Shown in pieces: positions 1-42,500 of a DNA stretch of 42,500 nucleotides. The position numbers were made by a program, and so were the translations under genes. Where the stretch lies: contig NZ_RBWX01000007.1 of NCBI RefSeq assembly GCF_003634215.1, positions 1 to 42,500 on the forward strand, given 5' to 3'. The DNA comes from Sphingosinicella microcystinivorans (lineage in GTDB: Bacteria; Pseudomonadota; Alphaproteobacteria; Sphingomonadales; Sphingomonadaceae). The notes beneath the pieces are model-generated. The model was given only the letters and a program-made list of their open reading frames with translations, did no database searches and was not told the origin of the DNA. The stretch's first letter is position 1; each line of letters begins with the position of its first letter.

Positions 1-270
1 AATGCCGACCTCGCCGAAGCGCTTGCCGAGACGCTCGGGACCACCAAGACCGATGCCCGCAAGGCCGTCGATGCGGTGTTCGCCGCGATCACCGACGCCG
101 CCGCCAAGGGCGAGGAAGTGTCGCTCAATGGCTTCGGCAAGTTCAAGGTGAAGGCTTCTCCCGCGCGCGAAGGTCGTAACCCGGCAACAGGCGCGGCGAT
201 GCAGATTGCGGCGTCGAACAAGCTCTCGTTCAGCCCCGCCAAGGCGGTCAAGGATCGGCTGAACGGCTAA
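1..270 (+). CDS. hupB: HU family DNA-binding protein (5' end missing)
   Basis: Small basic histone-like protein that binds and bends DNA in the nucleoid as a dimer. The window opens inside the gene; the readable 89 residues cover nearly the whole usual length of about 90. The family core is clear: the turn with GEEVSLNGFGKF, then the beta-arm with the R-NPATG motif whose proline intercalates into DNA, and a C-terminal helix ending in AVKDRLNG. Only the first few residues are missing. The nearest in-frame start in the window is an internal GTG at 76, which would delete the N-terminal helices, so the frame is taken as open from base 1. It is probably a chromosomal gene flanking the small island to its right. 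The exact paralogue (hupA or hupB) cannot be decided. Confidence 0.93.
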   Translation, partial: NADLAEALAETLGTTKTDARKAVDAVFAAITDAAAKGEEVSLNGFGKFKVKASPAREGRNPATGAAMQIAASNKLSFSPAKAVKDRLNG

Positions 271-297
271 AGCCGGGACAGCAAGGGCAGGAAAACT

Positions 298-335
298 GGC
301 CGCCAGCTACAGGGGGGGGATAAGAGCTGGCGGCC
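298..335. repeat. Perfect 11-bp inverted repeat after the HU gene
   Basis: Arms GGCCGCCAGCT (298-308) and AGCTGGCGGCC (325-335) pair perfectly around a 16-nt loop. It lies 28 bases after the HU stop and may end or stabilise that transcript, but no T-run follows, so it is not a canonical intrinsic terminator. Confidence 0.6.
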
Positions 336-418
336 GCACCAAGTGGGTGGAGCTGATGGAACGCAGGGCCGCAGGGCTGGTTCCGTTAGCGCCGCTCGCG
401 GTTGCCACCCGGATAAAG

Positions 419-446
419 GAACGCCGGCCCCAAAAGGCCGGCGTTC
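419..446. repeat. Second perfect 11-bp inverted repeat
   Basis: Arms GAACGCCGGCC (419-429) and GGCCGGCGTTC (436-446) with a 6-nt loop CCAAAA. It lies between the converging HU and nucleotidyltransferase genes. A strong hairpin in either transcript, but without a T-run on either strand. Nothing else is recognised in 271-520. Confidence 0.6.
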
Positions 447-520
447 AGGTCATAAAGGGGGAATAATGGCGCCAGCCTATGGCGCCGGATACGGCGCGGC
501 AACCTCACCCTTCCGGCAGT

Positions 521-1438
521 TCAGGCGGCGCGTTCGAGCTCGTCCAAACGCTTCAGGCAAAGCTCTTCGATGAGCCCGCGCAGCACCTCGACGCGGCTCC
601 CGATCCAGTCCAGTTCCTCGGCCGTGATGCGGTACTGGCGCGAGTAGCGCGCCTTTACATAGGCGGCGCGCAGCAGCTCGTAGCAGCGCCGCTCGAACTT
701 CGTGGAGCCCGGCCATACCTCGCGCAGCCGAGGTTCCAGCGCTTCGGTTTGCGAGCGCAGCCGGTTCAGGTTGTGCGTCTTCGGGCTGTACAAAGTCCGC
801 ACCAGGAAGAGCGTGTGGTAGAAGCGTTCTGCCGCCTGATGAAGGTTGAATGCTGCCAGTTTGGTGTGGCCGCGCTTCAAATGAAAGTCCGCTCCCTCCA
901 CGAACTCTAGCGCCGTGTTGAACCACTCTTCATAGTAGTCCTGCGTTTCCTTAAGCGCTTCGGCGGGGGTGAGCTTGCGCGGCGTTTCGAACGGACGGCC
1001 GGGCTCCTCGAACAGCACGATGCCATCCTTCACGATGTCGGTGAAGAAGTACCGACCGAGCTTCAGCTTGTCGTTTACGTCCTCAAAGCTGTGGTAGATC
1101 ACGCTCACGGGCGTCCTGACCTTGCCCTCGCCGACCTCGGCAAGCAGCCGGTCCTCGGTTTTCAGCCAGAACTCGGGTACGTCGGTCAGGTCTTCGTGGT
1201 CGACGACGACAAGGATGTCGTAGTCCGAGAAGTAGCGCCCCACAGGGTCTTCTACCCAGTCGCCGCGCGCGTAGCTGCCGAACAGAATGATCTTGAGCAG
1301 CTTGCCGTCGCGGAAGCGCGGCGCGCGCCGCTCGGCGACCGCCTCGGCGAAGCCCTCGCGCAGCAGCGCGACGACGCGCTCAAGCTCGCGACGCTTGCCC
1401 TCGGGCAGAGCAATACCGGGATCATCAATGCTCTTCAT
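521..1438 (-). CDS. Nucleotidyltransferase-HEPN domain protein
   Basis: 305-residue protein with two domains in one chain. The N-terminal half is a polymerase-beta-like minimal nucleotidyltransferase: GSYARGDW at about residues 54-61, then SDYD with Asp72 and Asp74, the usual metal-binding pair. The C-terminal half, from about residue 160, is HEPN-like and all-helical, with the conserved LHQAAERFYH and SPKTHNL segments. In MntA-HepT toxin-antitoxin pairs these domains are separate and the transferase modifies the HEPN RNase; here they are fused. No exact R-x(4-6)-H motif is visible: R205-H208 and R214-H222 have other spacings. RNase activity is therefore uncertain. The family is recurrent in proteobacterial accessory regions and, as far as I know, has no settled function. 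It is divergent from the DUF6998-like gene and belongs to the small island. Confidence 0.82.
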   Translation of the reverse strand: MKSIDDPGIALPEGKRRELERVVALLREGFAEAVAERRAPRFRDGKLLKIILFGSYARGDWVEDPVGRYFSDYDILVVVDHEDLTDVPEFWLKTEDRLLAEVGEGKVRTPVSVIYHSFEDVNDKLKLGRYFFTDIVKDGIVLFEEPGRPFETPRKLTPAEALKETQDYYEEWFNTALEFVEGADFHLKRGHTKLAAFNLHQAAERFYHTLFLVRTLYSPKTHNLNRLRSQTEALEPRLREVWPGSTKFERRCYELLRAAYVKARYSRQYRITAEELDWIGSRVEVLRGLIEELCLKRLDELERAA

Positions 1439-1804
1439 CGCACACAGACTCGCTTCTAATCAGCGCCTTGCCAAGCACAAACACACGCAGCGAACACCTC
1501 TTCCCCCACCAGCCGCACCCGGCGGAAGAGCGGGGTGGGCGGCGGAGCGCCGACAGGTCCGGCCCAAAGGGCCGGGCCTGCACCCGAAGGGCTGCAACGA
1601 AGTGAAAGACCCGCGTCAGCGGGTTGCGGGACCGGCGCGGCCGGACCAAAGGCAAAGCGACCCGCACACACCGCGCGGGAGCCGGATCAGACAGGCTTTA
1701 GACCGCCGAAGGCGGTCGCAGGGCGGCGATTAACCGGGCGAAAGTTCCTCACTGGTATCAACGACACCCTCACGAATTCACCATTTCAGCGAAGGAGCGA
1801 AAGC
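1439..1804. other. 366-bp divergent intergenic region rich in hairpins
   Basis: Separates the reverse-strand nucleotidyltransferase-HEPN gene from the forward DUF6998-like gene, so it should hold both promoters. No protein is supported: the forward frame stays open from 1535, but its translation is low-complexity Ala/Gly/Pro/Arg. It contains a G-C-rich hairpin at 1556-1578 (10 pairs including one G-U, loop AAA), a 7-bp hairpin at 1701-1717 (GACCGCC-GAA-GGCGGTC) and ACCCGC-GTCA-GCGGGT near 1609-1624. Confidence 0.6.
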
Positions 1805-2242
1805 GTGAAGCGCGTCAAACTGCCGGAACCTGTCGCAAGACATTATCGGGCCACTGCGGAGCTGGAAGCCATGTACCCTCACCGCAAGTTTACGCTCGAC
1901 GGGCATCTCGTGGGTTCGCTGGGGGAGGTGGTGGCTGAACAGGCCCTGGGACTCACGCTCTATGGGATGAGCAAGCCGCTACACGACGCTTTTGACAAAG
2001 ACGGCAATGTTCAGATCAAGATGACGGCAGCGCGGAGCGTGTCGATGTACGGGCCCTGTGAGCGCCTCGTGGTACTCAGGGTCGTCTCACCCGAGGAAGC
2101 CGAAATCAGCTACGACGGTCCGGGTGCCCCGGCATGGGAGCAGGCCGGAAAGATGAGGAAAAATGGTCAGAGAACCATCAGCCTGTCACGGCTACGCATG
2201 ATAGCAGGCACGATACGAACACGTGACCACGCTGCATTATGA
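1805..2242 (+). CDS. DUF6998-like protein with PD-(D/E)XK-like residue pattern
   Basis: 145-residue protein starting at GTG 1805, chosen because AGGAG (1793-1797) lies 7 bases upstream and conserved-looking sequence begins there. The central block has MYPHRKFTLDGHLVGSLGE, then SKPLHDAFDKDG, then VQIK. I recognise this as resembling the DUF6998 family, from memory and not checked. The order Glu41, Asp61, Gln70-Ile-Lys72 matches the spacing of catalytic residues in PD-(D/E)XK nuclease folds, which suggests, but does not prove, a nuclease or degenerate nuclease. It lies between the divergent nucleotidyltransferase-HEPN gene and the convergent integrase as accessory cargo. Function is unknown. 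Confidence 0.72.
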   Translation: MKRVKLPEPVARHYRATAELEAMYPHRKFTLDGHLVGSLGEVVAEQALGLTLYGMSKPLHDAFDKDGNVQIKMTAARSVSMYGPCERLVVLRVVSPEEAEISYDGPGAPAWEQAGKMRKNGQRTISLSRLRMIAGTIRTRDHAAL

Positions 2243-2282
2243 GGCCATGTCAGTCGCACGATCGGACTGCCGAACAAACCAC

Positions 2283-3530
2283 TCAGAATGATTTGCGGCC
2301 CACTGCCGCACGGCTCTGTTCACGTCTGAGCCTTCCGCGCACCACATTCGCAGCACGCAGCTTATCGAGATGATCCGACCAATATTGCATCATTCGGACG
2401 CGCTCGGCCCAGTGTTCGCCGCGAAGATAGGCGCGGCGGACGTTGTTGCTTTCCATGTGCGCCAGTTGCCGTTCGATCGCGTCCGGGTGCCACTTGCGGC
2501 TTTCATTCAGGAGCGTGCTCGCAATGGCCCTGAAGCCGTGCGCCGTCATTTCATTCTGGGCATAACCCAGACGCCGAAGCGCGGCGTTGATGCTGTTGTC
2601 CGAGATCGGCCGGTCCGGTGATCGGATCGAGGGAAACAGGTAGCGGGAGTGGCGGGTGTAGAGCCTTAGCTCCCGCAAAAGCTCCAGAACCTGGGATGAA
2701 AGCGGCACATTATGTTCGCGGCCCATTTTCATCCGAGAGCCCGGGATGGCCCAGAGCGCGCCATCGAAGTCGAACTCATCCCATTCGGCATTCCTGAGCT
2801 CGCCGGGCCGGACAAAGACGTGGGGGAGGATCTTCAATGCAAAATCCACGGATGGCTGACCCTGGTAGCCGTCGATGGCCCGCAGCAATTCGCCAACGCG
2901 GTGCGGCTCGACGAGCGCCGCCCTGTGCTTGACCTTCGGGGCAATGAGCGCGCCGCGCAGGTCGAGCGTCACATCACGTTCGGCCCGGCCTGTGGCGATG
3001 GCATAGCGGATCACGCTGCTGCACGTGCTGCGCAGACGGCGGGCCGTCTCGTAACGCCCCCTGACCTCGACCGTTCGCAATACGGTTAGAACCTCGGGCG
3101 CTTTCAGCTCTCCGATCGGCCGTCCGCCGATCAGGGGTTCGGCAAAGCCGATGAGCCAACGCAGCTTGTCCATCGTTGAGGACGAGCGGCCTTCAGCCTC
3201 GCATTTTTCAAGCCATTCCTCCGCCACGGCCCGGAACGTATCCGCCTCGGGGACGGACGAGAGGCCGCGCGTGATCTTCTTGTAGACGGACGGGTTGATG
3301 CCCTTTTCGAGCATATCGGCCGCGCTCGCGCGCTTCTCGCGCGCGGCCTTGAGCGAGACCTTGGGATAGACGCCGAGGGCGATGGTGCCTCTTTTGCCCG
3401 CGTGCCGGTAGTCCATGCGCCAATAGCGGGCGCCATTGGGTTGAACGAGCAGATAGAGTCCATGCATGTCGGCGGCCTTGAAGGGCTTGTCGCGGACCTT
3501 GAGTTTTCGGATGGCGGCATCGGTCAGCAT
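2283..3530 (-). CDS. P4-type tyrosine site-specific integrase
   Basis: About 415 residues. It has an N-terminal arm-binding domain (MLTDAAIRKLK, LYLLVQPNGARYW, ALGVYPKVSLKAAREKR) typical of P4/prophage integrases, a central core-binding domain and a C-terminal catalytic domain. Catalytic residues are present in order: Arg in VRPGELRNAEW (about 241), Lys in RMKMGREH, His/Arg in HGFRA (about 331/334), His in LAHM (about 358) and the nucleophile Tyr in RAYLRGEHW (about 368). The gene therefore looks intact. The ATG at 3530 is preferred over 3569 because integrases of this type start just before the LTD motif; the upstream ribosome site is weak. It begins 160 bases from the 3' end of tRNA-Leu and reads away from it, the standard layout of an element inserted in a tRNA 3' end. 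Confidence 0.92.
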   Translation of the reverse strand: MLTDAAIRKLKVRDKPFKAADMHGLYLLVQPNGARYWRMDYRHAGKRGTIALGVYPKVSLKAAREKRASAADMLEKGINPSVYKKITRGLSSVPEADTFRAVAEEWLEKCEAEGRSSSTMDKLRWLIGFAEPLIGGRPIGELKAPEVLTVLRTVEVRGRYETARRLRSTCSSVIRYAIATGRAERDVTLDLRGALIAPKVKHRAALVEPHRVGELLRAIDGYQGQPSVDFALKILPHVFVRPGELRNAEWDEFDFDGALWAIPGSRMKMGREHNVPLSSQVLELLRELRLYTRHSRYLFPSIRSPDRPISDNSINAALRRLGYAQNEMTAHGFRAIASTLLNESRKWHPDAIERQLAHMESNNVRRAYLRGEHWAERVRMMQYWSDHLDKLRAANVVRGRLRREQSRAAVGRKSF

Positions 3531-3634
3531 GACGGTACATTTCCGCTTTCGAGGGAAAATATACCGCAAATGTACCGTCAGATTTGACGGTATACAACGA
3601 ACGGGGACGGTTTGAGACGGAAAGTGTACCGTCA
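3530..3634. repeat. Four copies of TGACGGTA near the integrase start
   Basis: The octamer TGACGGTA/TACCGTCA occurs at 3530-3537 (touching the int start codon), 3573-3580, 3585-3592 and 3627-3634, in alternating orientation. The two middle copies form a perfect 8-bp inverted repeat with loop GATT. Likely roles are integrase arm-type sites or an operator for integrase autoregulation. Confidence 0.6.
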
Positions 3635-3690
3635 GAAATGGCTGAAATCAGCCACTTTCCGGACGGGTGTGGACGCCTGCGGAAAGCGGT

Positions 3691-3778
3691 TGGTGCCCAC
3701 GGCCGGGATCGAACCGGCACGCCTGAAACAGGCGAGGGATTTTAAGTCCCTTGCGTCTACCAATTCCGCCACGTGGGC
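3691..3778 (-). tRNA. tRNA-Leu (anticodon TAA)
   Basis: 88-nt reverse-strand tRNA with the CCA end encoded. The acceptor arms GCCCACG and CGTGGGC pair fully. The anticodon arm is AGGGA-CTTAAAA-TCCCT, giving anticodon TAA (Leu, UUA codons). The long variable arm GCCTG-TTT-CAGGC is typical of class II leucine tRNAs, and the T-arm CCGG-TTCGATC-CCGG is intact. The gene is complete, and the integrase beyond its 3' end suggests that end is the attachment site of the island. No second copy of the tRNA 3' end was found in 1-2280. Confidence 0.96.
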
Positions 3779-3807
3779 CGCTGCGGTGTTCGGCGTGCCT
3801 AGCGTCT

Positions 3808-4560
3808 CTAGATGGCGCCGTCGAGGGGGTCGTGTCCGGCGGCGGAGAGCGCGTCCATCAGGCGCGCCGCGGCGTCGTCGAGCGCGGTCTGCTCGCGGCT
3901 GCGGATCACGAAGTTCGCGCCGATGCGGCCTTCGCGCCAGAAGGGGTAGCTGCCGATCTGGATACCCGGCTTCTCGCGCTCCACCGCGATCAGCAGGTCG
4001 GAGACGCTGCTTTCGGGCACCCAGGCGCCCACCGTGCGGTCGAGCACGGGAAGCCCGCCTTCGAGCTTGCCGTCGAGCCCCGCAAGCATCCCCTGCGTGA
4101 TCTTGGGGACCCCTGCGAGCATGAAGACGTTGCCGATGCGGATGCCCGGCGCGCCCGAAACGGGGTTCTCGATAAGGTCGGCGCCGCCGGGCACGCGGGC
4201 CATGCGCAGCCGTGCCTCGGTGATGCGGTCGCCGTAATATTGGCGAAGCATCGCTTCTGCTTCCGGGTGCAGCACGACAGGCACGCCGAGCGCCTCCGCG
4301 ACAGCATCGACGCTGATGTCGTCGTGCGTCGGCCCGATGCCGCCGGTGGTGAAGACGTAGTCGTACTGGGCGCGGCAGGCATTGACGGCAGCGACGATGG
4401 CACCCATCTGATCGGCAACGACACGCGCCTCGGCGAGCTGGATTCCCTGAATGTTAAGCCATTTCGCGAGATAAGCGAGGTTGGCATCCTGGGTTCGGCC
4501 GGAGAGAATCTCGTCTCCGATGACGATGAGCGCGGCAGTCCAGATGCGGGGTTCGGCCAT
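3808..4560 (-). CDS. MoCF/CinA-like molybdopterin-binding domain protein
   Basis: About 250 residues forming a single MoaB/MogA-type domain as found at the N-terminus of CinA: GDEILSGRTQD near the N-terminus, TTGGIGPTHDD in the middle, then a GVP turn (LAGVPKI). The C-terminal nicotinamide-nucleotide deamidase domain of full CinA is absent. Such stand-alone proteins are often called competence/damage-inducible protein A, but the activity is unproven. Start chosen at the ATG at 4560 (MAEPRIWTAALIVIGDE), since the upstream extension does not look conserved. A perfect 7-bp hairpin abuts this start. The gene is 29 bases upstream of tRNA-Leu on the same strand. Confidence 0.88.
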   Translation of the reverse strand: MAEPRIWTAALIVIGDEILSGRTQDANLAYLAKWLNIQGIQLAEARVVADQMGAIVAAVNACRAQYDYVFTTGGIGPTHDDISVDAVAEALGVPVVLHPEAEAMLRQYYGDRITEARLRMARVPGGADLIENPVSGAPGIRIGNVFMLAGVPKITQGMLAGLDGKLEGGLPVLDRTVGAWVPESSVSDLLIAVEREKPGIQIGSYPFWREGRIGANFVIRSREQTALDDAAARLMDALSAAGHDPLDGAI

Positions 4561-4578
4561 GCGGCTATCCGTAGCCGC
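4561..4578 (-). other. 7-bp hairpin directly upstream of the MoCF-domain start
   Basis: GCGGCTA (4561-4567) and TAGCCGC (4572-4578) with loop TCCG lie immediately before the reverse-strand ATG at 4560, where a Shine-Dalgarno would be. It might limit initiation; this is inference only. Confidence 0.4.
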
Positions 4579-4663
4579 AGTGGCAAACAGGGTAAAGCGT
4601 GATGGCACGGCGTCGCACCGCCGTTGCCGGATCGGGCCGGTTTAGGGTATTCGGAGTGAAGAC

Positions 4664-5317
4664 ATGATCGGGATTCTCACCTTTGCCCTTCTGGCGGCCC
4701 CCGCGCCGAAGGCTGTAACGCTGGACGCGAACGTGCGCCGTGCCGCGCTTGATGTCGTCTCCTGTGCGCAGGCGTCGGGCATCGGCAAGAGCGCGCACAC
4801 GGTCACGATCATCGATTACGGGCGCGCTTCGCTCGAACCGCGCCTGTGGGTGGTGGATCTGAAGACGGGCGCCGCGCTCGTGCAGGAATATGTCGCGCAC
4901 GGCCGCAACTCGGGCGAGAATCGCACCACGAGCTTTTCGAACGCGATGAATTCCCACCAGTCGAGCCTCGGCCTCTTCGTCACGGCGGAAACCTATGTGG
5001 GCTCGAACGGCTATTCGCTGCGGATGGATGGGCTGGTGCCGGGGGTGAACGATGCGGCGCGGGACCGCGCCATCGTCATGCACGGTGCGCCCTACGTGAA
5101 CCCCGAAACCGGCGCGAAGCAGGGCCGTCTGGGGCGCAGCTGGGGCTGCCCGGCGCTGCGCAGCGCGGTTGCCGAGGGCGTCATCGATCTCATCAAGGGC
5201 GGCAATTTCGTTTTCGCCTGGCATCCGGACAAGGATTGGGTCGGCACCTCGCCCTACGGCAAGTGCGTCGTCGCCATGAGGGATCGTCCGGCTGGCGCCA
5301 GCCGCACGGCGCGTTAG
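4664..5317 (+). CDS. Exported L,D-transpeptidase catalytic-domain protein (YkuD_2-like)
   Basis: 217 residues with a short N-terminal hydrophobic segment (MIGILTFALLAAPAP) consistent with export. The catalytic region has IVMHGAPYVNP and then GRLGRSWGCPALR, the His...Ser-x-Gly-Cys signature of L,D-transpeptidases, with the cysteine as nucleophile. The sequence matches the 'murein L,D-transpeptidase catalytic domain family' better than classic YkuD. Expected role: peptidoglycan cross-linking or attachment in the periplasm. It is divergent from the MoCF-domain gene and is followed 9 bases later by map. Confidence 0.9.
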   Translation: MIGILTFALLAAPAPKAVTLDANVRRAALDVVSCAQASGIGKSAHTVTIIDYGRASLEPRLWVVDLKTGAALVQEYVAHGRNSGENRTTSFSNAMNSHQSSLGLFVTAETYVGSNGYSLRMDGLVPGVNDAARDRAIVMHGAPYVNPETGAKQGRLGRSWGCPALRSAVAEGVIDLIKGGNFVFAWHPDKDWVGTSPYGKCVVAMRDRPAGASRTAR

Positions 5318-5326
5318 GATAGGGTC

Positions 5327-6145
5327 ATGGACATGGAAGTTTCAGACGTCATTCTCGATGCGTCCGGCATCAAGCTGCACGGGCCGGATGCCTTCGAAGG
5401 CATGCGCCGCGCGGGCCAGCTCGCTGCGGCGGCGCTCGATATGCTGGTGCCGCATGTCGTGCCCGGCGCCCGCACGATCGATCTCGATACGATGGTCTAC
5501 GAGTTCGTGCGCGAACGCGGCGGCGTTCCCGCCACCGTGTTCTACAAGGGTTACAGCCATTCGAGCTGCATCAGCATCAACCATGTCGTCTGCCACGGCA
5601 TCCCGAGCACGAAGAAGCTGGTGAAGGGCGATATCGCCAATATCGACATCACGGTCATCGTCGATGGCTGGCACGGCGACACCAGCCGAATGTTCCTTGT
5701 CGGCGATGTGCCGCTGAAGGCGCGCCGCCTCGTCGATATCACCTATGAATGCCTGATGCGCGGCATCGCGGCGGCGAAGCCGGGCAATCGCCTGGGCGAC
5801 ATCGGCCACGCCATCCAGTCCTACGCGGAAGAGCAGCGCTGCGGCATCGTGCGCGATTTCTGCGGGCACGGCCTCGGCCGCATGTTCCACGACGAACCGA
5901 GCGTGGTGCATGTGGGCAAGCCGGGGCGCGGCGTTATGCTGAAGCCCGGCATGTTCTTCACGATCGAGCCGATGATCAATCTCGGCCGCGCCGATGTGAA
6001 GGTGCTCGACGACGGCTGGACGGCGGTGACGCGCGATCGCTCGCTCTCCGCGCAGTTCGAACACTCGATCGGCATCACCGAAACCGGCTGCGAGATCTTC
6101 ACGAAATCGCCGACCGGTCTCGATCACCCGCCCTACGCGGTCTGA
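5327..6145 (+). CDS. map: Methionine aminopeptidase, type I
   Basis: 272-residue cytosolic metalloenzyme removing the initiator methionine from new proteins. The five metal ligands of the pita-bread fold are visible: Asp in IANIDITVIVDG, Asp in WHGDTSRMF, His in FCGHGLGRMFH, Glu in FTIEPMINLG and Glu in AQFEHSIGIT. Length is slightly above the 250-265 usual for this type because of a short N-terminal extension. The start ATG follows a weak purine-rich stretch, and a second ATG two codons later is equally possible. It follows the L,D-transpeptidase gene by 9 bases, probably co-transcribed. Confidence 0.97.
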   Translation: MDMEVSDVILDASGIKLHGPDAFEGMRRAGQLAAAALDMLVPHVVPGARTIDLDTMVYEFVRERGGVPATVFYKGYSHSSCISINHVVCHGIPSTKKLVKGDIANIDITVIVDGWHGDTSRMFLVGDVPLKARRLVDITYECLMRGIAAAKPGNRLGDIGHAIQSYAEEQRCGIVRDFCGHGLGRMFHDEPSVVHVGKPGRGVMLKPGMFFTIEPMINLGRADVKVLDDGWTAVTRDRSLSAQFEHSIGITETGCEIFTKSPTGLDHPPYAV

Positions 6146-6164
6146 AGCCCGTTCTCTTCGGGCT

Positions 6165-6620
6165 TTACAGCTCCAGCGTCATGCAGACGCTGTAGGGGTC
6201 TTCGCGGTAATCCCCAAACGGCGGGCACAGCGTGAAGCCGCGGCTCGCATAGAGCAGCCGTGCCGCATCGAACGCGGCGGGCGTGCCTGTTTCCAGGCTT
6301 AGCCGCGTGTAGCCGCGCTTCTTTGCCTCTTCGATGATGTGGTCGAGCATCACGGTCGCGACACCGCGCCGGCGATAGCGCTCGTCCGTCCGCATCGATT
6401 TGATCTCGCCGTGCTGCGGGTCGAGTTCGCGCAGCGCGCCGCAGCCCAGAAGAACGCCTTCGTCCCACACCGTCCAGAAGGTGATGTCGGGCGCGCGCAG
6501 CGCGTCGAGATCGAGCGCGTGCACACTCTCGGGCGGTGAATGACGGTGCATCTCGTCGAGATGCGCCTGAAGCAGCGCGGCGATTTCCGGGCCTTGCAGA
6601 TTGTCGCGACGAATGTCCAT
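6165..6620 (-). CDS. GNAT family N-acetyltransferase
   Basis: 151 residues. The acetyl-CoA binding motif A is clear: GEIKSMRTDERYRRRGVATVMLDHIIEEAKKRGYTRLSLE in spaced form, with R-R-x-G-V/A-x as the pyrophosphate loop; YASRGF follows near the C-terminus. The organisation resembles PhnO/ElaA-like acetyltransferases, but the substrate cannot be told. The start codon ATG at 6620 shares its A with the TGA stop of the upstream aminotransferase gene, so the two are translationally coupled. Confidence 0.92.
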   Translation of the reverse strand: MDIRRDNLQGPEIAALLQAHLDEMHRHSPPESVHALDLDALRAPDITFWTVWDEGVLLGCGALRELDPQHGEIKSMRTDERYRRRGVATVMLDHIIEEAKKRGYTRLSLETGTPAAFDAARLLYASRGFTLCPPFGDYREDPYSVCMTLEL

Positions 6621-7762
6621 CAGCCGAGCGCCTCCCTCAGCACCGCGATCAACCGCTCGCAGTCCGTATCGTCGTTGTAGAGGTGCGGTGTGACACGCAG
6701 AGAACGGCCGCGCAGCGAAACAAAAACGTTCTCTGCGGCAAGGCGGTCGAGCAGACCGCCCGGCACGTCGCTCGGAAAACCGAGCGACAGGAAGTGCGGC
6801 GCGCGCGTTGCGGGGTCGGGCGCGAGAAGGCCGATGCCGCGCGCCGCTTCGCCAAGCGCGAGGTTCCTGCTGCCCAGCGTTTCGGCGATGTTCGCGATGC
6901 CCCAGCCGAGCAGCATGTCGATGGCGGCAGCCGCGCCCATCAGCAGCGGCGGGTTCGCCTTTTCGCCCATGTCGAAGCGGCGCGCGCCGGGCTGGAAATC
7001 GTTTCGATAGTCGACAAGCCGCGAGAAATCCTCGCTGCCGCCGCGATTCATCCAGTTGTGCTCGATCGGTGTGCCGCCATGATGTTTCGGCGCGACATAC
7101 AGCATGCCCATGCCGTAGGGCCCCATCGCCCACTTGTAGCACGCGGCGACCATGAAATCGGGCTGCACGCGGTCCACATCGAACGGCAAGGCGCCGATCG
7201 ACTGGGTGAGATCAAGCACAAGCGCGGCCCCTGCCTTTCGGCACGCGGCCCCCACGGTTTCGAGATCGACGAGGCCGCCGTCCGCCCAGTGGCAGTTCGG
7301 CACAGCGACAATCCCCGTGTCCGGGCCGATCGCGGCGAGCACCGCGGGGGTCCAGGCCTCCCCGGCTTCGCGCGTCACCGTCACGATGCGCGCGCCGCAC
7401 GCGATGGCGTGCTCGCGCCAGATGTAGAGGTTCGAGGGAAACTGGTCGGCGAGGACCACGATGTCCTGCCCGCGCCGAAGCGGCAGGTTCCTTGCGGCGA
7501 CGGCAAGGCCGTAGCTGACCGACGGAACGATGGCGAAATCGTCCGGCTTGCCGCCCGCGAGCGCCGCGAAACGGCTGCGTGCCGTCTCCGTGTGCGTGAA
7601 GAAGTCGGCGGGGCGGTATGTCCAGGGCGCGGTTTTCAGCGCCACGCCCTTGCTGGCGGCGGCGCTGACATCGTGCGCGAGCGGAGACATGTAGGCGCAG
7701 TTCAGGTAGGCGACCTCACGCGGAATATCGAACCGGTCGCGCTGGCAGGGGATCATGCTCAT
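6620..7762 (-). CDS. Class V-fold PLP-dependent aminotransferase/desulfurase-like protein
   Basis: About 380 residues of the aspartate aminotransferase fold, class V branch (isopenicillin epimerase, NifS and kynureninase relatives). Visible features are the N-terminal AYLNCAYMSP, VPSVSYGLAVAA, the cofactor Asp in ALVLDLTQSIGALP and the likely Schiff-base lysine in ACYKWAMGPYGMG. The substrate is unknown; no SufS-type active-site cysteine motif is obvious. Start at 7762 is preferred for its GGAA upstream; 7786 and 7756 are alternatives. The stop overlaps the start of the GNAT gene as TGATG, suggesting joint expression. Confidence 0.88.
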   Translation of the reverse strand: MSMIPCQRDRFDIPREVAYLNCAYMSPLAHDVSAAASKGVALKTAPWTYRPADFFTHTETARSRFAALAGGKPDDFAIVPSVSYGLAVAARNLPLRRGQDIVVLADQFPSNLYIWREHAIACGARIVTVTREAGEAWTPAVLAAIGPDTGIVAVPNCHWADGGLVDLETVGAACRKAGAALVLDLTQSIGALPFDVDRVQPDFMVAACYKWAMGPYGMGMLYVAPKHHGGTPIEHNWMNRGGSEDFSRLVDYRNDFQPGARRFDMGEKANPPLLMGAAAAIDMLLGWGIANIAETLGSRNLALGEAARGIGLLAPDPATRAPHFLSLGFPSDVPGGLLDRLAAENVFVSLRGRSLRVTPHLYNDDTDCERLIAVLREALG

Positions 7763-7838
7763 GGTTCCGTTAAGCCAGAAGCCCATTGCGGCTGCAAGGG
7801 ACTGGCCTTTGCCCCCGGCTTGCGGCTAGCGTCGTTTC

Positions 7839-8528
7839 ATGTCCGATATGGAGTCCGCCAACGCTGATGCCGGCCACCGCGCCCGTATGCGCGCCCGCAT
7901 GCTGCAGGGCGGCGGCGATGCGTTTCACGACTACGAGCTTCTCGAATATATGCTCGGTCTTGCCATCCCGCGCCGCGATACCAAGCCGCTCGCAAAGGCC
8001 CTCATCACGCGCTTTCAGTCGTTCGCCGGGGTGATCTCGGCGGAGCCGCGCGATCTGAAGCGCGTCGAAGGCGCGGGGGACGCCGTGATCGCGACGCTCG
8101 GCTTCGTGCGCGCTGCGGCGCTCCGGCTCCAGCGTGCAAACGTCTACGGAAAACCCGTGCTTGCGGGCTGGCAGGCACTGCTTGACTATCTCCATGCCGA
8201 CATGGCGCATCTGGGGCGCGAGCGTTTCCGCGTGCTGTTCCTCGATTCGCGCAACGTGCTCATCGCGGACGAAGCGATGTCGGACGGCACCGTGAACCAG
8301 ACCGCGGTCCACGTGCGCGAAGTGATCCACCGCGCGCTCGATCTCGGCGCCACCGCCCTTATCCTTGTCCACAATCACCCCTCGGGCGACCCGAAACCGA
8401 GCCGGGATGACATCCAGCTCACCAACCACATCCGCGATGCGGCGCGCGTCCTCGGCATCCATCTCCACGATCACATCGTCATTGGCCGCGAAGGCCACGC
8501 CAGCTTCAAGGCCCTTGGGTTGCTCTAA
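7839..8528 (+). CDS. radC: RadC family JAB/MPN-domain protein
   Basis: 229 residues. The N-terminal helical part (RARMLQGGGDAFHDYELLEYMLGLAIPRRD, spaced) is the RadC helix-hairpin-helix-like region. The C-terminal JAMM/MPN+ domain has a zinc site: VHNHPSGDPKPSRDD with His-x-His and the downstream Asp. The historic name 'DNA repair protein RadC' is not supported by solid biochemical evidence for the family. It is divergent from the aminotransferase gene and lies 58 bases before purB. It lacks the usual mobile-element neighbours of short radC copies, so it is probably the chromosomal copy. Confidence 0.93.
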   Translation: MSDMESANADAGHRARMRARMLQGGGDAFHDYELLEYMLGLAIPRRDTKPLAKALITRFQSFAGVISAEPRDLKRVEGAGDAVIATLGFVRAAALRLQRANVYGKPVLAGWQALLDYLHADMAHLGRERFRVLFLDSRNVLIADEAMSDGTVNQTAVHVREVIHRALDLGATALILVHNHPSGDPKPSRDDIQLTNHIRDAARVLGIHLHDHIVIGREGHASFKALGLL

Positions 8529-8586
8529 GGCTGGAAACGCCGGCGCCCCTCTGCTACCCGCGCGGCCCAGAACAGGAGCCCCGCGC

Positions 8587-9888
8587 ATGATTCCACGCTA
8601 TAGCCGCCCCGAGATGACGACGATCTGGGAGCCGGAAACCCGTTTCCAGATCTGGTTCGAAATCGAGGCGCACGCCATGGATGCGCTCGCCGACCTCGGC
8701 GTGGTGCCGAAGGATGCGGCGAAAGCCGTGTGGGAGCGTGGCGGCTTCGATGTGGCGCGTATCGACGAGATCGAGCGCGAGGTGAAGCATGACGTGATCG
8801 CCTTCCTTACCAGCCTTGCCGAACATGTCGGCGAGGAGGCGCGCTTCGTCCACCAGGGCATGACGAGTTCGGACGTGCTCGATACCTGTTTCAACGTGCA
8901 GCTCGTGCGCGCGGCGGACCTCCTCATCGCTGATCTCGATGCGCTGCTCGTCGCGATCAAGCGCCGCGCGCTTGAACACAAGATGACCCCGACGATGGGC
9001 CGCAGCCACGGCATCCATGCCGAGCCGACCACCTTCGGCCTCAAGCTCGCGCAGGCCTATGCCGAGTTCGAACGCTGCCGCGCGCGCATGGTCGCAGCGC
9101 GCGAGGAAGTCGCCACCTGCGCGATTTCGGGTGCGGTCGGCACATTCGCGAACATCGATCCGCGCGTCGAAGAGCATGTCGCGAAGGCGATGGGGCTGAC
9201 GGCGGAGCCGGTCTCCACGCAGGTGATCCCGCGCGACCGTCACGCCATGTATTTCGCGACGCTCGGCGTCATCGCTTCGTCGGTCGAGCGTCTCGCGGTC
9301 GAGATTCGCCACCTGCAGCGTACCGAGGTGCTGGAGGCCGAGGAGTATTTCTCTCCGGGCCAGAAGGGCTCGTCTGCGATGCCGCACAAGCGCAATCCGG
9401 TGCTCACCGAGAACCTCACCGGCCTCGCTCGTCTGGTGCGCGGCTATTCGATCCCGGCGATGGAAAACGTCGCGCTCTGGCACGAACGCGACATCTCGCA
9501 CTCGTCGGTCGAACGCATGATCGGGCCGGACGCGACGGTCACGCTCGATTTCGCACTCGTCCGCCTCACCGGCGTTATCGACAAGCTCCTTATCTACCCC
9601 GAGCGGATGCAGAAGAATCTCGACAAGATGGGCGGGCTCATCCACTCGCAGCGCGTGCTGCTGGCGCTCACGCAGGCGGGCGTCAGCCGCGAGGATTCGT
9701 ATCGGCTCGTACAGCGCAACGCGATGAAGGTGTGGGATTCGGACGGGCAGCTCCAGCTCCTCGACCTCCTCAAGGCCGACCCGGACGTGACCGCGCGTCT
9801 TTCGAACGCGGAACTCGAAAACCTGTTCGACCTCGGCTACCACTTCAAGCACGTCGATACGATCTTCCGGCGCGTTTTTGGCGAATAA
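8587..9888 (+). CDS. purB: Adenylosuccinate lyase
   Basis: 433-residue enzyme of the fumarase/aspartase superfamily acting twice in purine synthesis: SAICAR to AICAR, and adenylosuccinate to AMP, each releasing fumarate. The superfamily signature GSSAMPHKRNP, carrying the catalytic serine loop, is present near residue 260, with HQGMTSSDVLDT and GRSHGIHAEPTTFG supplying other active-site segments. Length is normal. The start at 8587 gives MIPRYSRPEM, the usual N-terminus in this clade. Confidence 0.97.
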   Translation: MIPRYSRPEMTTIWEPETRFQIWFEIEAHAMDALADLGVVPKDAAKAVWERGGFDVARIDEIEREVKHDVIAFLTSLAEHVGEEARFVHQGMTSSDVLDTCFNVQLVRAADLLIADLDALLVAIKRRALEHKMTPTMGRSHGIHAEPTTFGLKLAQAYAEFERCRARMVAAREEVATCAISGAVGTFANIDPRVEEHVAKAMGLTAEPVSTQVIPRDRHAMYFATLGVIASSVERLAVEIRHLQRTEVLEAEEYFSPGQKGSSAMPHKRNPVLTENLTGLARLVRGYSIPAMENVALWHERDISHSSVERMIGPDATVTLDFALVRLTGVIDKLLIYPERMQKNLDKMGGLIHSQRVLLALTQAGVSREDSYRLVQRNAMKVWDSDGQLQLLDLLKADPDVTARLSNAELENLFDLGYHFKHVDTIFRRVFGE

Positions 9889-9931
9889 CCTATTGTAAAA
9901 TAGGATTTGTTGTGCCGACCGAAGCGTCGGC
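9889..9931. other. Two short hairpins between the convergent purB and AraC-type genes
   Basis: CCTATT-GTAA-AATAGG (9889-9904) starts right after the purB stop, and GCCGAC-N6-GTCGGC lies at 9914-9931. They may end transcripts arriving from either side. Neither has a long T-run, so the call is weak. Confidence 0.35.
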
Positions 9932-9967
9932 GGCGCGCGGGCTTCTACTTCGTCTACATGTCGCTTT

Positions 9968-10804
9968 TCAGAAGCGGTGCTGCTTGCGTTCCTGCCGAAG
10001 CTGTATCCCGGCGTCGAGTAGGGGGGTCGGCGTGCGTTCGAACTCGGCAGGCGTCATGCCGATGAAGTGCTTGAACTCGCGCGTCCGGTGCGACTGGTCG
10101 AAGTAGCGCAGCGCGGCAAGATAGTCGTCGTCGGGATCACCGAGCCCGCGCATCGCTGCGGCCATGTCAAGGAAGCGGCTGCGCCGCATCACGGTTTTGG
10201 GCGTATGCCCGAAATGCGCGATCGACAGACGCTCGAGCTGGCGCGACGAGATGCCGAGCTGGTCGGCCAGGTCTTCAACGCGTGTCGCGCTATTGAGCCG
10301 CGCCACGCTTTCGAGGTGCTGCATGGCGGTGTTCACGCGCTTCGGCGATTTCAGCTGGGCGCTGATCGCAGCCTCGCAGATCGAGACGATCGCCTCGTCA
10401 TCGGTCAGCTTGGCGACCTCCGCGAACTGCGTCTCGGCCTCGTCGCCCCACACGTCGGAGAGCCGGACCATGCGGTCCGCGAAGTCGGAAGCGGGGCGGT
10501 CCGAAAGCGCGCGCCAGCCGGAGGGGCGGAGAGCGACGCCGACAATGAAGAACGGTCCGCGTACGCGCACTTTGAAAGGCCGTGCGTTGGCGCCGAAGAA
10601 AAGGACGTCGCCCGGACGCTCCCAACGCCCCGGCGCGACCTCCGCGGCCCAGTCGCCGGTGATGAGGATGCGGACGAACGCGGTCTCGGCCAGCAGCCGG
10701 TCCACCATGACGAAATCTTCGGGGAGTGGTGCCCGGAATACATAGTGGCGCGCGACAAAGGGCGCGAGGTGGGGTGAGGGGGCATAGTTGCGCGACTGCA
10801 GCAT
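9968..10804 (-). CDS. AraC family transcriptional regulator
   Basis: 278 residues. The N-terminal two thirds is an AraC-type sensing region of unclear class, with DVLFFGANARPFKVRVRGPF (spaced) as a cupin-like part. The C-terminal domain has two helix-turn-helix motifs: VEDLADQLGISSRQLERL and the diagnostic YFDQSHRTREFKHFIGMTPAEF. It lies downstream of the 2OG-Fe(II) oxygenase gene on the same strand, and a 7-bp dyad precedes its start, so it may act locally. No effector can be named. Confidence 0.92.
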   Translation of the reverse strand: MLQSRNYAPSPHLAPFVARHYVFRAPLPEDFVMVDRLLAETAFVRILITGDWAAEVAPGRWERPGDVLFFGANARPFKVRVRGPFFIVGVALRPSGWRALSDRPASDFADRMVRLSDVWGDEAETQFAEVAKLTDDEAIVSICEAAISAQLKSPKRVNTAMQHLESVARLNSATRVEDLADQLGISSRQLERLSIAHFGHTPKTVMRRSRFLDMAAAMRGLGDPDDDYLAALRYFDQSHRTREFKHFIGMTPAEFERTPTPLLDAGIQLRQERKQHRF

Positions 10805-10823
10805 GAACGGCTCTTCCGGCTCA

Positions 10824-10854
10824 ATTCGTATACGCGCGGCAACTAATTACGAAT
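10824..10854. promoter_or_regulatory. Dyad ATTCGTA-N17-TACGAAT before the AraC-type gene
   Basis: Perfect 7-bp arms at 10824-10830 and 10848-10854 in the 75-base gap upstream of the AraC-type gene. The position suits an operator for autoregulation; this is inferred from symmetry only. Confidence 0.35.
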
Positions 10855-10879
10855 GCGTATTGTTCCGCCCCCGCAAGAT

Positions 10880-11812
10880 TCAGAGGAGTCGAATCTCTCG
10901 AAGCCGTTGCAGCAGATAAGCGTTGGCGGTGATGCCTTCGGGGTAGCGATCCGGGTTCGCTGCGGTCACGCAGCCGGGCAGCGTCTCGATTTGGTAGTCC
11001 GGCGCGAAATGGAGGAAGAACGGCATCGAATAGCGCGCGCGAGACGCCGCGGGCCCCACCGGGTTCGCCACGCGGTGTGTCGTCGAGGGCAGCACATGAT
11101 TGGTCAGTCGTTGCAGCATGTCGCCGATATTCACGACAAGCGCGCCTTCGGGCGGGTTCACCGGCATCCAGGAGCCGTCGCGGTTCAGCAGTTCGAGCCC
11201 CGCTTCCTCGGCGCCGAGCAGCAGCGTGATGACGTTGATGTCCTCGTGCGCGGCGGAGCGGATACCGTTCGGCGCCGTGGGCTGCGGCGGGTAATGCAGG
11301 AAGCGCAGGACGCTGTTGCCGTCGCGCGTTGGACCGGAAAAAAACGCGTCCGGCAAATTGAGCCCGATAGCGATGGCTTCGAGCAGGCGGGCGCCCGCCG
11401 TCTCGAACGCCGTGAACATGCCAAGCGCCGCTTCGCGGAAGCCCGGAACCTCGGGCCACACGTTCAGCGGCATATCGGCGGCATAACGGTGCCCGGGCGG
11501 GAGTTCGCGCCCGACATGCCAGAATTCCTTCTGGTCGACCTCTGCGGCATCCTTGGCCGCCTCGACACCGAACGGCGTATAGCCGCGCGCACCGCCGGTG
11601 CCGGGGAGGTGCCATTGCCGCTTCACGGCATCGGGCAGAGCGAACAGGCGCCGCGCCGCGGCGTCCGCCGCGTTTATGGTTGCTGCCGGTATGCCGTGAT
11701 CGGTCACCACGCCGAAGCCGTACATCCTGAAGTCGTGCATCAGCTGCTGCGAAAAATCAGCCGGGCGGCCCGCTATCGAAACGGGGCTCAAACTCTCGGC
11801 GGTTACGGTCAT
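10880..11812 (-). CDS. Isopenicillin N synthase-like 2-oxoglutarate/Fe(II) dioxygenase
   Basis: 310 residues with the N-terminal non-haem dioxygenase domain (FRMYGFGVVTDHGIP) and the C-terminal jelly roll. The iron triad is visible: His and Asp in AAHEDINVITLLL and the distal His in STTHRVANP. Arg and Ser in ARYSMPFFLHF are the RxS pair that binds 2-oxoglutarate. The specific substrate cannot be inferred; general family members oxidise small metabolites and need not make antibiotics. It is followed by the AraC-type regulator on the same strand. Confidence 0.92.
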   Translation of the reverse strand: MTVTAESLSPVSIAGRPADFSQQLMHDFRMYGFGVVTDHGIPAATINAADAAARRLFALPDAVKRQWHLPGTGGARGYTPFGVEAAKDAAEVDQKEFWHVGRELPPGHRYAADMPLNVWPEVPGFREAALGMFTAFETAGARLLEAIAIGLNLPDAFFSGPTRDGNSVLRFLHYPPQPTAPNGIRSAAHEDINVITLLLGAEEAGLELLNRDGSWMPVNPPEGALVVNIGDMLQRLTNHVLPSTTHRVANPVGPAASRARYSMPFFLHFAPDYQIETLPGCVTAANPDRYPEGITANAYLLQRLREIRLL

Positions 11813-11946
11813 CTCGCAGGCTCGCAGGCAATTTTCACGCGGGAAATCCTAGCGCGGCGGGAACCGCTTGTCGCCTGCGGTGTTGTGTCATCTGACTCGC
11901 GTGATTTCTGCCCCCAACGCGCGCGGGTCACCCTGCCCGAAGGAGT

Positions 11947-11978
11947 GGGCCGCGTCGGCTTTTGAGCTGGCGCGGCCC
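11947..11978. other. 8-bp hairpin in the oxygenase/M20 divergent gap
   Basis: GGGCCGCG (11947-11954) and CGCGGCCC (11971-11978) pair around a 16-nt loop in the 247-base gap between the divergent oxygenase and M20 peptidase genes. No other signal is recognised there. Confidence 0.4.
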
Positions 11979-12059
11979 TTTCCATGTGACGCGCGGGCCT
12001 TTCAAAAGGACTTCCGCCAAAAGGTTCGCTAGGGTCCCCCTTCGAACAGGGAGAAGCCG

Positions 12060-13370
12060 ATGCGCCGTTTCGTTGCCGCCGCTATTTTCATGACCCTCTC
12101 CGGGCCTGCCGCCGCCGATGCCCTGACCGATGCGGTCGCGGCGGACACGCCGTATCTGGTGGCGCTTTACACGCATCTGCACGCCAATCCCGAGGTTTCG
12201 TTTCAGGAGGTCGAAACCTCCGCGCGCATGGCAGCGGAGCTGAAGAAGGCCGGGTTCGTCGTCACGACCGGCGTTGGCAAGACCGGCGTCGTCGCGGTTC
12301 TGAAGAACGGCGACGGGCCGGTGGTGATGCTGCGTGCGGATATGGACGGCCTGCCCGTGACCGAGGAAACCGGGCTGCCCTACGCCAGCAAGAAGACCAT
12401 TCAGGTTCCAGGCGTCGGCACCTCCGGGGTGATGCATGCCTGCGGGCACGACATCCACATGGCGAGCATGGTCGGCGCTGCGCGGCGGCTGGCGGCGACG
12501 AAGGGCGAATGGTCGGGCACGCTTGTCGTTATCATGCAGCCCGCCGAAGAACGCGGCGGCGGCGCCCGCGACATGCTCGCGGATGGTCTCTACGCCCGCT
12601 TCCCGAAGCCCGCGCACGTCATCGGCCTGCATGACAGCGCGACGCTGCCTGCCGGAACGCTCGGTATTTCAGACGGCTACGTGATGGCGAACGTCGATTC
12701 GGTCGATATCGACGTGAAGGGCAAGGGCGGCCACGGTGCCTATCCGCACACGACGAAGGATCCGATCGTGCTCGCAAGCCGGATCGTCGGCGCGCTGCAG
12801 ACGCTGATCAGCCGTGAGCTCGATCCGCAGACACCCGCCGTGGTGACGGTCGGCGCCTTCAATGCCGGCACGAAGCACAACATCATTTCCGACGGCGCGC
12901 ACCTGCAGCTCACCGTGCGAAGCTATTCGGATGAAACGCGGCAGTTTCTGATCGACGGCATCAAGCGCATCGTGCGCGGTGAGGCGATCGCTGCTGGAAT
13001 GCCGGAAGAGTTGATGCCTGTCGTCAATGTGGCCGACGAGTTCACCCCTGCCACGTACAACACGCCGATTCAGACCGGTGTGCTGAAGGAAGCCTTTGTC
13101 GCGCGCTTCGGTGCGGACAAGGTGAAGCCCTATAAACCCGAGATGGGCGGTGAGGATTTCAGCCGCTTCTACCGCGAGGACAAGAGCATCGAAAGCACGC
13201 TGTTTCGCGTCGGTGCGGTCAAGCAGTCGACATATGATGCAGCGGGCGGTGATCCGACGAAGCTGCCGTCGCTCCACTCTTCGAAGTTCGCACCCGATCC
13301 CGAACCCACGATCCGCACCGGCGTAGAGGCAATGGTGACGGCGGCGCGGGCCGTGCTTGGAAAGCGCTAG
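12060..13370 (+). CDS. Exported M20 family amidohydrolase/peptidase
   Basis: 436 residues with an N-terminal signal peptide ([21 protein letters not shown], likely cleaved after AAA/ADA), pointing to the periplasm. It is an M20D-type dinuclear metal amidohydrolase: [17 protein letters not shown], the metal-binding [13 protein letters not shown] and [13 protein letters not shown] with the catalytic/ligand glutamates, a dimerisation insert starting at [10 protein letters not shown], and MGGEDFS near the end. Relatives hydrolyse N-acyl amino acids or hippurate-like substrates; this one's substrate is unknown. The stop overlaps the end of gpmA by 4 bases, tail to tail. Confidence 0.94.
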
Positions 13371-14056
13371 GCGCGATCTTTCAGGTAATAGCGCTCGATT
13401 TCCTTGAGGTCGGTGTCCAGTTCGTAGACGAGTGGCTGGCCGGTCGGGATTTCGAGCGTGGGGATTTCATCGTCCGAGATGCCGGAAAGGTGCTTGACGA
13501 GCGCGCGCAGGCTGTTGCCGTGCGCAGAGATCACCACGCGCTCGCCCGCCTTCAGGCGCGGTGCGATGGCGGCGTCCCAATAGGGAAGCACGCGGGCAAT
13601 CGTGTCTTTCAGGCTTTCCGTGCGCGGCACGGCAATCCCCGCGTAACGGCGATCCTTCGAAACATCGAACGCGCTGTCGGCTTCCAGTTCGGGCGGAGGA
13701 ATGTCGAAGCTGCGGCGCCAGATGTGAACCTGCTCGGCGCCCACCTTGTCGATCATCTCCTGCTTGTTGAGCCCGGTGAGGCCGCCGTAGTGACGCTCGT
13801 TGAGGCGCCAATCCTTGGTGACGGGCAGCCAGAGGCGGCCCATCTCCTCAAGGACGAGATTGAGCGTCTTGATCGCGCGCGTCTGCAGGCTGGTGAAGCA
13901 CGTGTCGAAATCGAAGCCGGCACCGGCGAGAAGCTGCCCGGCGGCGCGGGCCTCGGCGGCACCCTGTTCGGTGACGTCGACATCCCACCAGCCGGTGAAG
14001 CGGTTTTCAAGATTCCAGGCCGACTGGCCGTGGCGCAGAAGTACGAGACGGGGCAT
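13367..14056 (-). CDS. gpmA: 2,3-bisphosphoglycerate-dependent phosphoglycerate mutase
   Basis: 229-residue glycolytic enzyme interconverting 3- and 2-phosphoglycerate. The phosphohistidine motif [10 protein letters not shown] is at the N-terminus, followed by [15 protein letters not shown], the [12 protein letters not shown] segment and the second histidine in [16 protein letters not shown]. All are diagnostic of the cofactor-dependent enzyme rather than of broad phosphatases. AGGAT lies upstream of the ATG. It is convergent with the M20 gene, sharing 4 bases, and is followed on its own strand by no close gene. Confidence 0.97.
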
Positions 14057-14076
14057 TGTTCAGATCCTGATGATGG

Positions 14077-15213
14077 TCAGCGGATTTGGGGAAGCACTTC
14101 GAGCGCGGCGGCAAGGCAATCGCGCCCCAGCGCCTTCGAACGTGCGGGCGACCAGCCATAGGCTGCGTCCGGTGCAACGTTCGCGTCCTTGAAGGGCATT
14201 TCGAGCGTCATCGACAGGCAGCCGAAACGCTCCGCAAGCGCGTTGGTCGCGACGGTGAGGTTGGCCTTGCCGGGCGCCGGAATCTCGTAACCGTCGACGG
14301 TCTGGAAATCGGGAGAGATGCGATCAAGAATGGCGATGAACGCCGCCAGCCGGTCGGTCATCGCCTGCGTGATCGAGGGGATGCCCTCGAAGCCCGCGAT
14401 GAAGTTGTTGGGGATGGCCTCGTCGCCGTGCACGTCGAGCACGAAGTCAGGCTTGTCGCGGTCCATCCGCGCGAGCACCGAGAAGACTTCAGGGCTGCGG
14501 TCAAGAGACGGCGATGCCCATTCGCGGTTGAGGTTCACGCCGACTGCATTCGTCCGCAGGTGGCCTCTGCGGGAGCCGTCCGGATTCATGTTGGGAACGA
14601 TACGCAGCGTGGCCTTCGCGCGGAGCGCGCGCGCCACCGGGTCTGCCGGGTCGATCAGGCGTTCGAGTGCACCTTCCATCCACCATTCAGCCATCGTTTC
14701 GCCGGGGTGCTGGCGGGCTATAAACCACAGGTTCACCGGGCCATCACCGATCGTCAGCAGGTCCATGTCCTGCCCGTCGAGTGTTTTGCCGATCACCTCG
14801 CTCGTCACGCCCGGCGCACTGCCGATGCGCGCGACCAGATCGTTGTGCCGTTCCATGCTGTAGGGCGCGAAATAGGCGATCCAGACGCTGTCTTCCTCAA
14901 GCGTCAGCCGGATGGTGAGTGCGCCGCCGTCAGCAGCCTTGTCATAAGCGGTATCGGCACGGCGCCAGTCGTTGCGGTCGTAGGAGACGACCGCGCGATA
15001 ATCCGGCCAACCCCCTGGGTAAGCGGAGGCTTCAAGGCCGACCAGACGAATGATGCAGGGTTTGCCCCGCACACCCGAGAGGCGAAAATAGAACCACTGC
15101 GCGAATTCCGACATGTGGTCGCGCGGAATGGTGAGCACGATGTCGTCCGCGCGCTCGGCACGCGTGACGGCGATATTGCCGCCGTCGAAGGCGGCGGAAA
15201 CGGTGATGGCCAT
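14077..15213 (-). CDS. M14-type cytosolic zinc carboxypeptidase
   Basis: 378 residues with no signal peptide. An N-terminal beta-sandwich domain (about residues 1-130) precedes the M14 catalytic domain, the architecture of CCP/AGBL-like cytosolic carboxypeptidases. Zinc ligands are His and Glu in ARQHPGETMAEWW and His in DVHGDEAIPNNF; NLNREW matches the substrate-binding Asn-Arg, and Glu in TLEMPFKD is the likely general base. Bacterial substrates are not known. AGGAG precedes the start. The gene lies 20 bases upstream of gpmA on the same strand. Confidence 0.93.
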   Translation of the reverse strand: MAITVSAAFDGGNIAVTRAERADDIVLTIPRDHMSEFAQWFYFRLSGVRGKPCIIRLVGLEASAYPGGWPDYRAVVSYDRNDWRRADTAYDKAADGGALTIRLTLEEDSVWIAYFAPYSMERHNDLVARIGSAPGVTSEVIGKTLDGQDMDLLTIGDGPVNLWFIARQHPGETMAEWWMEGALERLIDPADPVARALRAKATLRIVPNMNPDGSRRGHLRTNAVGVNLNREWASPSLDRSPEVFSVLARMDRDKPDFVLDVHGDEAIPNNFIAGFEGIPSITQAMTDRLAAFIAILDRISPDFQTVDGYEIPAPGKANLTVATNALAERFGCLSMTLEMPFKDANVAPDAAYGWSPARSKALGRDCLAAALEVLPQIR

Positions 15214-15234
15214 GAAACTCCTGTTGGGCAGAGC

Positions 15235-15828
15235 TTACTGGGATTTATACGTCACCGTTTGGCCCGACGTGCCGGGAAAGTCACGCAAAAGTGCATCGGC
15301 GAGCGCAGGCACCGCCGCTGCGAGCGGTCCGTAGCGCGTCGTGCTGCCGGCTTCCGCAACGGCGCGACCTTCCCAAAGCACGCTCTTGTCCGACGCGCGC
15401 TCGATCTTGAGCGCGAGCATGTTGATCGCCGTTTCCTTGGTCTTCTTCTCGCCAATGCCGAAGCTGGTGCCAAGACCGACGCCAACGTTCTTGCCGAACG
15501 TGCCGCCACCGATGCCGATCGTGATCGGAGAGCCGCCGCCGACGCCTTCGCGCGTGGACTGCCCATAGGCGAGGACACCGATATACTCCGCGCCTTCACG
15601 CGCTGGCGCGACGGTGAAGCCGTGCTCCGCGAGCTCGGCGCCGACCGCGGACGCATAGTTCTGAAATTCGAGCGTACCCGTCGCGGCCTTGTCGAGTGGT
15701 TCCAGGTAAACGCTGCCGCGCAGCCCGGGCTGCGCCATGTGGAAGCGTGTGACATCGGCCTCGAAGCGATTGGTGGCGCAGGCGGCGAGAAGTGCAAGCG
15801 CTGTCAGCGCAAGGGCCTGTTTCTGCAT
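15235..15828 (-). CDS. DUF4136-like outer-membrane lipoprotein
   Basis: 197 residues starting at ATG 15828 behind AGGGGAA. The N-terminus is a lipoprotein signal peptide, with lipobox LLAAC giving a cysteine at about residue 17. The mature part has the DUF4136 pattern: FEADVTRFH at the start, a middle glycine-rich hydrophobic stretch (GVGGGSPITIGIGGGTFG), and an end with ADALLRDFPGTSG. No enzymatic residues are evident. It lies 21 bases upstream of the M14 gene on the same strand and is divergent from galE. Confidence 0.88.
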   Translation of the reverse strand: MQKQALALTALALLAACATNRFEADVTRFHMAQPGLRGSVYLEPLDKAATGTLEFQNYASAVGAELAEHGFTVAPAREGAEYIGVLAYGQSTREGVGGGSPITIGIGGGTFGKNVGVGLGTSFGIGEKKTKETAINMLALKIERASDKSVLWEGRAVAEAGSTTRYGPLAAAVPALADALLRDFPGTSGQTVTYKSQ

Positions 15829-15960
15829 GGCGGTTCCCCTGAAACGATTGTGCAATCCTATCGCATCATCCTGCGGCTTCACAGCTTTCTTATGCCTGAA
15901 CGGCTTGCCGGGCCGCCGCTGTCCGCCTATCCGGCGAGGGCGCGAAATAGGAGTGACGGA

Positions 15961-16950
15961 ATGGCATCGGTTCTGGTGACGGGCGGCGCGGGATATATCG
16001 GCAGCCATGCCGTTCTGGCACTGAAGGATGCCGGCCATCAGGTCTCGGTGATCGACAATCTCGTCACGGGGCTCCGCTGGGCGGTGCCGAACGACGTGCC
16101 CTTTTACGAAGGCAATGTCGCTGACGAGGCGCTGATGGACCGGATCGTCGCCGAACAGAGTATTGCCGCGATCATGCACTTCGCGGGCTCGGTCGTGGTC
16201 CCCGAGTCGGTGAGCGATCCGCTCAAATATTACCGCAACAACACCGCTGCGAGCCGCACGCTCCTCGAATCGGCGGTCAGGAACGGCGTGAAACATTTCA
16301 TCTTCTCGTCGACCGCGGCGGTTTACGGCATCCCCGATCACACCCCCGTGGACGAGGAAACGCCGCGCGTGCCGATAAACCCCTACGGCACCTCGAAGCT
16401 GATGACGGAGTTCATGCTGGCGGACGTCGCGGCTGCGCACCCGATCAACTATGCTGCGCTGCGCTACTTCAACGTCGCAGGCGCCGACCCTGCCGGACGT
16501 ACCGGCCAGTCGACAGCGGGCGCGACGCACCTCATCAAGGTCGCAGTCGAGGCGGCAACCGGCAAGCGCTCGCACGTCTCCGTGTTCGGCACCGACTATG
16601 CGACACCCGACGGAACCGGGGTGCGCGACTACATCCATGTCAGCGATCTTGCTGCGGCGCACGTGCTTGCGCTCGGCTGGCTCGAGGAGCGGCCGGAGGA
16701 GTCAGTAACGCTCAACTGCGGTTACAATCGCGGCTTCTCGGTGCTGGAAGTGCTGGATGCGGTGGAGCGTGTTTCAGGCCGCAAGATCGAGCGGCGCATG
16801 GAGCCGCGCCGCGCGGGTGATCCCGACGCGCTCGTAGCTGAAAATGCCAGGATTCTTGAAACCTTCCGCTGGCAGCCGCGCAACGGCAACCTCGATACGA
16901 TCGTGACTCATGCGCTTGCATGGGAGGAGAAGCTCGCCGCCCGCGGCTGA
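15961..16950 (+). CDS. galE: UDP-glucose 4-epimerase
   Basis: 329 residues of the extended short-chain dehydrogenase family. The Rossmann NAD-binding GGAGYIGSH is at residues 8-16, followed by VIDNLVTG, MHFAGSVVVPESV, SSTAAVYG and the catalytic YGTSK. RYFNVAGADPAGRTGQ and GTGVRDYIHVSDLA are characteristic of GalE. It interconverts UDP-glucose and UDP-galactose for envelope polysaccharides. ATG 15961 is chosen because the fold begins immediately after it. It is not in an obvious sugar operon here; the neighbouring phosphatase gene converges on it. Confidence 0.96.
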   Translation: MASVLVTGGAGYIGSHAVLALKDAGHQVSVIDNLVTGLRWAVPNDVPFYEGNVADEALMDRIVAEQSIAAIMHFAGSVVVPESVSDPLKYYRNNTAASRTLLESAVRNGVKHFIFSSTAAVYGIPDHTPVDEETPRVPINPYGTSKLMTEFMLADVAAAHPINYAALRYFNVAGADPAGRTGQSTAGATHLIKVAVEAATGKRSHVSVFGTDYATPDGTGVRDYIHVSDLAAAHVLALGWLEERPEESVTLNCGYNRGFSVLEVLDAVERVSGRKIERRMEPRRAGDPDALVAENARILETFRWQPRNGNLDTIVTHALAWEEKLAARG

Positions 16951-16954
16951 GCCC

Positions 16955-17719
16955 TCAGGTCGAGAGAAAACGGCGCGAGTCGCCTTCCAGGACCATCGCG
17001 GTGAGGCGGCCGGTGGCGTAGGCCCCCGTGTCGATGCCGGTCCGGTTTGCCTGTGTGTCGACGTCGCGCGTGATTGAATGGCCATGGACGACGTGGAAGC
17101 CATGGTCGCCCTTGTGTTCGAGGAACGCCTCCCGAATCCAGATGAGATCGCGTTGACGCTGCTCCTCCACCGGCACGCCGGGGCGGATGCCTGCATGGAC
17201 GAACAGATAGTCGCCGGCGCGGCGCATGAGTTCGAACGATTCGAGGAGTTCGAGATGCGTGCGGGGCATCGCCTCGCGGAGTGCGCCGAGCGCGGACGCC
17301 TCGTCGTCGCCGAACGCCAGCGCGGCGGGAAGGCCATAACTCGCCAGTGTCTCGCGTCCGCCGTGTTTCAGCCATGCCGGATAGAGCGATTCGTCTTCGC
17401 GCGGGCGACCGCTGACCAGATGCGTCAGGATCGATTCGTGGTTGCCCTTGAGCAGGGTCCAGCGCTGGCCCTGTCGCGGCCCTTCGGCCAGCCGGTCCAG
17501 CACCGCCGCGGACGCATTGCCGCGGTCCACATAGTCGCCGAGGAAAACGATCTCCGAATCGCCGGTCCAGTCTGAAAGATCCGCGTCGATCTGGCCGAGC
17601 AACGCGTCCATCAGGTCGCGGCGGCCGTGAATGTCGCCGATCGCATAGAGGCGCAGCCCTTCCGGCAGTCGGTCGGTGCGCTTGGGGCGGGATCGGAAGC
17701 GAGACAGCATGGCGTCCAT
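16955..17719 (-). CDS. Metallophosphoesterase, PPP-type serine/threonine phosphatase-like
   Basis: About 254 residues of the calcineurin-like fold. All three family motifs are intact: GDIHGRRD, GDYVDRGN and GNHE, with downstream histidines in HAGIRPGV and VVHGHS. This matches small bacterial PPP phosphatases such as PrpA or ApaH relatives; protein phosphatase and dinucleotide hydrolase activity cannot be told apart by eye. The start at 17719 gives MDAMLSRF; 17764 and 17710 are alternatives. It is convergent with galE, 4 bases apart. Confidence 0.92.
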   Translation of the reverse strand: MDAMLSRFRSRPKRTDRLPEGLRLYAIGDIHGRRDLMDALLGQIDADLSDWTGDSEIVFLGDYVDRGNASAAVLDRLAEGPRQGQRWTLLKGNHESILTHLVSGRPREDESLYPAWLKHGGRETLASYGLPAALAFGDDEASALGALREAMPRTHLELLESFELMRRAGDYLFVHAGIRPGVPVEEQRQRDLIWIREAFLEHKGDHGFHVVHGHSITRDVDTQANRTGIDTGAYATGRLTAMVLEGDSRRFLST

Positions 17720-17829
17720 GTAATGCCCCGGCGAACAGGAGCAAGCCGGAACCCTTGACTTCACAAGGTTTGCCGCTTAGGGACGCGCGCTCTTGAACAG
17801 CACCAGAATCAGTTTCGCAGGCGGAAAAC

Positions 17830-17955
17830 ATGAAGATCCGGAACAGCCTCAAGTCCCTGAAGGGACGTCATCGCGATTGCCGCGTCATCCGCCGCCGCGG
17901 CCGCACCTATGTGATCAACAAGACGAATCGCCGCTTCAAGGCGCGTCAGGGCTGA
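17830..17955 (+). CDS. rpmJ: 50S ribosomal protein L36, C-minus type
   Basis: 41-residue highly basic protein, [19 protein letters not shown]... ending NRRFKARQG. This is the zinc-free L36 paralogue (YkgO type): it keeps a single cysteine instead of the zinc-binding Cys3-His set, and the length is exactly right. GGCGGAAAA upstream serves as the ribosome site. The stop TGA at 17953-17955 overlaps the proposed CTG start of the HAD hydrolase as CTGA, so the two may be translationally coupled. Confidence 0.95.
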
Positions 17956-18584
17956 ATCTTCCGCTGCTGGCCGAAGCTTCGATCGACGCTGTCATCTTTG
18001 ATGTCGGCGGAGTTCTTTATCACTGGCACCCGCGCTTTCTTTACGAAAAGCTGATCCCGGATCGGGACCGGCTCGAGTGGTTTTGCGCCAATGTCGTGAC
18101 GCCGGAATGGCATTTCCAGCACGATGCGGGGCGTCCTGCTGCTGAAACCACGGCAGAACTCGTCGCCGCCTTCCCCGCTGAGCGCGCGCTCATCGAGGCC
18201 TATGTGCCGCGCTGGCTGGAAACGCTGCCGGGTCCGGTCGAGGGGATGATCGAGCTGGTGCATGCGCTCGCCGACAAGGGCGTGCCGCTTTACGGTATCA
18301 CCAACTTCTCACACGAATTCTGGCCGCGATTCGCGTCAACTGAACCCGCGTTCGCACGGTTCCGCGACATCATTGTGTCGGGCGAGGAACGGCTGGTGAA
18401 ACCTGATCCCGCTATTTTCGCGTTGGCGAAGCGCCGGTTTCCGGTGGACCCGGCGCGCGCGTTGTTCATCGATGACCGCGACGACAATATCGCCGCCGCG
18501 GAAGCGGCAGGCTATCGCGGTCACCTGTTCACCAGTGCGGGCCGGGCCAAGGCGGCGCTGACGGCGCTGGGGCTGTCGCTCTGA
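17952..18584 (+). CDS. HAD-superfamily hydrolase, probable CTG start
   Basis: About 210 residues. Motif I is [12 protein letters not shown]: the nucleophile Asp is present, but the +2 position is Gly, as in YihX/epoxide-hydrolase-type members rather than DxD phosphatases. ITNFS is motif [10 protein letters not shown] carries the lysine of motif III, and FIDDRDDNI is motif IV. No ATG, GTG or TTG lies between the L36 stop and motif I in this frame. CTG 17952, overlapping the L36 stop as CTGA with AAGG at 17938-17941, is the best start; CTG 17964 or 17967 are possible. A TTG at 17793 would require reading right across rpmJ and is unlikely. Confidence 0.85.
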
Positions 18585-18700
18585 GGCTGGCAGGGCGGCG
18601 CGGCAACAGCTGGCGTCGCAAACAGAATCGGTGTGGCGAACAATGCAAGTCCTGCTGATCCTGCGCCAAGCAAAAGCAGGTCGCCATGAAGTTTTCGCAT
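18521..18700 (-). CDS. Possible small secreted protein (59 aa)
   Basis: A 59-codon reading frame in the gap between the HAD and pyk genes. It begins MRKLHGDLLLLGAGSAGLAL, continues through a hydrophobic stretch and reaches ATPAVAA, which reads as a Sec signal peptide with an AxA cleavage site near residue 33. The short mature part has one cysteine, then Ser/Ala/Pro-rich sequence. Its last 64 bases run antisense to the end of the HAD gene. GGA lies 8 bases upstream as a modest ribosome site. No family is recognised, and it may be spurious. Confidence 0.35.
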   Translation of the reverse strand: MRKLHGDLLLLGAGSAGLALFATPILFATPAVAAPPCQPQSDSPSAVSAALARPALVNR

Positions 18701-18836
18701 GATGTTCCATCCGTGGAGCGTACTTGATGCTGCACGGTTACGCGGCGGCCGTCATATGAGCGTCAAAACAGAGCGAACGGAAACGAAACGATTCGCGGGG
18801 TCCATCTTCGTTTGTCAGAAACCCGTATTGTAAGAA

Positions 18837-20282
18837 CTATTTCCGGCCCTTCAGCTCATCGCCGGTAAGCCGTGCGATGTGCAGCACGTTCGTGGAACCG
18901 GGCGTGCCGAAGGGAACGCCGGCCATGATGATGATGCGGTCGCCGCTACCTGCGACCCCTGCGCGCAGCGCCATGCGCTTCGCTTTGTTCACCATCTCCT
19001 CGAAGTCGCCGACATCCCGCGTGTGCACCGCATGGACGCCCCACAGCAGGCCGAGCTGGCGCGCGGTCGCGAGCTTCGGCGTCAGCACGAGGAGCGGCAC
19101 GTTGATGCGTTCGCGGCTGGCACGCCGCGCTGTCGAGCCCGATGTGGTGAAGCAGCACACCGCGCGCGCGGAGATAGTTCCGGCGATCTGTCCCGCAGCG
19201 CTGGAAAGCGCGTCGGCGGTCGTCGGTTCGAGGAGCGTTTCGGTGAAATGCACGCGCCGTGCATGTTCGGGATCGGTTTCGACGGCACCCGCGATCGCGT
19301 CCATCATCCGCACGGCCTCGACGGGCCATGCGCCTGCTGCCGACTCGGCGGAAAGCATCACGGCATCGGCACCGTCGTAGACGGCGTTGGCGACGTCGCT
19401 CACCTCGGCGCGTGTTGGCGTCGGCGAGGTGATCATCGATTCGAGCATCTGCGTGGCGACCACGACGGGTCGCCCCGCCTTGCGTGCGGCCTGCACGATG
19501 CGTTTCTGTGCCATCGGCACCGCCTCGGGCGGCATTTCGACGCCGAGATCCCCGCGTGCGACCATAACCGCGTCAGCGATTTCCAGAATCTCGTTAAGCC
19601 GGTCAAGCGCCTGAGGTTTCTCGATCTTGGCGAGAAGCTGCGCCCGCCCGCCGATCAGCCGCCGGGCTTCCGCGACGTCCTCGGGGCGCTGGACGAAGCT
19701 GAGCGCGACCCAGTCCACGCCCGCGTCGAGCGCGAAATCGAGGTCGCGCCGGTCCTTTTCGGTGAGTGCCGCGAGCGGCACGACGGCATCGGGCACGTTG
19801 AGGCCCTTGTTGGACGAAAGGCGCCCACCCACGGTCACCTCTGTCTCGATCACGTCGGACGTCACCGCGAGGACACGCAGCGCCACCTTTCCGTCGTCGA
19901 TGAGCAGGCGCTGGCCGGGCTCGGTGACGCCGAAGATCTCGGGATGCGGCAGGAAGGCACGCGTCGTGTTGCCTGGCGTGTTGTGCCGGTCGAGCGTGAA
20001 GCGCTGGCCGTTCTTCAGCTCCACGGGCTCGTCGAAGCGGCCGATGCGAATCTTCGGTCCCTGCAGATCGGCAAGGATCGTCATCGGTCGCGATGTTTCG
20101 CGTTCGAGTGCGCGGATGTGATTGACGACCTCGGTGTGGCCTTCGTGCCCGCCGTGGCTCATGTTGAGTCGGAAAGCGTCCGCTCCAGCGAGATAAAGTG
20201 CCCGAATCTGTTCGTAAGTGCTCGACGCAGGTCCAAGCGTTGCGAGGATGCGGACCTTGCGGCGGCGCGGCTCTATCTTCAT
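18837..20282 (-). CDS. pyk: Pyruvate kinase
   Basis: 481-residue glycolytic enzyme transferring phosphate from phosphoenolpyruvate to ADP. Conserved segments include KVRILATLGPASS, FRLNMSHGGHEGH, the K+/Mg2+ binding ADLQGPKIRIG, LLAKIEKPQALDRL with the catalytic lysine, VMVARGDLGVEMP and VVVATQMLESMI followed by PTRAEVSDVANAVYDGADAVMLSAE in spaced form. The C-terminal regulatory domain is complete, ending at LKGRK. It is divergent from the DUF1244 gene, an arrangement I recall from other sphingomonads. Confidence 0.97.
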   Translation of the reverse strand: MKIEPRRRKVRILATLGPASSTYEQIRALYLAGADAFRLNMSHGGHEGHTEVVNHIRALERETSRPMTILADLQGPKIRIGRFDEPVELKNGQRFTLDRHNTPGNTTRAFLPHPEIFGVTEPGQRLLIDDGKVALRVLAVTSDVIETEVTVGGRLSSNKGLNVPDAVVPLAALTEKDRRDLDFALDAGVDWVALSFVQRPEDVAEARRLIGGRAQLLAKIEKPQALDRLNEILEIADAVMVARGDLGVEMPPEAVPMAQKRIVQAARKAGRPVVVATQMLESMITSPTPTRAEVSDVANAVYDGADAVMLSAESAAGAWPVEAVRMMDAIAGAVETDPEHARRVHFTETLLEPTTADALSSAAGQIAGTISARAVCCFTTSGSTARRASRERINVPLLVLTPKLATARQLGLLWGVHAVHTRDVGDFEEMVNKAKRMALRAGVAGSGDRIIIMAGVPFGTPGSTNVLHIARLTGDELKGRK

Positions 20283-20357
20283 GTGGCCCCTTTGTAGTGC
20301 TTGCGCGGGCTTATCCCTAGAGCGTTACGCTTTCAGGTGCAAAGACGGGAGATCAAG

Positions 20358-20666
20358 ATGGCAATCGAAGACAGCGTGCGGACCGAAATGGAAGCGGCGG
20401 CATTCCGGCGGCTGGTTGAGCATCTCCAGCACCGCACCGACGTGCAGAACATCGATCTGATGGGCGTCGGCGGCTTCTGCCGCAACTGCCTCGGCGACTG
20501 GCTGCGCGAAGCCGGCGAAGCGCGGGGCGTTACGCTCGGCAAGGACGAAGCGCGCGCGCTCGTCTACGGCATGGAACCGGCGGATTGGAAAACGAGGTAC
20601 CAGACCGAGGCCAGCGCGGAGCAGATGCGGCGCATGGATGAAAGCGTGTCGAAGAACGCACACTGA
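20358..20666 (+). CDS. DUF1244 family protein
   Basis: 102 residues starting at ATG 20358 behind GGAG. The family signature is LMGVGGFCRNCLGDWL followed by YGMEPADWKTRYQ; the Cys-x-x-Cys pair could bind metal, though this is not established. The family is compact, alphaproteobacterial and uncharacterised. It lies 72 bases before the gapR-like gene on the same strand and divergent from pyk. Confidence 0.9.
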   Translation: MAIEDSVRTEMEAAAFRRLVEHLQHRTDVQNIDLMGVGGFCRNCLGDWLREAGEARGVTLGKDEARALVYGMEPADWKTRYQTEASAEQMRRMDESVSKNAH

Positions 20667-20738
20667 CCCGCCTTGCGGAGTTGGACACGGCGACTTACGA
20701 ACCCCGACCGATTTCTTCATCCATGATTCGAGGCAGGC

Positions 20739-20981
20739 ATGACCGACAACGTATCCGTCGAACAACTCCGTCTTTTCATCGAGCGCATCGAGCGTCTTGA
20801 AGAAGAGAAGAAAGGCATCGCCGACGACATCAAGGACGTCTACCTCGAAGCCAAGAGTCAGGGCTTCGATCCCAAGACGATGAAAACCATCGTGCGCCTG
20901 CGCAAGATGGACAAGAACGCGCGCCAGGAAATGGAAGCGCTGCTTGATACCTACAAGTCGGCGCTCGGCCTCGAGGACTGA
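20739..20981 (+). CDS. gapR: GapR/DUF2312 family DNA-binding protein
   Basis: 80 residues, almost entirely charged helix: [40 protein letters not shown], then [10 protein letters not shown]. In Caulobacter, GapR is an essential chromosome-associated protein that encloses overtwisted DNA and helps topoisomerases during replication. Sequence and length match this family closely. The intergenic region that follows contains a sigma-54 promoter and a structured RNA candidate. Confidence 0.94.
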
Positions 20982-21000
20982 TCTTGGCGTGTGCATCGCA

Positions 21001-21048
21001 TGTCCCATATGAGGACACATGATGCAGAGCCTGTCCCGTTTTGGGACG
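21001..21048 (+). promoter_or_regulatory. Two TGTCC-N7-GGAC dyads, candidate sigma-54 activator sites
   Basis: TGTCC-N7-GGACA lies at 21001-21017, centre 21009. TGTCC-N7-GGACG lies at 21032-21048, centre 21040. The centres are 31 bp apart, about three helical turns, so both sites face the same side. They lie about 90 and 120 bp upstream of the transcription start predicted from the sigma-54 promoter, a typical position for enhancer-binding proteins. The cognate activator is unknown. Confidence 0.65.
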
Positions 21049-21102
21049 AAAGATTGATGCCGGAATTTGGCAAAATCCAATAAATTCAGTAATTTGAAAT
21101 TC

Positions 21103-21118
21103 TGGCACGGCGATTGCT
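21103..21118 (+). promoter_or_regulatory. Sigma-54 (RpoN) promoter
   Basis: TGGCACGGCGATTGCT matches the RpoN consensus TGGCACG-N4-TTGC[A/T], with the invariant GG (21104-21105) and GC (21116-21117) separated by exactly 10 bases. The expected start of transcription is near 21129. Two dyads upstream support it. Confidence 0.8.
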
Positions 21119-21128
21119 GTTCTCTGGA

Positions 21129-21255
21129 CAGCCGCCGGCGCCACGGCCCCGGCAAAGGCGGCGACCCAACCTGGCGGCGGTCACAGACCCCGACAGCCTC
21201 CAGGCGAAAACCCTGAGTTGAGCGGCGATGCCACGGCCCCGGTATCGCCGCTTTT
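21129..21255 (+). ncRNA. Candidate sigma-54-dependent structured RNA (sRNA or leader)
   Basis: The stretch from the predicted start to the terminator folds by eye into three hairpins. The first has arms GCCGCC (21131-21136) and GGCGGC (21157-21162). The second has CCTGG (21170-21174) and CCAGG (21200-21204), with CCTCC beside the right arm. The third is the terminator stem 21221-21229/21244-21252. The same 13-nt sequence GCCACGGCCCCGG occurs at 21140-21152 and 21230-21242, both times in the loop of a hairpin. Twin identical C-rich loops suggest a regulatory RNA that pairs with G-rich ribosome-binding sites; alternatively it is an attenuated leader of the hydroxylase genes at 21307. No known RNA family is recognised. 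Confidence 0.5.
21221..21255 (+). terminator. Intrinsic terminator
   Basis: AGCGGCGAT (21221-21229) pairs perfectly with ATCGCCGCT (21244-21252) and is followed by TTTT and, after four bases, another TTTT. It ends transcripts from the sigma-54 promoter or gapR, or attenuates reading into the 2Fe-2S subunit gene. Confidence 0.75.
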
Positions 21256-21306
21256 CTCGTTTTGGGCGGCTTGGCGCATCGCATCCGCCCCTCTAATATC
21301 CCGTCC

Positions 21307-21768
21307 ATGCAAATCAGCCTGACCGTTAACGGATCCCTCCGCGAACTCGACGTGGAACCGACGATGCTGCTCGTCGAAATCCTGCGCGATCACCTGCGCC
21401 TCACGGGTACGCATATCGGTTGCGACACGAGCCAGTGCGGCGCGTGCAACGTGCTCATGGATGGCAAGGCGGTGAAGAGCTGCACGGTGATCGCCGGGCA
21501 GGCGGACGGTGCCAGCGTGACGACGATCGAAGGGCTGGGCGCGGATGGCGCGCTGCACCCGATGCAGGCGGCGTTCCGCGAGGCGCACGGGTTGCAGTGC
21601 GGCTTCTGCACGCCGGGCATGGTGATCGCGGGAATCGCGATCGCCGGGCGGCACGGGCCGGACGTGAACGAGGAAACCATCCGCCACGACCTTGAAGGGA
21701 ATCTCTGCCGCTGCACGGGCTACACGAATATCGTGAAGGCGATCCGCGCCGGGGCTGCGGCGCTGTGA
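21307..21768 (+). CDS. 2Fe-2S subunit of a molybdenum hydroxylase (xanthine dehydrogenase family)
   Basis: 153-residue electron-transfer subunit with two 2Fe-2S domains. The plant-ferredoxin-like cluster is ligated by Cys39, Cys44, Cys47 and Cys59 (GCDTSQCGACNV...KSC). The helical second cluster uses Cys98, Cys101, Cys134 and Cys136 (CGFCTPGM...CRCTGYTNI). Length and order match CoxS/IorA/QorS small subunits. The ATG at 21307 is chosen because homologues start with a short strand of the MQISLTVNG type. Its stop overlaps the GTG start of the FAD subunit, so translation is coupled. The molybdopterin subunit is not adjacent. Confidence 0.94.
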   Translation: MQISLTVNGSLRELDVEPTMLLVEILRDHLRLTGTHIGCDTSQCGACNVLMDGKAVKSCTVIAGQADGASVTTIEGLGADGALHPMQAAFREAHGLQCGFCTPGMVIAGIAIAGRHGPDVNEETIRHDLEGNLCRCTGYTNIVKAIRAGAAAL

Positions 21769-22526
21769 CCGGCTATCATCGTCCAGCGACACTTGATGAA
21801 GCGGCAGCGCTTGCCGCAACGGGCGGCGATATCGCCTACCTCGCGGGCGGCCATACGTTGATCCCGGCAATGAAATCGCGGCTGCGCGCGCCCGATGCGC
21901 TCGTCGATCTCGCGCGCGTTCCGGGCCTTTCGGGCGTATCGCGCGAGGGCGAGCGTGTTTGGATCGGCGCGATGACGCGCCACGCCGAAGTTGCGAAGAG
22001 CGCCCCGATCGCGGCGTTGGCGCGCCTCGCGGGCGGCATCGGCGATCCGCAGGTGCGGGAGCGCGGCACGCTCGGCGGCAGCGTTGCGAACAACGATCCG
22101 GCAGCTGACTATCCGGCAGCGGTGCTGGGGCTGGATGCCGTGATCGAAACAAACCGCGGATCTCACGCCGCGGATGATTTTTTCCTGGGCATGTTCGCGA
22201 CCGCTCTCGAAGAGGTTGAGATCGTCACGCGCATCGGCTTCCGCGTGCCGCAGGCGGCGGCCTACGCGAAGTTCGCGCATCCGGCCTCGCGCTATGCGCT
22301 TATCGGCGTTTTCGCCGCTCGGTTCGTAGATGGCGCGCGCGTTGCCGTGACCGGCGCGGGGCCAGGCGTGTTCCGCTGGACGGAAGCGGAAGCTGCGATT
22401 GACGCGGGTGCCGCGCTTCCGGAGCTTGCGCCCGACGATCTCAATTCCGATATCCACGCCGGCGCCGAATACCGCGCGCATCTTGCCCGCGTGATGCTGC
22501 GCCGCGCACTGGGAGACATGGCATGA
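21765..22526 (+). CDS. FAD-binding subunit of a molybdenum hydroxylase (CoxM-like)
   Basis: 253 residues of the PCMH-type flavin domain found as medium subunit in CO dehydrogenase/xanthine dehydrogenase-like enzymes. [14 protein letters not shown] binds the FAD pyrophosphate and [15 protein letters not shown] is the second flavin signature. It passes electrons between the 2Fe-2S subunit and an acceptor. The GTG start (21765) overlaps the upstream TGA as GTGA, and its own TGA overlaps the ATG of the YbjQ-like gene as ATGA. No large catalytic subunit follows, so the third partner must be encoded elsewhere or is missing. Confidence 0.93.
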
Positions 22527-22843
22527 TCCTTTCAACCACCCCCACCATCGAGGGCCGTCCGGCGACGAAGTATCACGGCGTCGTCACCGGCGAGGCGATT
22601 CTCGGCGCGAATATCTTCCGCGATCTCTTCGCGGGCATTCGCGACATCGTCGGCGGACGCGCGGGCTCCTATGAAACCGTGCTGCGCGAAGCACGGCAGC
22701 AGGCGCTCGATGAACTGGCGGCAGAGGCACAGCGGCTTGGCGCGAATGCCGTCGTCGGCATTGATCTTGACTACGAGGTGCTGGGACAAGGCGGCTCGAT
22801 GCTGATGGTCTCGGCTTCGGGGACAGCGGTCACTGTTTCCTGA
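22523..22843 (+). CDS. YbjQ/UPF0145 family protein
   Basis: 106 residues, recognised from [24 protein letters not shown] (spaced) and the [28 protein letters not shown] pattern (spaced). The family is small, forms beta-rich pentamers in known structures and is sometimes called heavy-metal-binding; its role is undefined. The start overlaps the FAD subunit stop by 4 bases, suggesting co-expression. Confidence 0.92.
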
Positions 22844-22912
22844 ACATTGCCAGTAGCGGCCTCGCTCGCGTAAAGACCGGCCACATTTTCAAAACCGGCA
22901 CGAACGAGTCAC

Positions 22913-23656
22913 ATGGCAGGCCATTCCAAATTCAAGAACATCATGCACCGCAAGGGCGCGCAGGACAAAAAGCGCTCGGCGATGTTTTCCAAGCTTTCCC
23001 GCGAAATCACCGTCGCGGCCAAAATGGGCACGCCCGATCCCGACATGAACCCGCGCCTGCGCGCGGCGGTGATCGCCGCGAAGGCCCAGTCGATGCCCAA
23101 GGACAATATCCAGCGCGCGATTGACAAGGCGAGCGGCGGCGATGTCGAGAACTATGAAGAGATCCGCTACGAAGGCTTCGGCCCTGGTGGCGTGTCGCTG
23201 ATCGTCGAGGCGCTGACCGACAACCGCAATCGCACTGCCACGAACGTTCGCACCATCTTTTCGAAGAACGGCGGCAACCTCGGCGCGTCGGGCTCGGTGA
23301 GCCACGGCTTCGATCGCATGGGCCTGATCGAATATGCGGCCAAGGCGGGCGACGCTGAAAAGGTGTTCGAGGCTGCGCTCGAAGCGGGTGCGGAGGACGT
23401 GCAGTCCAGCGAGGACGGCCACGAGGTCTGGACCGCGCAGGACACGCTGCACGAGGTTGCGAAAGCACTCGAAGCCGTGCTCGGCGAGCCCGAGGCCGCG
23501 AAGCTTGCGTGGCGCCCGCAGACGATGGTGTCGGTCGCCGAAGGCGATGCGGGTTCACTCCTCAAGCTGATCGATGCGCTCGACGATGACGACGACGTCC
23601 AGACCGTGTCGGGCAATTACGAAGTTTCCGACGAGGTGATGGAGAAGCTCGGCTGA
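22913..23656 (+). CDS. YebC/PmpR family protein
   Basis: 247 residues beginning [21 protein letters not shown], the invariant YebC start, with [16 protein letters not shown] and the acidic C-terminal domain ending [21 protein letters not shown]. The family has been described as a transcriptional regulator and, more recently, as a factor relieving ribosome stalling at polyproline. Being directly upstream of ruvC is a common arrangement. Its TGA overlaps the proposed CTG start of ruvC. Confidence 0.96.
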
Positions 23657-24147
23657 TCATTCTCGGCGTTGATCCGGGGCTGAACGCCACCGGCTGGGGC
23701 GTGATCCGGGCCGAGGGCAACCGCATCTCGCACATCGCACACGGAACGCTGCGCATCCCGGCGGATATGCCGATGGCTGCGCGGCTTTCGGCGCTTTACA
23801 CTGGGCTTGCGGGCGTCGTTGCCGAAAGTGGGGCGGAAACGGCCGCCGCCGAAGAGGTGTTCGTCAACAAGAACCCGCAATCGACGCTGAAGCTTGGTCA
23901 GGCGCGCGGTGCCGTGCTCGCGGCACTCGCGGGGTCGGGGCTGGAGGTTGCGGAATATGCGACGCGGCTCGTGAAGAAGGCGCTGGTCGGCACGGGCGCG
24001 GCGGAGAAGGATCAGGTGCGCGCGATGGTCGAGCGGCTGATGCCGGGCATGAAGATCAAAAGCACCGACGCGGCGGATGCGCTTGCCGTTGCCATCTGCC
24101 ACGCGCATCATCAGGCGAGCGCGCGGGCGCTGGGGGGATACCGATGA
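23653..24147 (+). CDS. ruvC: Holliday junction resolvase RuvC, apparent CTG start
   Basis: 164-residue endonuclease that cuts Holliday junctions within the RuvABC complex. Catalytic acids are Asp7 in [14 protein letters not shown], Glu in [23 protein letters not shown] (spaced), and Asp residues in [14 protein letters not shown]. The conserved N-terminus reads LIILGVDPG where homologues have MIILGIDPG, and the codon at that place is CTG (23653-23655), overlapping the yebC stop as CTGA. The next usual start, GTG 23701, would remove Asp7. The TGA overlaps the ruvA start as ATGA. Confidence 0.94.
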
Positions 24148-24752
24148 TCGCCAAGCTGAAAGGGCTGCTCGACACAGTCAACGCAGACGCTGCGGTTATT
24201 GATGTGAACGGGGTGGGGTATCTCGTCGCGGCGTCGACCAAGACCCTTGCGTCGCTCGGCGGGGTGGGCACGGCGGTTTCCGTGCATATCGAGACGCATG
24301 TCCGCGAGGATGCAATCCAGCTGTTCGGTTTCGTGAGCGAGCGCGAGCGTGACTGGTTCCGCCTGCTGCAGACGGTGCAGGGTGTCGGCGCGAAAGTCGC
24401 GCTGGCGATCCTTTCGGTGCTGACGCCGGACGAACTGCACGCCGCGATCGCCAACCGGGACAAGACGATGGTGGGCCGCGCGAGCGGCGTTGGACCTAAG
24501 CTCGCCGAGCGCATCGTCAACGAACTGAAGGACAAGGCGGGCGGTATCGCCGGGGCGACAATCCCCGTGGGCGGCTTCGCCGCTGCCGCGCCGAAAGGCG
24601 GCCTCGCGGCGGATGCGCTCTCCGCGCTCGCCAACCTCGGCTACAAGCCTGCTGAAGCGAACCGCGTGGTCACGGCCGCGATCGAAGAAGCGGGCGAGGG
24701 CGCGGATGTCGGTACGGTAGTGCGGCTGGCGCTCAAGAAAGCCGCCCGGTGA
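24144..24752 (+). CDS. ruvA: Holliday junction branch-migration protein RuvA
   Basis: 202 residues. Domain I, an OB fold, starts [26 protein letters not shown] (spaced); domain II carries helix-hairpin-helix motifs in [18 protein letters not shown] and [17 protein letters not shown], contacting the junction backbone; domain III at the end ([20 protein letters not shown]) binds RuvB. The tetramer holds the Holliday junction square and directs RuvB. It overlaps ruvC by 4 bases. Unlike in many bacteria, ruvB does not follow directly. Confidence 0.96.
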
Positions 24753-24766
24753 TGAAAGGAACGACA

Positions 24767-25300
24767 ATGCGCGGGCTGATCCCGGTTGCACTCATGATGA
24801 TGGCCGCTGCCACAGCCCAGGCAGAGCCGTTTCGGACCGGCCCGGTCTTTTCGGATTTCGGCAAGAGCGCGCCCGTGGAATCCGATCTCCCGATTCCGAA
24901 GGGGACGATTTTCAAGGTGGCGTTCGACGTCGCCAAGGGCGCGGATGCGGGGGAGATCAATCGCACGTTCGACAGCGCGGGCCGCTTCATCAACATGCAT
25001 GTCGCCGCGGGCGTTCCGCTGGAAAACATCCACCTCGCGATCATCGTGCACGGCACCGCCGGCTGGGATGTGACGAATGATACGGTTTACGGGGCGCACA
25101 ACGACGGCAAGCCGAACGGGTCGGCTGCCGTTGTCGCTGCACTTCTTGAGCGCGGTGTCGCGATCTACCTTTGCGGACAAAGCGCAGCACGCATGGGGGT
25201 GACCAAGGCGGACCTGCTGCCCGGCGTGAAGCTTTCGCTTTCAGCGATGACGGCCCATGCCCTGCTTCAACAGCAGGGATATACGCTGAACCCGTTCTGA
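24767..25300 (+). CDS. DsrE/DsrF-like protein with signal peptide, between ruvA and ruvB
   Basis: About 177 residues starting at ATG 24767 behind AAAGGA. The N-terminus ([20 protein letters not shown]) is a signal peptide, so the protein is exported. The rest fits the DsrE-like alpha/beta fold: [21 protein letters not shown], then [15 protein letters not shown] with the Cys that is active in sulfur-relay relatives. Function is unknown. It is separated from ruvA by 14 bases and its stop overlaps a 19-codon ORF as TGATG. Confidence 0.85.
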
Positions 25301-25359
25301 TGCGGCTGCCCGCCGAAGGCTCGACAGGCGTGGCCGGCTATCGCATGGAGACGGCGTGA
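25300..25359 (+). CDS. Possible 19-residue linking ORF before ruvB
   Basis: An ATG (25300) shares its A with the stop of the DsrE-like gene. The frame encodes [19 protein letters not shown] and ends in TGA (25357-25359), which overlaps the GTG start of ruvB as GTGA. It thus exactly bridges the two genes and could carry ribosomes into ruvB. The product itself may have no function, and chance cannot be excluded. Confidence 0.3.
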
Positions 25360-26384
25360 CGGATCAGGAACGCATCGTAAGCTCTCAGCGCACCGGCGAG
25401 GACGTGGATGCCGCCCTTCGCCCCAAGCGGCTGGAGGAGTTCGTCGGGCAGGCGGCGGCGCGGGAAAACCTGCGCGTGTTCATTTCCGCCGCGAAGCAGC
25501 GCGGCGAGGCGATGGACCATGTGTTGTTCTTCGGGCCGCCGGGTCTCGGCAAGACGACGCTCGCCCAGATCATCGCGCGCGAGCTTGGCGTCGGTTTCCG
25601 CTCCACCTCTGGCCCGGTGATCGCGAAGGCGGGAGACCTCGCGGCGCTGCTCACCAATCTTGAACCTAACGACGTGCTTTTCATCGACGAGATTCATCGG
25701 ATGAATCCGGCGGTGGAGGAAATCCTCTACCCGGCGATGGAAGACCGCGCGCTCGACATCATGATCGGCGAGGGGCCGTCGGCACGGTCCGTGCGGATCG
25801 ACCTGCCGCCGTTCACGCTTGTCGGTGCGACGACGCGCTCGGGGCTGATCACGACGCCGCTCAGAGACCGCTTCGGCATTCCGGTTCGGCTCAATTTCTA
25901 CACGGTCGACGAACTCGAACATGTGGTGACGCGCGCCGCCGGGCTGCTCGGCATGGCGCTCTCCCCCGAAGGCGCGCGGGAGATCGCGGGCCGCGCGCGC
26001 GGTACGCCGCGTATCGCCGGGCGGTTGTTGCGGCGCGTGCGCGACTTCGCGCATGTCGCGGGTGCGGACATCGTGGATCGCACGGTGGCGGACACGGCGC
26101 TGCTGCGGCTGGAGGTTGACGCGCTCGGCCTTGATGCGATGGACCGCCGCTACCTCGGCATGATCGCGGACATCTACAAGGGTGGCCCGGTGGGTATCGA
26201 GACGTTGGCGGCGGGGCTTTCGGAACCGCGCGATACGCTTGAAGAGGTCATCGAACCCTATCTGATCCAGCTCGGCCTCGTCGCGCGGACGGCGCGCGGG
26301 CGGATGCTGAACGGACGGGCCTGGACGCACCTTGGCCTCGCCCCGCCGCCGGGTGCCGGCGACGTGCTGCCCTTCGAAGACTGA
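25356..26384 (+). CDS. ruvB: Holliday junction ATP-dependent helicase RuvB
   Basis: 342-residue AAA+ motor that drives branch migration with RuvA. The N-terminal [12 protein letters not shown] is typical. Walker A is GPPGLGKTT (from residue 60), Walker B is LFIDEIHR (around 108-115), sensor I is GATTRSG, and the arginine-finger region is [11 protein letters not shown]. The winged-helix end is [15 protein letters not shown]. The GTG start has GGAG 5 bases upstream, inside the preceding 19-codon ORF. Confidence 0.97.
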
Positions 26385-26453
26385 GCTGCGCCCGCGAATC
26401 GACGAATTTTCGGGCTTCCCCGCCGAGTCCCGCCCGGTTAGACACCGGACGGA

Positions 26454-26933
26454 ATGACGGGTGAAACAACAAGCGGCCCGGCCTCAGGCGCCTTTGTGGA
26501 CGGTGTTCACCGCTTTCCCGTGCGCGTCTATTTCGAGGACACCGACCTTTCGGGTGTCGTTTATCACGCGAACTACCTGCGCTTCATGGAACGCGCCCGG
26601 TCCGACATGCTGCGCGTCGCGGGCATCGACCAGCGCGCTTTCTTCGAAGCGGACGAGGGCGCCTATGCGGTAACGGACCTTCATATCCGCTACGTACGCC
26701 CCGCGCGGCTCGACGACGTCCTTCATGTCGAAAGCCGCGTAAAAAGCATCGGCGCGGCGTCGTGCCGGATCGCGCAAGTCATCGTACGTTCAGGGGAACT
26801 CGTCACGGATGCGCTTGTTACAGCTGCACTCGTCGGGCGAGACGGCAGGCCGAAGCGCCAGCCGCCGGAATGGCGCAGGATATTCGAGGAATTGGCCGTA
26901 AAGGCGGGAAACGGGGAGCCGGATGGAAACTGA
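26454..26933 (+). CDS. ybgC: Tol-Pal-associated acyl-CoA thioesterase YbgC
   Basis: 159-residue hotdog-fold thioesterase of the 4-hydroxybenzoyl-CoA type. The active-site segment YFEDTDLSGVVYHANYLRFMERAR, in spaced form, carries the catalytic Asp; YVRPARLDD follows. It is the first gene of the tol-pal cluster in most Proteobacteria and may act on phospholipid-linked acyl groups. It overlaps tolQ by 11 bases. Confidence 0.95.
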   Translation: MTGETTSGPASGAFVDGVHRFPVRVYFEDTDLSGVVYHANYLRFMERARSDMLRVAGIDQRAFFEADEGAYAVTDLHIRYVRPARLDDVLHVESRVKSIGAASCRIAQVIVRSGELVTDALVTAALVGRDGRPKRQPPEWRRIFEELAVKAGNGEPDGN

Positions 26934-27636
26934 GGTTGCAAACGTCGCACTGGCGGGGGCCGCGGATATGTCGCCGTGGGCGCTGTTCATGCAGGCGGAT
27001 ATCGTCGTCAAGGCGGTGATGATCGGGCTTCTCTTCGCGTCGATCTGGTCGTGGGCGATCATCATCGAGCGTGCACGGCGGCTGAAGGTGATCGGCAAGC
27101 AGACCGAGACATTCGAAAACCGCTTCTGGAAGGCGAACAGCTTCGAGGACATCCGCGAGGCGCCGGGCAAGGCCGAGCATCCGGCAACCAAGGTGTTCGC
27201 CGCCGCGATGAGCGAGTGGCGGCGTTCGACCGCGGGCGGCACATACGACCGCGTCGGTTTGAGAACGCGCCTTGGCGGTGTGATGGGCGTTGCCATTGCG
27301 CGCGAGATCGACACGCTTTCGGACCGGCTCAACATTCTTGCCACCATCGGCTCTGTCTCGCCGTTCGTCGGCCTGTTCGGCACGGTGTGGGGCATCATGC
27401 GCAGCTTCACCTCGATCGCGGCGACGCAGAACACGACGCTCGCCGTCGTGGCGCCCGGCATTGCCGAGGCACTGTTCGCGACCGCGATGGGCCTCTTTGC
27501 CGCGATTCCAGCGGTGATCGGCTACAACCGGCTGCTCTACGGCATCGGCCGCGTCGAAGGGCGCCTGCACAACTTCGCCGAGGAGTTCCAGGGCGAGCTG
27601 TCGCGTGAGCTCGAAACCATGGCACCGAAGGCCTGA
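26923..27636 (+). CDS. tolQ: Tol-Pal system inner-membrane protein TolQ
   Basis: 237 residues with three membrane segments: one near residue 27-47 (VMIGLLFASIWSWAIIIERA), and two in the C-terminal half around LNILATIGSVSPFVGLFGTVWGI (spaced) and IAEALFATAMGLFAAIPAVIGYN (spaced). This is the ExbB/MotA/TolQ proton channel. With TolR it energises TolA using the proton gradient during cell constriction. It starts inside ybgC and is followed 3 bases later by tolR. Confidence 0.97.
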   Translation: METEVANVALAGAADMSPWALFMQADIVVKAVMIGLLFASIWSWAIIIERARRLKVIGKQTETFENRFWKANSFEDIREAPGKAEHPATKVFAAAMSEWRRSTAGGTYDRVGLRTRLGGVMGVAIAREIDTLSDRLNILATIGSVSPFVGLFGTVWGIMRSFTSIAATQNTTLAVVAPGIAEALFATAMGLFAAIPAVIGYNRLLYGIGRVEGRLHNFAEEFQGELSRELETMAPKA

Positions 27637-27639
27637 CGC

Positions 27640-28086
27640 ATGGCGATGGGCATCGCACCGGGCGGACGCAGGGGCGGCAAGGCGCCGCCGATGAGCGAGA
27701 TCAACGTGACGCCGCTTGTCGACGTCATGCTCGTGCTGCTCATCATCTTCATGGTCACGGCGCCGCTGCTCGTCTCCGGCGTTCCGATCGACCTTCCCGA
27801 CAGCAAGGCGGGCGCGCTGAAGCAGGACAACACCCCGATCCAGGTGTCGCTGAACGCCGAGGGTGAGGTCTATGTCGACGAGCAGCTCGTGCCCGCCGAG
27901 GAGCTTGCCGCGAAGCTTGCGGCAATCAGCGAAGCGCGCGCCGGCGAAGCGGAAGGGCCGCGCGTCTATGTGCGCGCTGACCGCCGTCTCGACTTTGGAA
28001 ACGTAATGCGCGTGATGGGCGAGGTGAACGCCGCGGGTTTCAAAAAGGTCGCGCTCGTGAGCGAGGCCGGCGCCGAGGACCGGTGA
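27640..28086 (+). CDS. tolR: Tol-Pal system protein TolR
   Basis: 148 residues. A short glycine-rich cytoplasmic start is followed by a single membrane helix, PLVDVMLVLLIIFMVTAPLL, whose Asp is the proton-carrying residue of the ExbD/TolR family, then a periplasmic domain ending FKKVALVSEAG. It pairs with TolQ. Its stop overlaps the GTG start of tolA as GTGA. Confidence 0.97.
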   Translation: MAMGIAPGGRRGGKAPPMSEINVTPLVDVMLVLLIIFMVTAPLLVSGVPIDLPDSKAGALKQDNTPIQVSLNAEGEVYVDEQLVPAEELAAKLAAISEARAGEAEGPRVYVRADRRLDFGNVMRVMGEVNAAGFKKVALVSEAGAEDR

Positions 28087-28871
28087 CCGAGAACCGTGCG
28101 ATCCTGATTGCCGGCGTGGCGCATCTTGCGCTGTTCGCCGGGCTGTCGCTGAGCTGGAGCTTGATGTCGAAGGACATCGCGCCGATCGTGGAGCCGATCC
28201 CGGTCGAGTTCGTCGACATTTCCGACGTGCCGACGGTGCAGGAAAAGCCCAAGCCCTCGATCGAGGCGGCACCGCGCGAAACAGTTGAGGAAGCCCAGCC
28301 CGAAGTCGTTGAGCCCGAGCCGACGCCGGAACCGACCCCGCCGCCGGTCGAGGTCGCGCCCAAGGAAGCGCCGAAGCCAAAGGCCGAGCCGAAGAAGCCC
28401 GATCCCAAGCCGGTCGAAAAGCCGAAGCCCAAACGCGATCTTTCCAACCTTATCGACAAATCGCTTAAGGACGCGCCGCGGAAGACCAAGCCGACCGACT
28501 TCGCGAAATCGATCGAACAGGCGATTCCCGAAGGCGCCAAGCTCGACGCGCGGACGATGGCAACGCTGGCACAGGCGATCCGCGACCGTATCTACCGCTG
28601 CTGGGATCCGGGCGCGGGCGGACCGGACGCGCGCAATATCAAGACGCTGCTGCGCGTGCGCGTGCAGCGCGACGGCACCATCATCGGCCGGCCGGAGGTG
28701 CTTTCCCAGAGCGGCGTCGGCCCCGGCAACGCCGCTTATGGCCGCGTGGCGCGCGACGCCGCGATCCGCGCCGTGATGAACCCCGCATGTTCACTGGAAG
28801 GACTTCCCCCGGAACTTTATGACGGGTGGAAGGATTTCGAACTCAATTTCGACCCAAGCGAGACGCTGTAA
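28083..28871 (+). CDS. tolA: TolA/TonB-like cell envelope energy transducer
   Basis: 262 residues. An N-terminal membrane helix (ILIAGVAHLALFAGLSLSW) anchors it; it carries the Ser-His-type position expected of TolA/TonB partners only loosely (AHLALF). A long Pro/Glu/Lys-rich spacer spans the periplasm (about residues 45-135), then a C-terminal domain with IRDRIYRCWDPGAG and VQRDGTI contacts TolB/Pal. Position between tolR and tolB makes TolA the natural call, though the repeat-poor spacer resembles TonB. GTG start overlapping tolR. Confidence 0.93.
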   Translation: MTENRAILIAGVAHLALFAGLSLSWSLMSKDIAPIVEPIPVEFVDISDVPTVQEKPKPSIEAAPRETVEEAQPEVVEPEPTPEPTPPPVEVAPKEAPKPKAEPKKPDPKPVEKPKPKRDLSNLIDKSLKDAPRKTKPTDFAKSIEQAIPEGAKLDARTMATLAQAIRDRIYRCWDPGAGGPDARNIKTLLRVRVQRDGTIIGRPEVLSQSGVGPGNAAYGRVARDAAIRAVMNPACSLEGLPPELYDGWKDFELNFDPSETL

Positions 28872-28875
28872 GGAT

Positions 28876-30207
28876 ATGCCTGTGAAACGCCTCATCTCCG
28901 CACTGTCGGCCCTTTTGATCGCGATCGCCGCGACGCCGGCCGCCGCCCAGCTTCGCGTCGATATCAACGCGGGCATTTCGAAACCGATGCCCATCGCGGT
29001 GCCGGCGTTCACAACACCCGCGCTCGCGACCACGGTTGCTGGCGACACGGCGACGCTCGGACGGCAGGTCGCGGAGGTCGTCTCCAACGACCTTGCAAGC
29101 TCCGGGCTGTTCAAACCGATCAACCCGTCGGCCTTCACCACCACCGTCGCTTACGCCGACGTGCTGGCACCGCGCTTCCCGAACTGGCGCACGGTGGCGG
29201 CGCAGGCGCTTGTCACCGGCTTCGTGCAGGTGAACGGCAACGGGTCGATCACAGTGGGTTGCTACCTCTACGATGTCTTCTCGGAACAAATTCTGGCGCG
29301 AGAGGGCTTCTCGACCCAACCCGCCTTCTGGCGCCGCGCCGCGCACAAATGCGCCGATGCGGTCTATTCGCGTCTGACCGGCGAAAGCGGATATTTCGAC
29401 AGCCGTATCGTCTATGTTTCGGAAACCGGCAGTCAGACCAAGCGCATCAAGCGGCTCGCGATCATGGACCAGGACGGCGCCAACCACCGCTTCCTCACGA
29501 ACGGCCAGAACCTCGTGCTGACGCCGCGCTTCTCGCCGAGCCAGCAGACGATCGCCTACATGTCGTTCGCGCAGAACCGGCCGCGCGTTTACATCTACAA
29601 CATCGGCACCGGTCGCCAGACGCTGGTCGGCAATCTGCCGAACATGAGCTTCGCGCCGCGCTTCTCGCCCGATGGGCAGAGCCTCGTCTTCTCGATGGCG
29701 CAAGGCGGCAACACCGATATCTATCGCATGAGCGTGAACGGCGGCACGCCGCAGCGGCTGACGACCGCGCCCGGCATCGATACCGGGCCGAGCTATTCGC
29801 CTGACGGCAGCAAGATCGTGTTCGAATCGGATCGCGGCGGCACCCAGCAGCTCTACGTGATGAACGCAGACGGTTCCGACCAGCGCCGGATCAGCTTCGG
29901 CGGCGGGCGCTATGCGACGCCGGTGTGGTCGCCGCGCGGCGATCTCATCGCCTTCACGCGCATGGGCGGCGGCGGATTCCGCATCGGCGTGATGCGTACC
30001 GACGGTTCGGGCGAGCGGCTGCTTACCGACAGCTGGGGCGATGAAGGTCCGACCTGGTCGCCGAACGGTCGCGTCGTCATGTTCTTCCGCAGCCAGCGCG
30101 GCGGGCGCGCCGACCTCTGGTCGGTGGACCTCACCGGGGTCAACGAGCGCCGAATCCCAACGCCGCTTGATGGATCGGACCCTGCGTGGTCACCGCTGCT
30201 CCCCTGA
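28876..30207 (+). CDS. tolB: Tol-Pal system beta-propeller protein TolB
   Basis: 443 residues. Start ATG 28876 follows AAGGA; a signal peptide (LISALSALLIAIAATPAAAQ) leads to the periplasm. An N-terminal alpha/beta domain (about 25-165) precedes a six-bladed propeller with the recurrent FSPDG/YSPDGSKIVFESDRGG/WSPNGRVVMFF motifs. TolB binds Pal and TolA. It lies 4 bases after tolA; pal follows after 137 bases. Confidence 0.97.
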   Translation: MPVKRLISALSALLIAIAATPAAAQLRVDINAGISKPMPIAVPAFTTPALATTVAGDTATLGRQVAEVVSNDLASSGLFKPINPSAFTTTVAYADVLAPRFPNWRTVAAQALVTGFVQVNGNGSITVGCYLYDVFSEQILAREGFSTQPAFWRRAAHKCADAVYSRLTGESGYFDSRIVYVSETGSQTKRIKRLAIMDQDGANHRFLTNGQNLVLTPRFSPSQQTIAYMSFAQNRPRVYIYNIGTGRQTLVGNLPNMSFAPRFSPDGQSLVFSMAQGGNTDIYRMSVNGGTPQRLTTAPGIDTGPSYSPDGSKIVFESDRGGTQQLYVMNADGSDQRRISFGGGRYATPVWSPRGDLIAFTRMGGGGFRIGVMRTDGSGERLLTDSWGDEGPTWSPNGRVVMFFRSQRGGRADLWSVDLTGVNERRIPTPLDGSDPAWSPLLP

Positions 30208-30344
30208 AAATGTTTCGCATTCAGCAGACATTAAGGGTTGCCCTCCGACTTCGGATAGGAAAGCGTAATGATTCTTGAGTGTTCGCGTGGCAAAGTCCTT
30301 GGCGCGCATCCTGATTGCTTTCGTTTGAGACAGGGAGACGAGTG

Positions 30345-30878
30345 ATGATGAACACTGCTTTGAAAGCCGCGATGGTCGCGGCGCTGGTTGCCACTGCGGC
30401 TTGCTCGAAGAAGAAAGAAGAGCTGCCTCCGCCTCCGCCCCCGGCCGCTCCGGTCGAAACGCCGCCGGCTCCGCCGCCTGCGCCCGTGACCAGCACGGTC
30501 GTGCCGGGCAGCGTCGAAGACTTCATTCAGCAGGCGGGCAGCGACCGCGTGTTCTTCGAGTTCGATTCGTATCAGCTCGACAGCGCGTCGCAGGCGACGC
30601 TGACGAAGCAAGCCGGCTGGCTCGCCCAGTATTCGAACGTGAAGGTCACGATCGAAGGCCATGCCGACGAGCGCGGCACGCGTGAATACAACCTCGCGCT
30701 CGGCGAGCGCCGCGCCAACTCGGTGAAGAACTTCCTCGCCGGCCAGGGCGTCGCCGCCGATCGCATCAGCGTGATCAGCTACGGCAAGGAGCGTCCGGCT
30801 GTTGAAGGTTCGGACGAGAGCGCCTGGGCGCAGAACCGCCGCGCCGTCACGGTGCTGGTCGGCGCTGCCGCCAGCTAA
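30345..30878 (+). CDS. pal: Peptidoglycan-associated lipoprotein Pal
   Basis: 177-residue outer-membrane lipoprotein. The signal peptide ends in the lipobox VATAAC, and the cysteine is followed by SKKKEE and a Pro-rich linker. The OmpA-like domain holds the peptidoglycan-binding motif VTIEGHADERGTREYNLALGERRA (spaced) and ends with AQNRRAVTVL. Start ATG 30345 has GGGAG 7 bases upstream; ATG 30348 is an alternative. A strong terminator follows, closing the tol-pal cluster. Confidence 0.97.
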   Translation: MMNTALKAAMVAALVATAACSKKKEELPPPPPPAAPVETPPAPPPAPVTSTVVPGSVEDFIQQAGSDRVFFEFDSYQLDSASQATLTKQAGWLAQYSNVKVTIEGHADERGTREYNLALGERRANSVKNFLAGQGVAADRISVISYGKERPAVEGSDESAWAQNRRAVTVLVGAAAS

Positions 30879-30887
30879 GACCCGCAT

Positions 30888-32087
30888 TCATTGCGCAGTT
30901 GGAGAGGGCCGTCCTTCGGGGCGGCCCTTTTCCTTTGCAGCGAGGCCAATAAGTGGGCGGAGTGGCGATATGCTGCGACCCGCGATGTAAAAAGCCCAGC
31001 TCCCCGCTGCGGTTGCCACGACAAGAACCGCGAAGGCGGCGAGATTTGGGAGTGCGAGCGGAAGCAGCCACCAGCCGACGACGACAATGATGGTCTGGTG
31101 CGCGATGTAGAGCGGAAACACGGCTTCGGTCAGCGTCGTGCGGATGGGTGCGTCCCGGTTCAGCCAGCGGTCCGCGATGCCGATCATCGCGATGATCGTC
31201 GACCAGCCCTGAACGGCGCGAGCGCCGCGGAAGAGTGCGGTCAGCGTTTCATCGAGCAGGGTCTCGCCGGGATAGCGATACTCGATCGCAGCGACGACGG
31301 CGTAGGCCGCCACCGCCAGCACGGCGGCTACACGCCACCAGCGACGGACCGAGACCCAGAGCGGGGATGATCCGCGTAGCAGCACCCCGAACAGGAAACA
31401 TGGAAAATAAAGCGCGTGCGCGGCGCCATCGTCGACAAGCGCGTGGGTTTCGCCGACGCCGGGGAACAGAATGAGCGCGCGCAGTGCCATCAGCGTGATC
31501 GGGAGAGCGAGGATGGCGGGCCCGGCGAGAACGGCTTCGCAAAGTCGCGCAATCCGCGCGCGAAGGCTGGCGGGGAGCAGCATGAGGAGCGCGAGCACCA
31601 TGCTGTAGACCCAGAGATAGACGACGAACCAAAGATGCTGCCACGTCGGCAGGATGATGCCGTCGAGCGCGCCGAAACGAAAATAGTCGTGCAGCCAGAA
31701 ATGGCCGAAGCTTTCCGTATAGCCGTGCTTGAACATCAGTTCGATCCACGGCTGCGGCGGGATCAAGATGATTATGGCGAATACGAGCGGGATCAGCAGC
31801 CGCGACGAGCGTGAGCGCGCGAAGCCGGCAGGGCTGGGCTGGCGCGCGAAAACGGCCGCGCTCGCATAGCCTGAGACGACGAAGAGCAGTGCGAGCCGCC
31901 AGCTGTTCGTTGCCAGCATCAGGATCGCGATGTGCGGCTCGGGCTGCGCCGCCTTAACGTGCCAGTCCCACGGCACGAAATACATGCCGACATGATAGAG
32001 GATGAGCAGAGCGAAGGCGCCGACGCGCAGCCAGTCCATACCGTAGTGGCGCCCTGCGGGCGGGCCTGACGATTGCAGCTCCCCCAT
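30888..32087 (-). CDS. Acyltransferase 3/OpgC-like integral membrane protein
   Basis: 399 residues with about ten membrane helices, starting [23 protein letters not shown], the Acyl_transf_3 opening with Asp-x-x-R and a conserved His in the first helix. Later segments such as FLFGVLL and [17 protein letters not shown] match the family. These enzymes transfer acyl groups to glycans or other extracytoplasmic acceptors; the acceptor here is unknown. The last few residues (GRPEGRPS) are encoded by the pal terminator stem. It is convergent with pal. Confidence 0.9.
30906..30931 (+). terminator. Strong intrinsic terminator after pal
   Basis: GGGCCGTCC (30906-30914), a TTCG tetraloop and GGGCGGCCC (30919-30927) form a 9-pair stem with one G-U pair, followed by TTTT. 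It lies inside the 3' end of the converging acyltransferase gene, so it also encodes that protein's last residues. Confidence 0.9.
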
Positions 32088-32197
32088 GGGTGGAGGCTAG
32101 CCGATCCGCGCTACCGCGCCAGCCCCCGATACCGGCAGGTCTTGGGTTCGCCGCGAAGCTCGCGTATATCCGCCCGCGAAAGGTGAGATTTCCCAGC

Positions 32198-33334
32198 ATG
32201 TCCCTTCGTCCCTGGCGCGATATCGCGCGGCGCAAATCGCGGCAGATCATGGTTGGCAGCGTGCCCGTCGGCGGCGATGCGCCGATCACCGTGCAGACCA
32301 TGACCAACACGCTCACCTCCGATGCGAAGGCGACGATCGACCAGATTCGCCGCTGCGAGGAAGCGGGGGCGGACATCATCCGCGTGTCGTGCCCCGATGT
32401 CGAATCGACCGCCGCATTCAAACAGATCGCGAAAGCCGCGCGCGTGCCGCTCGTTGCCGACATTCACTTCCACTACAAGCGCGCGCTCGAAGCGGCGGAC
32501 GCGGGCGCGGCGTGTCTGCGTATCAATCCGGGCAACATCGGCTCGTCGGAGCGCGTTGCCGAAGTGGTGCGCGCGGCGAAGGCGAACGGCTGCGCGATCC
32601 GCATCGGCGTCAACGCGGGCAGCCTCGAGAAGGATTTGCTCGAAAAGTATGGCGAGCCGTGTCCCGAGGCGCTTGTCGAAAGCGCGCTCGATCATATCCG
32701 CCTGCTCGAGGAGCATGACTTCCGCGAGTACAAGGTGGCGGTGAAGGCCTCCGACGCGTTCCTCGCGGTCGCCGCTTACCAGCAGCTCGCAGAGGCGGTG
32801 GACTGCCCGCTGCACCTCGGCATCACCGAGGCGGGTGGGCTCATTGGCGGTACGGTGAAGTCCGCGATCGGCATCGGTTCGCTGCTCTGGTTCGGTGTCG
32901 GCGACACGATTCGGGTGTCGCTTTCGGCCGAGCCCGAGGAAGAGGTGCGCGTCGGCTATGAAATCCTGAAGACGCTCGGCCTGCGCACGCGCGGTGTCCG
33001 CGTCGTGTCCTGTCCCAGCTGTGCGCGGCAGGGGTTCGATGTCATTCGCACCGTGCAGGCGCTCGAAGATGCGCTCCAGCACATCAAGACGCCGATGTCG
33101 CTTTCTGTTCTGGGCTGCGTCGTCAACGGTCCCGGCGAGGCGCGTGAGACGGACATCGGCATCACCGGCGGCGGTAACGGCAAGCACATGGTCTATCTGT
33201 CGGGCATCACCGACCACACGATCGCGGACGCCGACATGATCGCGCACGTCGTGGCGCTTGTTGAAGCCAAGGCCGCCGAGATCGAGGCGGGGAGCGCGGT
33301 GAGCATGGATACGCTGCACGGCAAGGCGGCATGA
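32198..33334 (+). CDS. ispG: 4-hydroxy-3-methylbut-2-en-1-yl diphosphate synthase
   Basis: 378-residue 4Fe-4S enzyme of the MEP isoprenoid pathway, reducing MEcPP to HMBPP. It begins [20 protein letters not shown] with [10 protein letters not shown], an N-terminal TIM barrel ([18 protein letters not shown]) and a C-terminal cluster domain: SCPSCARQG and [11 protein letters not shown] supply the three cysteines and the glutamate. ATG 32198 is preferred because the upstream in-frame extension is unlike the family. It is divergent from the acyltransferase gene. The stop overlaps the next gene as ATGA. Confidence 0.96.
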
Positions 33335-33591
33335 AGACCCGGGCCGACATCAGCGTCGAACCGCCGGTCGCGCGCAAAGCGGTGGCGACGGGCGCATCTG
33401 CAACCGGCGCGACGACGCTGGGCTACGGCGCCGTCGCGGCGCTGACGCTCGGGGCCTTCGCGCTTGGGGCTGTGGCTGTCGGCGCGCTGGCGATCGGTCG
33501 GCTCCGCGTCGGCAAGGCGCGCATCCGCAAACTCCGGATCGACGAACTGGAAGTCGGGACAATCATCAGAATCGACGAGGATCGCGCGTGA
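33331..33591 (+). CDS. Small single-helix membrane protein, function unknown
   Basis: 86 residues. A Gly/Ala-rich hydrophobic segment ([23 protein letters not shown], spaced, about 33-56) is followed by a beta-like basic tail with regular alternation: [22 protein letters not shown]. The overlapping starts and stops on both sides (ATGA with ispG, GTGA with the GNAT gene) support a real, co-translated gene. No function can be assigned. Confidence 0.75.
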
Positions 33592-34070
33592 CTATCTTGA
33601 TCCGTGAAGCCGTGCGCGAGGATGCCCCGCTTATCTTCCGTTTCATCTGCGATCTCGCCGAGTATGAAAAGTTGCGCCACGAGGTCAAAGGCGACGCCGA
33701 GGCTCTCGCCGCGCAGCTATTCGGGCCGCGTCCCTATGCAGAGGTGCTGATCGCAGAGGATGAAGGTGCGCCCTTGGGCTTCGCGCTGTTCTTCCACAAC
33801 TTCTCGACCTTCGAAGGCAGGCCGGGGATCTACCTCGAAGACCTGTTCGTCAGTCCAGAAGCGCGCGGCAAGGGCGTCGGCAAGAGGCTGCTTGAGCGTC
33901 TCGCGGCGCTCGCGATCGAGCGCGATTGCGCGCGCCTCGAATGGGCGGTGCTAAACTGGAACACGCCCGCGATCGATTTCTACCGCTCGCTCGGCGCGCG
34001 GCCGATGGACGAATGGACCGTCAACCGCGTCGATGGAGAGGCGCTGAGGGCGCTCGCCGCCTCAGGGTAA
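33588..34070 (+). CDS. GNAT family N-acetyltransferase, diamine acetyltransferase-like
   Basis: 160 residues. GTG start overlapping the small membrane protein gene. The sequence follows the SSAT-like pattern: IREAVREDAPLIFRFICDLAEYEK, GFALFFHNFSTFEGRPGIYLEDLFV (spaced), then the acetyl-CoA motif RGKGVGKRLL and WNTPAIDFYRSLGA. Polyamine or thialysine acetylation is typical of relatives but not proven here. The 3' end overlaps the converging M61 gene by 9 bases. Confidence 0.92.
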   Translation: MTILIREAVREDAPLIFRFICDLAEYEKLRHEVKGDAEALAAQLFGPRPYAEVLIAEDEGAPLGFALFFHNFSTFEGRPGIYLEDLFVSPEARGKGVGKRLLERLAALAIERDCARLEWAVLNWNTPAIDFYRSLGARPMDEWTVNRVDGEALRALAASG

Positions 34071-35963
34071 GGCTTCGAGCACGCGGTCGAGCAGCGCGGG
34101 CCCAGCGCCGACGCGCTCAAGGTGCGGATAGCGAAGCCCGCCCGTGTAGCCGAGGCGAATCGTGCGGTAACGCGGGCCTTCCTTCAGCAGCAGCTCGATC
34201 GGGGTCTTGCCGGTCTTTGCAGCGGTGATCGTCGTCTTGAAGTCGGCTTCGTTGAACTCCCGCCCGTTCACCGCCATGATTCGCGTCGCAGTCGTCACCC
34301 CTTCGCGGAACATCGGCCCGTCCCACACGACGTTGGAGATCGCCCCCGTAGCACTGACCGTGATGCCGACCGAATGGCTGAGATCGGTCGTGCGGCTGCG
34401 CGCATCGCTCGAAACCTGATAGGGGTTCGGCGTTTCCTTGTAGACAAGCCGATAGCCGCCCTTCTCGATTCCGCCGAGCGGCGGTTTCGCGATCTCGTCG
34501 ACGCGGGTTTTCAGGAAGCTCGCCCAGTCATAAGGCGCCACGGCATTGAGCGCGGCGACGACATCCTCGAACGTGTAGGTGACCGTCCCCCAATCGCCAT
34601 CGTTGATGCCGAAGAAGCCGCGCGCGAAATCGTCCAGTGATCTGCGTCCGCCGGTCTTCTCGCGGATCAGCATGTCCGCTTCCATCCAGATGAGCGAGCC
34701 TTCGCTGTAGTAATCTTCCGAACGCTGCCACGTGCGGAAGGCCTGCGGGCGGCGGGCGTTGGTGATGGGGTCGTTGGTGGTGTCGATGAGCGGCTTCCAC
34801 GCCCGGCCCGGCTGCATCTCGTAGAAGGCCGCCTGATTCGCGAACTCGCCGAGCACGACATCCTTGGGGATCAGCCCGGAGCGTGCGGCGAGCACCGAAT
34901 CCCAGTAGCTCGTCTGCCCTTCGTAGACCCAGAGCAGGCTGTTCTGCATCGGTGTGCGATAATCCGGTGTCCAGAGATCGGCGCCGCGGCGGAACTTGCC
35001 GTTCCAGCTATGCGTGAACTCATGGGGGAGCAGCCCACGCATCGCCGCCGTGTTCGCCCAGTCGGTGAAATAGGTGCGGGGCAGCGCGTTTTCCGAACTG
35101 CGGTGATGTTCAAGGCCGATGCCGCCAAGCTCGGTGGAGAGCGCGAACAGGAATTCGTAGCGGTCGTAGTGCCGCGATCCAAACAGCTTCACGGCCTGAT
35201 CGACCATGCGCCGGTGCGCTGCGATCTGATCGTCGGTGGCGGCAAGGTCGCCGGGGCGATCGGCGAAGACGTTGAGACGGACGTCGTGGCCGAGATCCCA
35301 CGCCTTGTAATTGCTCCCGGCGAACATCGGGCTGTCGACGAGCGTTTCGAAATCGGTCTCCGCGTAACGGAGCGTGCTCCCGGTGCGCACGACGCCGTCG
35401 AGCGCGGCAACGCCCTGCCAGCCTTCGGGTAGCGTGACCGAGGGGCGCACGCGGATCTGCCGCGTGTAGTGACCTGCCGGGTAGAGCGCGACCGTCTCCC
35501 ATTGCAGGTTCAGCATTTCCGCCGTCACGCTGACGCGGCCCTGATTGCCCTCCGTGGGGGAAAGATACTGGAAGCGGACGTCGAGCGCCTTTGCGCCGTT
35601 CGGCACATCGACGGTGAAGGCATAGACGTCGCGCGGATCGCGCTTCCACGGCACGGGCTTGCCGCCCGCGCTGATCGTGAGCCCGGCAAGCGCGGCGATC
35701 GGCCCGCGTGGGGCGTGCTTGCCGGGGAGCCATTCGGGGTAGCGCAGCGTCAGCGGCCCCGGCGCGGCAACCGGAATCTGCTGGCGGACGGCGAGAATGC
35801 GCCGCGCCGTGTCCGTGGCATCGACATCCAGCGTCATCACGCCGGGATAGCGAACGTCCTCGGCCGGGCGTTCGGGGTGCACATAGGCAGGCGTTTGGGG
35901 AAGGCTGTTTTCAGCCGCGGCAGGTGCGGCCAGAAGAATCAGAAACGAACAGAACGCACGCAA
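34062..35963 (-). CDS. Exported M61 family glycyl aminopeptidase with PDZ domain
   Basis: 633 residues with a signal peptide (MRAFCSFLILLAAPAAAE). An N-terminal beta domain precedes the thermolysin-like catalytic domain: HEFTHSWNGKFRRG around residue 315 is the HExxH zinc site, and WVYEGQTSYWD supplies the third ligand. A PDZ-like domain near the C-terminus (SVGITVSATGAISNVVWDGPM, IMAVNGREF, spaced) completes the M61 layout. The likely substrates are peptides with N-terminal glycine or alanine in the periplasm. It is convergent with the GNAT gene. Confidence 0.95.
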   Translation of the reverse strand: MRAFCSFLILLAAPAAAENSLPQTPAYVHPERPAEDVRYPGVMTLDVDATDTARRILAVRQQIPVAAPGPLTLRYPEWLPGKHAPRGPIAALAGLTISAGGKPVPWKRDPRDVYAFTVDVPNGAKALDVRFQYLSPTEGNQGRVSVTAEMLNLQWETVALYPAGHYTRQIRVRPSVTLPEGWQGVAALDGVVRTGSTLRYAETDFETLVDSPMFAGSNYKAWDLGHDVRLNVFADRPGDLAATDDQIAAHRRMVDQAVKLFGSRHYDRYEFLFALSTELGGIGLEHHRSSENALPRTYFTDWANTAAMRGLLPHEFTHSWNGKFRRGADLWTPDYRTPMQNSLLWVYEGQTSYWDSVLAARSGLIPKDVVLGEFANQAAFYEMQPGRAWKPLIDTTNDPITNARRPQAFRTWQRSEDYYSEGSLIWMEADMLIREKTGGRRSLDDFARGFFGINDGDWGTVTYTFEDVVAALNAVAPYDWASFLKTRVDEIAKPPLGGIEKGGYRLVYKETPNPYQVSSDARSRTTDLSHSVGITVSATGAISNVVWDGPMFREGVTTATRIMAVNGREFNEADFKTTITAAKTGKTPIELLLKEGPRYRTIRLGYTGGLRYPHLERVGAGPALLDRVLEALP

Positions 35964-36025
35964 GACAGTCTCCCCGGGAAATGACTTTCCCCGAGGAATG
36001 ACGGAATTGTTTCAGACGGTAAAGA

Positions 36026-36559
36026 TCAGCCCTTGGTCTTCGCGCGCTCGATGCCGTCCAGAATCAGCTGGCGTGCCTTGTCCGCATCGCCCCAGCCGTT
36101 CAGCTTTGCCCACTTGCCGGGTTCGAGATCCTTGTAGTGCTCGAAGAAGTGCTCGATCTGGCGCAGCACGATCGGCGGCAGGTCGCCGTGGTTGGTGACG
36201 TTGCCGTAGTAGGGGAAGGTCGAATCGACCGGCACGGTGAGCAGCTTTTCGTCGCCGCCCTTGTCGTCTTCCATCATCAGCACGCCGACCGGGCGCACGC
36301 GGATCACCGCGCCCGAGATGATCGGCGAGCGCGTGATGACGAGTGCGTCGAGCGGATCGCCGTCTTCGCCCAGCGTGTGTGGGATGAAGCCGTAGTTGGC
36401 CGGGTAACGCATCGGCGTGTGCAGGATGCGGTCCACGAAGATGGCGCCTGAGTCTTTGTCGAACTCGTATTTCACCGGTTCGCCGCCAATCGGCACCTCG
36501 ATGATGACATTGAGTTCGTGGGGCGGGTTCGGTCCGACGGGAATCTTCGATATATCCAT
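36026..36559 (-). CDS. ppa: Inorganic pyrophosphatase, class A
   Basis: 177-residue soluble enzyme hydrolysing pyrophosphate and so driving biosynthesis. Active-site features are VKYEFDKDSG, YPANYGFIPHT and the signature GDPLDALV with its aspartates, followed by DDKGGDEK and HYKDLEPGKW. Length is standard. It is upstream of the M61 gene on the same strand by 62 bases and divergent from hisS. Confidence 0.97.
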   Translation of the reverse strand: MDISKIPVGPNPPHELNVIIEVPIGGEPVKYEFDKDSGAIFVDRILHTPMRYPANYGFIPHTLGEDGDPLDALVITRSPIISGAVIRVRPVGVLMMEDDKGGDEKLLTVPVDSTFPYYGNVTNHGDLPPIVLRQIEHFFEHYKDLEPGKWAKLNGWGDADKARQLILDGIERAKTKG

Positions 36560-36573
36560 GGCGCGCGGCGTTT

Positions 36574-36602
36574 AGCGGTTCTTCGCTCCGAAGGGAACCG
36601 CT
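36574..36602. other. Imperfect 12-bp hairpin between ppa and hisS
   Basis: AGCGGTT (36574-36580) with AACCGCT (36596-36602), and CTTCG (36581-36585) with CGAAG (36589-36593), form one stem with a GG bulge and loop CTC. It lies in the divergent promoter region and could act in either leader; no known element is recognised. Confidence 0.4.
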
Positions 36603-36674
36603 GAATGTTGCGGCGCAGCAGAAATCGTATGAGCAGTTTCCACGGCGCGCGATCCCGTCTAAAGCGCGGCGCTT

Positions 36675-38003
36675 ATGAGCAGCAAGATTCAGGCCGTCCG
36701 CGGCACGCAGGACATGGTGGGCGAGGAGGCCGCGCGCTTCGATCAGGTGATCGAGACATTCACGCGCGTGCGAAAACTCTATGGCTTCCGCCCGGTGCAG
36801 GTGCCGGTGTTCGAGTTCACAGGCGTCTTCGCGCGCTCGCTCGGCGAAACCACCGACGTGGTTTCGAAGGAAATGTACACGTTTGAGGATCGCGGCGGCG
36901 AATCGCTGACGCTGCGGCCCGAGTTCACGGCGGGCATCGCGCGCGCCTACATCTCGAACGGCTGGCAGCAGCACGCGCCGATGAAGCTCGCGGCATGGGG
37001 CCCGGCGTTCCGCTACGAGCGCCCGCAGAAGGGCCGCTTCCGGCAGTTCCACCAGCTCGATGCGGAAATTCTGGGCTCGGGCGAACCTGCGGCGGACGTG
37101 GAGATCATCGCGCTCGCGCAGCACCTGCTCGATGAACTCGGGCTTCAGGGCAAGACGGTGCTCAACCTCAACACGCTCGGCGACCCGGAAACGCGCGCCG
37201 CATGGCAGGCAGCACTGATCGCGCACTTCTCGGCCCACCGCGACGCGCTTTCCGCCGAAAGCCGCGAGCGGCTGGAGAAGAATCCGCTGCGTATCCTCGA
37301 CAGCAAGGATGCCGCCGACAAGGCGCTCGTCGCCGATGCGCCCCGGATCGACGCCTATATGTCCGCCGAAGCGGGCGCGTGGTTCGATGCGGTGCGCAAG
37401 GGGCTCGATGCGGCGGGCATCGCTTATCAGCGGAACGAAGCCCTGGTGCGCGGGCTCGATTATTATCGCCATACCACGTTCGAGTTCATCACCGATCATC
37501 TGGGCGCGCAGGGCACCGTGCTCGGCGGCGGCCGCTATGACGGGCTGATGGAAGCGCTCGGCGGGCCGCATACGCCGTGCGTCGGCTGGGCGGCGGGGAT
37601 CGAGCGGCTGGCGATGCTGATTGAGGCGCCGGCAGTAGACACTGTTGAAGCCGTGATCGTACCTGTCGGCGAAGCAGCCGAGACAGCAGCTCTGGCACTG
37701 ATCGAACGCTTGAGACGTAGTGGTGTAGCGGCAGACATGGCCTTTAAGGGCAACATGAAGAAACGAATGGCCAAGGCATCCGCCTCGGGGGCTATGTATG
37801 CGCTTATTCTGGGGGATGACGAGCTATCTGAGGGCAAGGTGACCGTGCGGAACCTTATCGAAGGGAAGCAGGCAACGGCGCCGCTGGACGCTATCGGACA
37901 GATACCTCTATCTCTTCTTTGGGGGCTTTCTCTTGGCCATCCCAAAGAACCCGGTACGTCGTATATCGGGCAACTGCTGACAGAATATCCGGGGAACAAA
38001 TGA
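36675..38003 (+). CDS. hisS: Histidyl-tRNA synthetase with unusual 3' segment
   Basis: 442-residue class II aminoacyl-tRNA synthetase. It has [10 protein letters not shown] at the start, motif 2 around [21 protein letters not shown], the histidine-specific [16 protein letters not shown], and motif 3 in [13 protein letters not shown]. The anticodon-binding domain follows ([28 protein letters not shown], spaced). From about 37630 the base composition changes: 167 G+C in 37681-37980 (300 bases) against 122 in three sampled 60-base lines upstream (180 bases). The final ~35 residues (about 37896-38000) extend past the usual end of the family. The stop overlaps prfA as ATGA. Confidence 0.95.
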
Positions 38004-39088
38004 CGACTGTTCCCACCGCGCGCATCCGGCAGATTGAAGCGCGTTATGCTGAACTGACCGAACAGATGTCGGCGGGTGATCTGCCTGCCGAGAAGTTCGT
38101 GGCGCTTTCCAAGGAATATGCCGAGCTGAAACCCGTGGCCGAGGCGGCGGGAATCGTGCGCGCGATGCGCGACGAGGCGGAGAGCCTCACGGCGATGGTG
38201 AACGGCGGCGAGACCGACCGCGAGATGGTGGCGCTTGCCGAGGAAGAGCTGCTTTCGCTCAAGGCGCAGCTTCCCGATGCCGAGAAGGCACTCGCCGTGC
38301 TGCTGCTGCCCAAGGACATGGCGGACGAACGCTCGGCGATCCTTGAAATCCGCGCGGGCACGGGCGGTGAGGAGGCGGCGCTGTTCGCGGGCGATCTATA
38401 CCGCATGTACCAGCGCTATGCCGAAACGCAGGGCTGGCGCGTGGAGACGATGGAAATGTCGTCGGCCGACGCGGGCGGGCTCAAGGAGGTGATCGCGAAC
38501 GTCACCGGGCAGGGTGTGTTCGCCAAGCTGAAGTTCGAAAGCGGTGTGCACCGCGTGCAGCGCGTGCCCGCCACGGAAGCTTCCGGGCGCATCCACACCT
38601 CCGCCGCGACGGTGGCCGTGCTGCCCGAGGCCGAAGATGTGGACGTGCAGATCGAGGAAAAGGACCTGCGCATCGACGTGTTCCGCTCCTCCGGCCCCGG
38701 CGGCCAGTCGGTGAACACCACCGACAGTGCCGTGCGCATCACCCACCTTCCCACCGGCCTTGTCGTCAGCCAGCAGGACGAGAAGAGCCAGCACAAGAAC
38801 AAGGCGAAGGCGCTGAAAGTGCTGCGCGCGCGGCTTTTTGAACTGGAGCGCGAGAAGCTGGCGAACGAACGCGCCGGCGCGCGCAAATCGATGGTCGGCT
38901 CGGGCGACCGTTCTGAGCGCATCCGCACGTACAATTATCCGCAGGGGCGTGTCACCGATCACCGCATCAACCTGACACTGCACCGGCTGCCGGAGATCAT
39001 GGAAGGCGGGGGTCTCGGCGAACTTGTCGCCGCGCTCATCGCCGAGGATCAGGCAGCACGGCTCGCGAACCTGAATGAAGGCGCTTGA
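38000..39088 (+). CDS. prfA: Peptide chain release factor 1
   Basis: 362-residue factor releasing peptides at UAA and UAG. The stop-codon-recognising PAT motif lies in [17 protein letters not shown], and the catalytic GGQ lies in [20 protein letters not shown], the glutamine being the residue methylated by PrmC, whose gene comes next. The start overlaps hisS (ATGA), and the 3' end overlaps prmC by 14 bases, so hisS-prfA-prmC is one translation-related operon. Confidence 0.97.
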
Positions 39089-39899
39089 TCTCGTAAGGGA
39101 TGCGGCGGCGCGGATCGGCGGGGAGACGCCGCGCCTGGATGCCGAGCTGATCGTCGCCCACGCGCTCGGGATCGCCCGGGAGGTGCTGCTGCTCGGCAAT
39201 CCGGAGGCTGCTGCGGACGCTGCGGAGGCTCTTATTATAAGGCGCGCTGCGGGCGAGCCCGTTGCCTATATCCTCGGGAGGCAGGAATTCTGGTCGCTCG
39301 ATCTGGAGGTGGGGCCGGGGATCCTCGTTCCGCGCGGCGACACTGAAACGCTGATCGTGGCGGCGCAGCGGCTGTTTCCCGCCGATGCAGCGCTTCGCGT
39401 GCTTGATCTCGGCACGGGCTCGGGCGCGCTGGCACTTGCCGCGCTCGCGGAATGGCCGAAGGCGACCGCGCTCGCGACGGACGTTTCCGATGCCGCACTT
39501 GCCGTTGCCGCGCGGAATGCCGATCGGCTCGGCTTTTCGGGCCGATGCAGCCTGCTGAAGGCCGACTGGGCCGAAGGGGTTGCGGGGCGTTTTTCCTTAA
39601 TCCTCTCCAATCCGCCCTATATCGGTGAGGACGAGGAGACCGGTCCGGGCGTGCGCGAATACGAGCCGCAGGGCGCGCTGTTCGCCGGCCAGGATGGTCT
39701 TGAGGCGTATCGGCGCATCGTTCCCGCACTCCCGGCATTGCTGGAAGCGAACGGTGCGGCGATCCTCGAGATCGGATGGCGGCAGGCGGATGCGGTTCTG
39801 GCGCTGGGGCGCGAAGCGGGCCTCGGCGGGACGGTGGAACGCGACCTTGCCGGACGGGATCGCGCCATCGTTTTCCATCGCATCGCTTCTGTTTTTTGA
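39075..39899 (+). CDS. prmC: Release factor glutamine methyltransferase
   Basis: 274-residue SAM-dependent enzyme methylating the GGQ glutamine of release factors. Helical N-terminal substrate domain, then [18 protein letters not shown] (SAM motif I), the diagnostic [11 protein letters not shown] near residue 178, and a C-terminal IVFHR end. It is coupled to prfA by a 14-base overlap, the arrangement common in bacteria. No gene is seen in 39900-40084. Confidence 0.96.
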
Positions 39900-40084
39900 C
39901 TTGGAATGCGATGACAATGCCGCTAGAGCGGCTGTGCATAGGCGAGGACGATGATCCCCTCGCCGGGCACTTACGATAGGCAGAATCGTTTGGCGGTCGC
40001 TTCCGGACCTTTGCGTGGATGGCTGCGCACGTCCTGAACAACGACAGTCGGCTCGGCCGGCAGTATCGGGGAAAAGAGTATTTC

Positions 40085-40936
40085 ATGAGAAATGGACAGC
40101 AGCAGTCCGGTCGGCGTCGTGGGCGCGGCAATCCGCGTCCCCAGCAGGGTGGCGGTCGCGAAATGGGCAACCGCAACATGGAGCCGCGCCAGCGGGGCAA
40201 TGCGCTTCAGCTGCTCGAGAAATACACGAATCTCGCCCGCGAGGCGCACCAGCAGGGTGAACGCGTCCAGGCCGAATATTATCTGCAGTACGCCGATCAC
40301 TACCACCGCGTCGTCGCCGAGATGCGTGCGCGGCAGGAAGAGCGTCAGTCGCAGTACCAGCAGCACAATGATCGCCCGGATCGCCGCGGCCGCGAGAATG
40401 ACGAGCGCGACGTCCGCGACGAAGATGATGACGGCGAGGACGAGGGCGACGAGGACGAAGAGGGCGAGGGCGACAGCCGCACCCAGGAACAGCGCCGCGA
40501 GCGCCAGCGTTTCGAGCCCCGCCATCAGCGGCAGGATCGTCCGGAGCGCGGTGAGCGCCAGGACCGCGATCGTCAGGACCGTGATCGCCAGCGGCCGGAG
40601 CGCCAGGAGCGTTCGGAGCGCCCCGAGCGTCAGGAGTCTCAGGAGCGCTACGAGCAGCCGCGTTCCGCGCCGCAGCCGAAAGATGATGAGCGCGAAGACG
40701 AAGGCGCCCTCCGCACGCTGGCGCGCAGCGCGCGCCGTCCCGATGTCGAGGAGCCCGAAGTCGCCGCAGCGCCCAAGCGTCGCGGCCGTCCCCCGGCGAA
40801 GGACAAGCAGGCTGCCCCGGCCGTGGCGGAAGCGCCCGCTGTCGCAGACGCATCGCCCGAAGCCGGTGAAGAGAAGCCGCGCCGCCCGCGCGGACGTCCG
40901 CGCAAGGTTCAGCCCGTCGAGACTGTAGACGCCTGA
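40085..40936 (+). CDS. DUF4167 protein with C-terminal AT-hook-like motifs
   Basis: 283 residues. ATG 40085 is preferred, giving MRNGQQQSGRRRGRGNPRPQ. The N-terminal DUF4167 core is LQLLEKYTNLAREAHQQGERVQAEYYLQYADHYHR (spaced). The middle is low-complexity: an acidic run (DEDDDGEDEGDEDEEGEGD), then Arg/Gln/Asp/Glu-rich repeats of the RQDRPERQ type. The C-terminus has two AT-hook-like motifs, KRRGRPPAK and RRPRGRPRK, in an Ala-rich context, suggesting DNA or RNA binding. The family is alphaproteobacterial and uncharacterised. Confidence 0.87.
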   Translation: MRNGQQQSGRRRGRGNPRPQQGGGREMGNRNMEPRQRGNALQLLEKYTNLAREAHQQGERVQAEYYLQYADHYHRVVAEMRARQEERQSQYQQHNDRPDRRGRENDERDVRDEDDDGEDEGDEDEEGEGDSRTQEQRRERQRFEPRHQRQDRPERGERQDRDRQDRDRQRPERQERSERPERQESQERYEQPRSAPQPKDDEREDEGALRTLARSARRPDVEEPEVAAAPKRRGRPPAKDKQAAPAVAEAPAVADASPEAGEEKPRRPRGRPRKVQPVETVDA

Positions 40937-41070
40937 TTTCCGTGTTGCGGATTTCCGCGTCGTAGGTCGAGACTTCGCTCTGCAACGCAAGGTTCATGTT
41001 TCCGTCACGGGAACTTCATGCTAGCGCCCCCGCGCGTACCGCACGAGCGGTCGCGTTGAAGGGGACGATC

Positions 41071-42438
41071 ATGACCACGCGCCACACCGCATTGGTTCCG
41101 GCATTTGTTATGATGGGCCTGTCTGCCAGCCTGCCGACAACGGCCATGGCGCAGACGGAATCGGTTACGCTCGAACAGGCGGTCGCGAAACTTGCGGCGC
41201 TGCAGGCGCAGATCGAAGCCATGCAGGCGGAAGTCGCGGCGCTGCGTGCGCAGGCGGCGACACCGGCTCAGCCCCCTCAGCAGCAAGCCGCCGCCGCGCC
41301 TGCCCCTGCGGATCCGATCAAGGTGAGTTGGAAAGGCGCGCCCGAGATTTCCGCGAAAGGCTGGAGCTTCAAGCCGCGCGGACGAATGCAGTTCGATGCC
41401 GCGAACGTATCGCGCCCGGCGGGCATTGCAGATAACGGCCTCGGCTTCTCGAACGAGATTCGGCGCGCCTATCTCGGCGTGCAGGGCACGATGTCCGGTG
41501 GCTTCGGCTACCGCGTGGATATCGATTTCGCGCCGTCGTCGCCCGAATTCCAGGAAGCCTACATAGACTATACGCGCGGCCGGACGACGATCACGGTCGG
41601 GCAGCACAACGGCTTCCAGAGTCTTGAGGAACTGACGAGCGACCTCAATACGAGCTTCATGGAGCGCGCCGCCTTTACCGATGCGTTCGGCTTCGAACGG
41701 CGCCTCGGGATTTCGGCGCAGTATCGCGGCAAGACGCTGCTGCTGCAGGGCGGCGTGTTCACAGACAACATCGCCGATCTCTCCGACGACGCGAACAACA
41801 GCTATGGCTTCGACGGTCGCATCGTCTTCGCGCCGAAGATGGGCGGAACGCAGTTCCACGCCGGCGCCTCCGCGCACTACCGCGACACCGGCAGCATGAG
41901 CGCGGGTACGCGCTATCGCCAGCGGCCGCAGGTGCACACCACCGACGTGCGTTTCCTGGCAACACCCTCGCTGCCGGTAACGGCGGAGACGAACTACGGT
42001 CTCGAACTGGCGGCAATCTCCGGGCCGTTCTACGCGGTCGCCGAAACGCATTGGATGAACGTGTCGGTTGCGGGTGCTGCCGATCCGACGTTCTTCGGCG
42101 GCTATATAGAGGGCGGGTGGCTGCTGACCGGCGAATCGCGCGGGTACAAGGATGGGGCCTTCGATCGAATCAAGCCCGCGAATCCCGTTACGGACGGCGG
42201 CATCGGCGCCGTCGCGCTCAGCCTGCGCTACGATCATCTCGATCTCAATGACGCCGGCATCGTGGGCGGGCGACAGCAGGGCTATCTCGCATCGCTTATC
42301 TGGAAGCCCACCGATTACGTGCTGTTTGCGCTGAACGGCGGACGCCTCATCTACGACGACGCGGCGATCGCGGGAACGGGCGGTGATCGCGATTACGGTG
42401 CGACCATTGTGGGCCTGCGCAGCCAGATCGATTTCTAG
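41071..42438 (+). CDS. OprO/OprP-like phosphate-selective porin
   Basis: 455 residues. ATG 41071 is chosen because AAGGGGA precedes it and a signal peptide follows (ending PTTAMAQ). A coiled-coil (LEQAVAKLAALQAQIEAMQAEVAALRAQ, spaced) and a Pro/Ala linker precede a 16-strand-type barrel: FKPRGRMQFDAANV, RRAYLGVQGTMSGGFGYRVDIDFA (spaced), VGQHNGFQSLEELTS, ending with a C-terminal phenylalanine (LRSQIDF), as usual for outer-membrane barrels. The OprO/P family carries phosphate or pyrophosphate; selectivity here is unproven. Confidence 0.93.
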   Translation: MTTRHTALVPAFVMMGLSASLPTTAMAQTESVTLEQAVAKLAALQAQIEAMQAEVAALRAQAATPAQPPQQQAAAAPAPADPIKVSWKGAPEISAKGWSFKPRGRMQFDAANVSRPAGIADNGLGFSNEIRRAYLGVQGTMSGGFGYRVDIDFAPSSPEFQEAYIDYTRGRTTITVGQHNGFQSLEELTSDLNTSFMERAAFTDAFGFERRLGISAQYRGKTLLLQGGVFTDNIADLSDDANNSYGFDGRIVFAPKMGGTQFHAGASAHYRDTGSMSAGTRYRQRPQVHTTDVRFLATPSLPVTAETNYGLELAAISGPFYAVAETHWMNVSVAGAADPTFFGGYIEGGWLLTGESRGYKDGAFDRIKPANPVTDGGIGAVALSLRYDHLDLNDAGIVGGRQQGYLASLIWKPTDYVLFALNGGRLIYDDAAIAGTGGDRDYGATIVGLRSQIDF

Positions 42439-42441
42439 GGC

Positions 42442-42500
42442 CTAATCGATCGGCGAATCGCGCCAGACTTCCGGTTCGTGCGCTGCGTTCTCTTCTGCCA
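42442..42500 (-). CDS. C-terminal end of an unidentified protein (cut by the window)
   Basis: On the reverse strand an open frame ends in TAG at 42444-42442 and reads AEENAAHEPEVWRDSPID, an amino-acid mix that looks like real coding sequence. It is convergent with the porin gene, 3 bases away. Too short to identify. Confidence 0.5.
   Translation of the reverse strand, partial: AEENAAHEPEVWRDSPID

Follow-up and report, generated by a model that had tools for sequence, protein, structure and literature searches.

The small RNA sX13 of Xanthomonas, of about 115 nt, is described as forming three stable stems, each with a C-rich apical loop (4C, 4C and 5C), and as repressing mRNAs through G-rich motifs near their starts in a manner that does not need Hfq (PMC3771888). 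The RNA analysed here resembles sX13 in its three hairpins with C-rich loops, and the behaviour of sX13 is the nearest described (PMC3771888). The present RNA differs from sX13 in its longer fixed loop motif with an invariant A and G and in its sigma-54 control. No sign of common descent of the two RNAs was seen, and their likeness is one of functional kind.

CrcZ is a sigma-54-dependent small RNA whose repeats are unpaired CA motifs. CrcZ and CrcY of Pseudomonas and Azotobacter are similar to the present RNA in their repeated motifs, and in having a dependence on sigma-54 and a dedicated NtrC-family activator (CbrB) of the kind predicted here. The repeats of CrcZ are the CA motifs, whereas those of the present RNA are hairpin loops, and the RNAs belong to different lineages.

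CcsR1 (RF02791) and ar7 (RF02342) are also proteobacterial hairpin small RNAs, to the covariance models of which the present RNA bears a weak resemblance. In a relaxed Rfam search of the region, ar7, CcsR1, narK, Xoo2 and Scr3202 scored 14.5 to 22.7 bits, whereas 43.2 to 65.3 bits are needed, and all five were rejected; the further families that this search returned were likewise far short of their thresholds. CcsR1 reached 14.5 of the 65.3 bits needed and has the signature CCUCCUCCC, whereas the present RNA is of the GGCCCC type; ar7 reached 19.2 of 60 bits; and the narK RNA (RF03032) reached 22.7 of 43.2 bits at 21104–21164, where it is mostly the sigma-54 promoter that is matched. The RF03032 model starts with letters similar to the -24/-12 elements of sigma-54 promoters (GGCaCA-N5-UUGCU), and some of the signal of this family may come from promoter DNA and not from RNA. 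At the gathering thresholds, tRNA is the sole Rfam match in the window, which is the whole stretch of 42,500 nucleotides that was analysed, and the loci of four relatives gave nothing at threshold, in agreement with an earlier note on this DNA that recognised no existing RNA family.

The RNA is of a known general kind, and its combination of features was not found described in the literature searched. In the same literature, outside which most subscription papers fell, no small RNA study on Sphingosinicella or Pacificimonas was found. New here is an activator-like TGTSCC-N5-GGSACA site, positioned at the promoters of the RNA and ahead of one NtrC-family regulator. The locus holds a clearly delimited sigma-54 small RNA that has been seen to date in two genera; its activator is predicted, and evolution has mapped which positions of its loop are invariant and which are free. 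It is a good test case for gene control by repeated RNA loops, and with it one can test the general question of whether C-rich multi-loop RNAs work through a protein or by base-pairing to 4G ribosome-binding sites.

The predicted small RNA gene

The candidate gene and its parts are positioned in the window as follows.

21103–21118, plus strand: sigma-54 promoter TGGCACG-N4-TTGCT, an exact match; TGGCAC-N5-TTGC precedes nine of nine copies
21129–21258, plus strand: small RNA gene from predicted start to T-rich tail, about 125–130 nt; 93.1% invariant positions, fold z −3.83
21131–21162, plus strand: hairpin 1, with loop ACGGCCCC at 21143–21150
21170–21204, plus strand: hairpin 2, with variant loop ACAGACCCC at 21183–21191
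21205–21219, plus strand: linker, 15 of 15 positions invariant across four genus genomes
21220–21258, plus strand: hairpin 3 and T-rich tail forming the terminator, with loop ACGGCCCC at 21233–21240 and covariation across two genera

The element was found in nine copies in eight genomes of two genera, both of which belong to Sphingosinicellaceae. Named carriers are Sphingosinicella soli DSM 17328, the Sphingosinicella MAG MCMED-G19, Pacificimonas flava and P. aurantium; the four are apparently among the eight carrier genomes (G001, G002, G236 and G127, in this order) and add no copies to the count.

The earlier note had proposed a sigma-54-dependent small RNA of about 125 nt with repeated target-binding loops, situated between a sigma-54 start and a T-tract terminator. 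In a pattern match of the window, TGGCACG-N4-TTGC at 21103–21117 is an exact -24/-12 match, and its retention before all nine copies supports the sigma-54 promoter. From the position of this promoter, transcription is predicted to start near 21129. A scan of the region identified a terminator-like hairpin at 21220–21253 with a T-rich tail, a result that is weak by itself, as shuffles of the region yield a mean of 1.3 such sites; the covariation of hairpin 3 across the two genera corroborates the terminator. The 130 nt of 21129–21258 fold at −64.7 kcal/mol (z −3.83), a stability equalled by none of 200 shuffles. It is very probable, judging from sequence comparison, that the sigma-54 small RNA gene at 21129–21258 is real. 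Conservation and covariation uphold the gene, promoter, ends and structure of the proposed RNA, and the role of the loops in target binding is at most plausible.

Three hairpins with a common C-rich loop

The 13-mer GCCACGGCCCCGG occurs exactly at 21140–21152 and 21230–21242 and in no other place in the window, as had been noted before, and its double occurrence arose in none of 100 dinucleotide shuffles. The two copies do belong to different hairpins, but the loop is not formed by the whole 13-mer. In the predicted fold, only eight of its bases, ACGGCCCC at 21143–21150 and 21233–21240, remain unpaired; GCC and GG on either side of them pair to form the tops of the stems. The middle hairpin, at 21170–21204, has the 9-base loop ACAGACCCC (21183–21191) with the closing pairs UC/GA. 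ACAGACCCC is a degenerate variant of the ACGGCCCC-type loop, and the RNA has three such loops, not two; the third, variant copy had been overlooked in the earlier count. The sequence CCTCC at 21197–21201, which the earlier note had pointed out beside the middle stem, has four of its five bases paired in the predicted fold and thus does not form an exposed anti-Shine-Dalgarno element.

A census of loops across the nine copies was based on 26 script-recognised hairpins with loops of 7–9 bases, 25 of which have CCCC and were counted. The one left out, which has eight bases and is without CCCC, belongs to the extra hairpin of G127. The second hairpins of both G010 copies, which have shorter closing stems, are absent from the census, and the motif is present there by sequence. 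All 25 counted loops have A as the first base, G ahead of the C tract, CCCC, and a closing C-G pair; the pair next to the closing one is C-G in 17 loops and U-A in eight. Loop sizes range from seven to nine bases and are mostly eight, 14 of the 25 loops are exactly ACGGCCCC, and the general form can be written as YC-[A N N G .. CCCC]-GR. As in sX13, several hairpins carry a CCCC loop, three in each copy. Because the loop is fixed while the stems change, it is probably the working part of the RNA.

Conservation and covariation

In the four-genome alignment of the genus, 93.1% of the positions of the transcript are invariant, compared with 26%–71% in the blocks upstream of the promoter. Invariance rises from 37% in the block that precedes the promoter to 69% within it, 80% between the -12 element and the start, and 93% in the transcript. 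Downstream, it amounts to 75% in a 12-base spacer, 48% in the promoter-like site of the next gene, and 68% in the first 19 bases of that gene. Between the genera, most of the sequence is altered and the hairpins are kept, and every copy folds with the motif hairpins. The Pacificimonas-type copies have the motif on largely different stems, and the long ones among them have an additional hairpin inserted between the first and the second.

Hairpin 3, compared in eight distinct rows from two genera, is paired in 96 of 96 pair cells, as against 82% in shuffles. It contains 21 double-change cells, compared with 7.3 in shuffles, and has a covariation score of 0.67, compared with 0.26; when the partner strand is slid by one column, pairing falls to 26–30%. 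The number of pairs with double changes is six, which was reached by 88 of 500 shuffles and is not unusual. The top three pairs of hairpin 1 provide weaker evidence (21 of 21 cells paired, three double changes), and hairpin 2, the alignment of which was misregistered, was left out of the cross-genus counts. The earlier note had named a lack of compensatory changes in relatives as evidence against the RNA; such changes are present, in the 21 double-change cells of hairpin 3.

Conservation of a coding pattern alone had been named there as well, and it did not occur. The locus could in principle be a short coding stretch, or its repeat a coincidence, since short open frames are common in GC-rich DNA and the four genus copies have a common 13-codon open stretch that runs beyond their end. 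However, no open reading frame of the plus strand is common to the nine copies, the longest being of 12–57 codons and unlike in sequence, and hairpin 2 of G003 contains a 1-base indel. The changes keep the pairs, and the exact double 13-mer was absent from all 100 shuffles. A coding or chance origin is extremely improbable.

Neighbouring genes

Two features follow the terminator.

21271–21299, plus strand: putative promoter TTGGCG-N17-TAATAT, which would serve the next gene separately; the form TTGGCS-N17-TA is present in six of eight genomes
21307–21768, plus strand: next gene, encoding the [2Fe-2S] subunit of a molybdenum hydroxylase of the CoxS type; NCBIfam matches, all below equivalog cut-offs

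The same CoxS-type gene is positioned downstream of all nine copies, whereas the upstream neighbour differs by genus, being GapR-like in the Sphingosinicella-type genomes and an aminotransferase-like gene in Pacificimonas. This arrangement is what would be expected if the element were a 5' leader or attenuator of the CoxS-type operon, with hairpin 3 as a conditional terminator. Several observations make such a leader quite improbable. The TTGGCS-N17-TA promoter-like site is beyond the terminator in six of eight genomes, although the standard promoter scan scored nothing at 21271–21299 (8 of 12 matches, with a threshold of 9). Among the 30 closest coxS loci, the 22 that are non-carriers lack the sigma-54 site by the pattern used, the upstream DNA of some of them being ended by a contig end. 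In G010 (L043:741–1520), two complete diverged units are arranged in tandem, and each of them is equipped with a sigma-54 promoter, an upstream site and a terminator hairpin. A free RNA rather than a leader is favoured by these comparisons, and the CoxS-type gene is regarded as a neighbour outside the RNA.

At 21307–22526 of the window, genes for CoxS/CoxM-type [2Fe-2S] and FAD subunits are found together with no evident large-subunit gene beside them, and their order is the same in the Pacificimonas loci.

Upstream sites and candidate regulator

Upstream of the promoter, the window contains two activator-like palindromes.

21001–21017, no strand assigned: distal activator-like palindrome TGTCCC-N5-AGGACA, 11 of 12 consensus positions
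21032–21048, no strand assigned: proximal activator-like palindrome TGTCCC-N5-GGGACG, 11 of 12, 31 bases from the distal one; 71% of positions invariant in the genus

All nine copies have a TGTSCC-N5-GGSACA site, matching at 10–12 of 12 positions, between −92 and −103 relative to the -24 element, and six of the nine have a second one, matching at 9 to 11, at −69 to −71. The consensus was derived from these same promoters, and the site scores are not independent of it. The background in a 400-kb sample is 42 sites of at least 10 of 12 in 399,680 positions, one of which, at 12, is a site beside rpoC. By exact pattern, the full consensus is present at the promoter of the RNA in two of eight genomes (G188 and G236).

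The genome encodes seven strong sigma-54 activator domains, one of which belongs to an NtrC-family response regulator with a matching upstream site. This candidate, which may be TacA-like, remains under every NCBIfam cut-off shown, the best match being ntrC with 412 bits against 558.6. A site of 11 of 12 lies 52–55 bases ahead of the start of the regulator in all five genomes of the genus, including G004, which did not show the RNA. Of the four Pacificimonas-type genomes, two have a site scoring 10 or 11 of 12 about 150 bases ahead of the regulator, and the other two are without it. Counting against this choice, matches at 10 or 11 of 12 positions also occur near further activator genes: the 11 of 12 site at L111 lies past the gene end, and the 10 of 12 sites at L115, L116 and L117 are not all placed relative to the gene start. 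The NtrC-family regulator with the upstream TGTSCC-N5-GGSACA site is probably the activator of the small RNA.

Sigma-54-like sites number 17 in the genome and three in the control, and many of the 17 precede genes that, from the reading of their open frames, are flagellar or PEP-CTERM-like. The other 16 sites were rejected as one regulon with the RNA: none has an activator site of at least 11 of 12, and one has a site of 10. Six of the 17 are located within 18.3 kb, in an apparent flagellar gene cluster (G000:C3:403283–421580).

In three genus genomes (L007:1480–1680, in the region of G000:C1:490058, and L108 and L109), a perfect TGTCCC-N5-GGGACA is positioned directly behind a sigma-54-like TGGCACG-N4-[GA]TGCT. 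The rpoC-side site is placed between rpoC, as identified from its open reading frame, and a small conserved membrane-like open reading frame of about 47 codons. The predicted activator of the RNA may act here on a second target.

Proposed action and possible targets

In the proposed mechanism, the NtrC-family response regulator would bind the upstream TGTSCC-N5-GGSACA sites and activate transcription by sigma-54 RNA polymerase at the -24/-12 elements. The product would be a separately transcribed, trans-acting small RNA that ends at hairpin 3, and each of its three hairpins would display a YC-[A N N G .. CCCC]-GR loop on a freely changing stem. Through their exposed CCCC tracts, the loops would base-pair in several mRNAs with GGGG Shine-Dalgarno sequences, or with G-runs close to them, and so repress translation, and the presence of three loops would give avidity or several targets. 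Comparison of the genomes supports the gene, promoter, upstream sites, hairpins and invariant loop; that the RNA is transcribed, which protein activates it and everything about its targets are inferred. That pairing with G-rich mRNA sites is the main action appears evenly balanced. The whole model, of an activator-controlled sigma-54 small RNA with CCCC loops pairing with G-rich mRNA sites, is the preferred explanation and is proposed tentatively, as a possibility slightly short of such balance.

Ribosome-binding sites were counted for the 299 genes called by a crude gene caller in a 442.5-kb sample, which is about 10% of the genome. Between −15 and −6 of these genes, GGGG was counted 53 times, compared with about six times per 5-base bin further upstream. 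GGAG occurs 71 times at the same positions, a peak that is partly built in, as the choice of starts favours GGA-type Shine-Dalgarno sequences. The longer loop complements GGGGC and GGGGCC are not enriched at the ribosome-binding sites of this sample. Given a peak of GGGG and none of GGGGC or GGGGCC, CCCC could cap a common ribosome-binding form, and nothing longer is supported. The earlier suggestion that the loops bind Shine-Dalgarno sequences is at most plausible: GGGG is a frequent form in the sample, whereas an enrichment of the longer complements is not seen.

Pairing of CCCC does not account for the A and G that are invariant in the loop, and these two bases agree better with a defined fold of the loop, or with a protein, than with simple pairing. 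Alternatively, this sigma-54 small RNA might act as a sponge, its repeated octaloop hairpin being the site of a titrated RNA-binding protein. CrcZ titrates Hfq/Crc and RsmZ titrates CsrA; CsrA-titrating RNAs have GGA in hairpin loops, and ANTAR-binding RNAs have tandem hexaloops with A1 and G4. A fixed loop repeated three times on interchangeable stems, the invariance of A, G and the closing C-G pair in addition to CCCC, and the restriction of the counted loops to 7–9 bases are all consistent with recognition by a protein. CsrA is an unlikely partner, however, as none of the 25 counted loops contains GGA, and a CsrA-titrating RNA was rejected on the same count. An ANTAR-binding tandem hexaloop RNA was also rejected: A1 and mostly G4 are present, but the loops are of 7–9 bases, and ANTAR proteins (PF03861) were matched in one of eight carrier genomes and in none of 14 control genomes. 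Such hairpins elsewhere in the 442.5-kb sample are not clearly in excess, with five found, one of which is this RNA, compared with 0–4 for altered loops. A protein sponge is possible on this evidence, and the less expected action.

In its fullest form, the protein reading would make YC-[A N N G .. CCCC]-GR a new and transplantable RNA recognition module, present three times in each RNA on free stems and read by a dedicated RNA-binding protein that the NtrC-family system controls by titration, which is conceivable but doubtful. In a narrower version, the loop would adopt a definite internal fold in which CCCC is displayed for pairing. The anatomy is wholly common to the pairing and sponge readings, which differ only in the last step. 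Kissing of loops through GGCC was rejected, as six of the 25 counted loops are without GGCC.

Searches for further copies

In the Sphingosinicella-type genus, the element is present in four of six genomes. For the two negative genomes, completeness is 83% and 78%, and the downstream gene finds its best matches in them at only about 1e-32, so that their assemblies may lack the region. The Pacificimonas-type genus has five copies in four genomes (G010, G127, G188 and G236), which are the ones among the matches listed. BLAST gave matches in five of 59 genomes, four of them of the genus and one with a distant 28-base match in a different setting.

The model searches were run under stricter filters that lose weak matches. 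With model R1, six of 298 family genomes were matched, and G010 and G188, which were later positive, were missed. With model R2 and E up to 0.01, matches were found in 56 of 397 family genomes, the eight known carriers scoring 114–138 bits and the next 37. Eleven of the weaker R2 loci were inspected; none has a promoter plus loop, and they look like ordinary terminators. No convincing match in any further genus was found in the contig collection, the pattern scan of the order or the model searches of the family, and no relative in the plasmid collection, searches that a much diverged relative could escape.

The pattern scan of the order gave matches in 28 of 396 genomes, and those in G000, G002 and G010 are the element. 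The others were judged to be chance from their sequence letters and not locus by locus, and the reversed-pattern control gave 15 matches. In the scan of the contig collection, nine stretches were found, four of which are the element and five of which were judged on inspection to be chance. Two chance pattern matches, at L021:5214–5435 and L024:3968–4205, resemble CRISPR-type arrays with a repeat unit containing CACGGCCCCG.
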